Assembly (NCBI GenBank): GCA_014803525.1
Contig: JAAVBP010000001.1
Span: 1-64,000 of the forward strand
From: a bacterium
Lineage (GTDB): Bacteria; Pseudomonadota; Alphaproteobacteria; Rs-D84
Direction: 5' to 3'
Length of the DNA stretch: 64,000 nt
The position numbers and the translations under genes were made by a program. Numbering within the stretch: position 1 is the stretch's first letter; the number at the start of each line of letters is the position of its first letter. The notes beneath the pieces were generated by a model. The model had not been told where the DNA came from, did no database searches, and was given only the letters and a program-made list of their open reading frames with translations. Below, in pieces: positions 1 through 64,000 of the stretch.

Positions 1-154
1 TAGGATTTTCAAGGGCCGGGTTATACGGAACCGTGATTCCCCATTTTTGTTCAATCAGCAGGTGGATGTATTCAACATTGACCATTTGCCCCGCATGCGC
101 AGAATGGGACGCCAGACACCCAACAAAACCTAATATAATCAATAACTTGCGCAT
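1..154 (-). CDS. N-terminus of a secreted LRR-type surface protein (cut by window edge)
   Basis: Only the first 51 codons lie in the window. The start is an ATG after GGCAGAGGAGAAAGA, a good ribosome binding site. The product begins with a signal peptide (MRKLLIILGFVGCLASHSAHA) and then nearly matches the secreted LRR protein that starts at 29584: the stretch MVNVEYIHLLIEQKWGITV is the same in both. The upstream DNA is also shared. The gene is therefore a paralogue of that surface protein; whether it has the same repeat domain cannot be seen here. Confidence 0.85.
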   Translation of the reverse strand, partial: MRKLLIILGFVGCLASHSAHAGQMVNVEYIHLLIEQKWGITVPYNPALENP

Positions 155-285
155 TCTTTCTCCTCTGCCTAATATAAACGGTGGTTTCGATTAGGCATAG
201 TTTTGGCGCAAAAAACACTGGATTTATGGGGGGATTTTTTCTAATATTTATACGAAATTAAAGGACCCTTTTTTTACGGCAAAAA
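155..285 (-). promoter_or_regulatory. Conserved upstream block with TGCCTAAT inverted repeat
   Basis: This block is nearly identical to the 130 bases before the paralogous gene at 29584. It holds an inverted repeat, TGCCTAAT (166-173) and ATTAGGCA (190-197), 16 bases apart and directly upstream of the ribosome binding site. Such a dyad is a plausible operator or leader hairpin; no regulator is identified. The remaining bases up to 345 hold no gene. Confidence 0.6.
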
Positions 286-345
286 AAGTGTCCGCGATTG
301 GATACTGTGTGCCCTTATTCGCGCTGTTAAACGCTTGGACGATAT

Positions 346-1059
346 TTACAACACTTGCTTTTGCAATTCTATTAATTGGGCGCAACCATCCGCCGCCATA
401 TCCATCAGGCGCGTCAACTGCTCGCGCGTAAATGGATGCTGTTCACCGGTTGCCTGGATTTCTATAAATCGACCATCTTCGGTCATGACGAAATTTGAAT
501 CCAATTCCGCATCGCAATCTTCTTCATAATCCAAATCCAGAACCAATTCATCCCGCCACAGGCCCGCACTGACCGCGGCAATATGTTCACGGATTGGATT
601 GTCTGTTATACGGCCAGACTCTATCATTCCACGAATTGCCAAACTAAGTGCAACAAAACCGCCGGTGATCGACGCACATCGCGTTCCGCCGTCACCCTGG
701 ATCACATCACAGTCGATTGTGATTGTATTTTTGCCCAGCATATCCATATCCACCACACTGCGCAATGCCCGTCCAATCAGGCGTGATATTTCAACCGTCC
801 GATGATCGCGCGTCATTTGATCGTGCCCCTTGCGAGTGATATTTGCGCGCGGGATCATTGAATATTCGGCCGTGACCCACCCACCGGTTTTATTTTGCAT
901 CCGTTTCCATGTTGGCTGGCCGGACTCGACCGATGCAGTACACAAAACCTGCGTTCCGCCAATTTTGATCAGGCATGATCCCTCGGCCCATTTGTTGATA
1001 TGTGTTTCCATTGACACGGGACGCATCTGATTGGCATGGCGCAAAGATGGACGTAGCAT
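346..1059 (-). CDS. rph: Ribonuclease PH
   Basis: Phosphorolytic 3'-5' exoribonuclease that trims tRNA 3' ends in the cytoplasm. The 237-residue product has the normal family length and covers the whole RNase PH fold. It shows the N-terminal LRPSLRHANQMRPVSME segment, GWVTAEYSMIPRAN, and TIDCDVIQGDGGTRCASITGG around the phosphate-binding region. The ATG follows AAAGGAT at suitable distance. It is a single gene, divergent from the membrane protein at 1181, with about 120 bases between them for two promoters. Confidence 0.97.
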   Translation of the reverse strand: MLRPSLRHANQMRPVSMETHINKWAEGSCLIKIGGTQVLCTASVESGQPTWKRMQNKTGGWVTAEYSMIPRANITRKGHDQMTRDHRTVEISRLIGRALRSVVDMDMLGKNTITIDCDVIQGDGGTRCASITGGFVALSLAIRGMIESGRITDNPIREHIAAVSAGLWRDELVLDLDYEEDCDAELDSNFVMTEDGRFIEIQATGEQHPFTREQLTRLMDMAADGCAQLIELQKQVL

Positions 1060-1180
1060 TTTATAAATCCTTTGTTTACATTTGCCCGTATCATATCATG
1101 GACGGTATGGAATGCAATTTTTTTTGGGTTTGCATTTTTATATATATGTTGATACTATGCGCCCCACAAAGGAAAGATAA

Positions 1181-2206
1181 ATGTCAAAAAAAGTCAAACG
1201 ACTGTTTAAAAAACTGATCAGTTATTCTGGGATTTTTTTCTTTGTGCTGGCCGCCGGTATGTTGTGGTGGCAACTGCGCAATTACAGTCTGCACGATATT
1301 TTTCATGCGATTATAAATATTCCATTGCTTAATCTGGCGGCGGCATGTATGGCGTGTCTGGCCGGATATTTCGCATTGGCATTGTATGATTATCTGGCGC
1401 TGAATTATGTTGGCGAAAGCAAAAAGGTATCCTGGTGGAAATGGATGCTGGCCGGGATGCTGGGGTTCGCAATCAGTAATAATGCAGGTCATGCGGTGGT
1501 CAGTGGCGGCGCCATTCGTTATCGCCTGTATACCCGTTGGCGCATACGCGGCGGCGATATTGTAAAGATGCTAACCATATCCGGATTTACGTATTTCCTG
1601 GGGTGTGCATCAATTGTGATAATCGGGTATTTTCTGATACCGCATGATTTATTGGGTGCAACACCGGGTGCGCGCATGGGGATAAATGCACTGTTTGCGT
1701 TTTGTCTGGCGGCGGTGACGGCATACTTTGCGGTAACAATTATTTTCCGCAAGAAAAGTGTTAAAATCGGTCAAATACGTTTCCAGATACCATCAACAAA
1801 AATGGCGACAACGCAAATGTTATTGGGCATGACGGACAGTGTTTTGGCCGGATTGGTGCTGTATTTCTGTCTGATTCCATTTGTAAATATACCATTCGGC
1901 GTATTTATCGGCCTGTTTGTAATTGCCCAGACCATGGGCGTATTCAGCCAGGTTCCGGGTGGAATTGGCGTTTTTGAAACAATTTTCTTGGTCGCCCTGC
2001 CCGATACCGTGGACAAAGCAGATATTTTTGGCGCCCTGCTTGCGTTTCGCATAATATATTATGTGTTACCGCTGATTGGTGTTGGGGGATTATTCTTTAT
2101 ATACGAACGTTGGCTACACGCCCAGATGCACCGGTGGAAGGAACAGGTAAAACAAAAATTGCCCCAAATTCCGTCACTGCCCCGCCGCACCAGGAACAGG
2201 AAATAA
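1181..2206 (+). CDS. UPF0104/YbhN-type multi-pass membrane protein (flippase-like domain)
   Basis: The 341-residue protein has about eight hydrophobic segments and the family signature VPGGIGVFETIFL near residues 262-274, typical of the lysylphosphatidylglycerol synthetase transmembrane family (the flippase half of MprF). It lacks the soluble aminoacyl-transferase half, so the substrate is open; lipid translocation is only an inference. Residue 1 follows GGAAAGATAA. The basic C-terminus (LPRRTRNRK) should face the cytoplasm. It stands alone, followed by the RNase E/G leader. Confidence 0.85.
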   Translation: MSKKVKRLFKKLISYSGIFFFVLAAGMLWWQLRNYSLHDIFHAIINIPLLNLAAACMACLAGYFALALYDYLALNYVGESKKVSWWKWMLAGMLGFAISNNAGHAVVSGGAIRYRLYTRWRIRGGDIVKMLTISGFTYFLGCASIVIIGYFLIPHDLLGATPGARMGINALFAFCLAAVTAYFAVTIIFRKKSVKIGQIRFQIPSTKMATTQMLLGMTDSVLAGLVLYFCLIPFVNIPFGVFIGLFVIAQTMGVFSQVPGGIGVFETIFLVALPDTVDKADIFGALLAFRIIYYVLPLIGVGGLFFIYERWLHAQMHRWKEQVKQKLPQIPSLPRRTRNRK

Positions 2207-2416
2207 AATTACCTTGCGAATATGCCCCATGTCATGCTAAGCTATATATGCTTGTATGATATGGGGTAAATAGTTTGCTGTTTATACTGTCAATATTTTC
2301 CTTAATTCGCAGTGCGCTGATGGGTATCGTGGCGCCATTCCTTGGCATGGGCTGGACCGCCCCACGGGAACGGGTTATTTTCATATCGTATACGCCTGAA
2401 ACCAAAGGATTATTAT
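2207..2416 (+). promoter_or_regulatory. Intergenic region and probable 5' UTR of the RNase E/G gene
   Basis: There are 210 bases between the membrane protein and the RNase E/G start. A reading frame runs into the gene from 2342 but is not needed, because the internal ATG at 2417 has a good AAAGGAT site. RNase E genes are known to autoregulate through long 5' UTRs; a similar role is only an inference. An AT-rich stretch at 2241-2262 could hold a -10 element. Confidence 0.35.
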
Positions 2417-4210
2417 ATGTCAAAGAAAATATATGTGGACGCAGTCCACCCGGAGGAAACGCGTGTCGTCGTTGTGGATTCCGCAACGAATCGGGTTTCT
2501 GATTTTGACGTTGAAACAACGACCAAACCCCAGATAAAAGGGAACATTTATCTGGCCAAGGTTATTCGCGTTGAACCGTCATTACAGGCGGCATTTGTTG
2601 ATTATGGATCGGGCAAGAACGGATTTTTACCGTTTTCTGAAATTCACCCGGATTATTATCAGGTAACCGCTGAACAGAAAAAGAAATTATTAGAACTGGC
2701 GCATGCCAATATTGTCGACGACGATGACGACCCGGATGACGAAGGGGACGAGGTTGCCGAATACGATGATCACAGTGCCGGCGAAGACAACAAAGAATTT
2801 GTTAAACGCGCCCGTGAATTTAAAATCCAGGATGTTATTAAGCCAAAACAGATCTTGCTGGTCCAGGGGGTAAAAGAAGAACGCGGACAAAAAGGCGCGT
2901 CGATGACAACATACCTGTCACTGGCGGGACGTTTTGCGGTATTAATGCCGAATTCGCGCAAACGCAACAGCTATGGCATTTCCAAGAAGATTTCCGACAA
3001 ACCGGAACGCGCGCGCCTGCGTGAAATCCTGCACGGGTTAAAGATACCAAAGGGTATGACGGTTGTTCTGCGTACGGCGGCAATGGGTGCAGACGCGGCG
3101 GATATCGCGGCGGATTATGATTATCTGGTAAATTTGTGGAACGAAATACGCAAGACCACATTGGAATCTGTTGCGCCGGTGACAATTCATACCGAAGATT
3201 CGCTGTTGCGTCGCGTTGTTCGTGATTTCTTGGCGGATAAAGAAGACGTCTTGGTAATCCAGGGCGAAGAGGCATATGATGCCGCAAAACAGTATTTCCA
3301 ACAGATGTACGGTCGCGCACCGAAAAAGCAGCTGGTTCATTACAAGGATGCGGGCGTACCATTGATGGTAAAGGCCGGCGTTGAAAAACAGCTGGAAGGC
3401 CTGCACGGTCCATATGTTCAGTTGGCGTCCGGCGGTTCGCTGGTGATTAATCAGACCGAGGCGATGGTGACCATCGACGTGAACTCTGCCCGCGCGATCA
3501 AGGAAAAAGATATCGAACAAACCGCACTGAATACTAATCTTGAGGCGGCCGAAGAAATCGCACTGCAACTGCGCCTGCGTGATTTGGCGGGGATTGTCGC
3601 GATTGACTTTATCGATATGGAAGAAGAAAAGAACAACCGCAAACTGGAACTGAAAATGCGCGAGGTTATGAAGCGTGACCGCGCCCGCACCCAGGTTGCA
3701 AAAATCAATAACTTTGGCGTTTTGATGTTATCGCGCCAAAGATTGCGCAGCAGCTTTATGGAATCATCATACGTCGCATGTCCACACTGTATGGGTGCCG
3801 GTGTTGTGCCGTCTATCCAGACCGCGGCGATTATCATGTTCCGTCATCTGCAGGAAAAATTACTGGCCAAGGCGGCCCAGAAAATCATCATGACGGTGCC
3901 GACCGATGTCGCAATTTATCTGTTGAATCATAAACGCGCCGAACTGGCCGAGATGGAGGCAAAATTCGAAACAGAAATCGTTATCATGGGCGATGACAGT
4001 TTAATGAATATTGACCAGTATTCAATTCAGCGCGTTGCGCCGGAACAGAATAAAACGGACGATTTACTGGCTGCGCACGCGCCATCAACGGATGCAAAAA
4101 AGAAAAATACCCAGCATATGGATGCAAAAAAGACGACGATGAATGCGCCACGTCGTAAACGTAAAAAGCAGCCCCAGAAAAAGACAATCTGGCAAAAGCT
4201 GATTGGTTAA
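2417..4210 (+). CDS. rne: Ribonuclease E/G family endoribonuclease (short form)
   Basis: Endonuclease of mRNA decay and rRNA/tRNA processing. In order: an S1 RNA-binding domain (IKGNIYLAKVIRVEPSLQAA onward) interrupted by an acidic insert (DDDDDPDDEGDE, around residue 100), the 5' sensor and DNase I-like domain with the metal-binding aspartates in MVTIDVNSA and VAIDFIDME, and the Zn-link CPHCMGAG. The 597 residues end in a short lysine-rich tail, so the long degradosome scaffold of enterobacterial RNase E is missing; RNase G is the alternative name. The ATG at 2417 is preferred over upstream starts because of AAAGGAT six bases before it. Confidence 0.93.
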   Translation: MSKKIYVDAVHPEETRVVVVDSATNRVSDFDVETTTKPQIKGNIYLAKVIRVEPSLQAAFVDYGSGKNGFLPFSEIHPDYYQVTAEQKKKLLELAHANIVDDDDDPDDEGDEVAEYDDHSAGEDNKEFVKRAREFKIQDVIKPKQILLVQGVKEERGQKGASMTTYLSLAGRFAVLMPNSRKRNSYGISKKISDKPERARLREILHGLKIPKGMTVVLRTAAMGADAADIAADYDYLVNLWNEIRKTTLESVAPVTIHTEDSLLRRVVRDFLADKEDVLVIQGEEAYDAAKQYFQQMYGRAPKKQLVHYKDAGVPLMVKAGVEKQLEGLHGPYVQLASGGSLVINQTEAMVTIDVNSARAIKEKDIEQTALNTNLEAAEEIALQLRLRDLAGIVAIDFIDMEEEKNNRKLELKMREVMKRDRARTQVAKINNFGVLMLSRQRLRSSFMESSYVACPHCMGAGVVPSIQTAAIIMFRHLQEKLLAKAAQKIIMTVPTDVAIYLLNHKRAELAEMEAKFETEIVIMGDDSLMNIDQYSIQRVAPEQNKTDDLLAAHAPSTDAKKKNTQHMDAKKTTMNAPRRKRKKQPQKKTIWQKLIG

Positions 4211-4213
4211 AGA

Positions 4214-4238
4214 ATCCCCCAATTGGGGGATTTTTTTT
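4214..4238 (+). terminator. Intrinsic terminator after RNase E/G
   Basis: The hairpin AATCCCCCAATTGGGGGATT is followed by eight T. Its T run overlaps the stop codon of the small gene on the other strand. Confidence 0.9.
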
Positions 4239-4359
4239 AGTGGCCGTCATCCGTGACCGACGTTTCATAATCAGGATTTTTGTTATAGAAATCATTTAGT
4301 CTGTAAATTAAATCAGCTGGATTATCCGACACAGACGTTATTTGCTGTTTTTTGGTCAT
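4237..4359 (-). CDS. Small acidic protein of unknown function (40 aa)
   Basis: A 40-codon frame starts with ATG after a strong AGGGGGCGAAT site. The product begins MTKKQQITSVSDNPADLIYR and ends TSVTDDGH; it has no signal or membrane segment. Upstream lies a promoter-leader-terminator arrangement like that before the small HTH-like genes at 26243 and 59019, which supports it as a real gene. It shows no clear helix-turn-helix. Its stop codon lies in the T run of the RNase E/G terminator. Function unknown. Confidence 0.55.
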   Translation of the reverse strand: MTKKQQITSVSDNPADLIYRLNDFYNKNPDYETSVTDDGH

Positions 4360-4500
4360 ATTCGCCCCCTGTTGTTTTTTATTAAAAAACCACCAGAAAA
4401 ATTTCAAGTGGTTGGAGATTTTCTGTTGTAATCTATATTCTCAACAGACAGATTGGAGTTCTCACACTCCGCCCACGGTGTTACCCGCCGGCGGAATAAT
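4360..4500 (-). ncRNA. Candidate leader RNA, possible divergent member of leader family A
   Basis: Read on the minus strand, TATAAT (4498-4503) is followed by hairpins CCGCC/GGCGG, GGAGT/ACTCC and CTGTTG/CAACAG, then CTCCAACC running into a terminator stem AACCAC/GTGGTT with six T, then the ribosome binding site of the 40-aa gene. The order resembles leaders at 26063 and 59194, including CTCCAACC just before the terminator, but the sequences are too different to be sure of kinship. Bases 4504-4684 hold nothing I can support; a 62-codon frame there has no good start signal. Confidence 0.45.
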
Positions 4501-4684
4501 TATATACCAACAAAATCCCAATTGAAAATATTAACTGGATTGCCGCGATTATGCTCCTTTTGTCATTCCCCGCCCCGTTGCCCCTGCCAATACCTGGCCC
4601 CGCGCAAATGTAATTTCCGTGGATGATTCCCGGATGGGAACTTTGCGCCGCGGCCAGTACTGATGACAAATAACGGATGACGGA

Positions 4685-5977
4685 TTACTTCCTATTCAAA
4701 ATATCACCGGATTTGATAAATTCTGGTGTATCGTGCGGCAGGGATTTTTGCGCCCGTTTCGCATACGCGCGCGCTTTTTTGGCGTTGCCCATCAGCGAAT
4801 AATATTCCGCCATGGCCCAATTTGCCCGGCCATCACCATCATATGTGCGCGCCAACACCCAGTATGTCAGTGGTGACGGTTCTGTCAAATTTGCACGCAG
4901 GCATAATTCCCGTGCGCGTTCCACGTCACCCGCCCCACCGCGTTCGGTCAGGACCAGGGCCAGTGCCGTCTGAACCTGGGGTGCGGTGGTCAAATATTTC
5001 AATGCATTATCGTATGCGGCAACCGATGCGTCATAGCGTCCATCGGCAAATTCTATATCCCCAAGCAATTCCCAAAAGTATGGATTCTTTGGCGCGCGCG
5101 TGGTAAGCCCCCGCACCCCCACCGCCGCCGTATCAAATCGCCCACCCCGCATATCGGATATTGCGCGCGCATAAATGGCCCCGTCCGATGTATCACGCGC
5201 CGGATACGCGTCATTAACACGTGCCGGCGTATCCAAGTATCCTATCAGTTTCGCACGTACCAGTTCATATTTGGCACCATACTTTTTATCCGCGGATGTA
5301 TATTTACCCGGGTGCGCCGCAATGTATTCGCGCACGTTCTTTAAACGTTCGGCCGTTAATGGATGATTTATTCTGTTCGGATTTATTTTGGATTCGGCCG
5401 CGCCCGTTATATTTTGCATTTGCTCAAATACCGTGACAAATGCCGCCGGATCGTAACCCGCGCGCCGCATTATATCCAGCCCCAGGTTATCCGCCATGCG
5501 TTCTTCGTCCCGCGAAAATGACAGCATGCCCTGGGTCGCGACACCGCCCGCCCCGGCCAAGACGCCGGCCCCCAATGATGGTTCGCCCGATGCCGCCATA
5601 AGGCCGATACCCAATGCCTGAATCAATAATGCCCGGCGCATTTCCGCGGCCATGCGATCGGCCATTTGCGTCATGTGCCCGCCGACAGTGTGCCCCAGTT
5701 CGTGCGCGATTACCGCCTGAAGCGCCGCGGGCGATTTAATTTGCGTCAGCAGGCCGGTATACACATAAACATCTTCGCCGCCCGACACGAACGCGTTAAA
5801 GTCATCGTCATTTACAATATGAATCTTTAACCGATTGGGGGCGATATTTGCAGCCGTTGCAATCGGCGTCACCAGTTCATGCAGCAGATTTTCCGTTTCT
5901 GTATCATTGACCAATGTTGCCGCGCGCGCGGGCAACGCAACACACAGACATAATAAAATGGCAAAAACCTTACGCAC
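4685..5977 (-). CDS. Periplasmic M48 zinc metalloprotease with TPR repeats (BepA-like)
   Basis: Predicted periplasmic protease or chaperone for outer-membrane assembly. A signal peptide (RKVFAILLCLCVALPARAA) is followed by the M48 domain with AVIAHELGHTVGGH (HExxH zinc site) and the third ligand region DEERMADNLGLD. The C-terminal third contains TPR-like helices (YFWELLGDIEFADGRYDASV). TTG (5998), GTG and a second GTG (5977) are possible starts; 5977 is chosen because GTGGGGAT lies eight bases before it and it gives a compact signal peptide. It overlaps the recG stop by 8 bases, so both are probably co-translated. No transmembrane anchor is visible. Confidence 0.88.
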   Translation of the reverse strand: MRKVFAILLCLCVALPARAATLVNDTETENLLHELVTPIATAANIAPNRLKIHIVNDDDFNAFVSGGEDVYVYTGLLTQIKSPAALQAVIAHELGHTVGGHMTQMADRMAAEMRRALLIQALGIGLMAASGEPSLGAGVLAGAGGVATQGMLSFSRDEERMADNLGLDIMRRAGYDPAAFVTVFEQMQNITGAAESKINPNRINHPLTAERLKNVREYIAAHPGKYTSADKKYGAKYELVRAKLIGYLDTPARVNDAYPARDTSDGAIYARAISDMRGGRFDTAAVGVRGLTTRAPKNPYFWELLGDIEFADGRYDASVAAYDNALKYLTTAPQVQTALALVLTERGGAGDVERARELCLRANLTEPSPLTYWVLARTYDGDGRANWAMAEYYSLMGNAKKARAYAKRAQKSLPHDTPEFIKSGDILNRK

Positions 5978-8024
5978 TGATTGTATCCCCACGGTCAAAG
6001 ATATACATCAAATCGCGCGTCCATGCGGCGGGCGTGGTGCCATCCATCGCCGCACGGGACGCCAAACGAAACAGGTCGCGATGCATACGATAGTCTACAA
6101 AATGATACTGAATCCATCCGCTTTGTCGTGTGCCGATCAGTTCGCCGACACCACGCATCATTAAATCCTGTTCTGCAATGGCAAAGCCGTCGTCGGTTTC
6201 GCATAACACGTCCAGGCGGCGCATACCATCATCACTTAAATTCCGGCCGAATAATAATATGCAATAAGACTGCAAATTGCCGCGGCCAACGCGCCCGCGC
6301 AGCTGGTGCAATGCGGCCAGGCCAAAGCGTTCGGCGTTTTCAATCACGATAATTGTTGCGCGTGGGACGTCGATGCCAACCTCTATCACAGTTGTCGCGA
6401 CCAGCACCGGCATATTTGAATTATCATCGGCGAATTCGGCCATGACGGCATCGCGCACTTTCTTATCCATCTGGCCGTGGACCAGGCCACAACCCGGGAA
6501 ATATTGTTGCAGCCATGCGTGCCGCGCGACGGCCGCCGCCTGGTTCGGTTCGCCGTTTTCCTCGACCAGGGGACACACCCAAAAAACCTTGGCCCCCGAT
6601 GCAATCTGCGGCGCCAGGTGCGCGGCCAATTCATTGATGCGTGCGGCGGATACTTTCGATGTTTTGATGGGCAGGCGCCCGGCCGGTTTTTCATTTATAA
6701 TCGACACATCCATATCGCCATACATCGTCATGGACAGTGTTCGCGGTATCGGCGTCGCCGACAGTGCCAGCATATCCGGATGCGCGCCCTTGGCCCGCAG
6801 GGCCTCGCGCTGGGCCACACCAAAGCGATGCTGTTCATCAATAATAACGAGGCCCAGGTCTTTATATTCCACATCTTCGGAAAACAGGGCGTGCGTGCCG
6901 ACCACAACGCGTGTGCGCCCCGATCGCAGTGACACTAATTTTTCGCGGCGCGCCGCACCCTTGTCCCGGCCGGTGAGCACTTCGCACACAATGCCGATTT
7001 TATCGCACATGGGTTTTAGTTTTGCATAATGCTGTTGCGCCAGTGTGTCCGTCGGCGCCAGCAAGGCCGTCTGGGCCCCAAATTCTGCCATATGCACCGC
7101 GGCCGCCAGCGCAACGATTGTTTTACCCGATCCAACGTCCCCCTGGACCAGGCGCATCATCGGAATATCGCGCGCCATGTCGGCATAGATTTCATCCAGT
7201 GTTCGCGCCTGCGCGCCGGTTAGTTCGAATGGTAATGTCGCCCGGAATTTATCCATTAAATCATATTTCTTTGGGCGCACTGTGCGACGATTGCGGGCGG
7301 ATTGGCGTGCGCGGCGACTGATTGCAATGGCGGACTGATGCGCCAATAATTCGTAATAGGCGAGTTTCCCCATTGCCGTCGCATTCGGCAACAAATCGTC
7401 GGGACCGCCCGGAAAATGCACGGCGTGCAGGGCCTCAAAAAACTCACGCGTGTTATCATCCGTGCCAATCAGTTTATCGGGTAATGCGGCGAATACTTGA
7501 TCACGGATGTTGGTGAATGTTTTTTGTGTAACCCCCTCACCCGCCGGATAAATAACCTGCATCGATGGGATTTTGGCGATGTTTTCGGGTTCTTCGATAA
7601 ATTCGGGGTGATTGATAATGGCGCGGGTGCCGCTGCGCTCTAACCGGCCACTGACAATCCGCCATGCGCCGACGGGTAATTTTTTCAGCCAATATTCCAA
7701 ATAATTTGAATTAAAGAATTGAATTAAGACAGTGCCGCCCATGTGGTCGTTACAGACAATCTGGGTCGGGGCGCGGCGCCCGCGAAATGTGCGCCCGGGC
7801 CGGACGGATTTTACCATCAGTTCAATCGTGACCGTTTGTCCCGGTTCAGCATCCGCCACGCAGTCTGTCAGGGCCCGCGGCCGCACGCCGGACGGCCGAT
7901 GCAGCAAGAAATCCAGCACGCGACGGCCACCGATAACCTCCGCCAGGCGGGCGGCCAAGACCGGCCCCACGCCACGCACGAACTGCAGATCCGTATTTAG
8001 AAAATCGTATAAGTCTTGCTTCAT
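5970..8024 (-). CDS. recG: ATP-dependent DNA helicase RecG
   Basis: Branch-migration helicase that remodels stalled replication forks and Holliday junctions. The 684-residue product shows the N-terminal wedge/OB region (FVRGVGPVLAARLAEV), Walker A GDVGSGKTIVA, the DExH box IIDEQHRFG, LALSATPIPRT, and motif VI LHQLRGRVGRG. The ATG at 8024 is preferred over a GTG ten codons upstream because family members start close to this helix. It is first in a two-gene unit with the M48 protease. Confidence 0.96.
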   Translation of the reverse strand: MKQDLYDFLNTDLQFVRGVGPVLAARLAEVIGGRRVLDFLLHRPSGVRPRALTDCVADAEPGQTVTIELMVKSVRPGRTFRGRRAPTQIVCNDHMGGTVLIQFFNSNYLEYWLKKLPVGAWRIVSGRLERSGTRAIINHPEFIEEPENIAKIPSMQVIYPAGEGVTQKTFTNIRDQVFAALPDKLIGTDDNTREFFEALHAVHFPGGPDDLLPNATAMGKLAYYELLAHQSAIAISRRARQSARNRRTVRPKKYDLMDKFRATLPFELTGAQARTLDEIYADMARDIPMMRLVQGDVGSGKTIVALAAAVHMAEFGAQTALLAPTDTLAQQHYAKLKPMCDKIGIVCEVLTGRDKGAARREKLVSLRSGRTRVVVGTHALFSEDVEYKDLGLVIIDEQHRFGVAQREALRAKGAHPDMLALSATPIPRTLSMTMYGDMDVSIINEKPAGRLPIKTSKVSAARINELAAHLAPQIASGAKVFWVCPLVEENGEPNQAAAVARHAWLQQYFPGCGLVHGQMDKKVRDAVMAEFADDNSNMPVLVATTVIEVGIDVPRATIIVIENAERFGLAALHQLRGRVGRGNLQSYCILLFGRNLSDDGMRRLDVLCETDDGFAIAEQDLMMRGVGELIGTRQSGWIQYHFVDYRMHRDLFRLASRAAMDGTTPAAWTRDLMYIFDRGDTISA

Positions 8025-8102
8025 ATATAACGAAATGTAATAAAAATGCCGCACCGGTTCAATAACAAAAAGGTATTGCGCAATCCGAAAAAAATGTTAA
8101 AA

Positions 8103-8138
8103 TATGCCTAAAATAAACCTACGTTTTAATTAGGCATA
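8103..8138 (+). promoter_or_regulatory. TATGCCTAA / TTAGGCATA inverted repeat
   Basis: Perfect 9-base arms separated by 18 bases lie upstream of the secreted Cys-rich gene at 8156. The same core dyad (TGCCTAAT/ATTAGGCA, 16-base spacer) precedes the two LRR-type surface genes at 154 and 29584, suggesting a shared regulator of secreted proteins. Confidence 0.6.
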
Positions 8139-8155
8139 AAAATGGGGGCAAAATT

Positions 8156-8539
8156 ATGTGGAAATCCGGGTTTTTTGTAAAAATAAAACAAGCTAAAATA
8201 AACGTACCTTTTTGTGCAATGTTTATGGCGATGGCAACATATACTGCATATGCTGTAGACATAGTAGCATCAGACTGCCACGACTATGATTATGTATGTG
8301 GTGGAAAAAATTCCGGTTGCGCAGTTGTAGACCATACAAAAGTAAGTTGTGAAAAAGGCTGGACCTTATCATCAGATCGCAAGACATGCACCCGTTCGCC
8401 CAGCACCGGCAGTGATAACAAAGGCAATTATATCGAGACTTACGGATCATGTGCCCCAACAGAAGTACCGTGTTTTAAATATGACACAAGCTGTACTAAT
8501 CAAGATGCGTCTTGTATAAAATCACCAGGAATAGTATAA
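8156..8539 (+). CDS. Small secreted cysteine-rich protein of unknown function
   Basis: The 127-residue product has an N-terminal hydrophobic export signal (FCAMFMAMATYTAYA) and then many cysteines (DCHDYDYVCGG, CAPTEVPCFKYDTSC), so disulfides outside the cytoplasm are likely. No family is recognised. An internal ATG near residue 22 could be the real start, because the first ATG has only a weak GGGGGCAAAATT site. It is followed by a strong terminator and preceded by the TGCCTAA dyad shared with other secreted-protein genes here. Confidence 0.65.
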   Translation: MWKSGFFVKIKQAKINVPFCAMFMAMATYTAYAVDIVASDCHDYDYVCGGKNSGCAVVDHTKVSCEKGWTLSSDRKTCTRSPSTGSDNKGNYIETYGSCAPTEVPCFKYDTSCTNQDASCIKSPGIV

Positions 8540-8572
8540 AAATCCGCGGTTATTTTATAACCGCGGATTTTA
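8538..8572. terminator. Bidirectional terminator between the Cys-rich gene and the phage cluster
   Basis: AAAATCCGCGG and CCGCGGATTTT form a symmetric hairpin with A and T runs on both sides, so it can end transcription from the plus-strand gene and from the minus-strand phage operon. Confidence 0.9.
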
Positions 8573-8807
8573 TCATTGTCAGGTCTTCTTTGATTCCGTC
8601 GATTTTCATCTGCATCTGGCCAATACCGGTTTCCAATATCGTTGCGCGATTTTCCAGTGTCGTGATGCGATGCTCGTTACGCTCAATCTCCGCCAGTGAC
8701 GAATCCTGGCGCGCGACCCAATATATCATGCCGGCGATAAAGGCGATTAAAAACCAGCCGTCGCGCAGGGTATCAACAATGCCCATTATGCTACTTTCTT
8801 TTTTCAT
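8550..8807 (-). CDS. Small phage membrane protein with coiled coil
   Basis: The 85-residue product has one membrane segment (GWFLIAFIAGMIYWVA) followed by a coiled-coil helix (LAEIERNEHRITTLENRATI). It is the last gene of the phage operon; its ATG overlaps the TGA of the previous gene (ATGA), indicating coupled translation. Topology suits an envelope or lysis accessory protein, but no family is recognised. Confidence 0.6.
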   Translation of the reverse strand: MKKESSIMGIVDTLRDGWFLIAFIAGMIYWVARQDSSLAEIERNEHRITTLENRATILETGIGQMQMKIDGIKEDLTMIKSAVIK

Positions 8808-8808
8808 T

Positions 8809-9003
8809 TCATTGTTTCCCCCGTCTCACAAGATTTTCAATCTGGTGCACCAGGGCGCGCTGCGCCTCGAGTCCGCGCAGCTCCGCATCCGTTGATGCGG
8901 GCCCGAGTGTCCGTTCAATCGTTATTTTGCGCAGATGATTTAACACCATCGCGCCCGCCGCGGTGCCAAAACACCGTGCATAGTTTTGTTCCAGGTCTTG
9001 CAT
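8809..9003 (-). CDS. Bbp19-like small phage protein
   Basis: The 64-residue sequence contains LRGLEAQRALVHQIENLVRRG, the pattern of the phage Bbp19-like family found beside podovirus portal genes. It starts with ATG three bases after the portal stop and ends in TGA overlapping the next start. The TGA shows this phage cluster uses TGA as a stop. The role is unknown; a head or connector accessory function is inferred from position. Confidence 0.7.
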   Translation of the reverse strand: MQDLEQNYARCFGTAAGAMVLNHLRKITIERTLGPASTDAELRGLEAQRALVHQIENLVRRGKQ

Positions 9004-9006
9004 ATT

Positions 9007-10257
9007 TTATTCCTCTATATTTGTTGAAATCATGGATTCGGATGCCGCCATTTTCACAATTGGCGCCAGGTATTTTAATTCTGCATCACTGTGCAGCTTT
9101 ATCCGGTCAATCGTACCACGGCGCGATAAAATCTGTAATCCGCGATCGACCAAGGGCCGGATAAATTCATGCAACAGTCGCCCATATGTCGCGCCCAAGA
9201 TTCGCACCATGTCCGCATTGCGGGCCAGGATTTCCGTCGCGGTCATTTCTTTTTCACTCAGCAACCCAAGGCGGTCGGCCAGCATTGCGTGACGAATGCG
9301 TTCGCGTAAATCCTTTAATATCAGTTGCGACACGTCAAAGTCTGCGCCCGATGCCAGTGGCGTCAGGCCCGACGAACCCACGGCCTTTGGTATAATTGCG
9401 CCCGGCGTCAGGTTGATGTTATTCAGGTTGATTACACCGTCATCGTCGGCCTGCCATATACCGGACACGGCAATCGTTGCATTCTTTAACACCAGTTCCA
9501 CAACCTTGTTCGCGGTTTTAATATCCGGCAATGCGCGCAGTACCGGCCCACGGCCATACATTTCGCCCGACGACACGGCCCAGCGGAATATGATATACGG
9601 GTTCGTCTCAAACGTGCCGGTTGCAACAACATTGTTTTCCACGTCGCCGCCCGCATCCAGCCACGCAACAAATTCGGTGCCTTTTAGGCATTGCACCAAA
9701 CGCAGGGGCATTTCCGGATCATTCTTGATCGATTCACGCAGGTTGGCCGGCGGCGTCCATGTTGGGTAACGCTGTAAAACCTCGGACGCGGGCATGGATG
9801 TCGTGTGGAATATCGCGTCACCGATCAGCGCGATGTCATGCATCGGGATGGATGTGAACGAAAACGCCGACACCGCACCAATCGGATTTTCCGCCATAAA
9901 CAGGCATGCGGTACCGGTGATAACCAAATCCATATAGCACTGATGAATTGTGGTATAAAAATTTGAATCATTCAGGTTCGCGCGCAGGGCGGCCACCGCC
10001 GGCGCGGCATCGGGTGACATTTCGCTTTCCGGCACCAAATCAATCCACATTGATTCCGGCGGCGTCAGCAACGAATACATCGCCGCGGCCAGGTTATCCG
10101 CACTGTCGGCGGCCGTTGCATCAAACAGCGCGGCCGCATCCGCGTCATCGCGCGGCATTGTGTACTTTATCGCATCGTCCCAGCGGCGAACCCAAGGCGC
10201 GCGCGCATCAATCGCACGACGATACAGTTTTTGAAGATTCTGAATATTGTTTTGCAT
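9007..10257 (-). CDS. Phage head-tail connector (portal) protein, T7 gp8-like
   Basis: The portal ring is the docking site for the packaging motor and tail in podoviruses. The 416-residue product begins with the typical helix LQKLYRRAIDARAPWVRRWDDA and contains the conserved WVDL-like patch (PPESMWIDLVPESE) and ILARNADMVRILGATYGRLLHE near the C-terminus. T7 gp8 is longer (about 535), so this is a compact member. AAAGGAGTAAAC precedes the ATG. It directly follows the terminase nuclease fragment, as in intact phages. Confidence 0.85.
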   Translation of the reverse strand: MQNNIQNLQKLYRRAIDARAPWVRRWDDAIKYTMPRDDADAAALFDATAADSADNLAAAMYSLLTPPESMWIDLVPESEMSPDAAPAVAALRANLNDSNFYTTIHQCYMDLVITGTACLFMAENPIGAVSAFSFTSIPMHDIALIGDAIFHTTSMPASEVLQRYPTWTPPANLRESIKNDPEMPLRLVQCLKGTEFVAWLDAGGDVENNVVATGTFETNPYIIFRWAVSSGEMYGRGPVLRALPDIKTANKVVELVLKNATIAVSGIWQADDDGVINLNNINLTPGAIIPKAVGSSGLTPLASGADFDVSQLILKDLRERIRHAMLADRLGLLSEKEMTATEILARNADMVRILGATYGRLLHEFIRPLVDRGLQILSRRGTIDRIKLHSDAELKYLAPIVKMAASESMISTNIEE

Positions 10258-10276
10258 GTTTACTCCTTTGCTTTAT

Positions 10277-11125
10277 TCAGATTTTGAAATTCGTGTTTGC
10301 GGAAAATATCTGTGACGCGGCGCCGCGTGGGCGGATGACGTATGGTGTCAACGCCAATGCACCCGCAACCGCATCCAAACCGTCGTCATGTGTGGTGGCG
10401 CCAATGGGACTCCACCCCAGCATTTCTGACATCAATGGTGTTTGTTTTAGACGCGCATGCGCATACAGGCGCCCAGTGGATAACAACGGTTCAATCGCAT
10501 CCAGGATTCTGGATTCTTTGTTTTTATTATTGACGATTTTCTGGACGAATATGTTTGCACCACGGCGCGAGGCCACATCACGCATAATTTCCGGCAGTGC
10601 GTTTCCAATACCGTTTGTTTCAATTGCAATGCGTCGCATGGCACGCGCCGTCATGAAATCCAGCACCATGTCACACTGGTGCGCCAATGGATGCGCGTCA
10701 TTATCATCCACGCGCAGATACAATGCGTCATGTATAAACGCACGATGTGACGTGTCATCACGAAAGGCAAGTACGCATACACTGCCATCCGATTTGCGGC
10801 GCCCGCCGGACGGATCCCAGTATAATGCCGCACCTGTGACACGCTTGTCACCAATGCGCGCATGCGCCGCGTCAAATTCCGCATCATAGAAATGCAGCGC
10901 ACCCGGATCCAATCGCACACGTTCCAATCCGCCACATTCCAGCATCATCTGGGACATAAAGTGCCGACGCCCGACAGTATCGCGCATTTGTTCGATGCGG
11001 GGCACTGGAAAAACCTCGGGCCAAGCCGGATTTCCGCCCGCATCCATCACCGGTATCTTTAATTCTTTGAACCCGCGCAAAAAAGGCGTTGAAATAGCAA
11101 AATTTTTATATACTATATCTGACAT
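10277..11125 (-). CDS. Terminase large subunit, C-terminal nuclease fragment
   Basis: This is the headful nuclease half of a T7-like TerL. It begins at the domain linker (TPFLRGFKELKIPVMDAGGN) and has the RNase H-like acidic motifs DPSGGRRKSDG, AIETNGIG and DDGLDAVAG. The N-terminal ATPase half is encoded separately at 14436-15125; the missing link is a 3.4 kb opposite-strand block with dnaB. The ATG at 11125 overlaps the dnaB ATG (11124) head to head and has no ribosome binding site, so it may not be translated. Longer frames upstream run into dnaB. Confidence 0.8.
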   Translation of the reverse strand: MSDIVYKNFAISTPFLRGFKELKIPVMDAGGNPAWPEVFPVPRIEQMRDTVGRRHFMSQMMLECGGLERVRLDPGALHFYDAEFDAAHARIGDKRVTGAALYWDPSGGRRKSDGSVCVLAFRDDTSHRAFIHDALYLRVDDNDAHPLAHQCDMVLDFMTARAMRRIAIETNGIGNALPEIMRDVASRRGANIFVQKIVNNKNKESRILDAIEPLLSTGRLYAHARLKQTPLMSEMLGWSPIGATTHDDGLDAVAGALALTPYVIRPRGAASQIFSANTNFKI

Positions 11126-12680
11126 GGACTTTACTCCCAAAACATTGCCAACAAACTTAGAAGCAGAACAGGCCGTTCTGGCCGCGGTTCTGATGAACAA
11201 TCGCGCATTGGAACGCGTGTCCGAATTCTTGAAACCGGAACATTTTTCGCACCCTGCGCACCAGGAAATTTATAAACTGGCGCAAAAGCAATTTGCCGCC
11301 GGTATCCCATTCGACATCATCACCGCGAAAAATTATCTGGATCAGCAGGGAACGCTGGAATCCGTTGGCGGCGTCGATTATTTGACCGAACTGGCCGGTG
11401 CCGGTGCAACGGTGGTAAATGTCGATCAATATGGCCGCATCGTTTATGAAAATGCACTGCGGCGCGAACTGATTACCATCGGCCAGGATATTGCCGGCGC
11501 CGCATTTGTTGAGGATTTGGATAATCCCGTTGCGCGCCAGATTGAAATCGCAGAACAGAAGCTGTTTGACCTGTCGACCGTCGGTGACACCGAACAGGAA
11601 CCAAGTTTGATTTCAGACGCATTGGCCGAGGCCATGCGCGAAGCCGAAATCGCGTACAAGGCCGACGGCATGCTGTCGGGCCTGACCACGGGTTTAACGG
11701 CATTGGATAAATCCATCAGTGGCCTGCACCATTCCGATTTGATTATCATCGCCGGACGTCCCGCGATGGGAAAAACAACGCTGGCGATGAATATCGCGTT
11801 TAACGCGGCAAATGCAATCTTGGCCGGACGCGCAAATGTAAATTACAAGGGCGCGGTCGTGTTTTTCAGTCTGGAAATGTCACGTTCCCAGTTGGCGGCG
11901 CGTGTTCTGTCATCCCAGTCCAAGGTACCCGCATCCGCCATGCGCGAAGGCAACCTGACGGACGAAGATTTCCTTAAAATGTCGCAATACGCCAATGCGA
12001 TTGGTCGCGTACCGTTGCGTATTGACGACACGCCGGGTATGTCTGTGCCGATGATGCGCACACGTGCACGTCGCATCGCGCGCAAGCATGGTGGCATTGC
12101 ACTGATTGTTATCGATTACCTGCAGCTGATGACATCACCAGGCGGCAAGCGTAATGATAATCGCGTTCAGGAATTATCCGAAATCACCCGTGGCCTTAAA
12201 ATGCTGGCCAAGGAAATGGATGTGCCTGTTATTGCCCTGTCCCAGTTGTCACGTAGTGTCGAATCACGTGATGATAAACGCCCAATGTTATCAGACCTGC
12301 GCGAATCGGGATCTATTGAACAGGACGCTGACATTGTGATGTTCACCTATCGCGAAGAATACTATCTGCAAAATCGCGACCCGTCACAACGCCTGTCGAA
12401 TACAAGCAGTGATGCCCAGGTCGAAAACTGGCAACGTCGTTTGGAACGCGCCCGCGGCAAGGCGGAAATCATTATCGGCAAAAACCGTCATGGCCGGCCA
12501 GAGACCGTACAAACAGCATTCTTGGGCGATTACAGTTTGTTTGACAACCTGGATGAAGAGGCTGCACGCGGCGAAAACCCATTCAATGACGCCATGCCAA
12601 CCAATGCATCTGCGCCGGCACCTGAATTTGAAAACACAAACTTTGACGCCAGTGCGATTCCTGACGATATGCCACTGTAA
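11124..12680 (+). CDS. dnaB: Replicative DNA helicase DnaB
   Basis: Hexameric helicase of the replication fork. The 518-residue product has the primase-binding N-domain (LPTNLEAEQAVLAAVLMNN), a linker and the RecA-like domain with Walker A GRPAMGKTT, ALIVIDYLQLM (Walker B), LSQLSRSVESR and the late EEYYL segment plus KNRHGRPETV, as in chromosomal alphaproteobacterial DnaB. There is no Shine-Dalgarno site before the ATG, and the upstream bases belong to the phage terminase fragment on the other strand. The gene therefore seems to sit at an insertion or rearrangement boundary. A phage-borne DnaB is the alternative. Confidence 0.93.
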   Translation: MDFTPKTLPTNLEAEQAVLAAVLMNNRALERVSEFLKPEHFSHPAHQEIYKLAQKQFAAGIPFDIITAKNYLDQQGTLESVGGVDYLTELAGAGATVVNVDQYGRIVYENALRRELITIGQDIAGAAFVEDLDNPVARQIEIAEQKLFDLSTVGDTEQEPSLISDALAEAMREAEIAYKADGMLSGLTTGLTALDKSISGLHHSDLIIIAGRPAMGKTTLAMNIAFNAANAILAGRANVNYKGAVVFFSLEMSRSQLAARVLSSQSKVPASAMREGNLTDEDFLKMSQYANAIGRVPLRIDDTPGMSVPMMRTRARRIARKHGGIALIVIDYLQLMTSPGGKRNDNRVQELSEITRGLKMLAKEMDVPVIALSQLSRSVESRDDKRPMLSDLRESGSIEQDADIVMFTYREEYYLQNRDPSQRLSNTSSDAQVENWQRRLERARGKAEIIIGKNRHGRPETVQTAFLGDYSLFDNLDEEAARGENPFNDAMPTNASAPAPEFENTNFDASAIPDDMPL

Positions 12681-12744
12681 TTATTCTCTTGCACTGGGCT
12701 TTAAAATTGACTAATATTTTGTCAAGAATACGAAGGAGTTCGCA

Positions 12745-13752
12745 ATGGCCCAGGAAGAAATAATTTTTCCAAATAATATACGTAACATCAGACTTGCCGC
12801 CGGTATGAAGATGACAGAATTGGCACGTCGCGCAAACCTGTCCCTGTCCGCGGTTTCCAAGATTGAAAAAGGTGTACGTCGCCTGAATCAGAAGCAGTTG
12901 CTGAATATATGCAATATTCTGGGATGCAAACTGTCCGATATATTCATCAAGGAATCTGACGATGTCGCCGGCCAGTGGCAGAATGAAATCAAACGTCGTC
13001 TGAATGATAACGAAGACAGCGGCCTGAAAGTGTTCGGCAGCGGCATTCGCAAAATCCGTCAACAGACCGGTAAAACCATTGCCCAGGCCGCAAAAGATGC
13101 CGGTATGACATTGTCCGTTTATCATAAGATAGAGGTTGGCCAGCGCGAGGTTTATGAAAACGAGATCGAACCATTAGCCAAATCATTTGCACACAATGTA
13201 GAAAGCCTGTTTGATGAAATCGCAAAACTGTATAAGTCTGGCGAACTGAACAAGCAAATCAGCAAAGTCAAAGAACGCGTCAAATCTGTTCTGGTTCCCG
13301 GCGCACCGGTATCCGGCATGGATTTACAGGGCGGCCTGTATGGTGCCAAATTGTATGACAGCGCACGAAAAAAGCTGGTTCCGGTATTCGGCACACCGTC
13401 CGGCAAATCAATATCTTTGAAAAAATCGGACAAGACAATGATTGTCGCCCCAATGCCATTAGAGGGTCGCCCCGGTATCTATGCGATTATGCCAAACTCA
13501 AAACGTCTGGGCGGATTTATCCCGGAAAATGCATACCTGTTTGCCGATTCCACTGTTACACCGGAACCGGGTGATTTGGCGGTCTTTATTGATACAGACT
13601 TTGCAACACTGCCTACAGACAGCGCCACAACGGCCCATATCGCGATCTTTCGCACAGATGCCAAGGGACGCGCGCATGGTCAGGTTGTATCACCCGAAGA
13701 AAAAGTTACAGGAAAATCCGTACACAAGATTATTATGATTGTAACGGAATAA
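12745..13752 (+). CDS. Double XRE-HTH regulator with S24-like C-terminal domain
   Basis: A 335-residue DNA-binding protein with two helix-turn-helix domains: residues about 10-65 (IRNIRLAAGMKMTELARRAN) and about 95-150 (GIRKIRQQTGKTIAQAAKDA). The C-terminal part (around RPGIYAIMPNSKR and TVTPEPGDLAVFID) resembles the S24/LexA fold, but I cannot see a clear Ser-Lys catalytic dyad. GAAGGAGTTCGCA precedes the ATG. It follows dnaB by 64 bases in the same orientation, so it may regulate itself and its neighbours. Host or phage origin is open. Confidence 0.75.
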   Translation: MAQEEIIFPNNIRNIRLAAGMKMTELARRANLSLSAVSKIEKGVRRLNQKQLLNICNILGCKLSDIFIKESDDVAGQWQNEIKRRLNDNEDSGLKVFGSGIRKIRQQTGKTIAQAAKDAGMTLSVYHKIEVGQREVYENEIEPLAKSFAHNVESLFDEIAKLYKSGELNKQISKVKERVKSVLVPGAPVSGMDLQGGLYGAKLYDSARKKLVPVFGTPSGKSISLKKSDKTMIVAPMPLEGRPGIYAIMPNSKRLGGFIPENAYLFADSTVTPEPGDLAVFIDTDFATLPTDSATTAHIAIFRTDAKGRAHGQVVSPEEKVTGKSVHKIIMIVTE

Positions 13753-13785
13753 TTCCGATAAACATTATCGCCAGGAGGGGGCATC

Positions 13786-14511
13786 ATGTTAAACGTCAAA
13801 GCCAGCGTGATCGCGCAAAAATTGCTGAACCTGTATCGCCAGGAACACGTTATTATCGGCGGATGGACCGTGGTTAATCAAGTGTTCGTGGACGAGGCCA
13901 CACCTGACGTTTTAACAGCCCTGGGCGAATTACCAACCGGATCCAGTTTGGTGCGTCATATCGAAAATCTGCGCAGTGGTAAGACCCCCATGGATTCAAT
14001 TGAACGCGATCTGATGCCATACGGTGGCGCAATGGGTACCGCCGCAACCGCCGCACCAGTTGCACCAGAACAATGGAATGACCTGGCGCGTGTTATCGCG
14101 GAATTTACCCCAGATGACTCGGGTCTGGCCCGATTGGAATCCGACCCGGTAATAAAACAATTTGGTGCAGAATGGCTGGTTGCGATACGCAATGCGCTGA
14201 ATGGGAATGCGGAACTGCAACAGAAATGGGATATCGTCACCCAAACATATCGCGCATATCGCATGTGGAATAATGCCAGTCAGATTATAAACACACCCAT
14301 ATCTGACCGTGTACGCGCACAATTACAGGTGGACATGCCAGAATACGAAACATATCTGCCAATGTTTGGCGATGCTGGTATGGCATTACTGGGGAAACTG
14401 CGCACATTCCTGAGCGGTGCGAAATCCGACCCCAATCAAACCAGTGACGACAATTCTGTTGAACCTGTCGATGCACCAGAATCTGATGTGTCATCAGAGC
14501 CGGTACGATAA
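13786..14511 (+). CDS. Uncharacterised protein following the double-HTH regulator
   Basis: A 241-residue soluble protein, third in the dnaB-HTH unit, with a perfect AGGAGG-type site (CCAGGAGGGGGCATC). No family is recognised. The sequence is mostly helical with a Gly/Ala-rich linker (PYGGAMGTAATAAPVAPEQW) and an acidic, low-complexity tail (DDNSVEPVDAPESDVSSEP). Its stop codon lies in a short palindrome, ACGATAAATCGT, at the exact point where the terminase ATPase reading frame on the other strand loses its phage sequence. The tail may therefore have been created by a junction. Confidence 0.7.
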   Translation: MLNVKASVIAQKLLNLYRQEHVIIGGWTVVNQVFVDEATPDVLTALGELPTGSSLVRHIENLRSGKTPMDSIERDLMPYGGAMGTAATAAPVAPEQWNDLARVIAEFTPDDSGLARLESDPVIKQFGAEWLVAIRNALNGNAELQQKWDIVTQTYRAYRMWNNASQIINTPISDRVRAQLQVDMPEYETYLPMFGDAGMALLGKLRTFLSGAKSDPNQTSDDNSVEPVDAPESDVSSEPVR

Positions 14512-15125
14512 ATCGTATCGACCGTATGCGGCGTCCCGATATAAATCATGGCACCATGCGGTGCCAGGATAAAATCTAATTCCCGCAACCGTTCACGTAA
14601 TTCTGTGCGCTTGTGCGCGGTGTTACTGGTATTTGGGACCTCTATGTCATCACAAATAATCAAATCGGATCGCATACCTGTAATATTTCCGTATATTCCC
14701 TGGCATACAACCGATGGTTCGCGTATACCGACCGGACGATTTATGGTAATACGGCTGGCCGCCCATTCTTTTTTATTTGATGGAACCAGACTTTGACAAG
14801 CCGGATGATTTTCCAATATATGTTTTATATGTCCAACCATTCGCCCCGCCAGTGACGTTTCCGCCGACAGTATCATTATACGCGATTCTGGACGATGCAA
14901 TAAGACGCACGCAGCAAAAATTCCAACCACCGTCGATTTCCCAGAATGCCGAAAAGCCATCAACAATCCACGATGCGGCACATCCATCCAGACATCAACC
15001 AAAAACCGCATAATTTCGCGATGATGCCGCGGTGTTTCACATCCAATGACGGCATTCCACTCATCCATAAAATCACAGAATTCCGTAATCATCTTGTGTT
15101 TCATTTGGTGCCACATCTGTAACAT
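14436..15125 (-). CDS. Terminase large subunit, N-terminal ATPase fragment
   Basis: ATP-driven DNA-packaging motor half of a T7-like TerL. It has the Walker A-like FRHSGKSTVV, MILSAETS, Walker B LIICDDIE and the coupling motif MIYIGTPHT, then breaks off after HTVDTIYR. The last 22 residues read the antisense of the unknown gene's tail and are not phage-like. The nuclease half is at 10277-11125. Starts at 15125, 15104 or 15092 are possible; all overlap the fibre gene. With both halves intact in themselves, function as two chains cannot be excluded, but an interrupted gene is simpler. Confidence 0.8.
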   Translation of the reverse strand: MLQMWHQMKHKMITEFCDFMDEWNAVIGCETPRHHREIMRFLVDVWMDVPHRGLLMAFRHSGKSTVVGIFAACVLLHRPESRIMILSAETSLAGRMVGHIKHILENHPACQSLVPSNKKEWAASRITINRPVGIREPSVVCQGIYGNITGMRSDLIICDDIEVPNTSNTAHKRTELRERLRELDFILAPHGAMIYIGTPHTVDTIYRTGSDDTSDSGASTGSTELSSLV

Positions 15126-15621
15126 AACCGTAATCGTTTATCAGATATGGCTGCGCCGTGGCCAGTACGGAAATTAAATTATTATAAATCCCCAATACGC
15201 CACCCCCACCCAGTTTATCTGTGACCAGGTTATTTGTGTATTCTAAAAAACGCATTACGTTATCGTGCGTATTTTGCCATTGGGCCAAATCAATATCGGC
15301 CCCACGAATATCATGCAACGCCGCCAACAGGAAATTGAAATCGGTATTTAAATCCTCTGGATCAATCTTTGCCGTCGGCTGATAATCAATTACGCGCGAC
15401 AAATCCACCTGGCGAAAAATATCGATACGTACATTATCCGCAGGGGCATTGGCAAATATAACCGTACCACCGGTTAAATCTTCGTTTGAATATACGCCGT
15501 ATTCGGTTGATGTCATAACACAATCATCGACAACGACGCGAATATCTGATTCTTGGAAAAACGGGAACGCAAACATGAATTCCGTGGTTGCGCCATCACC
15601 GGTATAAGTAATTTTGTACAT
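15073..15621 (-). CDS. Phage tail fibre N-terminal domain protein (T7 gp17-like)
   Basis: The 182-residue protein matches the tail-attachment domain of T7-type fibres: ITYTGDGATTEFMFAFPFFQ, IRVVVDD, FANAPADNVRIDIFRQVDLSR and IDPEDLNTDFNFLLAALHDI. Only the attachment domain and a short rod are present; no receptor-binding tip follows, so the fibre is truncated or the tip is encoded elsewhere. GGGGGGCATT precedes the ATG at 15621. Confidence 0.85.
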   Translation of the reverse strand: MYKITYTGDGATTEFMFAFPFFQESDIRVVVDDCVMTSTEYGVYSNEDLTGGTVIFANAPADNVRIDIFRQVDLSRVIDYQPTAKIDPEDLNTDFNFLLAALHDIRGADIDLAQWQNTHDNVMRFLEYTNNLVTDKLGGGGVLGIYNNLISVLATAQPYLINDYGYVTDVAPNETQDDYGIL

Positions 15622-15635
15622 AATGCCCCCCATGA

Positions 15636-15989
15636 TTATCCGACAATATCATCCAGTCTGGACAACAGTGATTTTACGATATTCGGTTTTTTTGCATGTG
15701 CCTTTCTCAGTTTTTCCAGATTAGTGCGCCGTTTATCTTCATATGGCTGCTCGGTTTCTTCGGCCAGACGTTTTAAAACAGCCTCTTCGGTCATGCCGCG
15801 ACCGGCACCGGACATTCCGGACGCACCGTATTTTGCACGTTGCGTTGCCAGTGCCTTTTTAACCAGATTATTCTTGGCCTGTTCATCCGCCGCCATCTGT
15901 TCCAGTATTTTTTTGCGTTCAGTTTTTGCTTCTTTTTTTGCTTTTTTGTAATCCAATACTTCCGTTACATCTGATACAACTTGTCCCAT
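15636..15989 (-). CDS. Phage coiled-coil protein of unknown function
   Basis: A 117-residue, highly charged, helical protein (KKAKKEAKTERKKILEQMAA; LEKLRKAHAKKPNIVKSLLS) with a Gly-rich turn (YGASGMSGAGRG). AAAGGAGATTTTTT precedes the ATG at 15989. It lies between the nozzle-like tail protein and the fibre, where podoviruses encode internal virion proteins, but it is far too short to be one. No family is recognised. Confidence 0.65.
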   Translation of the reverse strand: MGQVVSDVTEVLDYKKAKKEAKTERKKILEQMAADEQAKNNLVKKALATQRAKYGASGMSGAGRGMTEEAVLKRLAEETEQPYEDKRRTNLEKLRKAHAKKPNIVKSLLSRLDDIVG

Positions 15990-16005
15990 AAAAAATCTCC
16001 TTTGA

Positions 16006-17724
16006 TTATGAAATTGAATATCGCCCATGCATCGTGACCGACAATACCGTTACCGGCAATGGGTCACTGCCATGCAGTCGCCACATTGGTGAAATGGTGT
16101 CTGTATGCGTCCCCAGTATATTTATAAAGACATCACCCGTATATCCTGGCTGGGCCGCGTCATATATGCCATTTGGCAATGTCACACGCGCCCCATTTAT
16201 AAACAGTGACTTGGTATCCAATACACGCGCGGATATTTTATAAATTCTTATTTTCTTTGGGTTATGTCCACTGGCACGTAATGGCAATGCCTCGGCTGAG
16301 AATGAAAATCCATACTGGCCCGCATCAACCATTTCGTTATCGGAAAACTTTTCCAGACAGACCACGACACCACGGCGCACAACAACAAATGTTTCACCAC
16401 CAGCCACCGCAACAGACAAAAACTGTCCTTGGGTTTTATAAACACCCCATGCAGAAATCCCCAACGTCGAATTCTTGTTCAACACCGCCATATCGCCATT
16501 CGCCATAACAATAAATAATTGATGTGTGTCATCATTATATGCAATATCAACAGGCCCCGTCATCAGGCTTTTGGACAGCGCACACAAATCCTTAGCATTA
16601 TAAGTCTGGCTAAGTTCATCCAGCGTTAATTCACGTATATCCTTTTCCGTAGCGGAAATAAATACAGTCGCGCCTTCGACCTTTTGCGGCGGCAAATAAC
16701 GGGTGGCCACACTGCCGACAGATGTATGTTGCTTAATATCTACAACCGACGGTGTCAATGGCTTGCTGGATATGGCCCATTCGCCAACAGACGTTAAAAT
16801 CTGCAGATTATCACTGCTGACGACCGTACAGATTTGCTGACGTCGACTGGATAACAGGGTTATAAATATCGCCTCGTCATCCAGACCGGTACCAACATCA
16901 AAATTGTTATGCCGCCCAACCTGGGACATCCATACGCCAGCCGGCCAATCACGCGAACCACCAAAAACCAGTCTATCCTGGTGAAATGAAATACTGCATG
17001 GCCATCCGCGGGTTTCGCTGAATGCGGCCTCGCGCCAATCGGATACGGCTGATGAAGGCAACGTATATGGCCCATTGGTATATGCAACAACAACCGTCGG
17101 ACTGATGTATTGCGTAATAACCCACTGACGATCCAGCAGGGCCAGGCGTCCATTTACATGCGCCGCGGTCCAGAAATCACGTGATGTGGTAAATGTTGCA
17201 TAATTGTTCCCGCCAGAATTTTGTGAAACTGTGATTTTTATATCATCTGCATCATCAAATTTCATGAACGGGATATTTATCGTCATATCGGCATCATTTC
17301 TGGAAAAGCTGAACAACGATAATGAAAATGTATTGCCTGTTTTCTTTAATATCCGCGGCTGATAATCCGGGTGCACGAATATCATTGTACCGAAACGTTG
17401 GGCATATTGCAAACGACCACATGCCGTGGTATTCCATGGCGATAAAATATCACGCACCTGGATTCCGTTTGAAAAAATTAGGATATGCCCATCGGTCAGT
17501 GCCAACAAATAATCTTCACCTTCGGCCACGGAAAAAGGAATTAATCGTGCATCAGATGGCAACGCGGCAACCGATGCCAATCCGCGTCGACGTGTTAAAC
17601 CACCGCCGGAAATAACATCCATATTTTCCAACCGACTTAGCCCGTTTATATCATCGCGGGCAAAGAATTCAGAATCAACCTGCCCGCTGGCAAAAGAATT
17701 CTGTGTTTTTATAAAAGATCCCAT
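16006..17724 (-). CDS. Phage tail tubular/nozzle protein (T7 gp12-like)
   Basis: The 572-residue protein begins with IKTQNSFASGQVDSEFFAR and LENMDVISGGGLTRRRGL, the characteristic start of nozzle proteins in which a small number of beta-blades follow. Later, FHQDRLVFGGSRDWPAGVWMS is the conserved propeller segment. It forms the distal tail tube in T7-like virions. AGGGGCGCGA precedes the ATG. It lies between the gp11-like adaptor and small coiled-coil gene, as expected. Confidence 0.85.
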   Translation of the reverse strand: MGSFIKTQNSFASGQVDSEFFARDDINGLSRLENMDVISGGGLTRRRGLASVAALPSDARLIPFSVAEGEDYLLALTDGHILIFSNGIQVRDILSPWNTTACGRLQYAQRFGTMIFVHPDYQPRILKKTGNTFSLSLFSFSRNDADMTINIPFMKFDDADDIKITVSQNSGGNNYATFTTSRDFWTAAHVNGRLALLDRQWVITQYISPTVVVAYTNGPYTLPSSAVSDWREAAFSETRGWPCSISFHQDRLVFGGSRDWPAGVWMSQVGRHNNFDVGTGLDDEAIFITLLSSRRQQICTVVSSDNLQILTSVGEWAISSKPLTPSVVDIKQHTSVGSVATRYLPPQKVEGATVFISATEKDIRELTLDELSQTYNAKDLCALSKSLMTGPVDIAYNDDTHQLFIVMANGDMAVLNKNSTLGISAWGVYKTQGQFLSVAVAGGETFVVVRRGVVVCLEKFSDNEMVDAGQYGFSFSAEALPLRASGHNPKKIRIYKISARVLDTKSLFINGARVTLPNGIYDAAQPGYTGDVFINILGTHTDTISPMWRLHGSDPLPVTVLSVTMHGRYSIS

Positions 17725-17742
17725 TCGCGCCCCTCCATAATT

Positions 17743-18261
17743 TTAAAAACGTGCGCTAATCAACGAAAAATCATCTATACCCGCAGGCGTCGATGTACTG
17801 CTGTCAATGAATTTTGCGGATTGCAGTTCTGTTTCATATAACGCGGTTAACATTCTGAAAACCGTTTGATCGCCCGATAATGGAATACAAAATTCCATCG
17901 CCAATCGCGTTGCGGCAACACTGGCGAAATATCCTGGGAATGCCTCTGGCGCGACACGTGTCAATCCAATGATTGTCATTGTATTACCTGGCCCAAAGAT
18001 CTTGTTCCCACGAATATCCCCGTCGCATTTAACAACACGCAAACAATCAACCGGTATCAAGAAATCCCCATCCGTATTCTTGGTCAATTCAAAAGACCGA
18101 CACGCAAAACGCCACACATGTGACGTCAACAGGTTGTCTATTACCGTATCGAACAATGTTCGCGCCAATTGTGCAGACGCACTGTCATCGGCCAGCGATT
18201 GAATGGGCGCCTCTCCCAGTTTCAGTAATGCCATAGAGCATAAATCAATCTTAGTAAGCAT
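17743..18261 (-). CDS. Phage tail tubular/adaptor protein (T7 gp11-like)
   Basis: The 172-residue protein starts MLTKIDLCSMALLKLGEAPI and continues SASAQLARTLFDTVIDNLLTSH, the typical gp11/adaptor fold that joins portal and nozzle. AAGGGGGCGTTA precedes the ATG. It is separated from the capsid-side gene by a terminator-like hairpin, so expression may be reduced relative to the capsid. Confidence 0.82.
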   Translation of the reverse strand: MLTKIDLCSMALLKLGEAPIQSLADDSASAQLARTLFDTVIDNLLTSHVWRFACRSFELTKNTDGDFLIPVDCLRVVKCDGDIRGNKIFGPGNTMTIIGLTRVAPEAFPGYFASVAATRLAMEFCIPLSGDQTVFRMLTALYETELQSAKFIDSSTSTPAGIDDFSLISARF

Positions 18262-18289
18262 TAACGCCCCCTTTTTTTCATAAAAAAAC

Positions 18290-18324
18290 ATAAAAACCGG
18301 GACCGGCATAATACCGGCCCGGCA
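18290..18324 (-). terminator. Terminator-like hairpin inside the phage operon
   Basis: On the minus strand a GC-rich imperfect hairpin (CCGGGCCGG ... CCGGTCCCGG) is followed by TTTTTATG. It would separate expression of the capsid block from the tail block. Confidence 0.65.
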
Positions 18325-18332
18325 GATTTATT

Positions 18333-18563
18333 TTAGGCCAATGCCGCCAGCGTAATTTTATCGCCGGTCACACCAACTTTTCTTAATGCAGTATTATCAG
18401 TTGCATTTATAATAATTACATCACCAATATTCATCAGTGTTTTAACACTGTCGAAATATCCGGCGGTGGTAATTGCCGCAATTTTTTCATCCGACACATA
18501 ATGCCACAATGTAAAACCATTTGCATACGCAATCACGGACAGATTTTTATTCTGAAATGCCAT
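18333..18563 (-). CDS. Small phage protein after the capsid gene
   Basis: A 76-residue protein (FQNKNLSVIAYANGFTLWHY ... TLMNIGDVIIINATDN) with a compact beta-rich look. The ATG at 18563 follows AAAGGATAAAAGA. Position directly after the major capsid gene suggests a head decoration or stabilising protein; this is inference from order only. Confidence 0.7.
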   Translation of the reverse strand: MAFQNKNLSVIAYANGFTLWHYVSDEKIAAITTAGYFDSVKTLMNIGDVIIINATDNTALRKVGVTGDKITLAALA

Positions 18564-18595
18564 TTCTTTTATCCTTTGCCTGTATGTTATTTGTC

Positions 18596-19423
18596 TTATT
18601 CGCCTTGGGCTGATTCGCCACACTTCATGCGAACAATACCTGTTTCATCAATCATTACCGCACCCTGGGACATGCTGTTTGATATAAAGTGCGCCGCACG
18701 TTCACCATGCCAAGAAATGTCTGTTTTGACCTCTTGACCGCATGCGTGCCCAATGCTGGACGCGTGATATAAAAAGCAGTCACGGTTCGCGCCATCGGCC
18801 GGCAGGCCATTATGCAATACCCATGTGATACCCAACCATTTACGTGCATCTGCACCGTTTGTCATCGGCGTATCACCAACATATTCAGACGAAACGAATT
18901 CTTTCAGCGTCAACAGTTCATTCCACTGGTGCACACCAATAACCGCAAAGCGACGACCATCATCCGGCACATCATTGGTATTTAAAACCTCTAATGCAGA
19001 CAGAATCAGATCCTTGGACAGACCGGTTGAATAATCACCGACACTGGCCGTTGCGTTATTCATTGCGTCGATAATCAATTCGTCTGTTTTGCGACCCAAC
19101 GCATATGCACCGGCACTTGCAACAACACGACGTTCATCAACGTTTGTTTTTAATTCATCCAATGCATCGACCCAATCACCGGCATAATAATCCTGTAATA
19201 TACATTCAACCGGTTCATGGTTCAGATTCATTACCGGAACGATACCATGACGTGATTTGGTACTGGCCATGCCGCGACCAACTTTCTGGAAAGTGGTGGA
19301 TGCACCTATTACACCGGATTTACTGCGAACAGTTGAACGCAGTTTTGTGCCCATCTGCTGATAAGCCAAATGAACATCTGCTTCGAATTGTTTTACGAAG
19401 ACATTATCAATGGAAACTGACAT
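18596..19423 (-). CDS. Phage major capsid protein
   Basis: The 275-residue protein has the look of podovirus capsid proteins: an N-terminal helical region (VFVKQFEADVHLAYQQMG), LRSTVRSKSGVIGASTTFQK, then a P-domain with LQDYYAGDWVDALDELKTNV and RRVVASAGAYALGRKTDELI. It sits after scaffold and before decoration, adaptor and nozzle genes, as in T7. The start at 19423 is supported by family-like length; the upstream GGGG is weak. Confidence 0.85.
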   Translation of the reverse strand: MSVSIDNVFVKQFEADVHLAYQQMGTKLRSTVRSKSGVIGASTTFQKVGRGMASTKSRHGIVPVMNLNHEPVECILQDYYAGDWVDALDELKTNVDERRVVASAGAYALGRKTDELIIDAMNNATASVGDYSTGLSKDLILSALEVLNTNDVPDDGRRFAVIGVHQWNELLTLKEFVSSEYVGDTPMTNGADARKWLGITWVLHNGLPADGANRDCFLYHASSIGHACGQEVKTDISWHGERAAHFISNSMSQGAVMIDETGIVRMKCGESAQGE

Positions 19424-19446
19424 AAAATATTTTCCCCTATTGTTGT

Positions 19447-19478
19447 AAAAAATAAAAGACACGCATTATGTGCGTGTC
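19447..19478 (-). terminator. Terminator upstream of the capsid gene
   Basis: GACACGCA/TGCGTGTC hairpin followed on the minus strand by TTTTATTTTTT. It would stop transcripts from the histone-like or mini-ORF side before the capsid gene. Confidence 0.8.
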
Positions 19479-19500
19479 GGTTTAAAAATTTTGATTACGG

Positions 19501-19620
19501 TTATGCATATATGCGCCGCACATCAAAATTACGTGGGTCCCATATGGGATTATCCGCGCCAAAGATTCAGTCGGACTGGTTGTTCTCATCCGACTGAAAC
19601 TTGGGATTAAAAATGCCCAT
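19501..19620 (-). pseudogene. 40-codon phage mini-frame interrupted by an in-frame TGA
   Basis: Read on the minus strand, ATG at 19620 opens MGIFNPKFQSDENNQSD, meets TGA (19567-19569), then continues in the same frame with IFGADNPIWDPRNFDVRRIYA to TAA. The second half has the ordered look of a small virion protein tail. The TGA lies at the foot of a perfect 10-base stem, TTCAGTCGGA/TCCGACTGAA. It may be a decayed gene, a 17-residue peptide plus non-coding sequence, or a readthrough product. No good ribosome binding site is seen. Confidence 0.4.
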
Positions 19621-19632
19621 GGCGGGCGCATA

Positions 19633-19656
19633 TAAAAACCCCGCAGATGCGGGGTA
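19633..19656 (-). terminator. Terminator after the histone H1-like gene
   Basis: CCCCGCA/TGCGGGG hairpin followed on the minus strand by TTTTTATA. Confidence 0.88.
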
Positions 19657-19660
19657 ATTA

Positions 19661-20032
19661 TTATTTTTTCTTGGCCGCTGGCTTTTTTGCCGCAACTTTT
19701 TTCGCTGCCGGTTTTGCAGCTACTTTCTTTGCAACCGGTTTTGCTGCTACTTTCTTCGCTGCCGGTTTCGCCGCAACTTTCTTCACTGCCGGTTTTGCCG
19801 CAACTTTCTTCGCTGCCGGTTTCGCCGCTACTTTCTTCGCAGCTGGTTTCGCCGCAACTTTCTTCGCTGCCGGTTTTGCCGCAACTTTTTTCGCAGCCGG
19901 TTTTGCAGCTACTTTCTTCGCAGCCGGTTTTGCCGCAACTTTTTTCGCAGCTGGTTTTGCTGCTACTTTTTTCGCAGCCGGTTTTGCTGCTGTCTTTTCA
20001 GCAACTTTTTTCTTGCCAAACAGAAATAGCAT
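19661..20032 (-). CDS. Histone H1-like lysine/alanine-rich repeat protein
   Basis: The 123-residue protein is almost entirely repeats of the type AAKPAAKKVAAKP (about a dozen units), like the C-terminal tail of histone H1 and bacterial Hc2/AlgP-type proteins. Such proteins bind and condense DNA. The start follows GGAGAGACGA and it has its own terminator. It lies inside the phage morphogenesis operon between scaffold and capsid, which is unusual. It could be packaged with DNA or be a host chromatin gene trapped there. The repeat makes it prone to length change. Confidence 0.8.
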   Translation of the reverse strand: MLFLFGKKKVAEKTAAKPAAKKVAAKPAAKKVAAKPAAKKVAAKPAAKKVAAKPAAKKVAAKPAAKKVAAKPAAKKVAAKPAVKKVAAKPAAKKVAAKPVAKKVAAKPAAKKVAAKKPAAKKK

Positions 20033-20135
20033 TCGTCTCTCCTTTTACTTTTTGGACAGAACAAATTTTTTTGTTCTTACTGTTTATTTTATCTGAAACC
20101 GCAAAAATAGTAAAGGAGAAAGTGCATATTTTTTT

Positions 20136-20792
20136 CTATGAATACAACTTTTTAAATCCATTTTCTATTTTTCGAACATACTCTGGTTCGGCATCGCGCC
20201 AATATTTTGGATCACGCATCATTCGACGCAGGTCGCTGTCAGAAAAATTTTCAGACGCATTTTTTTCTGTTCTAACATCCGGCTCCATTGATTGCATCAT
20301 ACGGTACAGACCTTGGATTCCCTGGGGTGTAGCGCATAATGATTCAAACGCATCGGCGGGTAAAAAACGCGTACCAAAATCATTGATTGCATGTAATGCA
20401 TCCATCATTTTTTCTTCACTACCAAAGAAATTTTTTAATTCTTCTTTTGCACGCACATCATTTTGCATACCGAACAAATCAGATATCACAGGTGATAAAA
20501 ATTCTTCGGCCATTTGATAAATTTTTTCAACCTGACTTTTTGTTAGACCGATTTCGTGAAAACGCTGACGAACATCACTGCCTTCGAACATGGCAGATAT
20601 TGGATATTCATCGGCACTGTCCGGAACGCCGATCGCATGATTAAATTTACTGCGCAGATCATTATCACTGTCGGCGGTTGGTACAGATACCATCGTGCCA
20701 ATTTTCTTTTCCAATGCCGTATAAGATTTTATCAAGGCATCTGTATTAACACTGCCATCCTTGTTTAAAAATTTTTCAGGAACCTGTTCCAT
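20136..20792 (-). CDS. Phage capsid assembly scaffolding protein (T7 gp9-like)
   Basis: The 218-residue, acidic, helical protein starts PEKFLNKDGSVNTDALIKSY, typical of podovirus scaffolds, and ends with a basic helix (YVRKIENGFKKLYS) that usually binds the capsid protein. AAGGACAAAAAA precedes the ATG at 20792. Longer upstream frames overlap the holin-like gene and are not needed. Confidence 0.8.
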   Translation of the reverse strand: MEQVPEKFLNKDGSVNTDALIKSYTALEKKIGTMVSVPTADSDNDLRSKFNHAIGVPDSADEYPISAMFEGSDVRQRFHEIGLTKSQVEKIYQMAEEFLSPVISDLFGMQNDVRAKEELKNFFGSEEKMMDALHAINDFGTRFLPADAFESLCATPQGIQGLYRMMQSMEPDVRTEKNASENFSDSDLRRMMRDPKYWRDAEPEYVRKIENGFKKLYS

Positions 20793-21003
20793 TTTTTTGT
20801 CCTTTTGTATCGTTTGTTTTTCGCAGGAAATAAATTCCCCCCAATGTAAAGATTGCCTGTAACATGACGAAAATATCACTGTCCCCGACCAGATATGCCG
20901 CCACGGCAGAAATAATTCCGACCCCGGACATAATATGCGTGCGTCGGTCTGCAAAAAATCCGCCACGTACAATTTTGCCAATCGTATTTTTATCCTTATG
21001 CAT
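20776..21003 (-). CDS. Holin-like small membrane protein
   Basis: The 75-residue protein has a basic N-terminus and two hydrophobic segments (MSGVGIISAVAAYLVG and IFVMLQAIFTLGGIYFL), a class II holin topology, with a hydrophilic tail. Its ATG lies in ATGCATAA, overlapping the stop of the lysin gene, so the two are translationally coupled. Position beside a cell-wall hydrolase supports a lysis role. Confidence 0.65.
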   Translation of the reverse strand: MHKDKNTIGKIVRGGFFADRRTHIMSGVGIISAVAAYLVGDSDIFVMLQAIFTLGGIYFLRKTNDTKGQKNGTGS

Positions 21004-21406
21004 AGAATAATATCCCATCACATTCTGCGATATATCCACGTGCAATTGCCCAATCTGGCATTTCATCTTCATGATGAAAATTTGTTGCCCCGTTACAATA
21101 ATCGCCCAAATTTTGTTTCAGCATTGCATTTACAACACGCAAACACATTTGAAAGCCCGCGTCATTTACATGAACATGCCATGCATTATGTCGTGGTGAT
21201 TTTTTATCACGTGCCGAAAACATTGCAATATCACGCACAATATCAATTGGTGTACGCGATGTAGCAATCGCCGCATTTGCAACCATGGACGCCAATGCCG
21301 ACGCCGCACGTAATGACCCGCCACCGCCTTCTGCATATATTGCACGTGCAATCTCATATTTATCCATTGCAGCGGCATCAGGATTCTTTACAAGATTTAA
21401 ACGCAT
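20996..21406 (-). CDS. Phage cell wall hydrolase, SleB-like
   Basis: The 136-residue protein shows the SleB/hydrolase_2 pattern: YEIARAIYAEGGGGSLRAAS with the catalytic glutamate, SMVANAAI, and the late GATNFHHEDEMPDWA in place of the usual GATHYY segment. It would cleave peptidoglycan at lysis. No signal peptide is present, so export would need the coupled holin. ACGGAGAGAGAA precedes the ATG. It is first in the phage operon. Confidence 0.75.
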   Translation of the reverse strand: MRLNLVKNPDAAAMDKYEIARAIYAEGGGGSLRAASALASMVANAAIATSRTPIDIVRDIAMFSARDKKSPRHNAWHVHVNDAGFQMCLRVVNAMLKQNLGDYCNGATNFHHEDEMPDWAIARGYIAECDGILFYA

Positions 21407-21431
21407 TTCTCTCTCCGTTTATGTACCAAAC

Positions 21432-21555
21432 AAAAAAAAAGCCCGCGCAAAATCGCACAGGCATGAAAAAATAAACAAAAAAATCCGCAACATGTTGCGG
21501 GCAGAATCTTTACTGTTTATGCTTTTATAATATCACAATTTGGAACAAAAGTCAA
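21432..21555 (-). promoter_or_regulatory. Phage late promoter with tandem attenuator hairpins
   Basis: On the minus strand, TTGACT (21555-21550) and TATTAT (21532-21527) are 17 bases apart, a good sigma-70 promoter for the lysin-to-terminase operon. The transcript then meets a hairpin CCGCAAC/GTTGCGG plus T7 (21478-21500) and a second, GCCTGTGC/GCGCGGGC plus T9 (21432-21462). The GCCCGC at the start of the first hairpin can instead pair with GCGGGC of the second, so the two folds compete. Confidence 0.7.
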
Positions 21556-21566
21556 TAGTTATTTTT

Positions 21567-22253
21567 TTAATTCATCATTATTTCATCACCATATACACAA
21601 AATTGTTCATTATCACGCTGCAGTATCAATGCGCCATCATCATTGATTCCAATTAATATTGCATCCATATTTTTATACTTAACCGTTTGATTCAACCCAA
21701 TTGCCCGCTGGGTCCAGCGTGCGCGCACATCCGAAAAATCTGCACCACGCCATACGTCCAAATTCTTCATTATCTGCCCCAGTACATCCATCGCACTTGC
21801 ACGACAATACTTTCCCATACGCGTGGTCGTATAATTTGCATTCACACGTGGATTTGATGTTATATTCACACCGATACCAACAACGACAAAATCACCGACA
21901 TATTCTATTAGAATCCCTGCAATTTTCTTGCCATCCACCATTATATCGTTCGGCCATTTTATGCGCGCATCAACCTTAAAATAGATCAGGCTTTCCGCCA
22001 CCGCCACCGCCACCGCATACGCCAGGCGTCCATCCGGCACATTCGCATCAAATATAAAACTGACATACAGATTACCATGATGTGATACCCACGTACGACG
22101 ATATCGACCACGTCCTGCACTTTGTGCGGCGGCAACAATTGCGGTGTGATCCGTGGCACCATGGTGCGCAATTAGTTCATGTGCATATGTCTGGGTACTG
22201 GGGATTTTGCCGAAAAAACGCAATTTATAATGTGCCAAGACGATATACCCCAT
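21567..22253 (-). CDS. birA: Biotin--[acetyl-CoA-carboxylase] ligase
   Basis: Attaches biotin to the carrier protein of acetyl-CoA carboxylase. The 228-residue product has the catalytic loop AAQSAGRGRYRRTWVS and the KWPNDIMVDGKKIAGILIE motif, then VVGIGVNITSN. There is no N-terminal DNA-binding domain, so it is the monofunctional type. It starts inside the last codons of the winged-helix gene (29-base overlap), suggesting coupling. It lies just outside the phage operon, whose promoter follows its stop. Confidence 0.93.
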   Translation of the reverse strand: MGYIVLAHYKLRFFGKIPSTQTYAHELIAHHGATDHTAIVAAAQSAGRGRYRRTWVSHHGNLYVSFIFDANVPDGRLAYAVAVAVAESLIYFKVDARIKWPNDIMVDGKKIAGILIEYVGDFVVVGIGVNITSNPRVNANYTTTRMGKYCRASAMDVLGQIMKNLDVWRGADFSDVRARWTQRAIGLNQTVKYKNMDAILIGINDDGALILQRDNEQFCVYGDEIMMN

Positions 22254-22644
22254 TATCATTAATGATGAAATCACGACCATATGCCCGGCGCAACTGATAT
22301 ATGGCCGTATCAACAGTATGTGTCGCCGTATTTGGTGAATATCCCAACCCCATTTTTATTTCATCACAACGCATTCCGCCGGTTTTATACAGTAATGTAA
22401 CGATTCGCGCCTGCATACGCGGCATTGATACCGGCCCCCCAAATATTTTTTGCAACACGTCCGTATTATCCAGCGCAGCCAATATCACAGATTTTAATTC
22501 CAATGCTGAAACCGGCCCCAATATATTTAATTTATCAAAATTAATATCTGCGGCATCTGGTGCATCCAACACAGCGGCCCCCAAATCGGTTAAAATTTGA
22601 CGCCACACATCATCAGATGCATAAATTCTAATTCCATTCAACAT
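22225..22644 (-). CDS. Winged-helix-like protein of unknown function
   Basis: A 139-residue protein whose second half (PRMQARIVTLLYKTGGMRCD ... TATHTVDTAIYQLRRAYGRD) looks like a winged helix of the OmpR effector type, ending in a beta-hairpin (FIINDNGVYRL). The first half is not recognised and no receiver domain is visible. The ATG at 22644 is preferred to an upstream start. It overlaps birA and may form a unit with it. Confidence 0.7.
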   Translation of the reverse strand: MLNGIRIYASDDVWRQILTDLGAAVLDAPDAADINFDKLNILGPVSALELKSVILAALDNTDVLQKIFGGPVSMPRMQARIVTLLYKTGGMRCDEIKMGLGYSPNTATHTVDTAIYQLRRAYGRDFIINDNGVYRLGTL

Positions 22645-22685
22645 GTAAAATATCGTATCCAATGTGTGTGCGGATGTCCACAAAA

Positions 22686-22715
22686 AAAGCCGCCATATAC
22701 ATATATGACGGCCAA
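22686..22715 (-). terminator. Terminator after the small XRE gene
   Basis: GCCGTCATAT/ATATGGCGGC hairpin followed on the minus strand by seven T. Confidence 0.88.
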
Positions 22716-22739
22716 TACCAGTATTAAAAACCCAATATT

Positions 22740-22982
22740 TTATGATCTTTCCGGTTCTTGATCGATATACTTGGTAAAATCCTGTATTTTCGACCCGGTA
22801 GATGACAAAATCTTAGATATACTGTTCGTAGAAGGCCAACGCGGTTGTCCCTCCTTGGACCAGCGCTTGCTTTTATTAAAGGTTGTTGGGTCCAACCCGC
22901 TGCATTTTGCCAGACCTGAACAAGACATATTATGAGCCATGGCAAAGCGCTCTATTGCGCGCCAAACATCTTCGTGTGTCAT
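22740..22982 (-). CDS. Small XRE-family HTH protein (repressor N-domain only)
   Basis: The 80-residue protein matches the DNA-binding half of alphaproteobacterial S24-type repressors (WRAIERFAMAHNMSCSGLAK, LDPTTFNKSKRWSKEGQPRW, STNSISKILSSTG) but ends where the protease-like half should begin, after which comes a terminator. It may be a truncated repressor or a small regulator in its own right. GAGGAGATAAAAA precedes the ATG. Operator-like dyads lie upstream. Confidence 0.8.
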   Translation of the reverse strand: MTHEDVWRAIERFAMAHNMSCSGLAKCSGLDPTTFNKSKRWSKEGQPRWPSTNSISKILSSTGSKIQDFTKYIDQEPERS

Positions 22983-23009
22983 TTTTTATCTCCTCTTAGA
23001 TTAGCAATC

Positions 23010-23075
23010 CTATGCGACATTTGTTGGCGGAATGTCACGCTTCCCTTGCTAATTCATAAAAAATTTTATGAAAAA
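23010..23075 (-). promoter_or_regulatory. Operator-like dyads upstream of the small XRE gene
   Basis: Two inverted repeats are visible: GACATT...AATGTC with 9 bases between (about 23022-23042) and TTCATAAAA-AA-TTTTATGAA (23053-23072). Both are of a size and position that suit autoregulation by the HTH protein at 22740. No -35/-10 pair is clear. Confidence 0.45.
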
Positions 23076-23163
23076 TACCCTGTACTTACAACAAGTAGGT
23101 TTTCCTAGGAATCGACGGAATTTCGGCTTTTTTGCACACACTTAGATATACTAAAAAATTTTT

Positions 23164-23405
23164 TTGACAATTCTCTTGACAAACCAATAAAAATGTATTA
23201 CATTTCGATTCGTCAAAGGAAGCAAATCCGATGACCGGGTGCGAAAGCCTCCGCAGGGTCCAGGGATTCAGACTCCCTCCTACATTCTCTCTCCTCTGGA
23301 CCATGGACCCTGGAAACACTTTTTAGAATGCCCAATTTCTTTTTCTCCTTTCCTTCCTTTCGGGGCATTCGAAACACCGCCGGGGCGACCCGGCGGCGTT
23401 TTTAT
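23164..23405 (+). ncRNA. Candidate free-standing structured ncRNA
   Basis: TTGACA (23176) and TACATT (23199) are 17 bases apart, with another TTGACA at 23164. The following 190 bases have no convincing coding frame but good helices: AGGGTCCA (23255) with TGGACCCT (23304), enclosing GGGA/TCCC, and GAATGCCC (23326) with GGGCATTC (23363). It ends in a strong terminator, CGCCGGG-GCGA-CCCGGCGG plus T5 (23376-23404). I could not match it to RNase P, SRP, tmRNA or 6S RNA. Confidence 0.5.
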
Positions 23406-23476
23406 AAACATCATAAAAAAAATACACGGCGGGAATCACCCGCCGCATAAACAATGGAGGTAAAAGAACAGAAACC

Positions 23477-23656
23477 TTAGTGTGAAACTTTTGCCTCTGT
23501 CATAACTACGTGCTTACGCAGTTTCGGATCATACTTGCGGAATTTCATTTTACCCTGGGTATTCTCAGACTTTGTGTTTTTTGTTGTGATATAGAAGTAT
23601 CCGGTTTCGTTATTGCGCAACTGAACAACTTCTTTATTGCCTTTCTTTGATGCCAT
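23477..23656 (-). CDS. rpmG: 50S ribosomal protein L33
   Basis: The 59-residue product is basic and typical of L33 (NKEVVQLRNNETGYFYITTK, KFRKYDPKLRKHVVMTEAK) without zinc-binding cysteines (the C-minus type). The start at 23656 fits family length. It is a single gene next to tRNA-Leu, between 23.4 kb ncRNA terminator and the tRNA, on the same strand as the tRNA. Confidence 0.95.
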   Translation of the reverse strand: MASKKGNKEVVQLRNNETGYFYITTKNTKSENTQGKMKFRKYDPKLRKHVVMTEAKVSH

Positions 23657-23726
23657 TTTTATGCCTTTTATTATTCTGCGGTGGATTATGGGATAAAAAT
23701 TACTAGAAATCAAGTACTTTTTATTT

Positions 23727-23811
23727 TGGTGCGGGCGAGGAGACTTGAACTCCTATGGATTGCTCCACTGGAACCTAAATCCAGCGCGTCTACCAGTTTC
23801 GCCACGCCCGC
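23727..23811 (-). tRNA. tRNA-Leu (anticodon TAG)
   Basis: 85 bases with encoded CCA. The anticodon arm CTGGA-TTTAGGT-TCCAG gives TAG; the long variable arm and GCGGGCG/CGCCCGC acceptor stem fit leucine. The 12-base 5' end, GCGGGCGTGGCG, is repeated 106 bases upstream. Confidence 0.95.
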
Positions 23812-23917
23812 GTTTTACTTGGGCGTGGCGGCACTCCGCTTCGCTGCGTAGTCGCCATATGCCCATATTTTAATTCAGCGGTATGGCGGCACTTCGCTAC
23901 GTAGTCGCCACGCCCGC
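23812..23917. repeat. Duplicated tRNA 5' end and two REP-like palindromes
   Basis: The 5' end of tRNA-Leu (GCGGGCGTGGCG) recurs at 23906-23917. Between the copies lie two related palindromic units of the form GGCGACTACGyAGCGAAGy..TGCCGCC (about 23826-23853 and 23884-23909). The outer ends GGGCGTGGCG (23821) and CGCCACGCCC (23906) form an inverted repeat. This looks like an inserted or slipped small element; no gene fits. Confidence 0.6.
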
Positions 23918-23925
23918 AATTTATA

Positions 23926-24039
23926 TCAATATACCGGATAATTGCGTGGGTATGCATCACCCGGATGGGACAATTCAGATTTAACCCCACATCCCGCCAA
24001 TGCAACCAAAACAACCAAAGACAGTAATATTGATTTCAT
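23926..24039 (-). CDS. Small LptM-like lipoprotein
   Basis: A 37-residue frame encodes KSILLSLVVLVALAGCGVKS and ends ELSHPGDAYPRNYPVY. It has a lipobox (LAGC) right after the hydrophobic segment and the short Pro-rich mature part with C-G-x-K-x-x-L typical of the YifL/LptM family, which helps the LptD/LptE translocon mature. The ribosome binding site is weak and no usual neighbour (lysA) is present, so the call is moderate. Confidence 0.55.
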   Translation of the reverse strand: MKSILLSLVVLVALAGCGVKSELSHPGDAYPRNYPVY

Positions 24040-24155
24040 ACACACATTATAAAAATAAATATACCCACGTGTCAATTGCAAGATGCAGTGAAAAGGCTCC
24101 TATTACTTAAAAAATGTGTGCCGCATATTCTATAAACAAACCAAAGGAGCAAAAC

Positions 24156-25928
24156 ATGTATCTTAGCAATGGCAATTACGAGGCATTTGCCAACCCACAA
24201 AAGCCCAAGGGCATAGAGAAAAAATCCGCCTATATCGTCGGCGGCGGGCTGGCCGGGCTGGCCACTGCGGTATTTTTAATCCGTGACGGCGGCATGCGCG
24301 GAAATAAAATTCATATATACGAAGAATTATCCCTGGCCGGGGGCAGCATGGACGGCATATACAATCCAGATCGTGGGTATATAATCCGTGGCGGTCGCGA
24401 AATGGAGGCCCACTTTGAAACGCTGTGGGATTTGTTCCGATCCATACCGTCACTGGAAAATCCGGACGTATCAGTATTGGACGAATTTTATTGGCTGAAC
24501 AAGGCCGACCCCAGCTTTTCCCATACCCGCGTTATTGAACGGCGCGGAAAACGTCTGCCGTCAGATGGAAAACTGACCCTGACCCAGGGGGCGATCAAAG
24601 AACTTATCAATCTGGCCCTGATGCAGGAAGAAGAATTAAACGACGTTCAAATTAACGAAGTATTCAGCGAAGAATTCTTTGAATCAAACTTTTGGTTGTA
24701 TTGGGCGACCATGTTTGCATTTGAACGCTGGTCTTCGGCAATGGAAATGCGTCGTTATATATTGCGCTTTATCCATCATATCGGATCACTGGCCGACATG
24801 TCGGCGTTAAAGTTCACAAAATACAATCAATACGAATCGCTGATTACGCCATTGGTCAATTATTTGGATGCGCGCGGGGTTAAATTCCACTATGACACAC
24901 GCGTCACAAACGTTATCACCAAATCTGCACGTGGGAAAATCACAGCAACCCAGATCCAGATGGAAAAGGCCGGCCGCAAGAAAAGCATCGAGTTAACCCC
25001 GGATGATCTGGTATTTGTGACCAATGGTTCCATCACAGAATCCAGCACATATGGCACGAATGATACCCCCGCCCCGAAACCAGATGGCATCGGTGGCAGT
25101 TGGCAATTATGGAAAAATATCGCCGCCCAGAATCCTGCATTTGGAAAACCGGACAAGTTCTGCGAAAATATACCTGTTGCGAACTGGGTTATGTCGGCGA
25201 CAATAACATTTACCGACGACCGCATTGTCCCATATATCGAAAAAATATGTAAAAAGAACCCGCACAGCGGTTCCATCGTCAGCAGCGGTCCCGTCACAAT
25301 CAAAGATTCAAATTGGCTGTACGGATTCAGCATTTCACGCCAACCGCATTTCCGCAAACAGAAAAAGAACGAAATCATCGTTTGGACATACGGTCTGTTG
25401 TCGGATACACCGGGTAATTATGTAAAGAAAAAAATTACCGAATGCACCGGTGCGGAACTGTGCGCAGAATTGCTGTATCACATGGGCGTTCCACGCACAG
25501 AAATTGATGACATTGCCAGAAATTCGGCCAATACCGTGCCGTGTCATATGCCGTTCATCAGCACATATTTCATGCCACGCGCCATTGGCGACCGCCCATT
25601 GGTTGTGCCAACGGGTTCGGTCAACCTGGCATTTATTGGTAATTACGCGGAAACCCAGCGCGATACGGTTTTCACAACCGAATATTCCGTCCGCACCGCG
25701 ATGGAGGCCGTATACACCCTGTTAAACATCGACCGCGGCGTACCAGAAGTATTTGATTCATGTTTTGATATACGCGTACTGTTGCGCAGTATTTATTGTT
25801 TAAACGATCGCAAACCATTGCACGATATCGATATGCCATGGCTGGTCAAGGTCCTGGGGAAACAAGGCCTGAAAAAAATCAGCGGCACATACCTGGAACA
25901 ATTATTGCAAGAGGCAAAATTGATATAG
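24156..25928 (+). CDS. ohyA: Oleate hydratase (myosin-cross-reactive antigen family)
   Basis: FAD-dependent enzyme that adds water to the cis-9 double bond of oleic and related acids, giving 10-hydroxy fatty acids; in gut bacteria it detoxifies host or dietary unsaturated fat. The 590-residue product has the N-terminal FAD motif [40 protein letters not shown], and [20 protein letters not shown] near the end, as in the family. AAAGGAGCAAAAC precedes the ATG at 24156. It is a single gene with its own terminator. Confidence 0.95.
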
Positions 25929-25988
25929 ACCAACGCCAACTTGTCGTCATTGCAAGTTGGATGCCTTGCAGATACGGCTATCCCGCAA

Positions 25989-26024
25989 GAACCACCCTGC
26001 CCGCTATGTTGGCGGGGTGGTTTA
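25989..26024 (+). terminator. Terminator after oleate hydratase
   Basis: ACCACCCTGCCCGC and GGCGGGGTGGT form a stem followed by TTTAATATTT; a smaller CAACTTG/CAAGTTG hairpin precedes it at about 25937. Confidence 0.8.
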
Positions 26025-26028
26025 ATAT

Positions 26029-26216
26029 TTGCAATTCAGAAAATAATCCGTTATAATATGCGTGCATCGGGTGATGACCGATGCGGGGCTTAACAACCTC
26101 GGTAATCAAAATTCTCCAACCGTGGTTGGAGGGCTGTGATATATCTGAATAAACAGCGCTATTGATTACATAGTTGTTAACCTCCAACCGTCTCTCATCA
26201 AGACGGGCTTTTTTTA
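26029..26216 (+). ncRNA. Structured leader RNA, family A, copy 1 (with promoter and terminator)
   Basis: Promoter TTGCAA-N17-TATAAT (26029-26057). The RNA starts near 26063: hairpin GCATCGG-GTGATGA-CCGATGC; a long-range helix TTAACAAC/GTTGTTAA stacked on GTAATCAA/TTGATTAC, closing hairpins CTCCAACC/GGTTGGAG and GCTGT/ACAGC; then CCTCCAACCG running into terminator CCGTCT-CTCATCA-AGACGG with T8. The second copy (59041-59229) keeps these helices with different bases. TGATGA in the first loop can pair with TCATCA in the terminator loop. CCTCCAACC can alternatively pair with GGTTGGAGG, an antiterminator. Confidence 0.8.
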
Positions 26217-26242
26217 TTAACAAAAAGTAAGGAGAAGAAAAA

Positions 26243-26464
26243 ATGGCAAAAACAATAATAATCAGCGCAGACTATTTCGGAACCGGAATCCAGATGGCGC
26301 GCCAGCTGGACGGTATCACACCAGAACAGATGGCACATCTGTTGGATTGTGATACCAAGATGCTGCATCGGTACGAGGCCGGCCTGGAACTATTGCCCAA
26401 AGCCGTATTGCGGCGCGTATTTCGATGCGCCGCCAAAATGGATGCCGCGATGGAAAACGTGTAA
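26243..26464 (+). CDS. Small XRE-like helix-turn-helix protein
   Basis: The 73-residue protein has a helix-turn-helix-like pattern (GIQMARQLDGITPEQMAHLL, DCDTKMLHRYEAGLELLPKA) and a basic C-terminal helix. AAGGAGAAGAAAAA precedes the ATG. It follows leader A copy 1 by about 25 bases after the terminator, so its expression would need readthrough. The 83-aa gene at 58768 has the same size class, fold and leader. Confidence 0.7.
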   Translation: MAKTIIISADYFGTGIQMARQLDGITPEQMAHLLDCDTKMLHRYEAGLELLPKAVLRRVFRCAAKMDAAMENV

Positions 26465-26494
26465 AGAAACGGGGCGATGCCCCGTTTCTTTATT
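26463..26494. terminator. Bidirectional terminator between small HTH gene and clpB
   Basis: AAAGAAACGGGGC/GCCCCGTTTCTTT hairpin; serves both converging genes. Confidence 0.9.
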
Positions 26495-28547
26495 TGATGA
26501 CCAGGTCTTTGCCTTTTACATCCACATCGACCGTGCCACCGTCGGTAACGCCGCCAGACAAAATCAGATCTGCGATTTTATCTTCGACCGCAGATGTAAT
26601 CAGACGCCGCAACGGACGCGCCCCAAACGCCGGGTCATATCCGTGTTCGGCCAACCATTTGACCGCCTTGTCCGATACATGCATTGATATGTTGCGTTCC
26701 CCCAGACGCTTGGTCAGCCCGCGCAGCTGGATATTCACAATCCCCGCCATCACGTCTTTACCCAGCTTGTTAAAGAACACAATTTCATCAATACGGTTAA
26801 TGAATTCCGGACGGAAGTGTTTTTTCACCGCATCCATATCCGGCAGATTGCTGGTCATGATGATTATCGTGTTGGAAAAGTTCACAACATGCCCCTGGCC
26901 ATCGGTCAGTCTGCCATCATCCAATATCTGTAAAAATACATTAAACACATCCGGGTTTGCCTTTTCAATTTCATCGAACAGCAATACCTGGTACGGGCGA
27001 CGACGCACACTTTCGGTCAGTACCCCACCCTGTTCATATCCGACATATCCGGGGGGACTGCCGATCAGACGGGATACCGAATGCGGTTCCATATATTCGC
27101 TCATATCAATTCGTGTCATGGCCGTATCGTCATGAAATAAATATTCGGCCAGGGCCTTGGCCACCTCGGTCTTGCCGACACCGGTCGGCCCCAGGAACAT
27201 AAAGCTGCCGGCCGGGCGACGCGGATCCGACAGGCCCGCACGACTGCGTCGTATCGCGCGCGCAATAACGGTCAGTGCCAAATCCTGGCCCACAACGCGG
27301 TTACGCAGTTCATCTTCGATATTCAACAGCTTTGACTGTTCATCACCATTTAGTTTATCGGCCGGAACGCCGGTCCATTTTGCAACCACTGCGGCAATAT
27401 GTTCGGGCAATACCGTTTTATATTCACGCGCATCGGCGTTCATCTTTTTGATTTCTTCTTCTAGCTGCGGTATTTTTCCATACTGCAATGCAGACGCCTT
27501 TTCATAGTCACCGTTACGCATGGCGGTTGCAACCTCGGCCTTGGCCGCATCCAGCGCCGCCATCGCATCAGACAACGCACGCATCTTTTTTTGTTCGGAT
27601 TGCCATTCGGCGGTCAGGGCCGAAGATTCTGCTTCTGTTTCTTTGATAATGCCATCCAATTCTTTCAGACGCTTTTTTGATTCGTCGTCTTTTTCTTTTT
27701 TCAGCGCCTGTTGTTCGATTTTCAATTGCATCAGGCGCCGATCAACCTCGTCCAGTTTTTCCGGCTTGGATGCAATTTCAATACGAACGCGGGCGGCGGC
27801 TTCGTCAATCAAATCAATTGCCTTGTCCGGCAAAAATCGATCTGTAATATACCGATCTGACAATTTCACCGCGGATACCAATGCACTGTCCGAAATACGA
27901 ACACCATGGTGGCCTTCGTATTTTTCTTTCAGCCCGCGCATAATGGAAATCGTGTCGTCAACAGACGGCTCGTCCACGTATACGGGCTGGAAACGGCGTG
28001 CCAATGCGGGGTCTTTTTCAATGTACTGGCGATATTCATCCAGTGTGGTCGCACCCAGACAGTGTAATTCACCGCGTGCCAACATCGGCTTTAACAGGTT
28101 GCCTGCATCCATACTGCCTTCGCCCTTTCCCGCACCGACCAATGTGTGCAATTCGTCGATAAACAATATAATCTGACCATCGGAATCTTTGACTGCCTTT
28201 AATATTGCCTTCAGGCGGCCTTCGAATTGCCCGCGGAACATCGCCCCCGCCATCAGCGCACCCATATCCAGGCTTAACAATTTTTTATTCAGCAAATTTT
28301 CCGGCACGTCACCCGTTATAATACGCGTGGCCAGGCCTTCTACTATTGCGGTTTTACCGACACCGGGATTGCCGATTAAAACCGGGTTGTTTTTTGTACG
28401 CCGCGACAGCACCTGGATCGTGCGGCGAATTTCTTCGTCACGTCCGATAACCGGGTCCAATTTGCCATCGGCCGCCAACTTGGTAAAGTCGGTGGTGTAT
28501 TTGGCAATTGCCTGCTCTGGCGTTTCTTGCATTTCTTCCGGATTCAT
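26490..28547 (-). CDS. clpB: ClpB-type disaggregase lacking the N-terminal domain
   Basis: Hsp100 AAA+ disaggregase that works with DnaK. Present are AAA-1 (Walker [32 protein letters not shown]), the coiled-coil middle domain (about residues 260-400), AAA-2 ([19 protein letters not shown]) and the C-domain. The protein starts with a short [12 protein letters not shown] lead-in just before AAA-1, so the roughly 150-residue Clp-N domain of usual ClpB (about 860 residues) is absent; length is 685. TAGGAGGATTTT gives a strong start, so it is not a misplaced one. A sigma-32-like promoter lies upstream. Confidence 0.92.
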
Positions 28548-28582
28548 AAAATCCTCCTATATTATTGTTAGTGTTAACGCAT

Positions 28583-28610
28583 ATATAGTGGCATTTTTTT
28601 GCAATTCAAG
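28583..28610 (-). promoter_or_regulatory. Sigma-32-like heat-shock promoter of clpB
   Basis: On the minus strand, CTTGAA (28610-28605) and CTATAT (28588-28583) are 16 bases apart, matching the alphaproteobacterial RpoH consensus (CTTGAA and CYATAT). It lies about 35 bases before the clpB start. Confidence 0.6.
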
Positions 28611-28721
28611 GTACAGGAATCAAAGCGTGTTTGACATAAATAAAAAATATATGAAAACATTACTTGACTTTTTGCGTTTTTTGTTATAAATTGCGTGCCG
28701 GTAATTAAAGGATTTATAGAA

Positions 28722-29096
28722 ATGCCACGTGTATGTAAAGTTACTGGTAAGAAAACAGAAGTTGGGATGAACGTTTCCCACTCTATGCGTCATACGAAAC
28801 GCACGTTCTTGCCGAATCTGCAAAAATTAAAGTTTCACAGTGATATCTTGAACCGCGATTTTTCGTTGCGTATTTCTGCGGCGGGTCTGCGTACGCTGAC
28901 CAAACATGGCGGTTTGGATGGTTATGTAATGGCAAAGCCTGTTTCTCGTTTGACAGAGGATATGGCCGCGATTAAAAAAGCGATTGAAAAGAAAGTCGGC
29001 AAGCCGGCAGCACCGGCAAAGAAACCGGCGCACAAGGCTAATCGCAGCGCCCGCCTGGTTAAAAAGGTGGAAGCACGCACAGCCGCTGCAAAATAA
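28722..29096 (+). CDS. rpmB: 50S ribosomal protein L28 with long basic tail
   Basis: PRVCKVTGKKTEVGMNVSHS and MRHTKRTFLPNLQKLKF are typical of L28, followed by the SLRISAAGLRTL segment. The product has 124 residues, about 25-30 more than usual, the extra being an Ala/Lys/Pro-rich tail (KKVGKPAAPAKKPAHKANRS). The ATG at 28722 follows AAAGGATTTATAGAA. A promoter TTGACT-N17-TAAATT lies at about 28672-28700. tRNA-Leu(CAA) follows 12 bases after the stop, perhaps in the same transcript. Confidence 0.95.
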   Translation: MPRVCKVTGKKTEVGMNVSHSMRHTKRTFLPNLQKLKFHSDILNRDFSLRISAAGLRTLTKHGGLDGYVMAKPVSRLTEDMAAIKKAIEKKVGKPAAPAKKPAHKANRSARLVKKVEARTAAAK

Positions 29097-29108
29097 TCGC
29101 ACGGTTTT

Positions 29109-29193
29109 GGCCCCGTGGCGGAATTGGTAGACGCGCTTGACTCAAAATCAAGTTCTGCAAGGAGTGTCGGTTCGAGTCCGACCAGGGCCACCA
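29109..29193 (+). tRNA. tRNA-Leu (anticodon CAA)
   Basis: 85 bases with encoded CCA. The anticodon arm CTTGA-CTCAAAA-TCAAG gives CAA. The acceptor stem GGCCCCG/CAGGGCC has one C-A mismatch at position 6. Its 3' end and terminator are duplicated 152 bases downstream. Confidence 0.93.
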
Positions 29194-29400
29194 GAATAGA
29201 AAGCACCCCGAATGGGGTGTTTTTTATTCTGTGTATCTGGGCGGACGAGAAGAGTCCGAAAACAAGTAGGCGAGACAAACGAAGTACAGTCGAACCGCCA
29301 CGGTTTCCCCGCAGACGCCCAAGCGGCGAGGGACCAGGGCCACCAGAATAGAAAGCACCCCGGATGGGGTGTTTTTTATTCTGTGTATCTGGGCGGACGA
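29180..29400 (+). repeat. tRNA 3'-end duplication flanking a short repeated element (copy A)
   Basis: A 69-base segment starting GACCAGGGCCACCA (the tRNA-Leu 3' end plus its terminator, GCACCCC/GGGGTG and T6) occurs at 29180-29248 and again at 29332-29400, with one mismatch. The 83 bases between (CGAAAACAAGTAGGCGAGAC onward) are about 75-80% identical to a segment beside tRNA-Glu at 35193-35265 on the other strand, where the tRNA 3' end is also duplicated. Confidence 0.75.
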
Positions 29401-29451
29401 AGAACTGTTGGCAAAATGACAGCCAGCCCCTATCCCATAAAAAAACGATGC

Positions 29452-29583
29452 TGTTTTGCCGTAAAAAAAGGGACCTTTGTTTTCGTATAAATATTAGAAA
29501 AAATACCTCCGCAAATCCAGTGTTTTTTGCGCCAAAACTATGCCTAATCGAAACCTCCCTTTTTATTAGGCAGAGGAGAAAGA
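29452..29583 (+). promoter_or_regulatory. Conserved upstream block of the LRR gene with TGCCTAAT dyad
   Basis: Nearly identical to the block before the paralogue at 154 (shared from GCCGTAAAAAAAGGG to the ATG). The dyad TGCCTAAT (29541-29548) and ATTAGGCA (29565-29572) has a 16-base spacer and ends next to the AGAGGAGAAAGA ribosome binding site. No clear -35/-10 pair is visible. Confidence 0.6.
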
Positions 29584-31803
29584 ATGCGCAAGTTATTGAT
29601 TCTATTGGGTTTTGTTGGCGGTTTTATATGTAATTCTGCGCGCGCGGCAGAAATGGTTAATGTAGAATACATCCACCTGCTGATTGAACAAAAATGGGGA
29701 ATAACTGTACCGTACAATCCATCTGTTACTAATCCAAAGGTCGCGGCGAATATGGAATATTTACTGGGGATGGTGGATATTGCGAACAAACGGTTGAATG
29801 GCGATGCGACAACAGACTATTTGCACAGCGAATATGCGACCAAACAGGCCGCTGATACCGTCGCTGCAATTGATGCGGCCGACCGCCTGATTAAGATAGA
29901 GCCGAAATTCTGGGTCACGACGACCGCCGATACGTCGGAATTTGAATTCAAAATGTCGGCCGCCGGCACGTTTATGGTTGACTGGGGTGATGGCACGCGC
30001 GACATAATCAAGCGTATAAACACAACCAAAGATACGTATTCGCACATATACACCGCGCCCGGCGAATACACAATCGGTATCGGCGGTTTTGCCACAGAGT
30101 ATAATGCAAATGACTATGTGGCGACCATATCATTTAGTGGCACAGATGGCGCGCCGAATACAACCGTTGCCGGAATATCGGGTGATCTGGGCGCGGTATT
30201 TCAGACAATTGGCAGCGGAACAAACTTTTCTACGCAGCCACGATTTTCAGAAACATTCGCACATTGTAAAAATTTAACAGGTACCATTCCGGAAAATTTA
30301 TTTGCAGGCCTTTCAGGTGCGCCGGTTGCACAAATGTTTCATAGAACGTTTTTAAATTGTAATGGACTGTCCGGCGCTATACCGGTTGGGCTGTTCAGTG
30401 GGATTGCCGGCGCGCCGGGTGCCATGACATTCAGCTCTACTTTTTCAGGGTGCAGTAATCTTTCCGGTGCAATTCCCGGGACGCTGTTCGCCAACATACA
30501 AGGCAAACCCCAGATTGGATTATTTTGGAATACGTTTAATGGCTGCTCCAAACTATCGGGTTCTATTCCTGCGGATTTGTTTGCCGGTATAAAGGGGGCA
30601 CCGGTACCATCGCTGTTCCATGGCACATTTCTTGGGTGCAATAATCTTACGGGCAGCATTCCCACAAATCTGTTTTCGGGAATCCAGGGCAAACCGGCAT
30701 CTTATATGTTCGGCTCTACTTTTTATGGATGTAATGGGTTAAGTGGTAATATCCCGGCGGACTTATTCGCCGGAATCACTGGGGTGCCGGCGTCTTTTAT
30801 GTTTAATGAGACTTTTAGAGAATGTTCCGGATTGACCGGCGGTATTCCGGCGACGCTGTTTGCAGGCATTACGGGGGCCCCGGCAGATAATATGTTCAGC
30901 GCCACGTTTAGAGATTGCACTAATCTGACTGATGAAATTCCGGGCGCGTTATTCGCGGGAATTTCTGGCGCACCAGCGGTCAGCATGTTTAGCAATACAT
31001 TTTACGGATGCAGCGGCCTCACCGGCCCAATTCCAGAAAAACTGTTTGGTAAATTATCTGGCGCACCAGCGGTCAGCATGTTTAACCATACATTTTACGG
31101 CTGCAATGGTCTCACCGGCCCAATTCCAGAAAAACTGTTTGGCACATTATCTGGCGCACCAGCACCAGGGATGTTTTATAATACATTTAACGGGTGCATC
31201 AATCTATCAGGTTCCATCCCAGAAAATCTGTTTGGTACATTTTCTGGCGCACCGGCGGCCAATATGTTTCAGGGTACTTTTAGTGGTTGCAGCGGGCTTT
31301 CAGGCCCAATTCCAGAAAAACTGTTTGGCACATTATCCGGCGTACCAGCAACAAATATGTTTGCCTTTACCTTTAATGGCTGCAGGGGTTTGTCTGGTTC
31401 CATACCCGAAAATCTGTTCGCGGGTATATCTGGCGCACCGGCGGCCAATATGTTTCAGGCCACATTTTACGGATGTAATAGCCTCACCGGTTCCATCCCA
31501 ACAAACCTGTTTGCGGGTATTAAGGGGGCACCGGCAGTCAATATGTTTCAGAGCACATTCTCCTATACCGGTGTTAACAGTATTCCAGAAAATCTGTTTG
31601 GCGATATATCCGGCCCAGCACAAGCAAATATGTTTGTAAGCACATTTTATCATTGCGCATCCTTGACTGGGCCGTCGGCACGTATAAACGGTAAATATTT
31701 ATACGAAATATGGCCGGATGCAACCGACGAACAGGTCGGCAAATGCTACTGCGAAGATACAAAACTGGATGATTATTCGGACATACTGACAACATGGAAA
31801 TAA
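29584..31803 (+). CDS. Secreted LRR/BspA-like surface protein with 31-residue repeats
   Basis: The 739-residue product has a signal peptide (MRKLLILLGFVGGFICNSARA), a helical N-terminal region, a PKD-like beta domain (FMVDWGDGTRD ... YTAPGEYTIGIGG, about residues 130-165), then about fifteen 31-residue repeats of the form MFxxTFxGCxxLTGxIPxxL followed by FAGIxGAPA. They resemble BspA-type leucine-rich repeats, which bind host or bacterial surfaces. Each repeat has one cysteine. A short Cys-containing C-terminus ends the protein without an anchor. The 93-base DNA repeats can recombine. Confidence 0.85.
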   Translation: MRKLLILLGFVGGFICNSARAAEMVNVEYIHLLIEQKWGITVPYNPSVTNPKVAANMEYLLGMVDIANKRLNGDATTDYLHSEYATKQAADTVAAIDAADRLIKIEPKFWVTTTADTSEFEFKMSAAGTFMVDWGDGTRDIIKRINTTKDTYSHIYTAPGEYTIGIGGFATEYNANDYVATISFSGTDGAPNTTVAGISGDLGAVFQTIGSGTNFSTQPRFSETFAHCKNLTGTIPENLFAGLSGAPVAQMFHRTFLNCNGLSGAIPVGLFSGIAGAPGAMTFSSTFSGCSNLSGAIPGTLFANIQGKPQIGLFWNTFNGCSKLSGSIPADLFAGIKGAPVPSLFHGTFLGCNNLTGSIPTNLFSGIQGKPASYMFGSTFYGCNGLSGNIPADLFAGITGVPASFMFNETFRECSGLTGGIPATLFAGITGAPADNMFSATFRDCTNLTDEIPGALFAGISGAPAVSMFSNTFYGCSGLTGPIPEKLFGKLSGAPAVSMFNHTFYGCNGLTGPIPEKLFGTLSGAPAPGMFYNTFNGCINLSGSIPENLFGTFSGAPAANMFQGTFSGCSGLSGPIPEKLFGTLSGVPATNMFAFTFNGCRGLSGSIPENLFAGISGAPAANMFQATFYGCNSLTGSIPTNLFAGIKGAPAVNMFQSTFSYTGVNSIPENLFGDISGPAQANMFVSTFYHCASLTGPSARINGKYLYEIWPDATDEQVGKCYCEDTKLDDYSDILTTWK

Positions 31804-31829
31804 TCCCGGGAAATCCCGGGATTATTTAT
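31802..31829. terminator. Bidirectional terminator after the LRR gene
   Basis: AATCCCGGG-AAAT-CCCGGGATT hairpin with T-rich flank; also serves the converging lpxI gene. Confidence 0.85.
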
Positions 31830-32656
31830 TCCATTGCAATGATAAATATTTTTGCGTCGTTGGCGGCCTGGATCACTGCATCTTTATCCACAACAAAGCA
31901 CGTTTTTGCATTCACCACAATCCCGCGCAGGTGGGCCGCCACCACCGCACGCACGGTATCAACCCCAATCGCCGGGATATCAATACGTAAATCCTGGCCG
32001 GGTTTTGTCATCTTGGCAAAAACACCACTGCTTTTCTTTAACCCTGCGCGCATTTCAACCACACGACGCAGCATGTTGGCCGTGCCTTCGGCGGCCTCTA
32101 CCCCAATTACCTGTTTATCAACAACAACCGATGCACCGATATCTTCGCGTCCAATTGTATGCGACACAGAAATTGCGCGTTCAATATCCGGCATATCACG
32201 TGCCGCGGGTTTTGTGCGTGTCTGCACGCCCGGCATCGAAAATGTTAATTCCGGCGCCAAATCCTGGGCTGCGACAATTTCAAAGCCCTTTTTCTCTAAA
32301 ACCTTGTTCAATGCAACCGCCATGGAATCATACCCCTTTTGATGTTTTTTTATACTTATCAATGCGCCAATCGTCCATAAATCCGGGCGCAAATCCGACA
32401 GTTTTGGATGCCCGATGGCACCAACAAATGTTAACTTTTTTATTCCGCGACGACGAAATTCACGTATTGCCGCCCCGCCCCCACCCAGGCGTACAACCAT
32501 ATCGGGTTGCAAACGCGGGTCATAAAATTTTTTCAGTCCCACAACGAACACATCCCACCCCGCCGCGCGCAACGCATCCCGCGTAAAGAACGGCAAATCC
32601 AGTGCCCCCGCAACCAATGCAATTTTATTATCAGACAAACTTCTTATTTTCCTCAT
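31826..32656 (-). CDS. lpxI: UDP-2,3-diacylglucosamine pyrophosphatase LpxI
   Basis: Lipid A pathway enzyme that makes lipid X from UDP-diacylglucosamine; LpxI (DUF1009) replaces LpxH in alphaproteobacteria. The 276-residue product shows IALVAGALDLPFFTRDALRA, VVRLGGGGAAIREFRRRGIK and DLRIDIPAIGVDTVRAVVAA. The ATG at 32656 follows TTGGGGGT and gives normal length. The other lipid A genes are not in the window. Confidence 0.9.
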   Translation of the reverse strand: MRKIRSLSDNKIALVAGALDLPFFTRDALRAAGWDVFVVGLKKFYDPRLQPDMVVRLGGGGAAIREFRRRGIKKLTFVGAIGHPKLSDLRPDLWTIGALISIKKHQKGYDSMAVALNKVLEKKGFEIVAAQDLAPELTFSMPGVQTRTKPAARDMPDIERAISVSHTIGREDIGASVVVDKQVIGVEAAEGTANMLRRVVEMRAGLKKSSGVFAKMTKPGQDLRIDIPAIGVDTVRAVVAAHLRGIVVNAKTCFVVDKDAVIQAANDAKIFIIAME

Positions 32657-32744
32657 ACCCCCAATGGTACGCATAAATATGGCTGGAATCAAGTTTCAAA
32701 TTTTGTTAAAATTTCATAAAAGTGTATTTTAGGAAGAAAGAAAA

Positions 32745-33515
32745 ATGAAAAAGACACCATTTATTATTGCAATCTGTGGCGTAACAATCGCCACGGCTGC
32801 CAATGCCGCATATTCTGACCGCCAATTCCGGGCTGAGGTTACACGCGGCCTGGACATCGTTGGTGCACATGCCAATGTTAATATTGTGGGCGACGCAGCA
32901 CCAGGTGAACTGGGGTACGAGGTTTATGAAACCGTTGATGTAATCGATACGCGCGACTATACGATGTTTATTCCGACATCTATGTATGTGCGCGGTGGGG
33001 GCGGCCTGAATTTAGGCTTTGCAACGGACAAGGCACAATTTGATGGCAAAGAATATGAAAGCAGCGGCAGCTGGACCACACAAATAGGATTGGGATGGAA
33101 CCTGTCGTCATATGTACGTACGGAAATAGATTTCCAGGAATCTACGTTTAAATTTTCAGATCTGAAAAATCGCCAGGCGACATACCAGACACTGGGCGGG
33201 ATGCTGTATTTTGATCTGGCACGCCGTTATGTTCATACGGGCGACATCACACGCCGCCGCACATTTGTGCCATTTATCGGTGTTGGTGCGGGGCTGGGGC
33301 ATTATGCATTCGAAGGGACAAATGGCGCAGACGGATTTGTAATCGCCGCACCACGGGCCCAGATTGGATTTAATGTGGCGCTTACCGATTTGATCGGCAT
33401 TGATATCGCGTATCAGTACCAGATGATGATCGGCAATGGATTTGGCTGGGACACACACGCCAACGGCACAGATAACATCAGTAATATTATGGCGTCAATG
33501 CGCGTAAACTTTTAA
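32745..33515 (+). CDS. Outer-membrane beta-barrel protein
   Basis: The 256-residue protein has a signal peptide (KKTPFIIAICGVTIATAANA), alternating aromatic strands (YVRGGGGLNLGFATD; TQIGLGWNLSSYVRTEIDFQ; GVGAGLGHYAFEG) and a C-terminal phenylalanine (SMRVNF) for BAM recognition. It resembles Omp25/OmpA-type eight-stranded porin-like proteins. AGGAAGAAAGAAAA precedes the ATG. It is followed by a second barrel 18 bases later, likely the same operon. Confidence 0.82.
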   Translation: MKKTPFIIAICGVTIATAANAAYSDRQFRAEVTRGLDIVGAHANVNIVGDAAPGELGYEVYETVDVIDTRDYTMFIPTSMYVRGGGGLNLGFATDKAQFDGKEYESSGSWTTQIGLGWNLSSYVRTEIDFQESTFKFSDLKNRQATYQTLGGMLYFDLARRYVHTGDITRRRTFVPFIGVGAGLGHYAFEGTNGADGFVIAAPRAQIGFNVALTDLIGIDIAYQYQMMIGNGFGWDTHANGTDNISNIMASMRVNF

Positions 33516-33533
33516 TCTGGGGGATTTAGAATT

Positions 33534-34187
33534 ATGAAGACAAGATATTTATTAGCCACCGCCGTATGTTTAATGCCGTGCATGGCAAACGCCGCAATCC
33601 CATATCGGGTTCAGCAAAATCGCACCCCGGCCACCGCCACGCCCGCCGGTAATGATGACGAGGCATTGGCCCGCGAACACCGTTTCTATATCGGCGGCAT
33701 GTATGACTTTTCTATGTGGCAATCTTATACAGATGATCGCGACGTTCGCGCGTCCGGGAAAAATACCAGCTCGTTCGAGGCCATCGCCGGCATCCGCGTT
33801 TATGACACCTTTCGGATCGAGGCGAACTATATCCGCACACGCGCAAAATGGGGTGACTTTTCCATGGATGGGAATACGGGTTTTGTAAATGCGATTTTTG
33901 ACGCCCGTATCGACAGCCTGTATCGCCTGTTTTATAAGCAGAGTCTGGTGCCATATGTCGGCGCAGGTGCAGGTCTGTCCTGGAACACGGCAGACAATGC
34001 CCATATTGACAACAAGATTACACCGGCTGCGGCCGCGATGGCGGGCCTGGCGATAGAGATGGGCGAAAACTTTGCCGTGGATTTCGGGTACCGCTATATG
34101 TATATGTTCACGCCGAAATTTGATGTGGTCCGTGACTTGGCACCAACCGCGCATCAGTTCCGCGTCGGCGCACGGGTTAATTTCTGA
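33534..34187 (+). CDS. Outer-membrane beta-barrel protein
   Basis: The 217-residue protein has a signal peptide (LLATAVCLMPCMANAA), strands with aromatic girdle residues (HRFYIGGMYDFSMWQSYTDD; RIEANYIRTRAKWGDF; VDFGYRYMYMF) and a C-terminal VGARVNF. It is a second, shorter barrel of the same class as its upstream neighbour. Its TGA overlaps the ATG of the methyltransferase gene, so the three genes form an operon. Confidence 0.82.
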   Translation: MKTRYLLATAVCLMPCMANAAIPYRVQQNRTPATATPAGNDDEALAREHRFYIGGMYDFSMWQSYTDDRDVRASGKNTSSFEAIAGIRVYDTFRIEANYIRTRAKWGDFSMDGNTGFVNAIFDARIDSLYRLFYKQSLVPYVGAGAGLSWNTADNAHIDNKITPAAAAMAGLAIEMGENFAVDFGYRYMYMFTPKFDVVRDLAPTAHQFRVGARVNF

Positions 34188-35110
34188 TGAATACATGTCC
34201 GTTCTTTGGTAAATGCGGCGGCTGTCGGTTTGATTTTACGGCCGCCGATTATCGCGATAAAAAGATGGCCGCCCTGCACGGTGTGGGCCCGACCGACGAC
34301 GCGATCTGGGTTGCGCCGGGTGATCGACGCCGCGTGGACTTTTGCTTTGCGGGCGGTGAATTTGGAATGTTTGCCGCCGGGTCCAAGGATATTGTACCCG
34401 TGCGCACATGCCCAAATGCGGCGCCCCAGATTAATGCGATTTTGCCAAAACTTGCCGCCATGCCATGGGTTGGCGCCGGCGCAGCATTGGTAACACTGTG
34501 CGAAAACGGGATTGATGTTGCCATAACGTCAAATGTTCCGTATTGCAGCGCAGAATTTAAGCGGGCCGCGGACACGGTGGATGCGATTCGTATTACATGG
34601 AATGGGCGGGTTATAAAACAGACCGCGACACCAATAATTAAGTTTGGCGACGTGGCGGTCGAATATCCAACCGGTGCATTTTTACAACCCGGGCGCCCCG
34701 GCGAAGACGCCATACGCCGCATGGTTGCGGATGCCGCAACCGGTGCACGGCACGTCGCCGACCTGTTTTGCGGTCTGGGGAATTTTACGCACGCCCTGCA
34801 CGCCGATGGATTTGATATCACCGGCCCACATTGCAGGCGTGACCTGTTTAAAAACCCGGTGACACCGGGGATGCTGAAACAATATGATTGCGTGGTAATG
34901 GATCCGCCGCGCGCGGGCGCGGATGCCCAGTCCAAAATTCTGGCAAAATCGGACGTTAAACGCATTATCTATGTATCGTGCAATCCGGCGACATTTGCGC
35001 GAGATGCGGAAACGCTGAAACGCGGCGGGTATAAGATAATACGACTGGTCCCCGTTGATCAGTTTGTAGGCAGCACACACTGGGAAATATTTAGCGTATT
35101 TGAGAAATAG
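34187..35110 (+). CDS. Class I SAM-dependent RNA methyltransferase (RlmD/TrmA-like)
   Basis: The 307-residue protein has an iron-sulfur cysteine set at the N-terminus (CPFFGKCGGCRF), the SAM motif VADLFCGLGNFTHAL, and the catalytic region CVVMDPPRAGA with YVSCNPATFARD (catalytic cysteine). It fits the uracil-5-methyltransferase family of rRNA or tRNA; it is shorter than RlmD (about 430), because the TRAM domain is missing. The start overlaps the preceding barrel gene. Confidence 0.85.
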   Translation: MNTCPFFGKCGGCRFDFTAADYRDKKMAALHGVGPTDDAIWVAPGDRRRVDFCFAGGEFGMFAAGSKDIVPVRTCPNAAPQINAILPKLAAMPWVGAGAALVTLCENGIDVAITSNVPYCSAEFKRAADTVDAIRITWNGRVIKQTATPIIKFGDVAVEYPTGAFLQPGRPGEDAIRRMVADAATGARHVADLFCGLGNFTHALHADGFDITGPHCRRDLFKNPVTPGMLKQYDCVVMDPPRAGADAQSKILAKSDVKRIIYVSCNPATFARDAETLKRGGYKIIRLVPVDQFVGSTHWEIFSVFEK

Positions 35111-35144
35111 ACTTCGAATCCGATTGGGGATGTGAAAAATAATT

Positions 35145-35172
35145 AAACCACCCATTTGGGTGGTTTGATTCT
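35145..35172. terminator. Bidirectional terminator
   Basis: AAACCACCC-ATTT-GGGTGGTTT hairpin with T-rich flanks on both sides; ends the barrel-methyltransferase operon and the tRNA-side transcript. Confidence 0.85.
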
Positions 35173-35355
35173 TGGCAGTCCCAACCGGAGTCCCTCGACG
35201 CTAACGCGTCTGCGGGCAAACCGTGACGGCTCGATTGCGCTTGCTTATCTCGCCTACTTGTTTTCGAACCGGTTCGCCTCCTATTTTTGTTGGGCCAGAA
35301 AAACAAAACCGTGCGGTTGCACGGTTTTCTTTTTCTGGCAGTCCCAACCGGAGTC
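35173..35355 (-). repeat. tRNA 3'-end duplication flanking a short repeated element (copy B)
   Basis: The last 20 bases of tRNA-Glu with CCA (GACTCCGGTTGGGACTGCCA on the minus strand) occur at 35336-35355 and again at 35173-35192. Between them are the tRNA terminator and an 80-base unit (TTCGAAAACAAGTAGGCGAG onward on the minus strand) shared with copy A beside tRNA-Leu(CAA). Small hairpins (GACGC/GCGTC; AGCCG/CGGTT) are kept in both with partly different bases. Confidence 0.75.
35297..35328 (-). terminator. Terminator after tRNA-Glu
   Basis: AAAACCGTGC/GCACGGTTTT hairpin followed on the minus strand by GTTTTT. Confidence 0.85.
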
Positions 35356-35411
35356 GAACCGGTGTTCTCGCCTTGAAAGGGCGGTGTCCTAGGCCTCTAG
35401 ACGATGGGACC
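35336..35411 (-). tRNA. tRNA-Glu (anticodon TTC)
   Basis: 76 bases with encoded CCA. The anticodon arm CCGCC-CTTTCAA-GGCGA gives TTC; GTCTAGAGGCCTAGGAC is the usual glutamate D-arm. The acceptor stem GGTCCCA/TGGGACT opens with a G-U pair. Confidence 0.94.
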
Positions 35412-35458
35412 GAAACTGCTGCCAGATTATAATCGGTATTTATTTAAATGTCAAGCAT

Positions 35459-35863
35459 TTATTCTGCATCTGGTAATTGTTCTACCTGGGTGAATGTAAT
35501 ATCGTTACCATTCGCGCCATGCAGTGTCAATGTACCGTTTGCAAAATCGTATGTTTCAACGGTGTTCAAGAACTGAAAATATTCCTGTTCCACCTGCATT
35601 GCATTGGCCGGACCCATCATCATGGTTGCGCCCATATTTCCGAATTGTATCTTGTTACCGTCGATGCTGTACGGTCCATGGTACAGGTTTACAACACGGC
35701 CATTTGCCATCATTTCGTTTTCATCAAACGCCAGTGTGATTGTAACGCCTGCCTGGTTTGCTACAAAGTTTGCACCACGCAGTGCGTCCGCATTCGGCGC
35801 TGAATCCCCACACGCCGCCAACGCCAACATCGATGTCGCCACCGCCAATGTTTTAAATGTCAT
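35459..35863 (-). CDS. META-domain (HslJ-like) lipoprotein
   Basis: The 134-residue product has a lipoprotein signal (LAVATSMLALAACGDS, lipobox LAAC) and a mature part of META/HslJ type: ADALRGANFVANQAGVTITL, FDENEMMANGRVVNLYHGPY, a GN...GATMMMG turn, then FLNTVETYDFANGTLTL. The role of such periplasmic proteins is not well defined; HslJ is linked to stress resistance. AAAGGGGAAAGTC precedes the ATG at 35863. Single gene. Confidence 0.78.
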   Translation of the reverse strand: MTFKTLAVATSMLALAACGDSAPNADALRGANFVANQAGVTITLAFDENEMMANGRVVNLYHGPYSIDGNKIQFGNMGATMMMGPANAMQVEQEYFQFLNTVETYDFANGTLTLHGANGNDITFTQVEQLPDAE

Positions 35864-35970
35864 GACTTTCCCCTTTATCACATATTATTCACATTAATTA
35901 TAACGCCATAAAAAAAAATAAGAAAGAGGAAAAAAAGAAACCCGCACGATAACCACGCCCCCCCGGAAAA

Positions 35971-36993
35971 TTAAAAATACGCCCGAAAGAATCGGGCGAA
36001 TACACCATCCGTAGCATTAGATATCATGCCATAAAACCGCCGGCGCAGGTTTTGTCCACAACACCACCCCAACCATCCCGACAACGACGCAATGCGCCCC
36101 CGCATACATGCAGATATTTCTGCATTATTAATAACCGATTGTATTCTGCGGCGCATTTTCCGGGCCCCGACGCGTGTTAATACAATATGATTGGCAAAGT
36201 GTCTGTATCCGATAAAGTTCACGCCGACGGCGGTGGGCTTTATAAAAGCCTTGGAAAAGTGCAGATCCAGATTATCGCGTATAAATTCTGCGATTTCATC
36301 ACGATACCGGGCCAGTTCGCGCGTATCATTGGCAAATATACAAAAATCATCGCAATACCGTATATAGTGGCGCGCACGCAGGTGATGTTTTACAAAAATA
36401 TCCAATTCATTCAAATACAGATTTCCCATCCATTGACTGGTTAAATTACCGATTGGCATACCAACATCGCCGCCCGCAGATGTAATTATATCGTCCAGCA
36501 ACGCCAACATACGTTTATCAGATATCTTTTTGCGGATAATTTTTTTCATTATGTCGTGTCGAATACTGGGGTAAAATTTACTGATGTCGCACTGCAGCAC
36601 GTATTTATTTTTCCGAACGTGCGAAACGCATTTTTGTGACGCCGGGTGCAGTCCGCGTCCCGGAATACACGCATAAGAATCCGCCAAGAAAATCTTTATC
36701 CAAATTGGCGCCAAAATATTCATCAGTGCATGATGGACGATATGATCCGGATACAGGGGTAACATATAAATTTGTCGTTGCTTGGGCTCATATATTGTAA
36801 ATATTCGATATCGCCCGGTTTTATATTCGCCACGTTCCAACATTTCACGCAACCGGGCCAATTTACGCGTACGCCGCCGCAGGAATTTTTGCGTAGATAT
36901 ACGCCCGCGTTTTCCACGCACCGCCTTGCGCGCGGCCAAATCAAAGTTTTCAGCGGAAATAAATTCATCCCACAGGTGTTTATACGTTTTCAT
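35971..36993 (-). CDS. Diversity-generating retroelement reverse transcriptase
   Basis: The 340-residue RT has fingers and palm motifs: YMLPLYPDHIVHHALMNI, QCDISKFYPSI, GMPIGNLTSQWMGNLYLNEL, the catalytic HYIRYCDDFCIFAN (YxDD) and FIGYRHF. The (I/V)GxxxSQ motif in place of the group II intron QGG is diagnostic of DGR RTs. There is no maturase or endonuclease domain. It overlaps the upstream accessory gene (ATGA) and lies downstream of a template repeat and a matching variable repeat. It copies the template RNA with errors at adenines. Confidence 0.95.
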   Translation of the reverse strand: MKTYKHLWDEFISAENFDLAARKAVRGKRGRISTQKFLRRRTRKLARLREMLERGEYKTGRYRIFTIYEPKQRQIYMLPLYPDHIVHHALMNILAPIWIKIFLADSYACIPGRGLHPASQKCVSHVRKNKYVLQCDISKFYPSIRHDIMKKIIRKKISDKRMLALLDDIITSAGGDVGMPIGNLTSQWMGNLYLNELDIFVKHHLRARHYIRYCDDFCIFANDTRELARYRDEIAEFIRDNLDLHFSKAFIKPTAVGVNFIGYRHFANHIVLTRVGARKMRRRIQSVINNAEISACMRGRIASLSGWLGWCCGQNLRRRFYGMISNATDGVFARFFRAYF

Positions 36994-37316
36994 GAAAAAG
37001 AATAATAACGATCTATTTTTACAATTGTTGCCCGGAACGGGATATTATCTTTGGCAGATTGGATTTGATCGATTAAAACACTGCTGCCGGTAAATACGAC
37101 ACAAACATGATCATCCATCAGGAATTGTATCTGCAGGCAATCTGTGCCATTACGTTTCTTAGACCCCGATATTCGAAAATCCGTCACCATAATTTCGCGG
37201 TTTAAAATATCATTCATAAACTTTTTATCACCGGGCATCGGCAATTTATCACGTGCAAAGACCGAAAATTTTGGACAATTGTCCGTATCTATTTGTCTTA
37301 TATCATCTATTGTCAT
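36990..37316 (-). CDS. OB-like accessory protein in the DGR operon
   Basis: The 108-residue protein has beta-strand segments FMNDILNREIMVTDFRISGS, TDCLQIQFLMDDHVCVVFTG and PFRATIVKIDRYYSFS, a pattern seen in small phage-type OB-fold or single-strand nucleic-acid-binding proteins. Its stop overlaps the RT start. In known DGRs this slot is usually taken by the helical Avd protein, which this does not resemble. A role in handling the template RNA or cDNA is inferred. The ATG at 37316 is chosen by similarity of length; an upstream start at 37376 is possible. Confidence 0.7.
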   Translation of the reverse strand: MTIDDIRQIDTDNCPKFSVFARDKLPMPGDKKFMNDILNREIMVTDFRISGSKKRNGTDCLQIQFLMDDHVCVVFTGSSVLIDQIQSAKDNIPFRATIVKIDRYYSFS

Positions 37317-37358
37317 TATATGACTCTTGGTTTTAGTGTTTATTTTGTTACACAAATC

Positions 37359-37448
37359 GGGCATCCTGACGTTCACCGGGTAAAATTATCGGTTACCAGC
37401 CCGGATGCCCCCTGCGTTATTTATTCGGATGATATGTACGCGTGACAT
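37359..37448. other. Inverted repeats between DGR accessory gene and template repeat
   Basis: GGGCATCC (37359-37366) and GGATGCCC (37403-37410) form a long stem-loop, and ATGATATGT/ACATATCAT (about 37424-37448) a second hairpin. On the template-RNA strand, CAGACG/CGTCTG and AAAGTG/CACTTT hairpins lie between these and the TR (about 37498-37535). They may fold the 3' part of the DGR template RNA, or be operators of the RT operon. Confidence 0.5.
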
Positions 37449-37595
37449 ATCATGCCAGGATACAGTGCCCCGCCTTTGATAGGAAGGCATATCAACAGAC
37501 GTTTTTTACGTCTGAAAAGTGTCCATGCACTTTGTCCTGCAGGTTAGCCAAACTGTATTCCCTTGGATGTTCATACAGTTACCATTCCCCAAGGA

Positions 37596-37732
37596 GCCGA
37601 CCGACCCGAACACGCCCCCGCGCATCGCGGAGTTGTTGCGAACGTTGTTCCCACAGTTGTTCGCGCAGTCAGACCGGCAAGAGTCAACCGACGCATACGT
37701 ATCACGGAAAACCCAACGCGACAACAACGGAT
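37596..37732 (-). repeat. DGR template repeat (TR)
   Basis: A 137-base segment is repeated at 37907-38043 with 7 differences. On the coding sense (minus strand) six of the seven are at adenines of this copy: five AAC codons become TAC or AGC, and one TAT becomes TTT. The seventh is a T to G change. This copy, rich in AAC codons and not at the end of a signal-peptide gene, is the template. It lies between the target gene and accessory/RT genes. Confidence 0.95.
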
Positions 37733-37858
37733 CACGGGCATGACTGTCATCGTAACGGCCCTGCATCCTATTCCCGGATTTGGCCGGGAACCTGTTTGGC
37801 CACGGCGCGGATACCCACGGGGGCGGGGTCGCCGCCCCCGACCCCCCACCCGTTTCCG

Positions 37859-37881
37859 GCCATACGCCGTTGGCGTATGGC
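37859..37881 (-). other. Hairpin downstream of the variable repeat
   Basis: GCCATACGCC-GTT-GGCGTATGGC, a perfect 10-base stem with a 3-base loop, lies 25 bases past the VR end. Known DGRs have a short GC-rich stem-loop just after the VR that stimulates retrohoming. A second hairpin, GGGGTCG/CGACCCC, lies near 37827. Confidence 0.65.
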
Positions 37882-37900
37882 GCCGCCGCGTGCCGAATTA

Positions 37901-38368
37901 TCAATCGCCGACCGACCCGAACACGCCCCCGCGCATCGCGGAGCTGCTGCGAACGTAGTACCCACAGTAGTTCGCGCAGTCAGACCGGCAAGAGTCAACC
38001 GACGCAAACGTCTCACGGAAAACCCAACGCGACAACAACGGATGTGTCATTTGACACCAACATTGCGGCCCAGTGCGTTCACCACCCGTTGCAACATCGC
38101 CCGTGGCAGAGTCGATCAGATCACCATCGGCGGCAACACCGTATTTACCGGTGGTCTCGACACATGTAGCGATGCCCCATACGGTTCCAAATGGAAACGT
38201 CGCAGACCATTCAAACAATTCGGTGTTATAACTATGATTTGTACCAGCCACCAATGGATCCAACACAACACTGACCGTGTCGTCGGCCGCACACATTGTT
38301 GTGGCCATGGATGGACACGTCAATAATGCGAATGCGGCGGCCAAATAAAATATTTTCATATGTTTCAT
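37901..38368 (-). CDS. DGR target: secreted protein with variable C-terminus
   Basis: The 155-residue product has a signal peptide (KIFYLAAAFALLTCPSMA), a Cys-containing N-domain (TTMCAADDTVSVVLDPLV), and a conserved CWC...RWVF segment leading into the variable region (FASVDSCRSDCANYCGYYVR) and end GGVFGSVGD. The variable residues are N to Y or S exchanges of surface type (CANYCGYYVRSSS), and the terminal fold is like the C-type-lectin-like DGR target ends in general terms only. The stop codon is 4 bases past the VR. Starts at 38368 and 38359 are both possible. Confidence 0.85.
   Translation of the reverse strand: MKHMKIFYLAAAFALLTCPSMATTMCAADDTVSVVLDPLVAGTNHSYNTELFEWSATFPFGTVWGIATCVETTGKYGVAADGDLIDSATGDVATGGERTGPQCWCQMTHPLLSRWVFRETFASVDSCRSDCANYCGYYVRSSSAMRGGVFGSVGD
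37907..38043 (-). repeat. DGR variable repeat (VR)
   Basis: 137 bases at the 3' end of the secreted target gene, aligned without gaps to the TR at 37596. Differences relative to the TR (plus-strand positions in the TR) are at 37633, 37636, 37646, 37649, 37658, 37696 (template A on the coding sense) and 37701. The last 36 bases of the repeat are GC-rich and unchanged, as expected for the initiation-of-homology region. Confidence 0.95.
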
Positions 38369-38404
38369 ATCTGATTATTCCCCCTTGTTTTGCTTAAACC
38401 ACCA

Positions 38405-38884
38405 TTACCAAATTGCCATATATACGCCATTTGAACGAAAGTTTGACGTATTGTTACGAATCGCCGACGCACAATCCGCGGCGCACCCGGCGGCGCATGC
38501 ATCTTCGTCTGAATACGCCTTGTAAAATACCCACCATGATGTCACCGGCCCGGCCAGGGAACACCAACACATCGTTCCAACATCTGCATCCGCCGAACGC
38601 AGGTGCGTGTTTGCATCACCCATCTTGGCCGTTGCGTCGGCGGTGTTGGTGTCAACCTCGTTACAGGTGGCAGCACCACGAATTGTACGAATCGATGTAT
38701 TCGGTATAACATCATAATTAAACGTTAACGTAAATGTCATATTCGCCGCATTATGCGTCACAGATACGGGATCCACAGATTTTTGCAGTATCGCAACCGC
38801 TGAATTATTATGCAGACACGTTGTCGCCGCAAATCCCGCCGTGGTCAGCAATGCCAACGATATCCCTGCCAATATGTGTTTCAT
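38405..38884 (-). CDS. Secreted paralogue of the DGR target (no matching template)
   Basis: The 159-residue product has a signal peptide (KHILAGISLALLTTAGFAA) and shares the layout of the DGR target: one N-terminal Cys pair, IRGAATCNEV, then GTMCWCSLAGPVTSWWVFYK and a Cys-rich end (DACAAGCAADCASAIRNNTS). The C-terminus is full of Asn codons but has no near-identical TR in the window. It may be a former or additional target. GGAAGAAAGACA precedes the ATG. Confidence 0.75.
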   Translation of the reverse strand: MKHILAGISLALLTTAGFAATTCLHNNSAVAILQKSVDPVSVTHNAANMTFTLTFNYDVIPNTSIRTIRGAATCNEVDTNTADATAKMGDANTHLRSADADVGTMCWCSLAGPVTSWWVFYKAYSDEDACAAGCAADCASAIRNNTSNFRSNGVYMAIW

Positions 38885-38906
38885 TGTCTTTCTTCCTTTG
38901 TTTTCA

Positions 38907-39869
38907 TTAATCCGTTATGTGGTATGTTTTGTTATCTGATGTCTTGATATTTATTGTGCCCGCCACGCGTCCCGGCAATGCATTGATGTAACACATATCG
39001 CCACCCGGCGTCTTGATCGTCAGTGACGGCGTTACCTGGGGCGTGGCATAAACCGGAAATGATGCACCCGCCGATGTATGCATCGTACCCGCACCATCGG
39101 CGCATACCGGCGCACATGTTCCAACACCGGTATATCGCAAACCCGATTCGCACAACACCGCACACAGACCGTTAACTGATTGTCCCGCATTGCAATCTGC
39201 GTGCATACCATATATGTCATATCCGTTGCCGCACGCACCCATGTCCGATGGCGTTAATGTTTCATCATGCGCGTGGATCTGATAAAAATCAGACGGACAT
39301 TCACCGCGCGTGCGCGACACGCACGTACCATCCGACAAATACTTGCCCGCACCACATAATGTCGCACCGAAATTTACCAACAAACCGTTGTATACCAAAT
39401 CGATATATTCTGGGTAATCATACCTGTTATATGAATTCGTACATTCTGATAAATCAGCCGATGGCGCGGCAAATGTCGCTTTTTCCGCTGTTGTCTTGTA
39501 AAATCCGTCGGGACATATGCGCTGTTCTTTGGGAACGCATTCACCGGCGACCAACTGTTTGTCGGGACCGCACAACGTTGCGCCAAAATTAATCAACACC
39601 CCATCATAAATCGGATAAAATTCCACCGGCATGAATGTCTTGGTGTATGAATTCATACATTGCTGTTTTAATGTAATTGATGTATATGTCGACGGGCCGA
39701 TCGTGGTTGTGTAATACCCCGCCGGACATTTGCCACGCACAATGTTGGTGCATGCACCACCCATAAACTGGCCCCCGGGACCGCATAATGTCGCGCCAAA
39801 CTTTACCACTGTCGCACCATGTGCATATAATGGTATCAGTGCCACTGATAAAAGTACCCCAACCCTCAT
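38907..39869 (-). CDS. Secreted Cys-rich repeat protein
   Basis: The 320-residue product has a signal peptide (RVGVLLSVALIPLYAHGA) and three imperfect repeats beginning FGATLCGPxxxxxxGxC and containing CPxGFYxTT and CxNSYxxY, followed by a Cys-rich and beta-rich end (GDMCYINALPGRVAGTINIK). It is probably disulfide-bonded outside the cytoplasm. AGGACGTATT precedes the ATG at 39869. It heads a run of three secreted-protein genes leading to the DGR; its role is unknown. Confidence 0.7.
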   Translation of the reverse strand: MRVGVLLSVALIPLYAHGATVVKFGATLCGPGGQFMGGACTNIVRGKCPAGYYTTTIGPSTYTSITLKQQCMNSYTKTFMPVEFYPIYDGVLINFGATLCGPDKQLVAGECVPKEQRICPDGFYKTTAEKATFAAPSADLSECTNSYNRYDYPEYIDLVYNGLLVNFGATLCGAGKYLSDGTCVSRTRGECPSDFYQIHAHDETLTPSDMGACGNGYDIYGMHADCNAGQSVNGLCAVLCESGLRYTGVGTCAPVCADGAGTMHTSAGASFPVYATPQVTPSLTIKTPGGDMCYINALPGRVAGTINIKTSDNKTYHITD

Positions 39870-40086
39870 AATACGTCCTACACTCGTTACCGCGCCGAAA
39901 ACCGACACGTTATATTATGATACAATTGAACCCAGCCGCTTTCTGGGGCGGTTCAATGTTTGGTCACGGCACCTCACGCGACACCAAGAAGAATATAGCA
40001 AATTGCATTTCCAGGCAAGTGAATTTATTTCTATGAAAAAAATACTTGCAATTTATCTAAATGTAATATAATATACGTATCGCTCT
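39870..40086 (+). promoter_or_regulatory. Intergenic region with tRNA-Asp promoter
   Basis: TTGCAA (40046-40051) and TAATAT (40069-40074), 17 bases apart, fit a sigma-70 promoter for tRNA-Asp. The rest of the stretch shows no gene. Confidence 0.5.
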
Positions 40087-40163
40087 GGGGTTGTAGCTCA
40101 GCTGGTTAGAGCGTCTGCCTGTCACGCAGAAGGTCGAGGGTTCGAGCCCCTTCAATCCCGCCA
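40087..40163 (+). tRNA. tRNA-Asp (anticodon GTC)
   Basis: 77 bases with encoded CCA. The anticodon arm CTGCC-TGTCACG-CAG gives GTC. The acceptor stem is GGGGTTG/CAATCCC. Confidence 0.95.
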
Positions 40164-40172
40164 GAATAAGAA

Positions 40173-40202
40173 ACATGCGTCCACAAGGACGTATGTTTTT
40201 TT
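40173..40202 (+). terminator. Terminator after tRNA-Asp
   Basis: ACATGCGTCC/GGACGTATGT hairpin followed by seven T. Confidence 0.88.
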
Positions 40203-40270
40203 ATTTCGAAATATGATACAGGGGCGGCATCTGCGCCATGCCCAGACTAATTCCCCCACCAATCCACCAA

Positions 40271-40298
40271 CAAAAAACCGGGGTAATCCCCGGTTTTA
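40271..40298 (-). terminator. Terminator after gap
   Basis: AAAACCGGGG-ATTA-CCCCGGTTTT hairpin with a T run on the minus strand. Confidence 0.88.
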
Positions 40299-40316
40299 AA
40301 CAAATCACCAATCAAA

Positions 40317-41318
40317 TTATTTGATCAATTTGCCCATTGCAACGGCCGTATCGCCCATGCGGTTTGAAAAACCCCATTCGTTGTCATACCATGCCGTCAC
40401 GTGCACCAAACGGTCGCCCAAGACTTTGGTCTGGCCCGCATCAAAGATAGAGCTGTGCGCGTCATGTGTAAAGTCAATGGACACCAACGGTTTGTCGTTA
40501 TAACCGAATGTTTTAGATGCCGCCGCCTTCATCGCCGCATTTACCGCGTCAACAGTTGCGTCTTTTTCCAGGTTTACAACCAATTCAACAACAGATACGT
40601 CCGGTGTCGGAACGCGGATTGCCATACCGTCCAATTTGCCCGCCAATTTCGGCAGAACCAGACCAATTGCCTTGGCGGCGCCGGTGCTGGTCGGGATCAT
40701 GGACAATGCCGCGGCACGTGCACGACGGAAGTCTTTGTGATTTTTATCCAGCAACTGCTGATCGCCGGTGTATGCATGAACCGTTGTCATCCAGCCCGAT
40801 ATAATACCAAAGCTATCATCCAAGACTTTCGCAACCGGTGCCAGACAGTTTGTTGTGCATGACGCGTTGGAAACGATCAGGTCTGTGGATTTCAATGTAT
40901 CCTGGTTCACACCATATACGATTGTTGCGTCGGCACCTGCAGACGGGGCGGATACCAATACACGCTTTGCACCTGCTTCCAAATGAACCTTGGCCTTATC
41001 GGCGGCGGTAAAGATACCGGTGCATTCCATTACAACGTCGATATCCAATTCACGCCACGGTAATTTCAGCGGATCACGTTCGGCAATGCACTTTATTTTC
41101 TGATTGCCAACAACGATTGTGTCGCCTTCCAGTTTTACATCCATCGGCAGTTTGCCATGAACAGAATCATATTCCAACAGGTACGCGTTCTGTTCCGCCG
41201 GTGCCAGGTCATTAACCGCAACAAATTCGATATCGTCACGTCCCGATTCCAGTGCCGCGCGCAAAACCAAGCGTCCGATGCGACCGAAACCGTTAATAGC
41301 AACTCTTACTTTTGACAT
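40317..41318 (-). CDS. gap: Glyceraldehyde-3-phosphate dehydrogenase, type I
   Basis: Glycolytic NAD enzyme. The 333-residue product has the Rossmann start VRVAINGFGRIGRLVLRAAL, the catalytic SNASCTTNCLAPVAKV (Cys-His pair) and TTVHAYTGDQQLLD, and the C-terminal SWYDNEWG-like WYDNEWGFSNRM. AAAGGAAAAAAT precedes the ATG at 41318. Single gene with its own terminator, divergent from miaA. Confidence 0.97.
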   Translation of the reverse strand: MSKVRVAINGFGRIGRLVLRAALESGRDDIEFVAVNDLAPAEQNAYLLEYDSVHGKLPMDVKLEGDTIVVGNQKIKCIAERDPLKLPWRELDIDVVMECTGIFTAADKAKVHLEAGAKRVLVSAPSAGADATIVYGVNQDTLKSTDLIVSNASCTTNCLAPVAKVLDDSFGIISGWMTTVHAYTGDQQLLDKNHKDFRRARAAALSMIPTSTGAAKAIGLVLPKLAGKLDGMAIRVPTPDVSVVELVVNLEKDATVDAVNAAMKAAASKTFGYNDKPLVSIDFTHDAHSSIFDAGQTKVLGDRLVHVTAWYDNEWGFSNRMGDTAVAMGKLIK

Positions 41319-41424
41319 ATTTTTTCCTTTCGTTTTAATTCTATTGGACATACCTTATTTAACACCATAAATTTCAATATTACAATTGAATTTTATACTG
41401 TGGCCATATATAATTTCAGGCAAC

Positions 41425-42300
41425 ATGAATAAAAACGCCGTCATCATTGCGGGACCAACCGCATCGGGAAAGTCTGATTTTGCCCATGATTTAGCCAAAC
41501 GCGTGGGGGGCACAATAATAAATTGTGACAGTGTGCAAATATACGCCCATATCGAAACAATTTCGGCCAGTCCGTTTGCCGGACGCGATATCACACCTGA
41601 TATTGATGGTGTACCATATCGGCTGTTTTCCATTCTGGATTTGGGAAGGCAAATATCTGTCGCAGATTATCTGGACATGGCGCGCCGCGAATATAGTGCG
41701 GCAATATCCACCGGGCGAATCCCAATATTTGTCGGCGGCACCGGATATTATATCAATGCAATACTAAACGGAATTTCCCCCATGCCGGACATTGACGACG
41801 CAACGCGCCAACGCGCACGCAATATGGTGGCAAATGACATAAACGCCGCAAAAAAAATGTTGCCGGCGGATTTTACTGCGACCGACCCCCAGCGCATCGC
41901 CCGCGGGTTAGAGGTATTTTTGCAAACCGGCCGTCATATATCTGAATTTCAATCAATGCCACGCACGGGTGCGATATGCCCGGATGCGCGACGCATCTTG
42001 ATAAATCCGTCCCCAGATGTTTTGCGCCGGCGCATTGCCGCGCGAATTGAAAAAATGTTGGACGGCGCATCAATTGACGAAGCCCGCACAATAATCCAAA
42101 ACAGATGGAATGAAAATCGTGCAATCGGGGCGGCGCAGCTGTGCGCATATCTGCGCGGTGACATTTCACGTGACGAATGTATAAAAAATTGGATAACAAA
42201 AACCAACCAATATGCCAAACGCCAGCGAACATGGTTCCGTACCCAGTTCAGTGCCGATATAATATTAAAAGGCGCCGATGATATCGACGCCGTGATATAA
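41425..42300 (+). CDS. miaA: tRNA dimethylallyltransferase MiaA
   Basis: Adds the isopentenyl group to A37 of tRNAs that read codons starting with U. The 291-residue product has the P-loop VIIAGPTASGKSDFAHDLA, INCDSVQIY and VGGTGYYINAILNG, and the late ENRAIGAAQLCAYLRGDIS and YAKRQRTWFR. The ATG at 41425 is chosen by similarity; upstream AGGCAAC is weak. A second frame start 13 codons upstream is not needed. Confidence 0.95.
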   Translation: MNKNAVIIAGPTASGKSDFAHDLAKRVGGTIINCDSVQIYAHIETISASPFAGRDITPDIDGVPYRLFSILDLGRQISVADYLDMARREYSAAISTGRIPIFVGGTGYYINAILNGISPMPDIDDATRQRARNMVANDINAAKKMLPADFTATDPQRIARGLEVFLQTGRHISEFQSMPRTGAICPDARRILINPSPDVLRRRIAARIEKMLDGASIDEARTIIQNRWNENRAIGAAQLCAYLRGDISRDECIKNWITKTNQYAKRQRTWFRTQFSADIILKGADDIDAVI

Positions 42301-42313
42301 AGGCTTAGCAATA

Positions 42314-42853
42314 TTATTTTTGTTTCGGGGCCTGTCCCGAAACAAGGCGGCGCTGCGACGCCTTGGCTTTTTTATACGCCTGGATGGCCGCCCAGTCATT
42401 AGACATGTACGCCTCGTTACGCAGGCGACGTGCAGAACGCTTAAGCGCTTGCGCGGCCAATAAATTCTGAATATACGAGAAATCATCCCAAAGTATTTTC
42501 TGTAATGCCAACATAGCATTGCGACGCGTTTCATAACGTTTGCTGCGCATTGTATACGCCGACAGATAATCGGCAACACTCTTTACAAATGCCTGTAAAA
42601 AACCAGGATTTGTACTTCTGGAATTGTCTTTGCACATCGTGCGGATGAATGTTTTTGTGTATAAAATCAGCTCTTCTTCTAATTTTACACTGTATGCGAC
42701 ATTTGCACGCCATGCGTTACGATTGTTATCATACGTAGAATACGAAGCACCATATCTCTCATATATACAATCACACAGGGCTGGTACATATTCCTTGCCA
42801 AATACTTGCTGTGCGGCACTTGGTTTTGTGCGACTATCACGATAAGACGCCAT
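42314..42853 (-). CDS. Helical basic protein of unknown function
   Basis: The 179-residue protein is mostly helical and basic (KRSARRLRNEAYMSNDWAAI; YKKAKASQRRLVSG), with Cys-Cys spacing CDCIYERYGASY near the N-terminus and no signal or membrane segment. AGGAGGATAAAC is a strong start site. A palindrome in its promoter (42874-42887) hints at repression. No family is recognised. Confidence 0.65.
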   Translation of the reverse strand: MASYRDSRTKPSAAQQVFGKEYVPALCDCIYERYGASYSTYDNNRNAWRANVAYSVKLEEELILYTKTFIRTMCKDNSRSTNPGFLQAFVKSVADYLSAYTMRSKRYETRRNAMLALQKILWDDFSYIQNLLAAQALKRSARRLRNEAYMSNDWAAIQAYKKAKASQRRLVSGQAPKQK

Positions 42854-42873
42854 GTTTATCCTCCTGATTTTAT

Positions 42874-42913
42874 ACCATACATATGGTGTAATACAGAAAA
42901 ATCATTTTGTCAA
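42874..42913 (-). promoter_or_regulatory. Promoter with operator-like palindrome
   Basis: TTGACA (42913-42908 on the minus strand) lies about 15-17 bases before a weak -10 region that overlaps ACCATA-CA-TATGGT (42874-42887). A repressor bound there would block transcription of the 42314 gene. Confidence 0.45.
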
Positions 42914-42916
42914 TAT

Positions 42917-43633
42917 CTATTTAGAACTTAATTCATAATATTTTTTCTGAATATACGTCAAAATTCCGGATTCATTTATCTTTTTGGAAAAGCGGACACA
43001 ATTTTCAAATTCGGTTGCCAACATGCCCCACCCTGAATATTCCCAGTCAATCACCCCAACCACATTCATCGTTTTTGGGTCGATTATGACATTATTGCAT
43101 ATATCGTTATGATTCCATCCATCACCATCACGATCACGCAAATCATCAATATCCGGGGCGCGCGCCGTATGTATAGAATGAATAAATTCACCGATTTGCG
43201 CCCCCCATCGCGGTGCATATTTGGCAATTGTGCGCGACGAATATGTGTTCATATTGCGCCCTGGAATAAAATCATACTTGTAAAAAGTATAACCGCCGGT
43301 ACGCACAACCGCAATCCGCGGTATGCGAATAGACGCCGTATCGGCCAGTGCATTTGTAATCCGCTGTTCCCGCATTATTTTTTCGGTCGGAATTGTCTTA
43401 TCATAAAACTTGCGAATCTTAAAGACATAACGCCGATCGACAATAAACCCGATATTCCATCCACCCTTGATCATCTGGGTGCGATTAAAATTCAATTCCG
43501 GATACGCACGCCGCAACGCATTATATTTCCGGCGCCAATCATATAATTTCAGGCGTCGAATATGCGCGCGACGGTCGCGCCCCGGCACCAAACAACATAA
43601 TACATTACACGTTTCAAAAAACAATTTCCACAT
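42917..43633 (-). CDS. Phosphotransferase/kinase-like protein (APH or LPS-kinase type)
   Basis: The 238-residue protein has the kinase loop WNHNDICNNVIID and the metal-binding VIDWEYSG of aminoglycoside phosphotransferase and choline/LicA-type kinases. A KIRKFYD lysine is a likely ATP contact. The N-terminus FFETCNVLCCLVPGRDRRAH is like the start of LPS-core and capsule enzymes (CxxIPxxxxR). A role in envelope sugar phosphorylation is thus plausible; antibiotic resistance is not supported. Confidence 0.65.
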   Translation of the reverse strand: MWKLFFETCNVLCCLVPGRDRRAHIRRLKLYDWRRKYNALRRAYPELNFNRTQMIKGGWNIGFIVDRRYVFKIRKFYDKTIPTEKIMREQRITNALADTASIRIPRIAVVRTGGYTFYKYDFIPGRNMNTYSSRTIAKYAPRWGAQIGEFIHSIHTARAPDIDDLRDRDGDGWNHNDICNNVIIDPKTMNVVGVIDWEYSGWGMLATEFENCVRFSKKINESGILTYIQKKYYELSSK

Positions 43634-43675
43634 GACGTAAATGGTATTGAAAAATTATAAAAAAACAAGTATTTT

Positions 43676-45886
43676 ATGAATATGTTTAATGCAGGCGATA
43701 TTGTAAAAGTCTTGATTCCAAACGCGGTGAATACCGGATATGACTATCGGTTAAATGCGATGGCGCAACTGGGGTCGTATGTTTCCGTTACTGTGATGGG
43801 GCGACCATATATCGGCGTTGTATACGGAATATCCGATGGCACAGTCCCACCAGAGAAGATAAAATCAACAACCGCGGTATTTCCTGACACCATGTCAATT
43901 GCCGATCTGCAGTGGATTCAGAAAATGTCGATGTGGACACTGATGCCGGCGGGCGCGGTATTGCGATTGATTATAAATGTCCCAGACGTATTTGCCCCGC
44001 CACGCATGGAACCGGTATATATATATAATACAGACGGATCAGGCGGCCGTATGACCGACAATCGCCAGGCCGTCGCCGACGCATTTGCCGCAAATGATTA
44101 TGCACCGATGACGATATCTGATATTCAAAATATATCACGGGTCAGTCGTACCGTCATCAACACGATGATCAAGAAAGATTTTTTAATCCAAACCGATGCG
44201 CGCCCGGTTCAATCCACCGATTTCTGTCACGAATACACCAATACCGGGGCCGGGATACTGACCCAGGAACAACAGGCGGCGGCGGATACAATCGGCACGG
44301 CGATATCAGATGATAAATTTTCAGTACACCTGATCGACGGCATCACGGGCAGTGGTAAAACCCATGTATATTTTGACGCGGCATGGCGCGCATACAGCCG
44401 CGGCGGCAGTGTTTTATTAATGATGCCTGAAATCGCATTAACGGCCCAGTTTATGGATCGGTTTACAAAACGCTTTGGCGCACCACCGGTGGTCTGGCAC
44501 AGTAATCTGACCGCGGCACGCCGACGTGAAATATGGCGCGGCGTCCTGCGCGGCGATGTAAGAATGGTTGTCGGAACGCGCAGTGCGCTGTTCCTGCCGT
44601 GGAAAAATCTGCGATTGATTGTGGTTGATGAAGAACATGACACATCGTACAAACAGGAAGACATGGGAAATTATCATGCGCGCGACATGGCCATACTGCG
44701 TGCAAAAATTGCTGGATTCCCCATAATTTTGGCCAGTGCAACGCCCGCCGCCGAAACACTGAACAATGCACAAAACGGCAAATATAATCATCTGCGCCTG
44801 ACATCGCGATTTGGCGGCGCATCCCTGCCCCGAATTGAAACGATTGATTTGCGCAGCGACCGCCCCACAGAATACACACCACTGGACGCGCCGGATACAA
44901 CATCGACGGGCGTGATAACAACGGCACTGCAAACCGCAATTGGCGAAACACTGGCCGCCGGGCAACAAACAATGCTGTTTATTAATCGGCGCGGCTTTGC
45001 CCCGATTGTACAATGTAAAAAATGCGGATATGTCGCAACCTGTCCGGATTGCAGTGTATCAATGACATATCATAAAAAACTTGGGAAATTACTGTGTCAT
45101 ATGTGCGGGCGAACCGCCCCGATGCCGGTTAAATGCCCAGACTGTGGCGACGCGATATCAACGCGCGGCGCCGGTATGGAAAAGATAGCAGAGGAAGTCG
45201 CCGCAAAATTTCCCGACGCGCGCATCGAATGTGTGTCCAGTGATACGATGATGTCGCGCGCGGCACTGGAAAGATTGGTGCACAAAATGGAATCCGGGGA
45301 AACAGATGTTATCATCGGGACCCAAATCCTGGCCAAGGGGCATCATTTTCCGAACCTGACACTGGTTGGGGTGGTTGATAGCGATATGGGGCTGTTCGGT
45401 ACAGACTTTCGCGCGGCAGAACACACGTTCCAACAATTGTTCCAGGTTGCCGGACGCGCCGGACGCGGCGAACACCCGGGACGTGTTCTGATGCAAACAT
45501 ATCAGCCAGATCATCCCGTACTGCGCGCAATATGTGAATGCGACCGCGATACGTTTATGAAAAATGATATGGATGGGCGACGCGCGGCAAAAATGCCCCC
45601 GTTTGGCCAACTGATCGCATTAGTGATCGAAGGACAAAAGGAAAGCGTATTGCAACGTTTTTGCGCCGATCTGGCGGCAGCCGCGCCAAGCCTGTCCGGG
45701 GGACGCATTATGGGGCCGGTACCGGCACAAATTTATCAAATACGAAACTGGTACCGGATGCGTTTTTTAATATCCGGTGGTGCCACAGCAAATCTGCAAC
45801 CGGTGGTGTCTAATTGGATTTCCCGCGTTCGCGTACCTGCAAACATCCGGGTCAAGATCGATGTCGGTCCCCAGAACTTTATGTAA
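43676..45886 (+). CDS. priA: Primosomal protein N' (replication restart helicase PriA)
   Basis: 3'-5' helicase that reloads the replisome at collapsed forks. The 736-residue product has an N-terminal 3'-binding domain, Walker A DGITGSGKTHVYFD, VVDEEHD (DExH), the zinc-binding cysteine set (QCKKCGYVATCPDCSVSMTY; LLCHMCG; VKCPDCG) and the motif VAGRAGRGEHPGR. It is a single gene; the ATG at 43676 is close to the promoter-like TATTGAAAAATTATAAAAAAAC. Confidence 0.96.
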   Translation: MNMFNAGDIVKVLIPNAVNTGYDYRLNAMAQLGSYVSVTVMGRPYIGVVYGISDGTVPPEKIKSTTAVFPDTMSIADLQWIQKMSMWTLMPAGAVLRLIINVPDVFAPPRMEPVYIYNTDGSGGRMTDNRQAVADAFAANDYAPMTISDIQNISRVSRTVINTMIKKDFLIQTDARPVQSTDFCHEYTNTGAGILTQEQQAAADTIGTAISDDKFSVHLIDGITGSGKTHVYFDAAWRAYSRGGSVLLMMPEIALTAQFMDRFTKRFGAPPVVWHSNLTAARRREIWRGVLRGDVRMVVGTRSALFLPWKNLRLIVVDEEHDTSYKQEDMGNYHARDMAILRAKIAGFPIILASATPAAETLNNAQNGKYNHLRLTSRFGGASLPRIETIDLRSDRPTEYTPLDAPDTTSTGVITTALQTAIGETLAAGQQTMLFINRRGFAPIVQCKKCGYVATCPDCSVSMTYHKKLGKLLCHMCGRTAPMPVKCPDCGDAISTRGAGMEKIAEEVAAKFPDARIECVSSDTMMSRAALERLVHKMESGETDVIIGTQILAKGHHFPNLTLVGVVDSDMGLFGTDFRAAEHTFQQLFQVAGRAGRGEHPGRVLMQTYQPDHPVLRAICECDRDTFMKNDMDGRRAAKMPPFGQLIALVIEGQKESVLQRFCADLAAAAPSLSGGRIMGPVPAQIYQIRNWYRMRFLISGGATANLQPVVSNWISRVRVPANIRVKIDVGPQNFM

Positions 45887-45944
45887 TAATTGCGATTAGT
45901 ATTTTTTCCGATATAATATAAATAAACAATAAAAAGGAGAAAAT

Positions 45945-46286
45945 ATGTTTATAGAATACTTATCATTATTCATGATGTTTATGCTGTTGTGTGCATTTAT
46001 TTGCGCATTGATATGCATTCCGGTGTTTATCGCGAATGCGCGCGGCATATGTGGCGGACAAAAGACGGCCATCATGATATTGTCATGGCTGGGGATATTT
46101 TTTGGCGTGACATGGATCGTGGCGTTGATTTTATCATTGGTATGGCATGGCGATGGCGAATGCACAAAATGCGGATGCGGGTCCAGATTAGACGAATTGG
46201 AAAAGCTGGCCAAACTGTATAAAGCAAAGGTGATAACAAAATCAGAATATGATAAAATGAAGGCGAAACTGTTAAAGGATAAATAA
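45945..46286 (+). CDS. Membrane protein with superinfection-immunity-like and SHOCT segments
   Basis: The 113-residue protein has two or three hydrophobic segments (YLSLFMMFMLLCAFICALIC; ILSWLGIFFGVTWIVALILS) of the superinfection-immunity family type, a Cys-rich turn (CTKCGCGS), and a C-terminal SHOCT-like helix pair (LEKLAKLYKAKVITKSEYDK). AAAAGGAGAAAAT precedes the ATG. Small membrane SHOCT proteins often have no known function; phage exclusion is not proven here. Confidence 0.65.
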   Translation: MFIEYLSLFMMFMLLCAFICALICIPVFIANARGICGGQKTAIMILSWLGIFFGVTWIVALILSLVWHGDGECTKCGCGSRLDELEKLAKLYKAKVITKSEYDKMKAKLLKDK

Positions 46287-46318
46287 AGAAAGCCCCAAAC
46301 GGGGCTTTCTTTATTTTA
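46285..46318. terminator. Bidirectional terminator
   Basis: AAAGAAAGCCCC-AAAC-GGGGCTTTCTTT hairpin; ends converging genes on both strands. Confidence 0.9.
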
Positions 46319-46573
46319 TCGTGTATTTTGATTATCGTGCATGATTGTATGGTCTTGCTGTTTGCTTTCGGGTGTGTTACTTTCCACCTTCTTTTTTCCT
46401 TTTGACCATTTATCCAACAACTTTTCCAGCCATGATTTGCGTTCAAAGCGCGCCTGTTCTACCAGCTCAGCGCGACGCAGCTTTTCCTGCTCGTACTCGA
46501 TCTGCGCTTGCTGCATACGGTCATTGTGTATACGATAATTATTATCAGTAACAGTAATTTCATCTTTATCCAT
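46316..46573 (-). CDS. Charged coiled-coil protein of unknown function
   Basis: The 85-residue product is hydrophilic with a central coiled coil (QAQIEYEQEKLRRAELVEQA) and a basic patch (KLLDKWSKGKKK). AAAGGGGGCAAAC precedes the ATG, which supports translation. No family or context gives a function. Confidence 0.6.
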   Translation of the reverse strand: MDKDEITVTDNNYRIHNDRMQQAQIEYEQEKLRRAELVEQARFERKSWLEKLLDKWSKGKKKVESNTPESKQQDHTIMHDNQNTR

Positions 46574-46795
46574 GTTTGCCCCCTTTGATATTTTACATTA
46601 ACAAAACGCACAGTTCGTTTGGCGGCGTTTTGCCATAAATTATAAAGTAATTATAACACAGTTATTTTCAGAAAGCAAATCTAGGTTTCGGTTAGGCATA
46701 TTTTGTCGTGCGTCCGCGTCAAAGATATATTGATGACGACAAGCGGTCTGAGTCCGTGCCCAGCACAGATCACGAACGACAGATAACTTTTGGAA
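46574..46795. other. Intergenic region with a TTAGGCATA half-site
   Basis: AGGTTTCGGTTAGGCATA (46683-46700) matches one arm and flank of the inverted repeat before the LRR-type genes (GGTTTCGATTAGGCATA), but the other arm is not visible and no secreted gene follows. It may be a remnant of a lost gene's control region. No coding frame is supported in these 222 bases. Confidence 0.4.
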
Positions 46796-47755
46796 TCACA
46801 CAACCTCGGTCACAGCGCGCAAGGCACCATCACGCGACAGTTGCACAACGCGGATCTTCTTTTTCATTTCTGCGATTAATTCACTGCGGCTGTATGCAGG
46901 CTGGGTGTGCAATATGCGATCAGCGAACGCAGCGTATGCGGCATCGGCACTTTCGGCATGAATTGTTGTATAAAAATGGTCATGGCCCGTCCCCAACATT
47001 TCCCACAACACCGCCGCATTATCTGTTGAAATTTCACCACCAATAATAACGTCCGGTGTCATACGCACAACCAAATCCAGCAATCGTGCATAATTAAATT
47101 CATTATTCTGTTCCGTGCGCGATAAAACAAAATGCACCCGATTTGCCTGGGGAACGCGGATTTCGCGCGCGTCTTCGACCGTGATTACACGACTGTTCTG
47201 GTCGATTAATTTCAGCATATGATTCAAAAACGTCGTCTTACCGGTGGCGGTGGCACCACTGATCAAAATAGGACTGCCGTCATTTATGGCACCCATCAAC
47301 CGGTCGTATGGATCATCGGGCCGCACATTGTCACGCGGTTTAACCTTTAATAAATCTTCACCACGTTTTAGGTGATAGTTTTCAAAACTGGTTTCCGCCG
47401 CATTTCCACCACGAATATTCATGGCAACGCCACCCGTCACATCATTTTCATCATACTGAACATTTGGCCCCGCAATGGCCGAGAAACGGTGATTCCCCGG
47501 CAATGTTGCATACACAACCGGGATGCCGTGCGTCGGATTAAATGGCCGCTCGTAAATATTTGCAATTGTGTGAATCAAATCGATTAAGTACTGTTTGCTT
47601 AAATTCGGCGCTTGGTACGCAACCCATGGCACGCGCGCGCCATGCAGACGCATCCAAACCTCGCCCGCGTGGTTGATTGCAATTTCCTCAACAAATGATG
47701 GTCTGTAAAACTCCTCTAATGGGCGCAACAAAGAATCCAATACTACATTAGCCAT
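46796..47755 (-). CDS. VirB11/CpaF-family secretion ATPase
   Basis: The 319-residue protein has an N-terminal domain and the ATPase core: Walker A ISGATATGKTTFLNHML, the Asp box VITVEDAREI, HFVLSRTEQNN, Walker B PDVIIGGEIS and TTIHAESAD. VirB11 proteins power type IV secretion; CpaF proteins power tight-adherence pili. No other secretion gene is adjacent, although a small membrane protein of pilin-like size lies at 52864. RBS is not clear; the ATG at 47755 gives a normal length. Confidence 0.85.
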   Translation of the reverse strand: MANVVLDSLLRPLEEFYRPSFVEEIAINHAGEVWMRLHGARVPWVAYQAPNLSKQYLIDLIHTIANIYERPFNPTHGIPVVYATLPGNHRFSAIAGPNVQYDENDVTGGVAMNIRGGNAAETSFENYHLKRGEDLLKVKPRDNVRPDDPYDRLMGAINDGSPILISGATATGKTTFLNHMLKLIDQNSRVITVEDAREIRVPQANRVHFVLSRTEQNNEFNYARLLDLVVRMTPDVIIGGEISTDNAAVLWEMLGTGHDHFYTTIHAESADAAYAAFADRILHTQPAYSRSELIAEMKKKIRVVQLSRDGALRAVTEVV

Positions 47756-47830
47756 GCTTTGATTTTATCATAAATCCCCCCTTGAATCAAAAAGCTTTAT
47801 TTGATAAAATTAAAAAAAAGAGAGACAGAT

Positions 47831-48394
47831 ATGAAAAAATTCATGCTTTTTGCAACATGTTCCGCACTGATACTGGCCGGATGCAACACGGGCGGTGACA
47901 TGCCGTATAACACGACCGACTTTGCCCAGGGTGGCCCGGATGCACCACTGTACAACGAACGAACCAGTGAATTTATGCAATCCGACAACCAGTATTCAAA
48001 TATTGATTCATACAAACCCAAAACAGCCGAAGAAAAAGAACAAAACAGCAATCGATGGACAACGGCACGCATGGAAACCCGTTGGCAGGAATACAAGGGC
48101 GCAATGGTGCGCGTGCAAATCTTGCTGGGCAATACTGATATGCGCGAAATGCGTCTGCGCCTGATGCAGAATGCCGACGGCATGGACATCGATGGCGACG
48201 CACGTACAATTCTGGCCAAGGTGGCAGATTATGAAATGAAGCGCGTATGCGGCCGCAACGCCGACAGCATTGTCATGGTGTATGACCGACCGTCTTTTGA
48301 CGCGATGCGCCCCACCCCATTTTTCGATTATCGTATCGAAGCCGAAGGCGCAACCATGCGCGAATACGGATTCAGATGCGTGTACGCCAACTAA
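47831..48394 (+). CDS. Lipoprotein of unknown function
   Basis: The 187-residue product has a lipoprotein signal (KKFMLFATCSALILAGCNTG, lipobox LAGC), a polar linker and a helical C-domain with two late cysteines (EMKRVCGRNADSIVMVYDRP; YGFRCVYAN). AGAGAGACAGAT precedes the ATG at 47831. It is divergent from the VirB11-like ATPase and followed by the FKBP lipoprotein. No family is recognised. Confidence 0.7.
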   Translation: MKKFMLFATCSALILAGCNTGGDMPYNTTDFAQGGPDAPLYNERTSEFMQSDNQYSNIDSYKPKTAEEKEQNSNRWTTARMETRWQEYKGAMVRVQILLGNTDMREMRLRLMQNADGMDIDGDARTILAKVADYEMKRVCGRNADSIVMVYDRPSFDAMRPTPFFDYRIEAEGATMREYGFRCVYAN

Positions 48395-48462
48395 TTTAAT
48401 ATGGACACGCGATAAAAATAAATCTATACTGACACCATAACCAATAAAGAAAGGGGACAAAC

Positions 48463-48795
48463 ATGAAAAAAATTATGACAGCCGCCGCGATTTGCAGTGC
48501 ATTGACATTGGGCGCATGCGACAACAGCAAGGCTGGCGCCCAGAACGGCGACACGGTCGTTATTGACTTTGCAGGATTCCTGGGTGACGAACAATTCGAA
48601 GGCGGTACCGCCAACGGATTCCCATTGAAACTGGGCAGTGGCCAATTCGTTCCAGGATTCGAAGAACAACTGATCGGTATGGAAAAGGGGGAAACACGCG
48701 ATATTAATATCAAATTCCCAGAAAATTATGTACCGGGCCTTGCAGGCAAGGACGTTGTATTCAAGGTAACTGTCCAAGACATTATCAAAGAATAA
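48463..48795 (+). CDS. FKBP-type peptidyl-prolyl isomerase lipoprotein
   Basis: The 110-residue product has a lipoprotein signal (TAAAICSALTLGACDNS) and a complete FKBP-like domain with FPLKLGSGQFVPGFEEQLIG, MEKGETRDINIKFPENY and DVVFKVTVQDI, closest to the small isomerase domain of trigger factor. It should fold envelope proteins at the membrane. AAAGGGGACAAAC precedes the ATG; a terminator follows. Confidence 0.85.
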   Translation: MKKIMTAAAICSALTLGACDNSKAGAQNGDTVVIDFAGFLGDEQFEGGTANGFPLKLGSGQFVPGFEEQLIGMEKGETRDINIKFPENYVPGLAGKDVVFKVTVQDIIKE

Positions 48796-48801
48796 AATAA
48801 G

Positions 48802-48826
48802 ACCGCCGGATGGCGGTTTTTTTATA
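48802..48826 (+). terminator. Terminator after FKBP lipoprotein
   Basis: ACCGCC-GGA-TGGCGGT hairpin with seven T. Confidence 0.88.
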
Positions 48827-48869
48827 AACATACCCCCGAAAAAAAATAAAAAAATCCTATATTTTTTAC

Positions 48870-49100
48870 TTGAAAACCCGTACATTTTTTAGTATATTTT
48901 GGCAAAAGAAACCTTGGTTCCCTGTTTTGGGGCGGGCTGTGGTTATGTATGCTACACCACAAGTCGGGATATTCATGCCTGGCACGAATATCTGAATGTA
49001 CGCTGCGAATTTATTCGTTTTATCGCAACGAACCAATCAACAGAATTAATGAACAACCGGATATACCAATTGTTCGCTTGATTGCAAGGGAGGCCTGAAA
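48870..49100 (+). ncRNA. Structured leader RNA, family B, copy 1 (with promoter)
   Basis: Promoter TTGAAA-N17-TATATT (48870-48898). The leader has helices GGTTC/GAACC; CCC/GGG near its start; TGTGG/CCACA; GATATTC/GAATATC; TGCGA/TCGCA; CAATCAA (49034) with TTGATTG (49078). The last strand touches the ribosome binding site GCAAGGGAGG. The 5' CCTTG can pair with CAAGG of that site. In copy 2 the same helices occur with changed bases (TGCC/GGCA; ATATTT/AAATAT; TGTGA/TCACA; CTTTG/CAAAG), which is compensatory. It looks like a cis-acting regulator of translation. Confidence 0.78.
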
Positions 49101-50183
49101 ATGAAGCTATATAAGAAAATTGTTCCATATATGCTGTTAAGCTCGGCAGCCTTGTTTAGCAATCATTCTGCAAATGCGCAATCCACCAAAGACGCAGTTC
49201 CGGAATTCAAGAATTCTAATGAGATGATTGCACACGCGTCATACGAATATCATACACAGTATACAATCAAACAGAACCGTATCCAAGAACGCGCAGAAAA
49301 CACCCGCGTTATGTATGTTGAAAACATGCTGGGCGCGCAGAAACGCTTGGCGCCAACGTTAAAGACCAAGGGATACGCCAACGCCGTACGCAATGAATTA
49401 CCTGGCGCACCGGTCGGGCTGCACTGTATGTATGGTCAATACACCCAACTGATGCGGGCATTGAATGAAAATGGCGACACAATCACCGTTATTCCAAATA
49501 CCGCAAAAAGTGCATGTATCGCATTCAAAGACCAGATGCGCAAAAAATATGCAAAACCAGAATATGCCGGCGCCATCAAAGAAGGCCGCGCGTTTGAATC
49601 TGATTCTGCATACAACGCCGCATTACAAGAATATTTGACACGTCAGGGCATCACAGAACACAGCCCATCTGATAAGCGCAGCGCCGCAACCGCGGCATTT
49701 GCAGCCAAGAATTTTTCAGTAGAGCATGTTAACCCAGGCTCTATATGGATTGTGCCGCGATTCCGCGGGGCAAAAACACAGTTTCACGCGATAATGTTCC
49801 TGGGCGCAGGTCGTATCCAGGCCGGGGAGTTTGTCGCGGATGCAAACGGTCGCTATATGTACACCGCACACAATTTGGAAAAAATTGGCGATCTGTTTAA
49901 ATCATGGGATATGTCAAACGTATTCAGCGCAGATATTGAAAAAATTCTGACCGTCGAATACAGCAAAGAACTGAAGCGTCTGGAATCAATGCCACGCGAC
50001 AAGATGATAAAATATCTGACCGCGGACAACAAAATCGACGCCAAAGAACTATTGACATTAACACGTCCAGAACTGATACGAATGGTCCAGGCCAAGTATT
50101 TTGGCGAGGATATTACCAAGCAACTGTCAGCCCCGGACAACAACATTGTAAACATTACAATGATGCAAAAAAATCGGGTCTAA
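49101..50183 (+). CDS. Secreted protein of unknown function (leader B gene 1)
   Basis: The 360-residue product has a signal peptide (KIVPYMLLSSAALFSNHSANA) and a helical N-half, two cysteines (LHCMYGQYTQLM; SACIAFKDQM) and a central beta-rich part with a histidine (SVEHVNPGSIWIVPRFRGAK, FHAIMFLGAGRI). The C-terminal third is charged and helical (LTRPELIRMVQAKYFGEDIT). No catalytic motif is recognised. It is followed by leader B copy 2 and a second gene of the same control, so both respond to the same signal. Confidence 0.7.
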   Translation: MKLYKKIVPYMLLSSAALFSNHSANAQSTKDAVPEFKNSNEMIAHASYEYHTQYTIKQNRIQERAENTRVMYVENMLGAQKRLAPTLKTKGYANAVRNELPGAPVGLHCMYGQYTQLMRALNENGDTITVIPNTAKSACIAFKDQMRKKYAKPEYAGAIKEGRAFESDSAYNAALQEYLTRQGITEHSPSDKRSAATAAFAAKNFSVEHVNPGSIWIVPRFRGAKTQFHAIMFLGAGRIQAGEFVADANGRYMYTAHNLEKIGDLFKSWDMSNVFSADIEKILTVEYSKELKRLESMPRDKMIKYLTADNKIDAKELLTLTRPELIRMVQAKYFGEDITKQLSAPDNNIVNITMMQKNRV

Positions 50184-50225
50184 ACCCACATAACATCGAA
50201 ACATAAAAACAAATGTAACGATGTG

Positions 50226-50415
50226 AGAAACTTTGGTTCCCCGGGCTCGGGGCGGGCTGCCATCCAGGCAAGTCGGGATATTTTGGATTATCTGAAATAT
50301 TCGAATGTACGTTGTGAATTTATTCTTTTATCACAACGAACCAATCAAATAAAAACGTAACAAAACCCTGTGCGCAACATTTGTGCATTGGTTTGATTGC
50401 AAAGGAGAATAAAAA
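50226..50415 (+). ncRNA. Structured leader RNA, family B, copy 2
   Basis: Aligned with copy 1 (48905-49100) through GGTTCCC, GGGGCGGGCTG, AAGTCGGGATATT, GAATGTACG, GAATTTATTC and CAACGAACCAATCAA, with helices CCCCG/CGGGG, TGCC/GGCA, ATATTT/AAATAT, CGTTGTGA/TCACAACG (perfect) and CAATCAAA/TTTGATTG next to the site GCAAAGGAG. CTTTG at the 5' end can pair with CAAAG of the site. No strong own promoter is visible, so it may be read as an internal leader from the upstream gene. Confidence 0.75.
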
Positions 50416-51147
50416 ATGAAAATTAAATATACATTACCATATGTGCTGAGCAGTATAATAGCACTGAGTTGCGGACACACATCGGGAACCACCTTGTCAG
50501 CACATAGAAACATCCCAGCATTACAATCGATCAGGGGATACATACCACAATTTCATTCGGATATTGACAATGTGCAGTATACATTATCGGATTCATTGCC
50601 TGTGCCGCGCCCAATCAGCGTAGAAGAATCGCACAAGAAACTGTTATACATATGCGATACTGGCGATACAATCTGCCGCAGTAACGGCAGTCGCGCATGG
50701 CGCAATAACAACCCAGGCAATCTGGTATATGGCCAGTTCGCCATCGACAATGGCGCAATCGGCAAAGGCGGCAGATTTGCAGTGTTCCCAGACGAAGAAA
50801 CCGGACGCGCAGCATTGGCCGAATTACTGCGCGGAAAAGGATATGCAAACCTAACGATTGGACGCGCAATTATAAAATATGCACCACCACGCGAAAACAA
50901 CGTTGTCTTGTACCACACAAAACTGCGCAAACTAACCGGGTTGGAATTAAATATAAAATTGTGCGATCTGACCGACGACCAACTGGAACGTGTTGTCGAC
51001 GCAATCAGCATAATCGAAGGCTGGACACCGGGCACAGAAACAACATTGACCGCCGCACCTGCACATAAAAAATCAGCGACGGAATTAGCATGGACAAAAG
51101 CAAATACAATGCGCACAAACATGCAAAACACACAGAAAACATTATAA
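50416..51147 (+). CDS. Secreted protein with NNPGN lysozyme-like domain
   Basis: The 243-residue product has a signal-like N-terminus (YTLPYVLSSIIALSCGHTSG) and a C-terminal domain with AWRNNNPGNLVYGQF, IGKGGRFAVFPDEETGRAAL and IEGWTPGTET. The same domain ends the 52864 protein. It is found in phage structural lysins and in secretion-associated transglycosylase-like proteins; catalytic residues cannot be fixed by eye. AAAGGAGAATAAAAA precedes the ATG, under leader B copy 2. Confidence 0.72.
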   Translation: MKIKYTLPYVLSSIIALSCGHTSGTTLSAHRNIPALQSIRGYIPQFHSDIDNVQYTLSDSLPVPRPISVEESHKKLLYICDTGDTICRSNGSRAWRNNNPGNLVYGQFAIDNGAIGKGGRFAVFPDEETGRAALAELLRGKGYANLTIGRAIIKYAPPRENNVVLYHTKLRKLTGLELNIKLCDLTDDQLERVVDAISIIEGWTPGTETTLTAAPAHKKSATELAWTKANTMRTNMQNTQKTL

Positions 51148-51161
51148 AGCCCCAAAAAAAG

Positions 51162-51195
51162 AAAAAACCGTTCAATCGAACGGTTCTCTTTTTAT
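51162..51195. terminator. Bidirectional terminator
   Basis: AACCGTTC-AATC-GAACGGTT hairpin with A and T runs on the two sides. Confidence 0.88.
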
Positions 51196-51470
51196 TTTGA
51201 TATTTTATTTTTTATTTCACGAATCCGTGCCAATATCTCACGCAAATCGGCGTCAGATATGCTGGGGGTGGGACGGTTACTAACCTCATCCGCCAGAACA
51301 ATGCACAATGTTGCCAGCAACGCACTCTCCGGCAACGGACCAATTTTGTCCAATATTTCGCGTGCACGTGCATCAACCATTTTTCCCAATTCAACCAGGC
51401 GCGATTCCTGGCCATCTTCGCACCCCATGGGATAATTTTTATTTACAATCGGTATCGAAACTACACTCAT
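51192..51470 (-). CDS. zapA: Cell division protein ZapA
   Basis: Z-ring stabiliser that crosslinks FtsZ. The 92-residue product has the beta start VVSIPIVNKNYPMGC, SRLVELGKMVDARAREI and a C-terminal helix (DADLREILARIREIKNKIS). It overlaps the upstream coiled-coil gene by 4 bases (ATGA-type), a common alphaproteobacterial pair. Confidence 0.9.
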   Translation of the reverse strand: MSVVSIPIVNKNYPMGCEDGQESRLVELGKMVDARAREILDKIGPLPESALLATLCIVLADEVSNRPTPSISDADLREILARIREIKNKISK

Positions 51471-51676
51471 TTATATTTCTTTAATATATCCATAGATTTA
51501 TCAATCAATTGAACTGCGCGCGCATTTTGGCCACGCAGTGTTTTTACCTGTTTGGATAAAATTGCCACCTCTAAATCCGTTTGGCGCCCGGCGATAACCG
51601 CGTCACCGCGTAATTTTGATGCCACCTCTTCCAACGCTGACAATTCTTGAAAAATCTGTTGTTTTATATCTGCCAT
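51467..51676 (-). CDS. Short coiled-coil partner of ZapA (DUF4164/ZapB-like)
   Basis: The 69-residue protein is one coiled coil (IFQELSALEEVASKLRGDAV; LEVAILSKQVKTLRGQNARA). Its position directly before zapA is the usual place for the DUF4164-type partner in alphaproteobacteria. A role in cell division is inferred from this pairing. Confidence 0.75.
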   Translation of the reverse strand: MADIKQQIFQELSALEEVASKLRGDAVIAGRQTDLEVAILSKQVKTLRGQNARAVQLIDKSMDILKKYK

Positions 51677-51762
51677 AATATTATTAGTTTAAGATATTTT
51701 TTATATGCGTTCAACCCTAAAATGTGGTATAATGTAGCCGAATTATCGGGGGGATATTTTTC

Positions 51763-52857
51763 ATGAAAACTAAAATCATTTATATTTCTGGCAGTGAAGT
51801 ATTTGAAATGGCCGACGTACGTGCCGCATTGGACGAAGTTAGACGTACATTGGGATTATCATCTGATACAATTTTATTCGGTGTACCAGTTGACCAAGAT
51901 GATGCAATTTCAAACCCTGCGGCTGATATAAGTGTTACGGCAATTGAAACAGTAATTGAAGCAGAACAAACCCCTGATTCAGAAATCATAAATACAGAAT
52001 CCGATGATACCATCCCAGAAATTGCGGAACCGGCTCAGATAACAACATCCCCCGCCGATTCAATATCAGAAATTGATGTCGCGCCCATTAAAAAATCACG
52101 CGGTCGCCCGCGCAAGGCCCTGCAAGATACCACCCCAGAAGAAGAGATTCCGGATTCAGCCCCCCAATCATTAAGCACAGAGCAAATCGCCCCGGCATCC
52201 GAAAAAGTAATTCCAATATTGTCTGTGTTGGCCGCCAGTGCAGAGCAATCAACACCAGCAGATGAATTTATCACGAATAATGATGCCGCATCACCGATGG
52301 CAGAATCGGATATCGCAATTGTAGAACAGGCATATGAATCCGAACCGGATATCTTGGCCGAACAAAAGACAATTCCGGCAACCGAAGATATCACTGCCGT
52401 GGCGAAACACGTTGACACCCCAGATGATATTAACATGACCGCGTCCGTCATCGAAGATATGATTGCGGATGATGTTCCGGACACCGTCATAGAACAAACG
52501 CTGGAACAATTATTGGAAAGTATGACACCGCTGCGCGAAGATCATAACGAATTTGAACACACGCCCGCCGCAGCCATCGAAATTGACGATGCGGCAACGA
52601 TTGATGCACTGGACGATCCGGATGCGACACTGGAACAACTGGCGACAGAATTTGCAGACAACGAAGATTCTATTCAGCCTGTGAATATTGCGCCGGCACA
52701 TGGAAAAATCGGAAAATTAAAAAACATTTTGCCATTTAAAAAGGCACGTCGCGAAGATACCGGTATAATGGGCGACCTGTTTGGATGGGCGGGTGTTGCT
52801 GCAAATGATGATGATTTTGCTATGCCCGGATTTTTTTCAACCGCTGCTAAAAAATAA
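51763..52857 (+). CDS. Acidic protein with AT-hook-like motif
   Basis: The 364-residue protein starts with a short ordered part (TKIIYISGSEVFEMADVRAA LDE region) and is then largely acidic and disordered, with an AT-hook-like KKSRGRPRKAL at about residue 110 and a basic patch near the C-terminus (GKLKNILPFKKARRE). It may be a DNA- or envelope-related linker protein; no family is recognised. The ATG follows GGGGGGATATTTTTC. It is followed 6 bases on by a membrane protein and may share an operon. Confidence 0.65.
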   Translation: MKTKIIYISGSEVFEMADVRAALDEVRRTLGLSSDTILFGVPVDQDDAISNPAADISVTAIETVIEAEQTPDSEIINTESDDTIPEIAEPAQITTSPADSISEIDVAPIKKSRGRPRKALQDTTPEEEIPDSAPQSLSTEQIAPASEKVIPILSVLAASAEQSTPADEFITNNDAASPMAESDIAIVEQAYESEPDILAEQKTIPATEDITAVAKHVDTPDDINMTASVIEDMIADDVPDTVIEQTLEQLLESMTPLREDHNEFEHTPAAAIEIDDAATIDALDDPDATLEQLATEFADNEDSIQPVNIAPAHGKIGKLKNILPFKKARREDTGIMGDLFGWAGVAANDDDFAMPGFFSTAAKK

Positions 52858-52863
52858 TGATAA

Positions 52864-53880
52864 ATGGAAATAGAAAGAATCCTTAGATTAATGCAAAACG
52901 CCGGCTTTATTGTACATGGGGCCGACAGTCAATATATATACATAGAAGAGCCGTCGTGTATCCTGCGCGGCTTTGTCTCTTTTGCGGAATACGCATGGAT
53001 TGCGATAGTATGCGTGACGATATTATTATTGTTCGGCTGGGGGATATCAATGATTCGCGGTTCAAAAAACGATATTTTTATGAATCTGCGCAATCTAATG
53101 TTGATATTCGGTATCGTGTCGGCGGCCGCACCAATAATAAACGTACTGTTTGGCGATGACTTATTTGCACGTGGGTGCAAAACGGAAAAAATATACATAT
53201 CAGATGTTCAAGAATTATTGGCGGCACGCGATGCCAAGCTAAAGAGCAAGAACTCGAACAATCCGTACGAAGAAATTGATATTTATGATACCGGCCCAGA
53301 CAAAGACACTTGGCCAATAGATGACACCACAACACCGGCAATCGAAATACCACCGGTCGATGACGACACGCCCACACCCCAACCCACCCCAGAAGATCCG
53401 ACCCCGGAACGTCCGCCTGTATCCAAAGGCAATCGCGCGATCAAGGCCCACGGCGACGGTAAACACACACTGTATACATATCCAAACCAATCAAAAATAC
53501 GTCGACAAAAAGGTACCCCTGCGTGGCGCAACAATAATCCAGGCAATATAGTATCCGGCAAATTTACAAATGGCGCCGGTGGAATTGGAAAGTCCGGCCG
53601 TTTCGGCGTATTCCCAGACGAACAGACGGGTATGGATGCGATTGTAAAATTACTGAAAACCAGTACCTATCAACAGAAAACACTGGCCGGTGCAATACAT
53701 TCATGGGCACCACCATCCGATGGCAACAATACATCCAGTTACCAACACCAGGTATCCCAAGCAACCGGAGTTTCATTGGATACGCCTTTGAATCGCCTGA
53801 ACGATAACCAATTACGGGAAATTGCAAAAATTATACGCAAGATCGAAGGCTGGAACCCCGGCACAGAAACAAGAGAATAA
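52864..53880 (+). CDS. Membrane protein with C-terminal NNPGN lysozyme-like domain
   Basis: The 338-residue product has two membrane segments (about residues 40-60, AEYAWIAIVCVTILLLFGWG, and about 78-97, LRNLMLIFGIVSAAAPIINV), a VirB2/TrbC-like size and spacing, a Pro/Asp-rich linker (DDDTPTPQPTPEDPTPERPP) and the NNPGN domain (PAWRNNNPGNIVSGKF; GRFGVFPDEQTGMDA). The domain would act in the periplasm on peptidoglycan. It sits between the acidic protein and the single-pass protein and may form a complex with them. Confidence 0.7.
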   Translation: MEIERILRLMQNAGFIVHGADSQYIYIEEPSCILRGFVSFAEYAWIAIVCVTILLLFGWGISMIRGSKNDIFMNLRNLMLIFGIVSAAAPIINVLFGDDLFARGCKTEKIYISDVQELLAARDAKLKSKNSNNPYEEIDIYDTGPDKDTWPIDDTTTPAIEIPPVDDDTPTPQPTPEDPTPERPPVSKGNRAIKAHGDGKHTLYTYPNQSKIRRQKGTPAWRNNNPGNIVSGKFTNGAGGIGKSGRFGVFPDEQTGMDAIVKLLKTSTYQQKTLAGAIHSWAPPSDGNNTSSYQHQVSQATGVSLDTPLNRLNDNQLREIAKIIRKIEGWNPGTETRE

Positions 53881-53882
53881 AT

Positions 53883-54530
53883 ATGAACAATAATTCCCAT
53901 CAATCCGAACGTGGCGGCATTGCATTTAATATCACATTAATAATGTTGTTGATTGTGATTGGCATCCTGGCATATATGCTGATTGCCGAACGCCAAAACC
54001 CAACCGGACGCAATATCGGCAACAACGCCCCCCAGATTCAAACACCGCCAAAACACGCACAAAATGTACGTGAATCAGACAATGGCGTATTTAATGACGG
54101 CCTGGGGCACGCAACGGCATCAACAGAATATCCATTGGACGATGTTGGGGCGGGTCTGGCACGACGTGACATGTTTCGATATGATATAAATAATGATGGA
54201 CGCATGGACAGAATAACCAGATCACGAACCGAAACCGGCACCAGTCATTTTTCATATGAGTATAAAATCGAACTGAATACTGAAAATGGATTCGTTGATA
54301 TAACACCCCCCGGTTTCAATACTGTCGAAGGCGCAGAATGTTCGTTACAAAAAATCCGCTTTACATTTGAACCGACGTTCCAGGCGATAAAAATATCACG
54401 CCCATGGCAGGAAACATGGATAACACCAACGCCCGCCACACGCGATGTATACGACATAAAAAATAATATGATTGAATTAATCGACAGCCGGCCCATGCCA
54501 ACTGTATGTGATGTCGCAGAATTATTTTGA
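53883..54530 (+). CDS. Single-pass membrane protein with EF-hand-like loop
   Basis: The 215-residue protein has one membrane segment (FNITLIMLLIVIGILAYMLI) and an extracytoplasmic part with an EF-hand/dockerin-like calcium loop (YDINNDGRMDRITR) and two late cysteines (GAECSLQKIRF; MPTVCDVAELF). Start is 3 bases after the preceding stop, so it is co-transcribed. No family is recognised. Confidence 0.7.
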   Translation: MNNNSHQSERGGIAFNITLIMLLIVIGILAYMLIAERQNPTGRNIGNNAPQIQTPPKHAQNVRESDNGVFNDGLGHATASTEYPLDDVGAGLARRDMFRYDINNDGRMDRITRSRTETGTSHFSYEYKIELNTENGFVDITPPGFNTVEGAECSLQKIRFTFEPTFQAIKISRPWQETWITPTPATRDVYDIKNNMIELIDSRPMPTVCDVAELF

Positions 54531-55217
54531 TTCATCTACGATTATGTGCATATTGCGCGCAGAATAAATTATACTGCCCGACACGACATAATGGTCGCGA
54601 AAAACAATCCCAACATGCTTTAACAGTTCATGTAATTCCAGGGTTGTTTTTATATCGTCATCCGAAAAAGACGTCATTGCAGTGGGATGATTGTGTATCA
54701 TAATGATACTGTGCGCCTCTGTCTTTAATGCCTTTTGCAGAATGTTTTGGACATATATCGCAGATTCATTTGATGTGCCTTTGCTGTGCACCTCTTCTTC
54801 TATTAGGCAATCATTTGCCCCCAGATACAGAACATGAACTTCTTCCTTGGCCTTGCCACCAACAACCAGACGACAATAATTTTCAAACCCGCCATAGTCT
54901 TTATAGAAAGGCTGCTTAATCATATATTCTTTAAATCCAATCGTCATCAGGTCATGCATTTGTTTGATACAAATCGCACTGACCATGCCAACACCCTTAA
55001 CCGATGCTAATTCTTCCAGCGGCGCGGTTAATATCTGATATACACTGCCGAATTTTTTCATTAATGCACGCGCGGGTTGCCGAACATCACGCCGTGCAAT
55101 CGCGTATGTCAGCATTAATTCAATGCGTTCGTAATCAGCCAATTGATTTTTTACGAATTTATCGCGCAATCGCTGGCGATGGCCCGCACAAGATACATCA
55201 TCCGGCGTATTTGCCAT
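54522..55217 (-). CDS. radC: RadC family protein (JAB1/MPN DNA repair-linked)
   Basis: The 231-residue product has a helix-hairpin-helix part (LASVKGVGMVSAICIKQM) and the JAB metal motif MIHNHPTAMTSFSDDD. RadC's role is not settled. The ATG at 55217 is chosen because it gives the family start HRQRLRDKF and lies 2 bases after the map stop, consistent with the common map-radC pair. The frame extends upstream but without support. Confidence 0.9.
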   Translation of the reverse strand: MANTPDDVSCAGHRQRLRDKFVKNQLADYERIELMLTYAIARRDVRQPARALMKKFGSVYQILTAPLEELASVKGVGMVSAICIKQMHDLMTIGFKEYMIKQPFYKDYGGFENYCRLVVGGKAKEEVHVLYLGANDCLIEEEVHSKGTSNESAIYVQNILQKALKTEAHSIIMIHNHPTAMTSFSDDDIKTTLELHELLKHVGIVFRDHYVVSGSIIYSARNMHIIVDESK

Positions 55218-55219
55218 TA

Positions 55220-55981
55220 TTATACCATTTTCTCTGTAAAAATTATTACCCCATCTTCGGTAATCCCCAGTGTATGTTCCCACTGGGCTGACAGGCCACC
55301 ATCAACCGTACGCGCCGTCCAACCATCTGGATCAATTTTACATTCAGGGGAACCTGTGTTTATCATTGGCTCTATCGTGAATACCAGACCAGGCACCATC
55401 TTTACCTTGTCCCAACGACGGTCATAAAAGTGATAAATCTGGGGATCGTCATGCATAACTTTGCCAATACCATGACCGACAAAATCACGCGATATTGAAA
55501 AACCATGGGGTTTTACGACCGCCTCGATCGTTTTGCCAATTTCAGATAATGGCACACCCGGTGCACAAATTGATATCGCCGCATTTAATGCATCCTGGCA
55601 TGTTTGAACCAATTCGCGGGCACGCGGCGCAACATTACCAATCATAAACATGCGTGACGCATCACCATGAAAACCCTTATACTCGGCCGTCAGGTCAACA
55701 TTTACAATATCACCGTCTTTTAAAATAACATCATCACTGGGGATGCCATGAACAATTACGTCATTAACCGATGTACATATGTTTTTAGGATATCCCATAT
55801 ATCCTAAATCTGATGAACGCGCCCCATTGGCCTTTAAAAATTCCGCAACCAGGCGATCAATTTCACCGGTCGAAATGCCTGCCTTGATATGCGGTGTGAT
55901 AAAATCGAAACAACGCGCGACCAAATCCCCGGATGCCCGCAGACGCTTAAAATCCTTGGGTGCATAAACAGATGCCAACAT
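55220..55981 (-). CDS. map: Methionine aminopeptidase, type I
   Basis: Removes the initiator methionine from new proteins. The 253-residue product has CTSVNDVIVHGIPSDDVILK, the metal ligands VNVDLTAEYKGFHGDASRMF, DFVGHGIGKVMHDDP, and FTIEPMINTG. It starts just after holA and before radC, forming a compact holA-map-radC run on the minus strand. Confidence 0.96.
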   Translation of the reverse strand: MLASVYAPKDFKRLRASGDLVARCFDFITPHIKAGISTGEIDRLVAEFLKANGARSSDLGYMGYPKNICTSVNDVIVHGIPSDDVILKDGDIVNVDLTAEYKGFHGDASRMFMIGNVAPRARELVQTCQDALNAAISICAPGVPLSEIGKTIEAVVKPHGFSISRDFVGHGIGKVMHDDPQIYHFYDRRWDKVKMVPGLVFTIEPMINTGSPECKIDPDGWTARTVDGGLSAQWEHTLGITEDGVIIFTEKMV

Positions 55982-55982
55982 T

Positions 55983-56972
55983 TTAATTCCTTCTTTTAAT
56001 TGCCAATTTTGCGCCGCGCACCGCCAGTTTTAATGAAAAGTCACGCAGCAGTATTTCCGCCGGCATGCCGGTTGTACGCAGTTGTTTTTCCAATTCGTTC
56101 AACCGCCCCAACACCAGCGCGATTTCCGATGCCGGCCATATTTTCATGGCCATGTTGAATTTATCCGCCACCTTCCAAAACAGGCGTGGCAACTGGCCGT
56201 CAACAACCGCCGTCATCAATTTCTTAAAGTGTCCATCCAACAGACGAATTATCATATTTGGTTGCGCATTATCATATAACAGGCGATCCAGTGCCATCAT
56301 GGTCTGGCCGATATGGCCGGCGGTCAATGAATACAGAAAATCATCCATATCGGCCGCCCCCGTATCCGGCAGGCATTTTTCCACATCGTCCAAATCAACC
56401 GTCTTCTTGTCATCGACATAAATCGCAATCTTGCGTAGGAAACCACGCGTAATCCCGCGATCCCCCCCCAGGTGCGTTGTCATATATGCCATTGCGTCCG
56501 GACTGATCCGATCAATACCGTTTTCCGCCGACAATTCCCGCCGTATTAAATTGGCCAATGACCGCGCATCATCAGTATAACACGCCAACGCCGCCAGGTT
56601 ATCGGCCCCTTCAAATAATGTGCGCAAACCGCCCCCCGCACGCAGGTCACCCGCCGCAACAATCACCGTCGCACACAATCCAGGATGCGTCACCAAATCG
56701 GCAATCTGTTTGGCATCCGCGTCACCGGCGTTGGATATGATCACCATTTTGCGACCGCCGAACATGGATGGACTGCAACTTTCTGCGAATAACGCATCCT
56801 GGCGTTCACGCAAATCTGCGCTGTCCAGCGCAAACAGGTTATCCTTTTCAATTTCCAACTTTTTCACGGCCGTATCACAGAATTCATCAACCTGGCCCGC
56901 GTCGGGACCATATATCAGAACCGCACGTACTGATACGATACCATTGTTAAAATCCGTTTCCTTCCATTTCAT
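55983..56972 (-). CDS. holA: DNA polymerase III subunit delta
   Basis: Clamp-loader subunit that opens the beta clamp. The 329-residue product has VRAVLIYGPDAGQVDEFCDT, KMVIISNAGDADAKQIADLV and the late helical collar (PNMIIRLLDGHFKKLMTAVV). Its start overlaps the lptE stop by one base, the usual alphaproteobacterial order lptE-holA. leuS, which often precedes lptE, is absent. Confidence 0.92.
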   Translation of the reverse strand: MKWKETDFNNGIVSVRAVLIYGPDAGQVDEFCDTAVKKLEIEKDNLFALDSADLRERQDALFAESCSPSMFGGRKMVIISNAGDADAKQIADLVTHPGLCATVIVAAGDLRAGGGLRTLFEGADNLAALACYTDDARSLANLIRRELSAENGIDRISPDAMAYMTTHLGGDRGITRGFLRKIAIYVDDKKTVDLDDVEKCLPDTGAADMDDFLYSLTAGHIGQTMMALDRLLYDNAQPNMIIRLLDGHFKKLMTAVVDGQLPRLFWKVADKFNMAMKIWPASEIALVLGRLNELEKQLRTTGMPAEILLRDFSLKLAVRGAKLAIKRRN

Positions 56973-57442
56973 TATTTTTGCGCCGCTTCTTTCTCGTAAT
57001 CCGCCGTTGATGTTATTGCACGAACACTTATCTTATCCGCCAGAACATTTATAATATTCTGGACCGCACTGTTATAAGATGCGTTTGCGGCCACCAAATA
57101 TCGCACAAATGTATATGATTCCGCGGCAACCTCGCGTCCGGTGGCAATTTTGGTATCGCCATGAAATAATTCAAAGTTTGCAGTGATGGACACCTGTTGC
57201 CAGGTGGCGTCACCGGTATGCTGTAACGCGCGGTATTGGGTCACAGGCTCGTTCAATGCAACCTTTAACGTATATTGTGCGGCGGCGTCATGCTGGCCCC
57301 CGAATTTCGCATTCAGACGATTTCGCAAATCAATCCCATTAATCCCGGATATCGGCGCAACATAAATATCATTATCATGATTGACAAACATCGGCTGAAA
57401 TCCGCATCCGGCCAACAACAAACATATCAGGCATTTCTTCAT
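56972..57442 (-). CDS. lptE: LPS-assembly lipoprotein LptE
   Basis: Plug of the LptD outer-membrane translocon. The 156-residue product has a short lipoprotein signal (CLICLLLAGCGFQPMF), the family start GCGFQPM, and the alternating C-domain (NRLNAKFGGQHDAAAQYTLK; AAESYTFVRYLVAANASYNS). Its position before holA is the usual one. Confidence 0.9.
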   Translation of the reverse strand: MKKCLICLLLAGCGFQPMFVNHDNDIYVAPISGINGIDLRNRLNAKFGGQHDAAAQYTLKVALNEPVTQYRALQHTGDATWQQVSITANFELFHGDTKIATGREVAAESYTFVRYLVAANASYNSAVQNIINVLADKISVRAITSTADYEKEAAQK

Positions 57443-57513
57443 ATAATAACCATATTTTTAAGGTTGCAGTTTTTTCATATATTAGCTAGACTTTTTATAA
57501 ATCGCAAGGGGGA

Positions 57514-58755
57514 ATGATGAATATTTTTATAATGATTTTGGTCGCAATATTCATGGCCGGTTATTATATGTTTACCGCCCCATCCGGACGCGTTGCAGAA
57601 CAAGAAACAACATACGCAATAACCCGTGCGGATTTGCGTGCAATTGCAGAATGCGCGGCCGCAACACATAATGCAACCGTACGCAAAACCACTTTTTCAG
57701 ACCCATGTATTGAAAAAAATGAAATCAACAGTATGTTTATATGCCTGAATTCCAATCTGTCTGTAACCAAGTGCGAGATAATAAACAAAAAGAAACCAGC
57801 ATTCAGCTTTATCGTAACGGCGACCGCCCCCATCGACACGTCACGATATAACGATATGATGGAAATATTAGAGCAGGATTTTGCCGACGCCGGTACATTT
57901 GGTATTTTCCAAGACGCGGTTATCGTTTCCGGCGGCACCGCAACAAAACGCACGGTCCCCAGTGGTATAATATCAGAAATGAAACTGCAAAATGGTCAAT
58001 TGGTTTATATGACCCAATACGAAATACCGGATACAGACAAAGATTTTGCGACCAACGCGGGCATTGATATAAATTGTCCGGCCGGAACAACGGCGGCATA
58101 TCGATTTGGCCGTTGGCAATGTATCGGGTACAACACCAAAACAGATTGTACCGGCGACACAATATGGGACAGTGATCTGCAAGAATGCATTGCCGATGAA
58201 TCACGGCGTCCCTTGTGCGCCCAAAACCAGACCGCTGTATTGGTTGACAGCATATGGGAATGCATCAATCCATTTCCAGATAAAAATTGTCCGGATGGAA
58301 TGATTGCACGCCTGAACTATAATAATCTGGAATGGGAATGTGTAACAGATCCAACAAAAACACCGGACACCAAAAAGTGCGATCATGTTATTGGCGGTGC
58401 GGTTTATGGAAAGCCCGGAACCACATTGCGTGTTCCGCAAACATCATGCACAGATTGCGAAAAAATGATTGTGGATCCGGATACATGCCGCACCACATGC
58501 ATCCCCGATCCGACGCGAATAAACGATCCCAAATGTTATCCGGGTGCGGCGGATGAATGCAGTGGCCCCACCCGTGCGTTCTATTTCGGATTTCCAAATC
58601 GAAAGTATGCGGAAAATATCCCCGATATCGACAGCCGTAAAATCAATATCGACGCCACGCATTCCCAAAACAGAAAGTTTAACTGTATGGATTGCGGCGA
58701 CGGCATAATTGATACGGAAAAATCCGTTTCGCCATATACGGCGGTGTGTAAATAG
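57514..58755 (+). CDS. Membrane-anchored or secreted Cys-rich protein of unknown function
   Basis: The 413-residue protein begins with a hydrophobic segment (NIFIMILVAIFMAGYYMFTA) that could be a signal anchor, then a pilin-like helical stretch (ADLRAIAECAAATHNATVRK) and a long Cys-rich region with repeats of the form CxxGxxWExxxxxC (DCTGDTIWDSDLQECIADES; ENIxW-type ECVTDPTKTP). The N-terminal layout resembles a class of minor pilins only loosely. The ATG follows AAGGGGGAATG; ATG at 57517 is also possible. Confidence 0.65.
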   Translation: MMNIFIMILVAIFMAGYYMFTAPSGRVAEQETTYAITRADLRAIAECAAATHNATVRKTTFSDPCIEKNEINSMFICLNSNLSVTKCEIINKKKPAFSFIVTATAPIDTSRYNDMMEILEQDFADAGTFGIFQDAVIVSGGTATKRTVPSGIISEMKLQNGQLVYMTQYEIPDTDKDFATNAGIDINCPAGTTAAYRFGRWQCIGYNTKTDCTGDTIWDSDLQECIADESRRPLCAQNQTAVLVDSIWECINPFPDKNCPDGMIARLNYNNLEWECVTDPTKTPDTKKCDHVIGGAVYGKPGTTLRVPQTSCTDCEKMIVDPDTCRTTCIPDPTRINDPKCYPGAADECSGPTRAFYFGFPNRKYAENIPDIDSRKINIDATHSQNRKFNCMDCGDGIIDTEKSVSPYTAVCK

Positions 58756-58767
58756 TTCCGTTATCTA

Positions 58768-59019
58768 TTATCTGTGGCACATGCATGGCGGAATCCAATC
58801 ATCATCAAACAGTTGTTTTATATACTCTGCGTCTTTACCGGCGGCGTGCATAAATTGATATAATTGATATGCAGTCATTGTAACCATGCCCTTTTCCAGG
58901 GCAAAATATACACCCGGTGAAATGTGCATTTTGTCGGCAACCTTTTGCGGCATCAATCCTTTGCGGGCGCGACGCATGTGTTTTTTCAGTTTATCTTGAA
59001 ATTCTGCTTCTGTTTTCAT
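58768..59019 (-). CDS. Small XRE-like helix-turn-helix protein (leader A gene 2)
   Basis: The 83-residue protein has an HTH-like stretch (LMPQKVADKMHISPGVYFAL, EKGMVTMTAYQLYQFMHAAG), the same size class as the gene at 26243, and ends with Cys-containing WIPPCMCHR. TTAAGGGGGATACA precedes the ATG at 59019. It is directly preceded by leader A copy 2 with a terminator. It ends just before the Cys-rich gene on the other strand. Confidence 0.7.
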   Translation of the reverse strand: MKTEAEFQDKLKKHMRRARKGLMPQKVADKMHISPGVYFALEKGMVTMTAYQLYQFMHAAGKDAEYIKQLFDDDWIPPCMCHR

Positions 59020-59040
59020 TGTATCCCCCTTAATCTTTTT

Positions 59041-59229
59041 GAAATAAAAAGTCCGCATTGATGAGATGCGGTTGGAGGTTAGCTACTACAGTATCATAGT
59101 CCCGCTTATTTATATATGTCACGGGCCTCCAACCAACGTTGGAGTTTTTTGATACTGAAGGCAGCTACACCTCGCACCGGCCATCACCCGATGCATGGCC
59201 ATTATAATTGATTATTTTCAAATTTGCAA
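59041..59229 (-). ncRNA. Structured leader RNA, family A, copy 2 (with promoter and terminator)
   Basis: On the minus strand: TTGCAA-N17-TATAAT (59229-59201), same spacing as in copy 1, and after 7 bases hairpin GCATCGG-GTGATGG-CCGGTGC; then TAGCT/AGCTA and CAGTATCA/TGATACTG enclosing CTCCAAC/GTTGGAG and CCCG/CGGG; then CCTCCAACCG into terminator CCGCAT-CTCATCA-ATGCGG and T5. Several helices differ from copy 1 in both strands (GCTGT/ACAGC to CCCG/CGGG; CCGTCT/AGACGG to CCGCAT/ATGCGG), while loops GTGATGR, CTCATCA and GTGAYATAT are kept. Confidence 0.8.
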
Positions 59230-59244
59230 TGATGAAAACTGTTC

Positions 59245-59982
59245 TTACCGCTGTCTGGAATTTGCCAACCATGTGAAAAATCGTTCTTTTTCAGCCATTG
59301 CCTGGACATATACATCTGCATCATATCCGGACGGCGCATCTATGATACTGTCCAATAATTCCAGATATCTGTCCTGTCTGTCTTCTGCGATATCATTGAT
59401 ATCATCAAATGATGCGGCAACGCACGGCCCCATCACCATTTTATAAATAGAATCACGATACGGCCCATTTTTATCCCTGAAATCTGTGACATTTTGCCGT
59501 GCAATTATTTTGATACAATCGCGCAGACACGCCAACATAGAATACATTTTGCGATCCAAGCAAACATATCCGCCATCGGTTGGGATATTACATTGCCACC
59601 GACCATTTGGTAACGCATTCATCCGCAAAAAGCGGCCCAGATTTTTTCTGATATTGAAAACAATTTCCGTGCCATGGCCCATATCAATATTTATCCGTCC
59701 ATCACAGAATGCATAAATATTATTACGACCATTTAAAACAAATGGCGAAACCGTACCAAATCGCACCGGATTAAACGACATTTCATGCCACAATGCGTTA
59801 CATATTATATTGCCATCAATCTGGCCAATATGCAGTTTAACCCCATAAAACGTATCTTCGCGGTTGCGAAATTGTCTGTACGCATTACTTAATCGGCGCG
59901 CAGAAACGGATCCGAAATACGGATAATCCCCCCTATACGATATTTTCTGTAATACGGCCTGATTATCACATTGACTCTTCAT
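59245..59982 (-). CDS. Uncharacterised cytoplasmic protein
   Basis: The 245-residue protein has no signal or membrane segment. It is alpha/beta with a repeated aromatic/Asn pattern (FNPVRFGTVSPFVLNGRNNI; RNVTDFRDK-like RQNVTDFRDKNGPYRDSIYK) and a C-terminal helical part (DRYLELLDSIIDAPSGYDAD). No family is recognised. The ATG at 59982 is chosen over an upstream start because it removes a poor N-terminal extension. It begins next to the leader A copy 2 promoter, on the same strand. Confidence 0.6.
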   Translation of the reverse strand: MKSQCDNQAVLQKISYRGDYPYFGSVSARRLSNAYRQFRNREDTFYGVKLHIGQIDGNIICNALWHEMSFNPVRFGTVSPFVLNGRNNIYAFCDGRINIDMGHGTEIVFNIRKNLGRFLRMNALPNGRWQCNIPTDGGYVCLDRKMYSMLACLRDCIKIIARQNVTDFRDKNGPYRDSIYKMVMGPCVAASFDDINDIAEDRQDRYLELLDSIIDAPSGYDADVYVQAMAEKERFFTWLANSRQR

Positions 59983-60079
59983 TTCTGCACCCCTGTATAA
60001 AACGTATATATCACACCCTGGGATTATTTTCAAATACAATATCCGGATGCGCAACGCATCCGGATACATTTTGTGCCGA

Positions 60080-61666
60080 TTATGAATCAGCCCGATTAAA
60101 CAGCCCCGCATCCAGCATTTCTTTGACCATAAAATGCTTGATTTTCTTGGCTGATGTTTGGGGTAATTCTTCCTCTGTTATGGCAAAGTGCTTTACCCAT
60201 TTGTACGGTGCAATTTTCAGATTCGACGCCTTGATCAGCATCGCCACACGCGCGGCGGTTGTTCCAGGTTTTACCTGGAATACGGCATATGGGACAATCT
60301 TGCCACGCAGGGTGTATTCAAACACGGCGGCGGACAAAATCTCGTCATTTTGTTGGTACAGGTCTTCCAGTTCATCCGGATACACGTTTTTACCACTGTC
60401 CAGGACAATCACCTGTTTCTGGCGACCTTTTACAATCAGGCGTCCACGTTTATCCAATTTACCCAAGTCCCCGGTTTTAAACCAACCGTCTTCGAATGCG
60501 GCGGCATTTGCAGCATCATTGTCGATATATCCCGGCATTACCATGTCACCACGCAGCCATATTTCACCGACACCGTCTTTGTCCGGATTGTGAATCTTTA
60601 ATTCATTACCCGGCAATGGCCCCGCATAATGCATTTTCCCATCTGGCAGACGGAACGCAAAATTAAAGTTCCCCGGCCCTGTACATTCGGTCAGGCCATA
60701 GCAATCACCAACCACGAACCCCAGTTTTTCAAAAAACCTGCGGATTGTCGGTTTTAATGTGGCGCCAGCCGATACCAGTACTTTGGTATTACCGCCGAAT
60801 ATTTCATGAACAGGCTTGGTCACCTTGCGCACCAATGCGCCCGCCCCTATCAGACGCAGCGCACCCTGGCCCGCCATAACGGCGCGCATAATGGTATATG
60901 CATGCTTTTCACGTGCGGTGTCGGTGATTTTTTTATAGAACGCCTCCCACACTCTTGGTACTGCGGGAATAACCTCTGGATGATACTGTTTGAAATCGGC
61001 AATAAATTCACGCGGGTTTAAGACCGGTTGCAACAGCAATTTACCAGACAACACCAATGGCGCGATAATATTTATAACCACACCATATATATGATACAGC
61101 GGTAAAAAACCATAAAATGTATATCCAGGTTTAATCACAGGCTTGTAAAACAAAGCGCCCTGCCCCAGCGATAATATATTATTATGCGTCAGGCCCACAA
61201 CCTTTGGGTTGCCGGTTGATCCCGATGTAAATGACAGCATGGCCAGGTCGTCCCGTGATACATCAGCCGCAACGAAGTCATTTTCATCCGTGTCATCAAT
61301 CGATTCGATATCAAACATTTCCGGCCCACCATCGATAAAGTGCGATTTTTGCGCCAATGCCAATTTACAGTCTGTGCGCTGCATCATATTCAAATGCTCG
61401 GCCGGGGTTAATCCCGTATCCAACATCAAAACATGGGCGCCTTGGGATGTGATGGCAAAATAAGACTTGATAAAATCAGGTGTATTACCGGACAAAATCG
61501 CCACAGTATCGCCCTTTTTGATACCAAAACGCCGCGCCAACAACACCGCACGCTGTTTCACTTTCTTTAATAAATCTGCATAGGTTTCGTTTTGTCTGAC
61601 AAAGAAAATACGATCTTTATTCTGGACACACGCCTGCTGCAGCATTTCATATATGTTTTTAACCAT
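60080..61666 (-). CDS. Acyl-CoA synthetase / AMP-forming ligase
   Basis: Activates a carboxylic acid, probably a fatty acid, to its CoA thioester. The 528-residue product has the AMP-binding motif LSFTSGSTGNPKVVGLTHNN, YGLTEC, and WFKTGDLGKLDKRGRLIVKG with the C-terminal lysine motif (LPQTSAKKIKHF, K near the end). The substrate cannot be read, but with oleate hydratase in the same window a long-chain substrate is reasonable. Normal family length; single gene, ATG at 61666. Confidence 0.88.
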   Translation of the reverse strand: MVKNIYEMLQQACVQNKDRIFFVRQNETYADLLKKVKQRAVLLARRFGIKKGDTVAILSGNTPDFIKSYFAITSQGAHVLMLDTGLTPAEHLNMMQRTDCKLALAQKSHFIDGGPEMFDIESIDDTDENDFVAADVSRDDLAMLSFTSGSTGNPKVVGLTHNNILSLGQGALFYKPVIKPGYTFYGFLPLYHIYGVVINIIAPLVLSGKLLLQPVLNPREFIADFKQYHPEVIPAVPRVWEAFYKKITDTAREKHAYTIMRAVMAGQGALRLIGAGALVRKVTKPVHEIFGGNTKVLVSAGATLKPTIRRFFEKLGFVVGDCYGLTECTGPGNFNFAFRLPDGKMHYAGPLPGNELKIHNPDKDGVGEIWLRGDMVMPGYIDNDAANAAAFEDGWFKTGDLGKLDKRGRLIVKGRQKQVIVLDSGKNVYPDELEDLYQQNDEILSAAVFEYTLRGKIVPYAVFQVKPGTTAARVAMLIKASNLKIAPYKWVKHFAITEEELPQTSAKKIKHFMVKEMLDAGLFNRADS

Positions 61667-62091
61667 AATAATTATGCTCTTGGTTTTATGTTAATATATT
61701 AGACACATAAACATTATGACGATACACGCCAGGAAAAACAACCTATTTCTGTAATGCGCGCAGTCCGTTTATCAGCGCACCCTTGGTCTATATATATGCA
61801 ACGATTCGGCATTTCAGATCTATATTTTGTGTTTTTTTACAAAAACCGAATCTGTTTTTATAACAAAATGCATATTTAATTCATACAAAACAATGTTTGG
61901 TGCGTCTGAAATTCATCCCCCATACCCGCGCAGGCGGCAGAACATCGGCCTTTTTAAAAGTAAAGAAAAAAATAAAAAAAAATTCCTGTTTTATATATTG
62001 CGGGCAAAACGAAAACACTATATATTGATATTAAATTAAAACAACAACCACTATATGTTGTATTTTGACAAAAAAATAAGGGCAAACAAAA
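61667..62091 (+). promoter_or_regulatory. nrdD promoter region with two NrdR boxes
   Basis: Two sites, ACACTATATATTGATA (62015-62030) and ACCACTATATGTTGTA (62047-62062), match the NrdR consensus acaCwAtATaTwGtgt and their centres are 32 bases apart, about three helical turns, as for known NrdR pairs. NrdR represses ribonucleotide reductase genes when dATP is high. TAAGGGCAAACAAAA lies before the nrdD ATG. The rest (61667-62014) is AT-rich with an inverted repeat GATTCGG/CCGAATC (about 61802-61851) and no supported gene. Confidence 0.75.
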
Positions 62092-64000
62092 ATGTCTGAA
62101 TCTGAGATTAAAATTCAAGTTATTCCAACACTATCCTGTCGTCAGGTTATTGTACAAAAACGCAGCGGCGAAACAGTTCCGTTCGATGCAAAAAAGATAT
62201 TCGAGGCGATACGCAAGGCGGTTGCAACAACCGAAGAAATTTCCGAAATGGATATTTTGCAAATCGCACAAAACACCCTGAATAAATTGGATGATACTTT
62301 TTCAGGCGAATGCCCAACGGTAGAGGCAATTCAAGATATCGTGGTTCAATCATTGATGGATGCGCGCGCATATAAAACCGCCGCGGCATATATTGTATAT
62401 CGCCAGAAACGCAGCGAGATTCGCAATTCATCCATTGATGCGGTTGACGTTATCGAAGGATATGTTGGCGGTTCCAATTGGCGTATCAAGGAAAATGCAA
62501 ATATCGGGTACTCCATCGGTGGCCTGATTCTGCGCACATCCGAAAGGGTCACGGCAGAATATTGGTTAAATCTGTACCCCAAGGCGGTGGCAGAGGCACA
62601 CAAAAACGCCGCCGTACATATCCATGATTTGGGATGGCTGTGCGGTTATTGTGCGGGGTGGTCACTGCGTGAGTTGTTGTATGAAGGATTTAATGGCGTC
62701 CCTGGTTACCTGCAGTGCGAACCGGCCCGGCACATGGCCACCGCGATTTCACATATGGTGAACTTCCTGGGGACGCTGCAAAATGAATTTGCGGGGGCCC
62801 AGGCATTTTCGTCGGTCGATACTTATTTGGCACCATATGTTCGCATCGATAATATGTCATATGCGGATGTAAAAAACGCGATGCAGATGCTGGTGTTCAA
62901 CTGTGCGGTGCCATGCCGCTGGGGAACCCAGACACCGTTTATTAACTTTACATTTGACTGGACATGTCCAAAAGACCTGCGTGACCAGCGTCCGTTTATC
63001 GGCAAAAAAATGGTCGATTTCACATATGGTGATCTGCAGGCGGAAATGGATATGATTAACCGCGCGTTTATCGAGGTCATGACCGAAGGCGACGCCCTGG
63101 GCCGGCCATTCACATTCCCGATTCCGACATACAACATCACACCGGATTTCCCGTGGAAACACCCGAACGTAAAACCGCTGTTTGATTTGGCCGCAAAATA
63201 CGGTATTCCGAATTTCCAGAATTTCTTGAACAGTGATCTGGAACCGACGGATGTGCGTTCAATGTGCTGTCGCCTGCGTCTGGATGTGCGCGAATTGTTA
63301 AAGCGCGGCGGGGGCCTGTTTGGATCGGCGGAAAAGACCGGATCAATCGGCGTATTTACAATCAATCTGGCGCGTCTTGGATATTTGCATAAGGGGGATC
63401 GCGACGGATTGTTCCGGGAACTGGAATACCTGTTGAATCTGGGCCGCGATCAGCTGGAAATTAAGCGTAAAGTACTGACCAAGAATATGGAACGTGGCCT
63501 GTATCCGTTTACCAAACGTTATCTGGGCGATTGGGATCATCACTTCTCGACCATTGGTGTAAATGGCGCGAATGAAATGGTTCGTAACTTTACAAATGAT
63601 CGTGAAACTATTGCGACACCAATGGGCAAGAAATTGGTTCTGGACGTAATGGACTTTATCCGCGAACACTTGGCAAACTTCCAGGAACAGACAGGCAACC
63701 TGTATAATCTGGAGGCAACACCAGCCGAGGGATGCTCGTACCGCTTTGCGAAAACAGACGTTAAGAATTTCCCGGATATTATTACCGCGGGAACACCGGA
63801 CGCACCGTACTATACCAATTCGACCCAGTTGCCGGTGAACTATACCGATGATCCGTTTGTCGCGCTGGAACATCAGGAAGAATTACAGCGCAAGTATACA
63901 GGTGGCACGATGTTACACCTGTACATGGGCGAACCGGTGTCATCGGGCGACGCCGCAATGAAAATTGTACGTACGATATTTGAAAACTATAAGATTCCGT
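62092..64000 (+). CDS. nrdD: Anaerobic (class III) ribonucleoside-triphosphate reductase, partial
   Basis: Glycyl-radical enzyme that makes dNTPs without oxygen. The 636 codons in the window start with an ATP-cone (VQKRSGETVPFDAKKIFEAI, about residues 20-105), then the barrel: AAVHIHDLGWLCGYCAGWSL, FNCAVPCRWGTQTPF, RPFTFPIPTYNIT and NLEATPAEGCSYRFAKTD. The window ends before the glycyl-radical C-terminus and before any stop. Upstream NrdR boxes support dATP control. The NrdG activase is not in the window. Confidence 0.96.
   Translation, partial: MSESEIKIQVIPTLSCRQVIVQKRSGETVPFDAKKIFEAIRKAVATTEEISEMDILQIAQNTLNKLDDTFSGECPTVEAIQDIVVQSLMDARAYKTAAAYIVYRQKRSEIRNSSIDAVDVIEGYVGGSNWRIKENANIGYSIGGLILRTSERVTAEYWLNLYPKAVAEAHKNAAVHIHDLGWLCGYCAGWSLRELLYEGFNGVPGYLQCEPARHMATAISHMVNFLGTLQNEFAGAQAFSSVDTYLAPYVRIDNMSYADVKNAMQMLVFNCAVPCRWGTQTPFINFTFDWTCPKDLRDQRPFIGKKMVDFTYGDLQAEMDMINRAFIEVMTEGDALGRPFTFPIPTYNITPDFPWKHPNVKPLFDLAAKYGIPNFQNFLNSDLEPTDVRSMCCRLRLDVRELLKRGGGLFGSAEKTGSIGVFTINLARLGYLHKGDRDGLFRELEYLLNLGRDQLEIKRKVLTKNMERGLYPFTKRYLGDWDHHFSTIGVNGANEMVRNFTNDRETIATPMGKKLVLDVMDFIREHLANFQEQTGNLYNLEATPAEGCSYRFAKTDVKNFPDIITAGTPDAPYYTNSTQLPVNYTDDPFVALEHQEELQRKYTGGTMLHLYMGEPVSSGDAAMKIVRTIFENYKIP

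Follow-up and report, generated by a model that had tools for sequence, protein, structure and literature searches.

A multi-copy alphaproteobacterial leader RNA related to sRNA-Xcc1 and phage C4: a probable self-addressed attenuator ahead of regulator and exported-protein genes

What kind of RNA is encoded by the 188-bp element at positions 26029-26216 (plus strand) of the window, the 64,000-nucleotide stretch of an alphaproteobacterial contig analyzed here, and how is it related to known RNAs? The element consists of a promoter, an RNA and a terminator, and the initial annotation had reported a second copy with the same signals on the opposite strand. Both copies, with their promoters and terminators, were present at the reported places. 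The sequence TTGCAA-N17-TATAAT is exact in each of them (26029-26057, plus strand; about 59229-59201, minus strand), and their minimum free energy (MFE) folds have z-scores of -6.1 and -6.2, with none of 200 shuffles as stable. The features are as follows.

26029..26057, plus strand: promoter of copy 1 by sequence, with -35 TTGCAA (26029-26034), N17 and -10 TATAAT (26052-26057)
26064..26084, plus strand: 5' hairpin GCATCGG-GTGATGA-CCGATGC, the loop of which pairs with the terminator loop
26085..26100, plus strand: hairpin A, GGGG-CTTAACAA-CCTC, a covarying local stem with the 'a1' address, the complement of a', as its loop
26102..26108, plus strand: 'b1' address GTAATCA, complement of the hairpin C loop b'
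26114..26120, plus strand: decoy strand CTCCAAC, the 5' strand of P3 and rival of y for strand X
26124..26132, plus strand: strand X, GGTTGGAGG, the 5' strand of the C4-type closing stem, with three-strand covariation
26133..26157, plus strand: P4 stem-loop, equivalent of C4 'P2', with a conserved A-rich loop and two-sided changes in 5 of 5 pairs
26159..26173, plus strand: hairpin C, CTAT-TGATTAC-ATAG, with antisense b' as its loop, 100% paired and with two-sided changes in 3 of 4 pairs
26174..26180, plus strand: antisense segment a', TTGTTAA, which pairs with the hairpin A loop
26181..26189, plus strand: strand y, CCTCCAACC, partner of X in the PX stem
26188..26215, plus strand: intrinsic terminator by sequence, CCGTCT-CTCATCA-AGACGG followed by GC and a T run
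26243..26464, plus strand: gene behind copy 1 for a 73-aa XRE/HTH_31-like protein (weak Pfam HTH_31), with its ATG 53 nt past y and the SD sequence AAGGAG
58768..59019, minus strand: gene behind copy 2 for an 83-aa HTH-like protein of the family MKTEAEFQDKLKKHMRRARK..., common to copies in L019, L026 and L027
59043..59229, minus strand: copy 2, whole element, with its core at 59070-59173

The genome to which the window belongs (1.08 Mb, 27 contigs) contains about 24 near full-length copies with 68-82% identity in a BLAST search with the 188-bp query. A covariance search, proposed in the initial annotation, was run with a model of the element core (R1) and returned further copies, 39 in this genome, as well as compensatory changes. 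Since several copies sit at contig ends, the real number is probably higher. The observation is larger than first reported (two copies noted, 39 in the genome), and the element is a real high-copy RNA and not a product of chance. Over all copies, a promoter-like score of at least 9/12 was reached by 70%, compared with 15% of shuffles. Tandem arrays of three to four copies, 200-280 nt apart, were observed at G000:C4:170362-170998, G000:C22:14893-15520, G062:C9:22458-23277 and G062:C8:13590-14130, every copy having a separate promoter-like sequence and most a separate terminator-like hairpin. The upstream flanks GGCAATCCAGTAAATAATTTGC and GGGGGTGGCTATAATAATTTGC, common to L009, L013, L014, L022, L027 and others, lie beside palindromic GC-rich repeats, and this vicinity suggests a possible route of copy spread.

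Within the same genus, the element was found in 34 of 39 genomes, with a maximum of 48 copies at E ≤ 0.001 and 50 at E ≤ 0.01, and in the order 175 of 201 genomes, representing 18 of 23 genera, carry it. A broader model built only from family members (R2) detected it in 28 of 385 genomes and 22 of 276 genera of a class-wide sample, a sparser distribution than in the order. Pattern matches in L117 (viral) and L118 were discarded as chance, the motif occurring there without the architecture of the element.

The structure analysis took in 152 distinct copies, in which the order from 5' to 3' is 5' hairpin, hairpin A, b1, an optional small hairpin, CTCCAAC, X, P4, hairpin C, a', y and terminator. 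Over the family, hairpin A has a stem of 4 bp and a loop of 8 nt, hairpin C has the consensus CTAY/RTAG, and strand X opens with a GGW motif, with GG at its start in nearly all copies. The terminator abuts or overlaps strand y in 143 of the 152 copies; the terminal 2 nt of y are the initial 2 nt of the terminator stem. At 26209-26228 of the window, and likewise in many of the copies, the terminator's T run gives way to an A run complementary to it directly ahead of the ribosome site (e.g., TTTTTCATTCGCAATGAAAAGGAG in L145), and the two could form a second hairpin in read-through RNA. A leader peptide starting within GTGATATATATGAATAA was rejected, its start codon not being conserved.

Covariation upheld the helices for which compensatory changes had been claimed, except for the outer P1 pairing. 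The covariation set comprised 71 distinct rows, mostly from outside the own genome, and covered hairpin A, PX, P4 and hairpin C. In these rows 97.8% of cells were paired in the nested set, compared with at most 53% in any slid register, and changes on both sides were seen in 16 of 22 pairs (hairpin A, X:y, P4 and hairpin C). The outer helix that had been predicted between GAGG and a 3' CCTC was not borne out, as GAGG pairs locally with a CCTC 8 nt downstream. In copies with TGGG/CCCA and AAGG/CCTT the local pairing is intact whereas the long-range one is broken, and hairpin A therefore took the place of the outer P1 helix of the MFE fold; GTGG/CCAC is another variant of this local stem, the loop of which pairs with a 3' segment. 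Pairing of the hairpin A loop with this segment, a', gave a z-score of 26.6 against swapped strands, and pairing of the hairpin C loop with b1 a mean stem of 6.7 (swapped, 4.8; z = 23). Complementarity of a'/b' to the upstream a1/b1 reached z = 32, self versus swapped, and the 39 copies in the own genome carry 38 distinct a/b address pairs. A contact between the 5' loop and the terminator loop, also predicted initially, was seen in 'type 1' copies, where TGAT goes with ATCA in 26 and TGAC with GTCA in 13 copies, without any crossed combination; the other nine type-1 loops are without the motif. No loop-loop contact was found in the second ('GTGTT' loop) subtype.

The alternative pairing of CCTCCAACC with GGTTGGAGG was likewise upheld, and a third strand, the 5' CTCCAAC, covaries as well. 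Strand X can pair with either y or the upstream CTCCAAC, and changes in the three strands go together, giving sets (in the order decoy/X/y) such as CTCCTGA/GTCAGGAGG/CCTCCTGAC, CTCTCGC/GGCGAGAGG/CCTCTCGCC and TTTCTGC/GGCAGGAAG/CTTCCTGCT. P3 (decoy:X) taken alone covaries too. Since X, y and the decoy strand change together, both of the mutually exclusive helices, P3 and X:y, are by the evidence of the aligned copies under selection. By nearest-neighbor energies in a nested calculation, the decoy/cis-paired fold is preferred to X:y by 12-16 kcal/mol. Formation of X:y takes only about 1 kcal/mol from the terminator, such that the two structures are nearly compatible. As the energies favor the decoy fold and X:y barely costs the terminator, they lend little support to direct antitermination by X:y.

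The small HTH-like genes noted behind both window copies were confirmed, with a weak HTH_31 match at copy 1 and no Pfam match for the 83-aa protein behind copy 2. A start codon lies 40-60 nt past y in 114 of 150 copies. HTH_31 matches were obtained for 40 of 103 downstream proteins, with outer-membrane barrels among the rest, and a crude signal-peptide rule marks about 32 of 110 as exported. By sequence, the downstream genes encode mostly XRE-type HTH or exported proteins. In G064, one paralogous exported-protein family (MKKHLIIAGIICAASIPPAYAVTKCV...) is found behind eight copies (L145, L147-L149, L155-L158), and the one member scanned (L145) had no Pfam match.

An Rfam scan of the window returned no family at cut-off, and nothing was obtained over the element in the own-genome loci at E ≤ 5. 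The C4 model RF01695 (cut-off, 45 bits) had no match at E ≤ 10 in the own genome (G000), with a P1 control at 68.8 bits. RF02221, the Rfam family of sRNA-Xcc1 (PMC2996969, PMC12444791), never reached its cut-off of 53 bits within the family, with best scores of 45.5 bits in L169 and 37.8 bits in the own genome. The element in L169, a member from a distant order, gives a full-length RF02221 match (45.5 bits; E 6e-7, search space 501 nt), and its 5' part matches RF03163, c4-a1b1, with 26.5 bits. Further RF02221-like elements below cut-off occur in the own genome, one of which, L180, has a terminator of the window type. R2 in turn finds sRNA-Xcc1 loci of other Proteobacteria, 8 of 30 at E < 0.02 over the full length (best, 6.5e-6), and these matches reach into hairpin A.

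The RF02221 consensus is equivalent to X, P4, hairpin C, a' and y, and the fold that defines sRNA-Xcc1, with a closing stem, a P4-type stem, hairpin C and a terminal segment, nested and covarying, is found in the family. An upstream a1/b1 complement is common to both, with z = 10.8 at the sRNA-Xcc1 loci, where it consists of a hairpin and a segment outside the Rfam model, and z = 32 in the family, and sRNA-Xcc1 is also often located upstream of a DNA-binding or antirepressor-like gene. The two differ at the ribosome site, where sRNA-Xcc1 loci have a second complement as in the P1 c4/ant system (z = 7.6, compared with 2.0 in the family), and in a terminator behind the C4 domain, present in 143 of 152 family copies but in only 1 of 26 sRNA-Xcc1 loci. 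In 24 of 26 sRNA-Xcc1 loci a terminator-like hairpin instead separates a1/b1 from the C4 domain. A covarying decoy strand is found in the family only. That the decoy strand is ancestral to the sRNA-Xcc1 loci was unsupported (z = 0.1), and the GCGG of these loci, considered as antiterminator of their upstream hairpin, gave the same result for self and swapped strands. The terminator-like hairpin carries a T run in the sRNA-Xcc1 loci L182-L209, and P1 c4 (L213) shows one by eye; a hairpin with a T run between target and C4 domain is possibly an attenuator of classic C4 modules. The sRNA-Xcc1 loci of L183, L188, L190, L191 and L206 lie directly 5' of phage antirepressor-like genes (BRO/KilA-N/Rha type, by N-terminal sequence), and such neighbors would lend supporting evidence to a c4-ant type origin of sRNA-Xcc1.

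C4 antisense RNA is used by phage P1 for immunity, and the C4 RNA of P1/P7 is cut by RNase P at GGW, yielding an RNA of about 77 nt. In P1 c4, a1/b1 are located upstream and a2/b2 at the ribosome site. The family has in common with P1/P7 C4 the three-stem layout, the a'/b' antisense segments, a1/b1 upstream in the same transcript, and GGW at the 5' end of the closing stem, the motif at which RNase P cuts in P1/P7 C4 and in Acinetobacter baumannii (PMC5320573). Unlike P1/P7 C4, the family has no a2/b2 at the downstream gene (z = 2.0) and carries an intrinsic terminator directly behind the C4 domain, and about 40 copies stand ahead of XRE-HTH or exported proteins, whereas P1/P7 C4 regulates a phage antirepressor. 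An a2/b2 target at the ribosome-binding region was matched in a few copies (TTAACAA in the window copy and in L012) but overall no better than with swapped strands.

Homology of the RNA to sRNA-Xcc1 and the P1 c4 system is well supported by architecture and by profile matches through intermediates; the 3' half shows the sRNA-Xcc1/C4 fold and the 5' half corresponds to the C4 'a1/b1' target. Of the initial description, the part that speaks of a covarying attenuator or sRNA, its terminator placed before a small HTH gene, holds; that of an undescribed class does so only in part, given this homology. As far as sequence can tell, the family represents a new branch of the known C4/sRNA-Xcc1 kind, strongly rearranged and amplified. 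We consider it probable that a divergent C4-type antisense module was rebuilt as a compact self-addressed attenuator/sRNA leader and copied dozens of times.

Two other multi-copy RNA sets resemble the family. The C4-like Group 1 sRNAs of A. baumannii are abundant, with 21 copies in one genome, and have a variable address-like a' region as in the family, but they were reported as sRNAs and not as terminated gene leaders, with no decoy or switch described (PMC5320573). Brt1-9/Trp1-9 of Bartonella, also an alphaproteobacterium, were described as unique to that genus and not linked to C4, with Brt abundant and trp silent (PMC5387305). Like the family, Brt is a multi-copy structured RNA, of about 200 nt, with a terminator-like 3' end directly 5' of small XRE-HTH genes (PMC5387305), a likeness of layout.

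That the copies work independently as trans-acting sRNAs, the role suggested for the 21 C4-like sRNAs of A. baumannii, with the downstream genes as unrelated hitch-hikers, appears rather unlikely. The A. baumannii RNAs are indeed abundant and multi-copy (PMC5320573), a promoter-like sequence and a terminator accompany each copy examined, and some tandem copies have no gene between them (C4:170362-170998, C22:14893-15520, G062:C9). However, the fixed distance of 40-60 nt to a start codon with an SD sequence (114 of 150) and the repeated pairing with HTH or exported-protein families argue for a leader. Moreover, no recurrent second or trans target site was found in 223 kb (20%) of the own genome, where the matches were limited to the strands of the copies themselves and to scattered sites attributed to chance.

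Quite improbable is a new class of ligand-binding riboswitch, present in many copies and with transcription termination as its output. The bistable P3/PX pairing, the conserved A-rich P4 loop, the adjacent terminator and the tight gene spacing would all fit such a riboswitch, and c-di-GMP riboswitches are used in many copies. The P4 loop and closing stem are, however, common to the sRNA-Xcc1/C4 antisense RNAs, the a/b segments vary by copy like addresses (38 pairs in 39 copies) and unlike an aptamer core, the targets have no metabolic theme, and positive evidence for a metabolite was not obtained. A dispersed mobile or repetitive (MITE-like) element with incidental structure could account for the high copy number, the alike upstream flanks of many copies and the copies at contig ends. 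It is extremely improbable, being already contradicted by covariation, with two-sided changes in 16 of 22 pairs and three strands changing together, and by conservation over the order at a fixed position before genes.

For the preferred reading, a self-addressed C4-type leader, the parts, their order and pairing partners, the exclusivity of P3 and X:y, the terminator and the gene spacing are given by sequence and covariation, and from them we infer the following mechanism. From the promoter, a predicted transcript of about 160 nt contains the a1/b1 target, the decoy, the C4-like domain and the terminator. By default, most transcripts would end at the terminator, leaving the downstream gene low and the short RNA abundant. 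With X:y paired, the native C4 domain would form, and cleavage by RNase P ahead of GGTT could yield a C4-like RNA of about 70 nt; with X paired to the decoy no such release would occur, the decoy thereby gating folding or processing. The freed RNA may act in trans on the a1/b1 of its own locus and so break the cis pairing of nascent leaders, although cis pairing alone would equally explain the a/b covariation. Such recognition would shift the P3/PX balance and hence termination, with either sign, and the outcome would be a private feedback loop at each locus over its regulator or surface gene.

The finding joins sRNA-Xcc1 and C4/c4-a1b1, Rfam families usually listed apart, as one module, and points to a phage immunity module rearranged and multiplied to at most about 50 copies per 1-Mb genome across an order of small-genome Alphaproteobacteria. 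Its two-state structure is backed by covariation and directly testable, and the family may explain the puzzling Brt/Trp system of Bartonella, the layout of which is the same. Whether the copies form an order-wide orthogonal RNA network of domesticated, phage-immunity-derived antisense-gated attenuators is a tentative proposal to which we give somewhat less than an even chance. If it is true, dozens of leaders of about 160 nt per genome of about 1 Mb would each control one regulator or surface-protein gene, with an antisense regulator, a private address, a bistable switch and a terminator all in one transcript.
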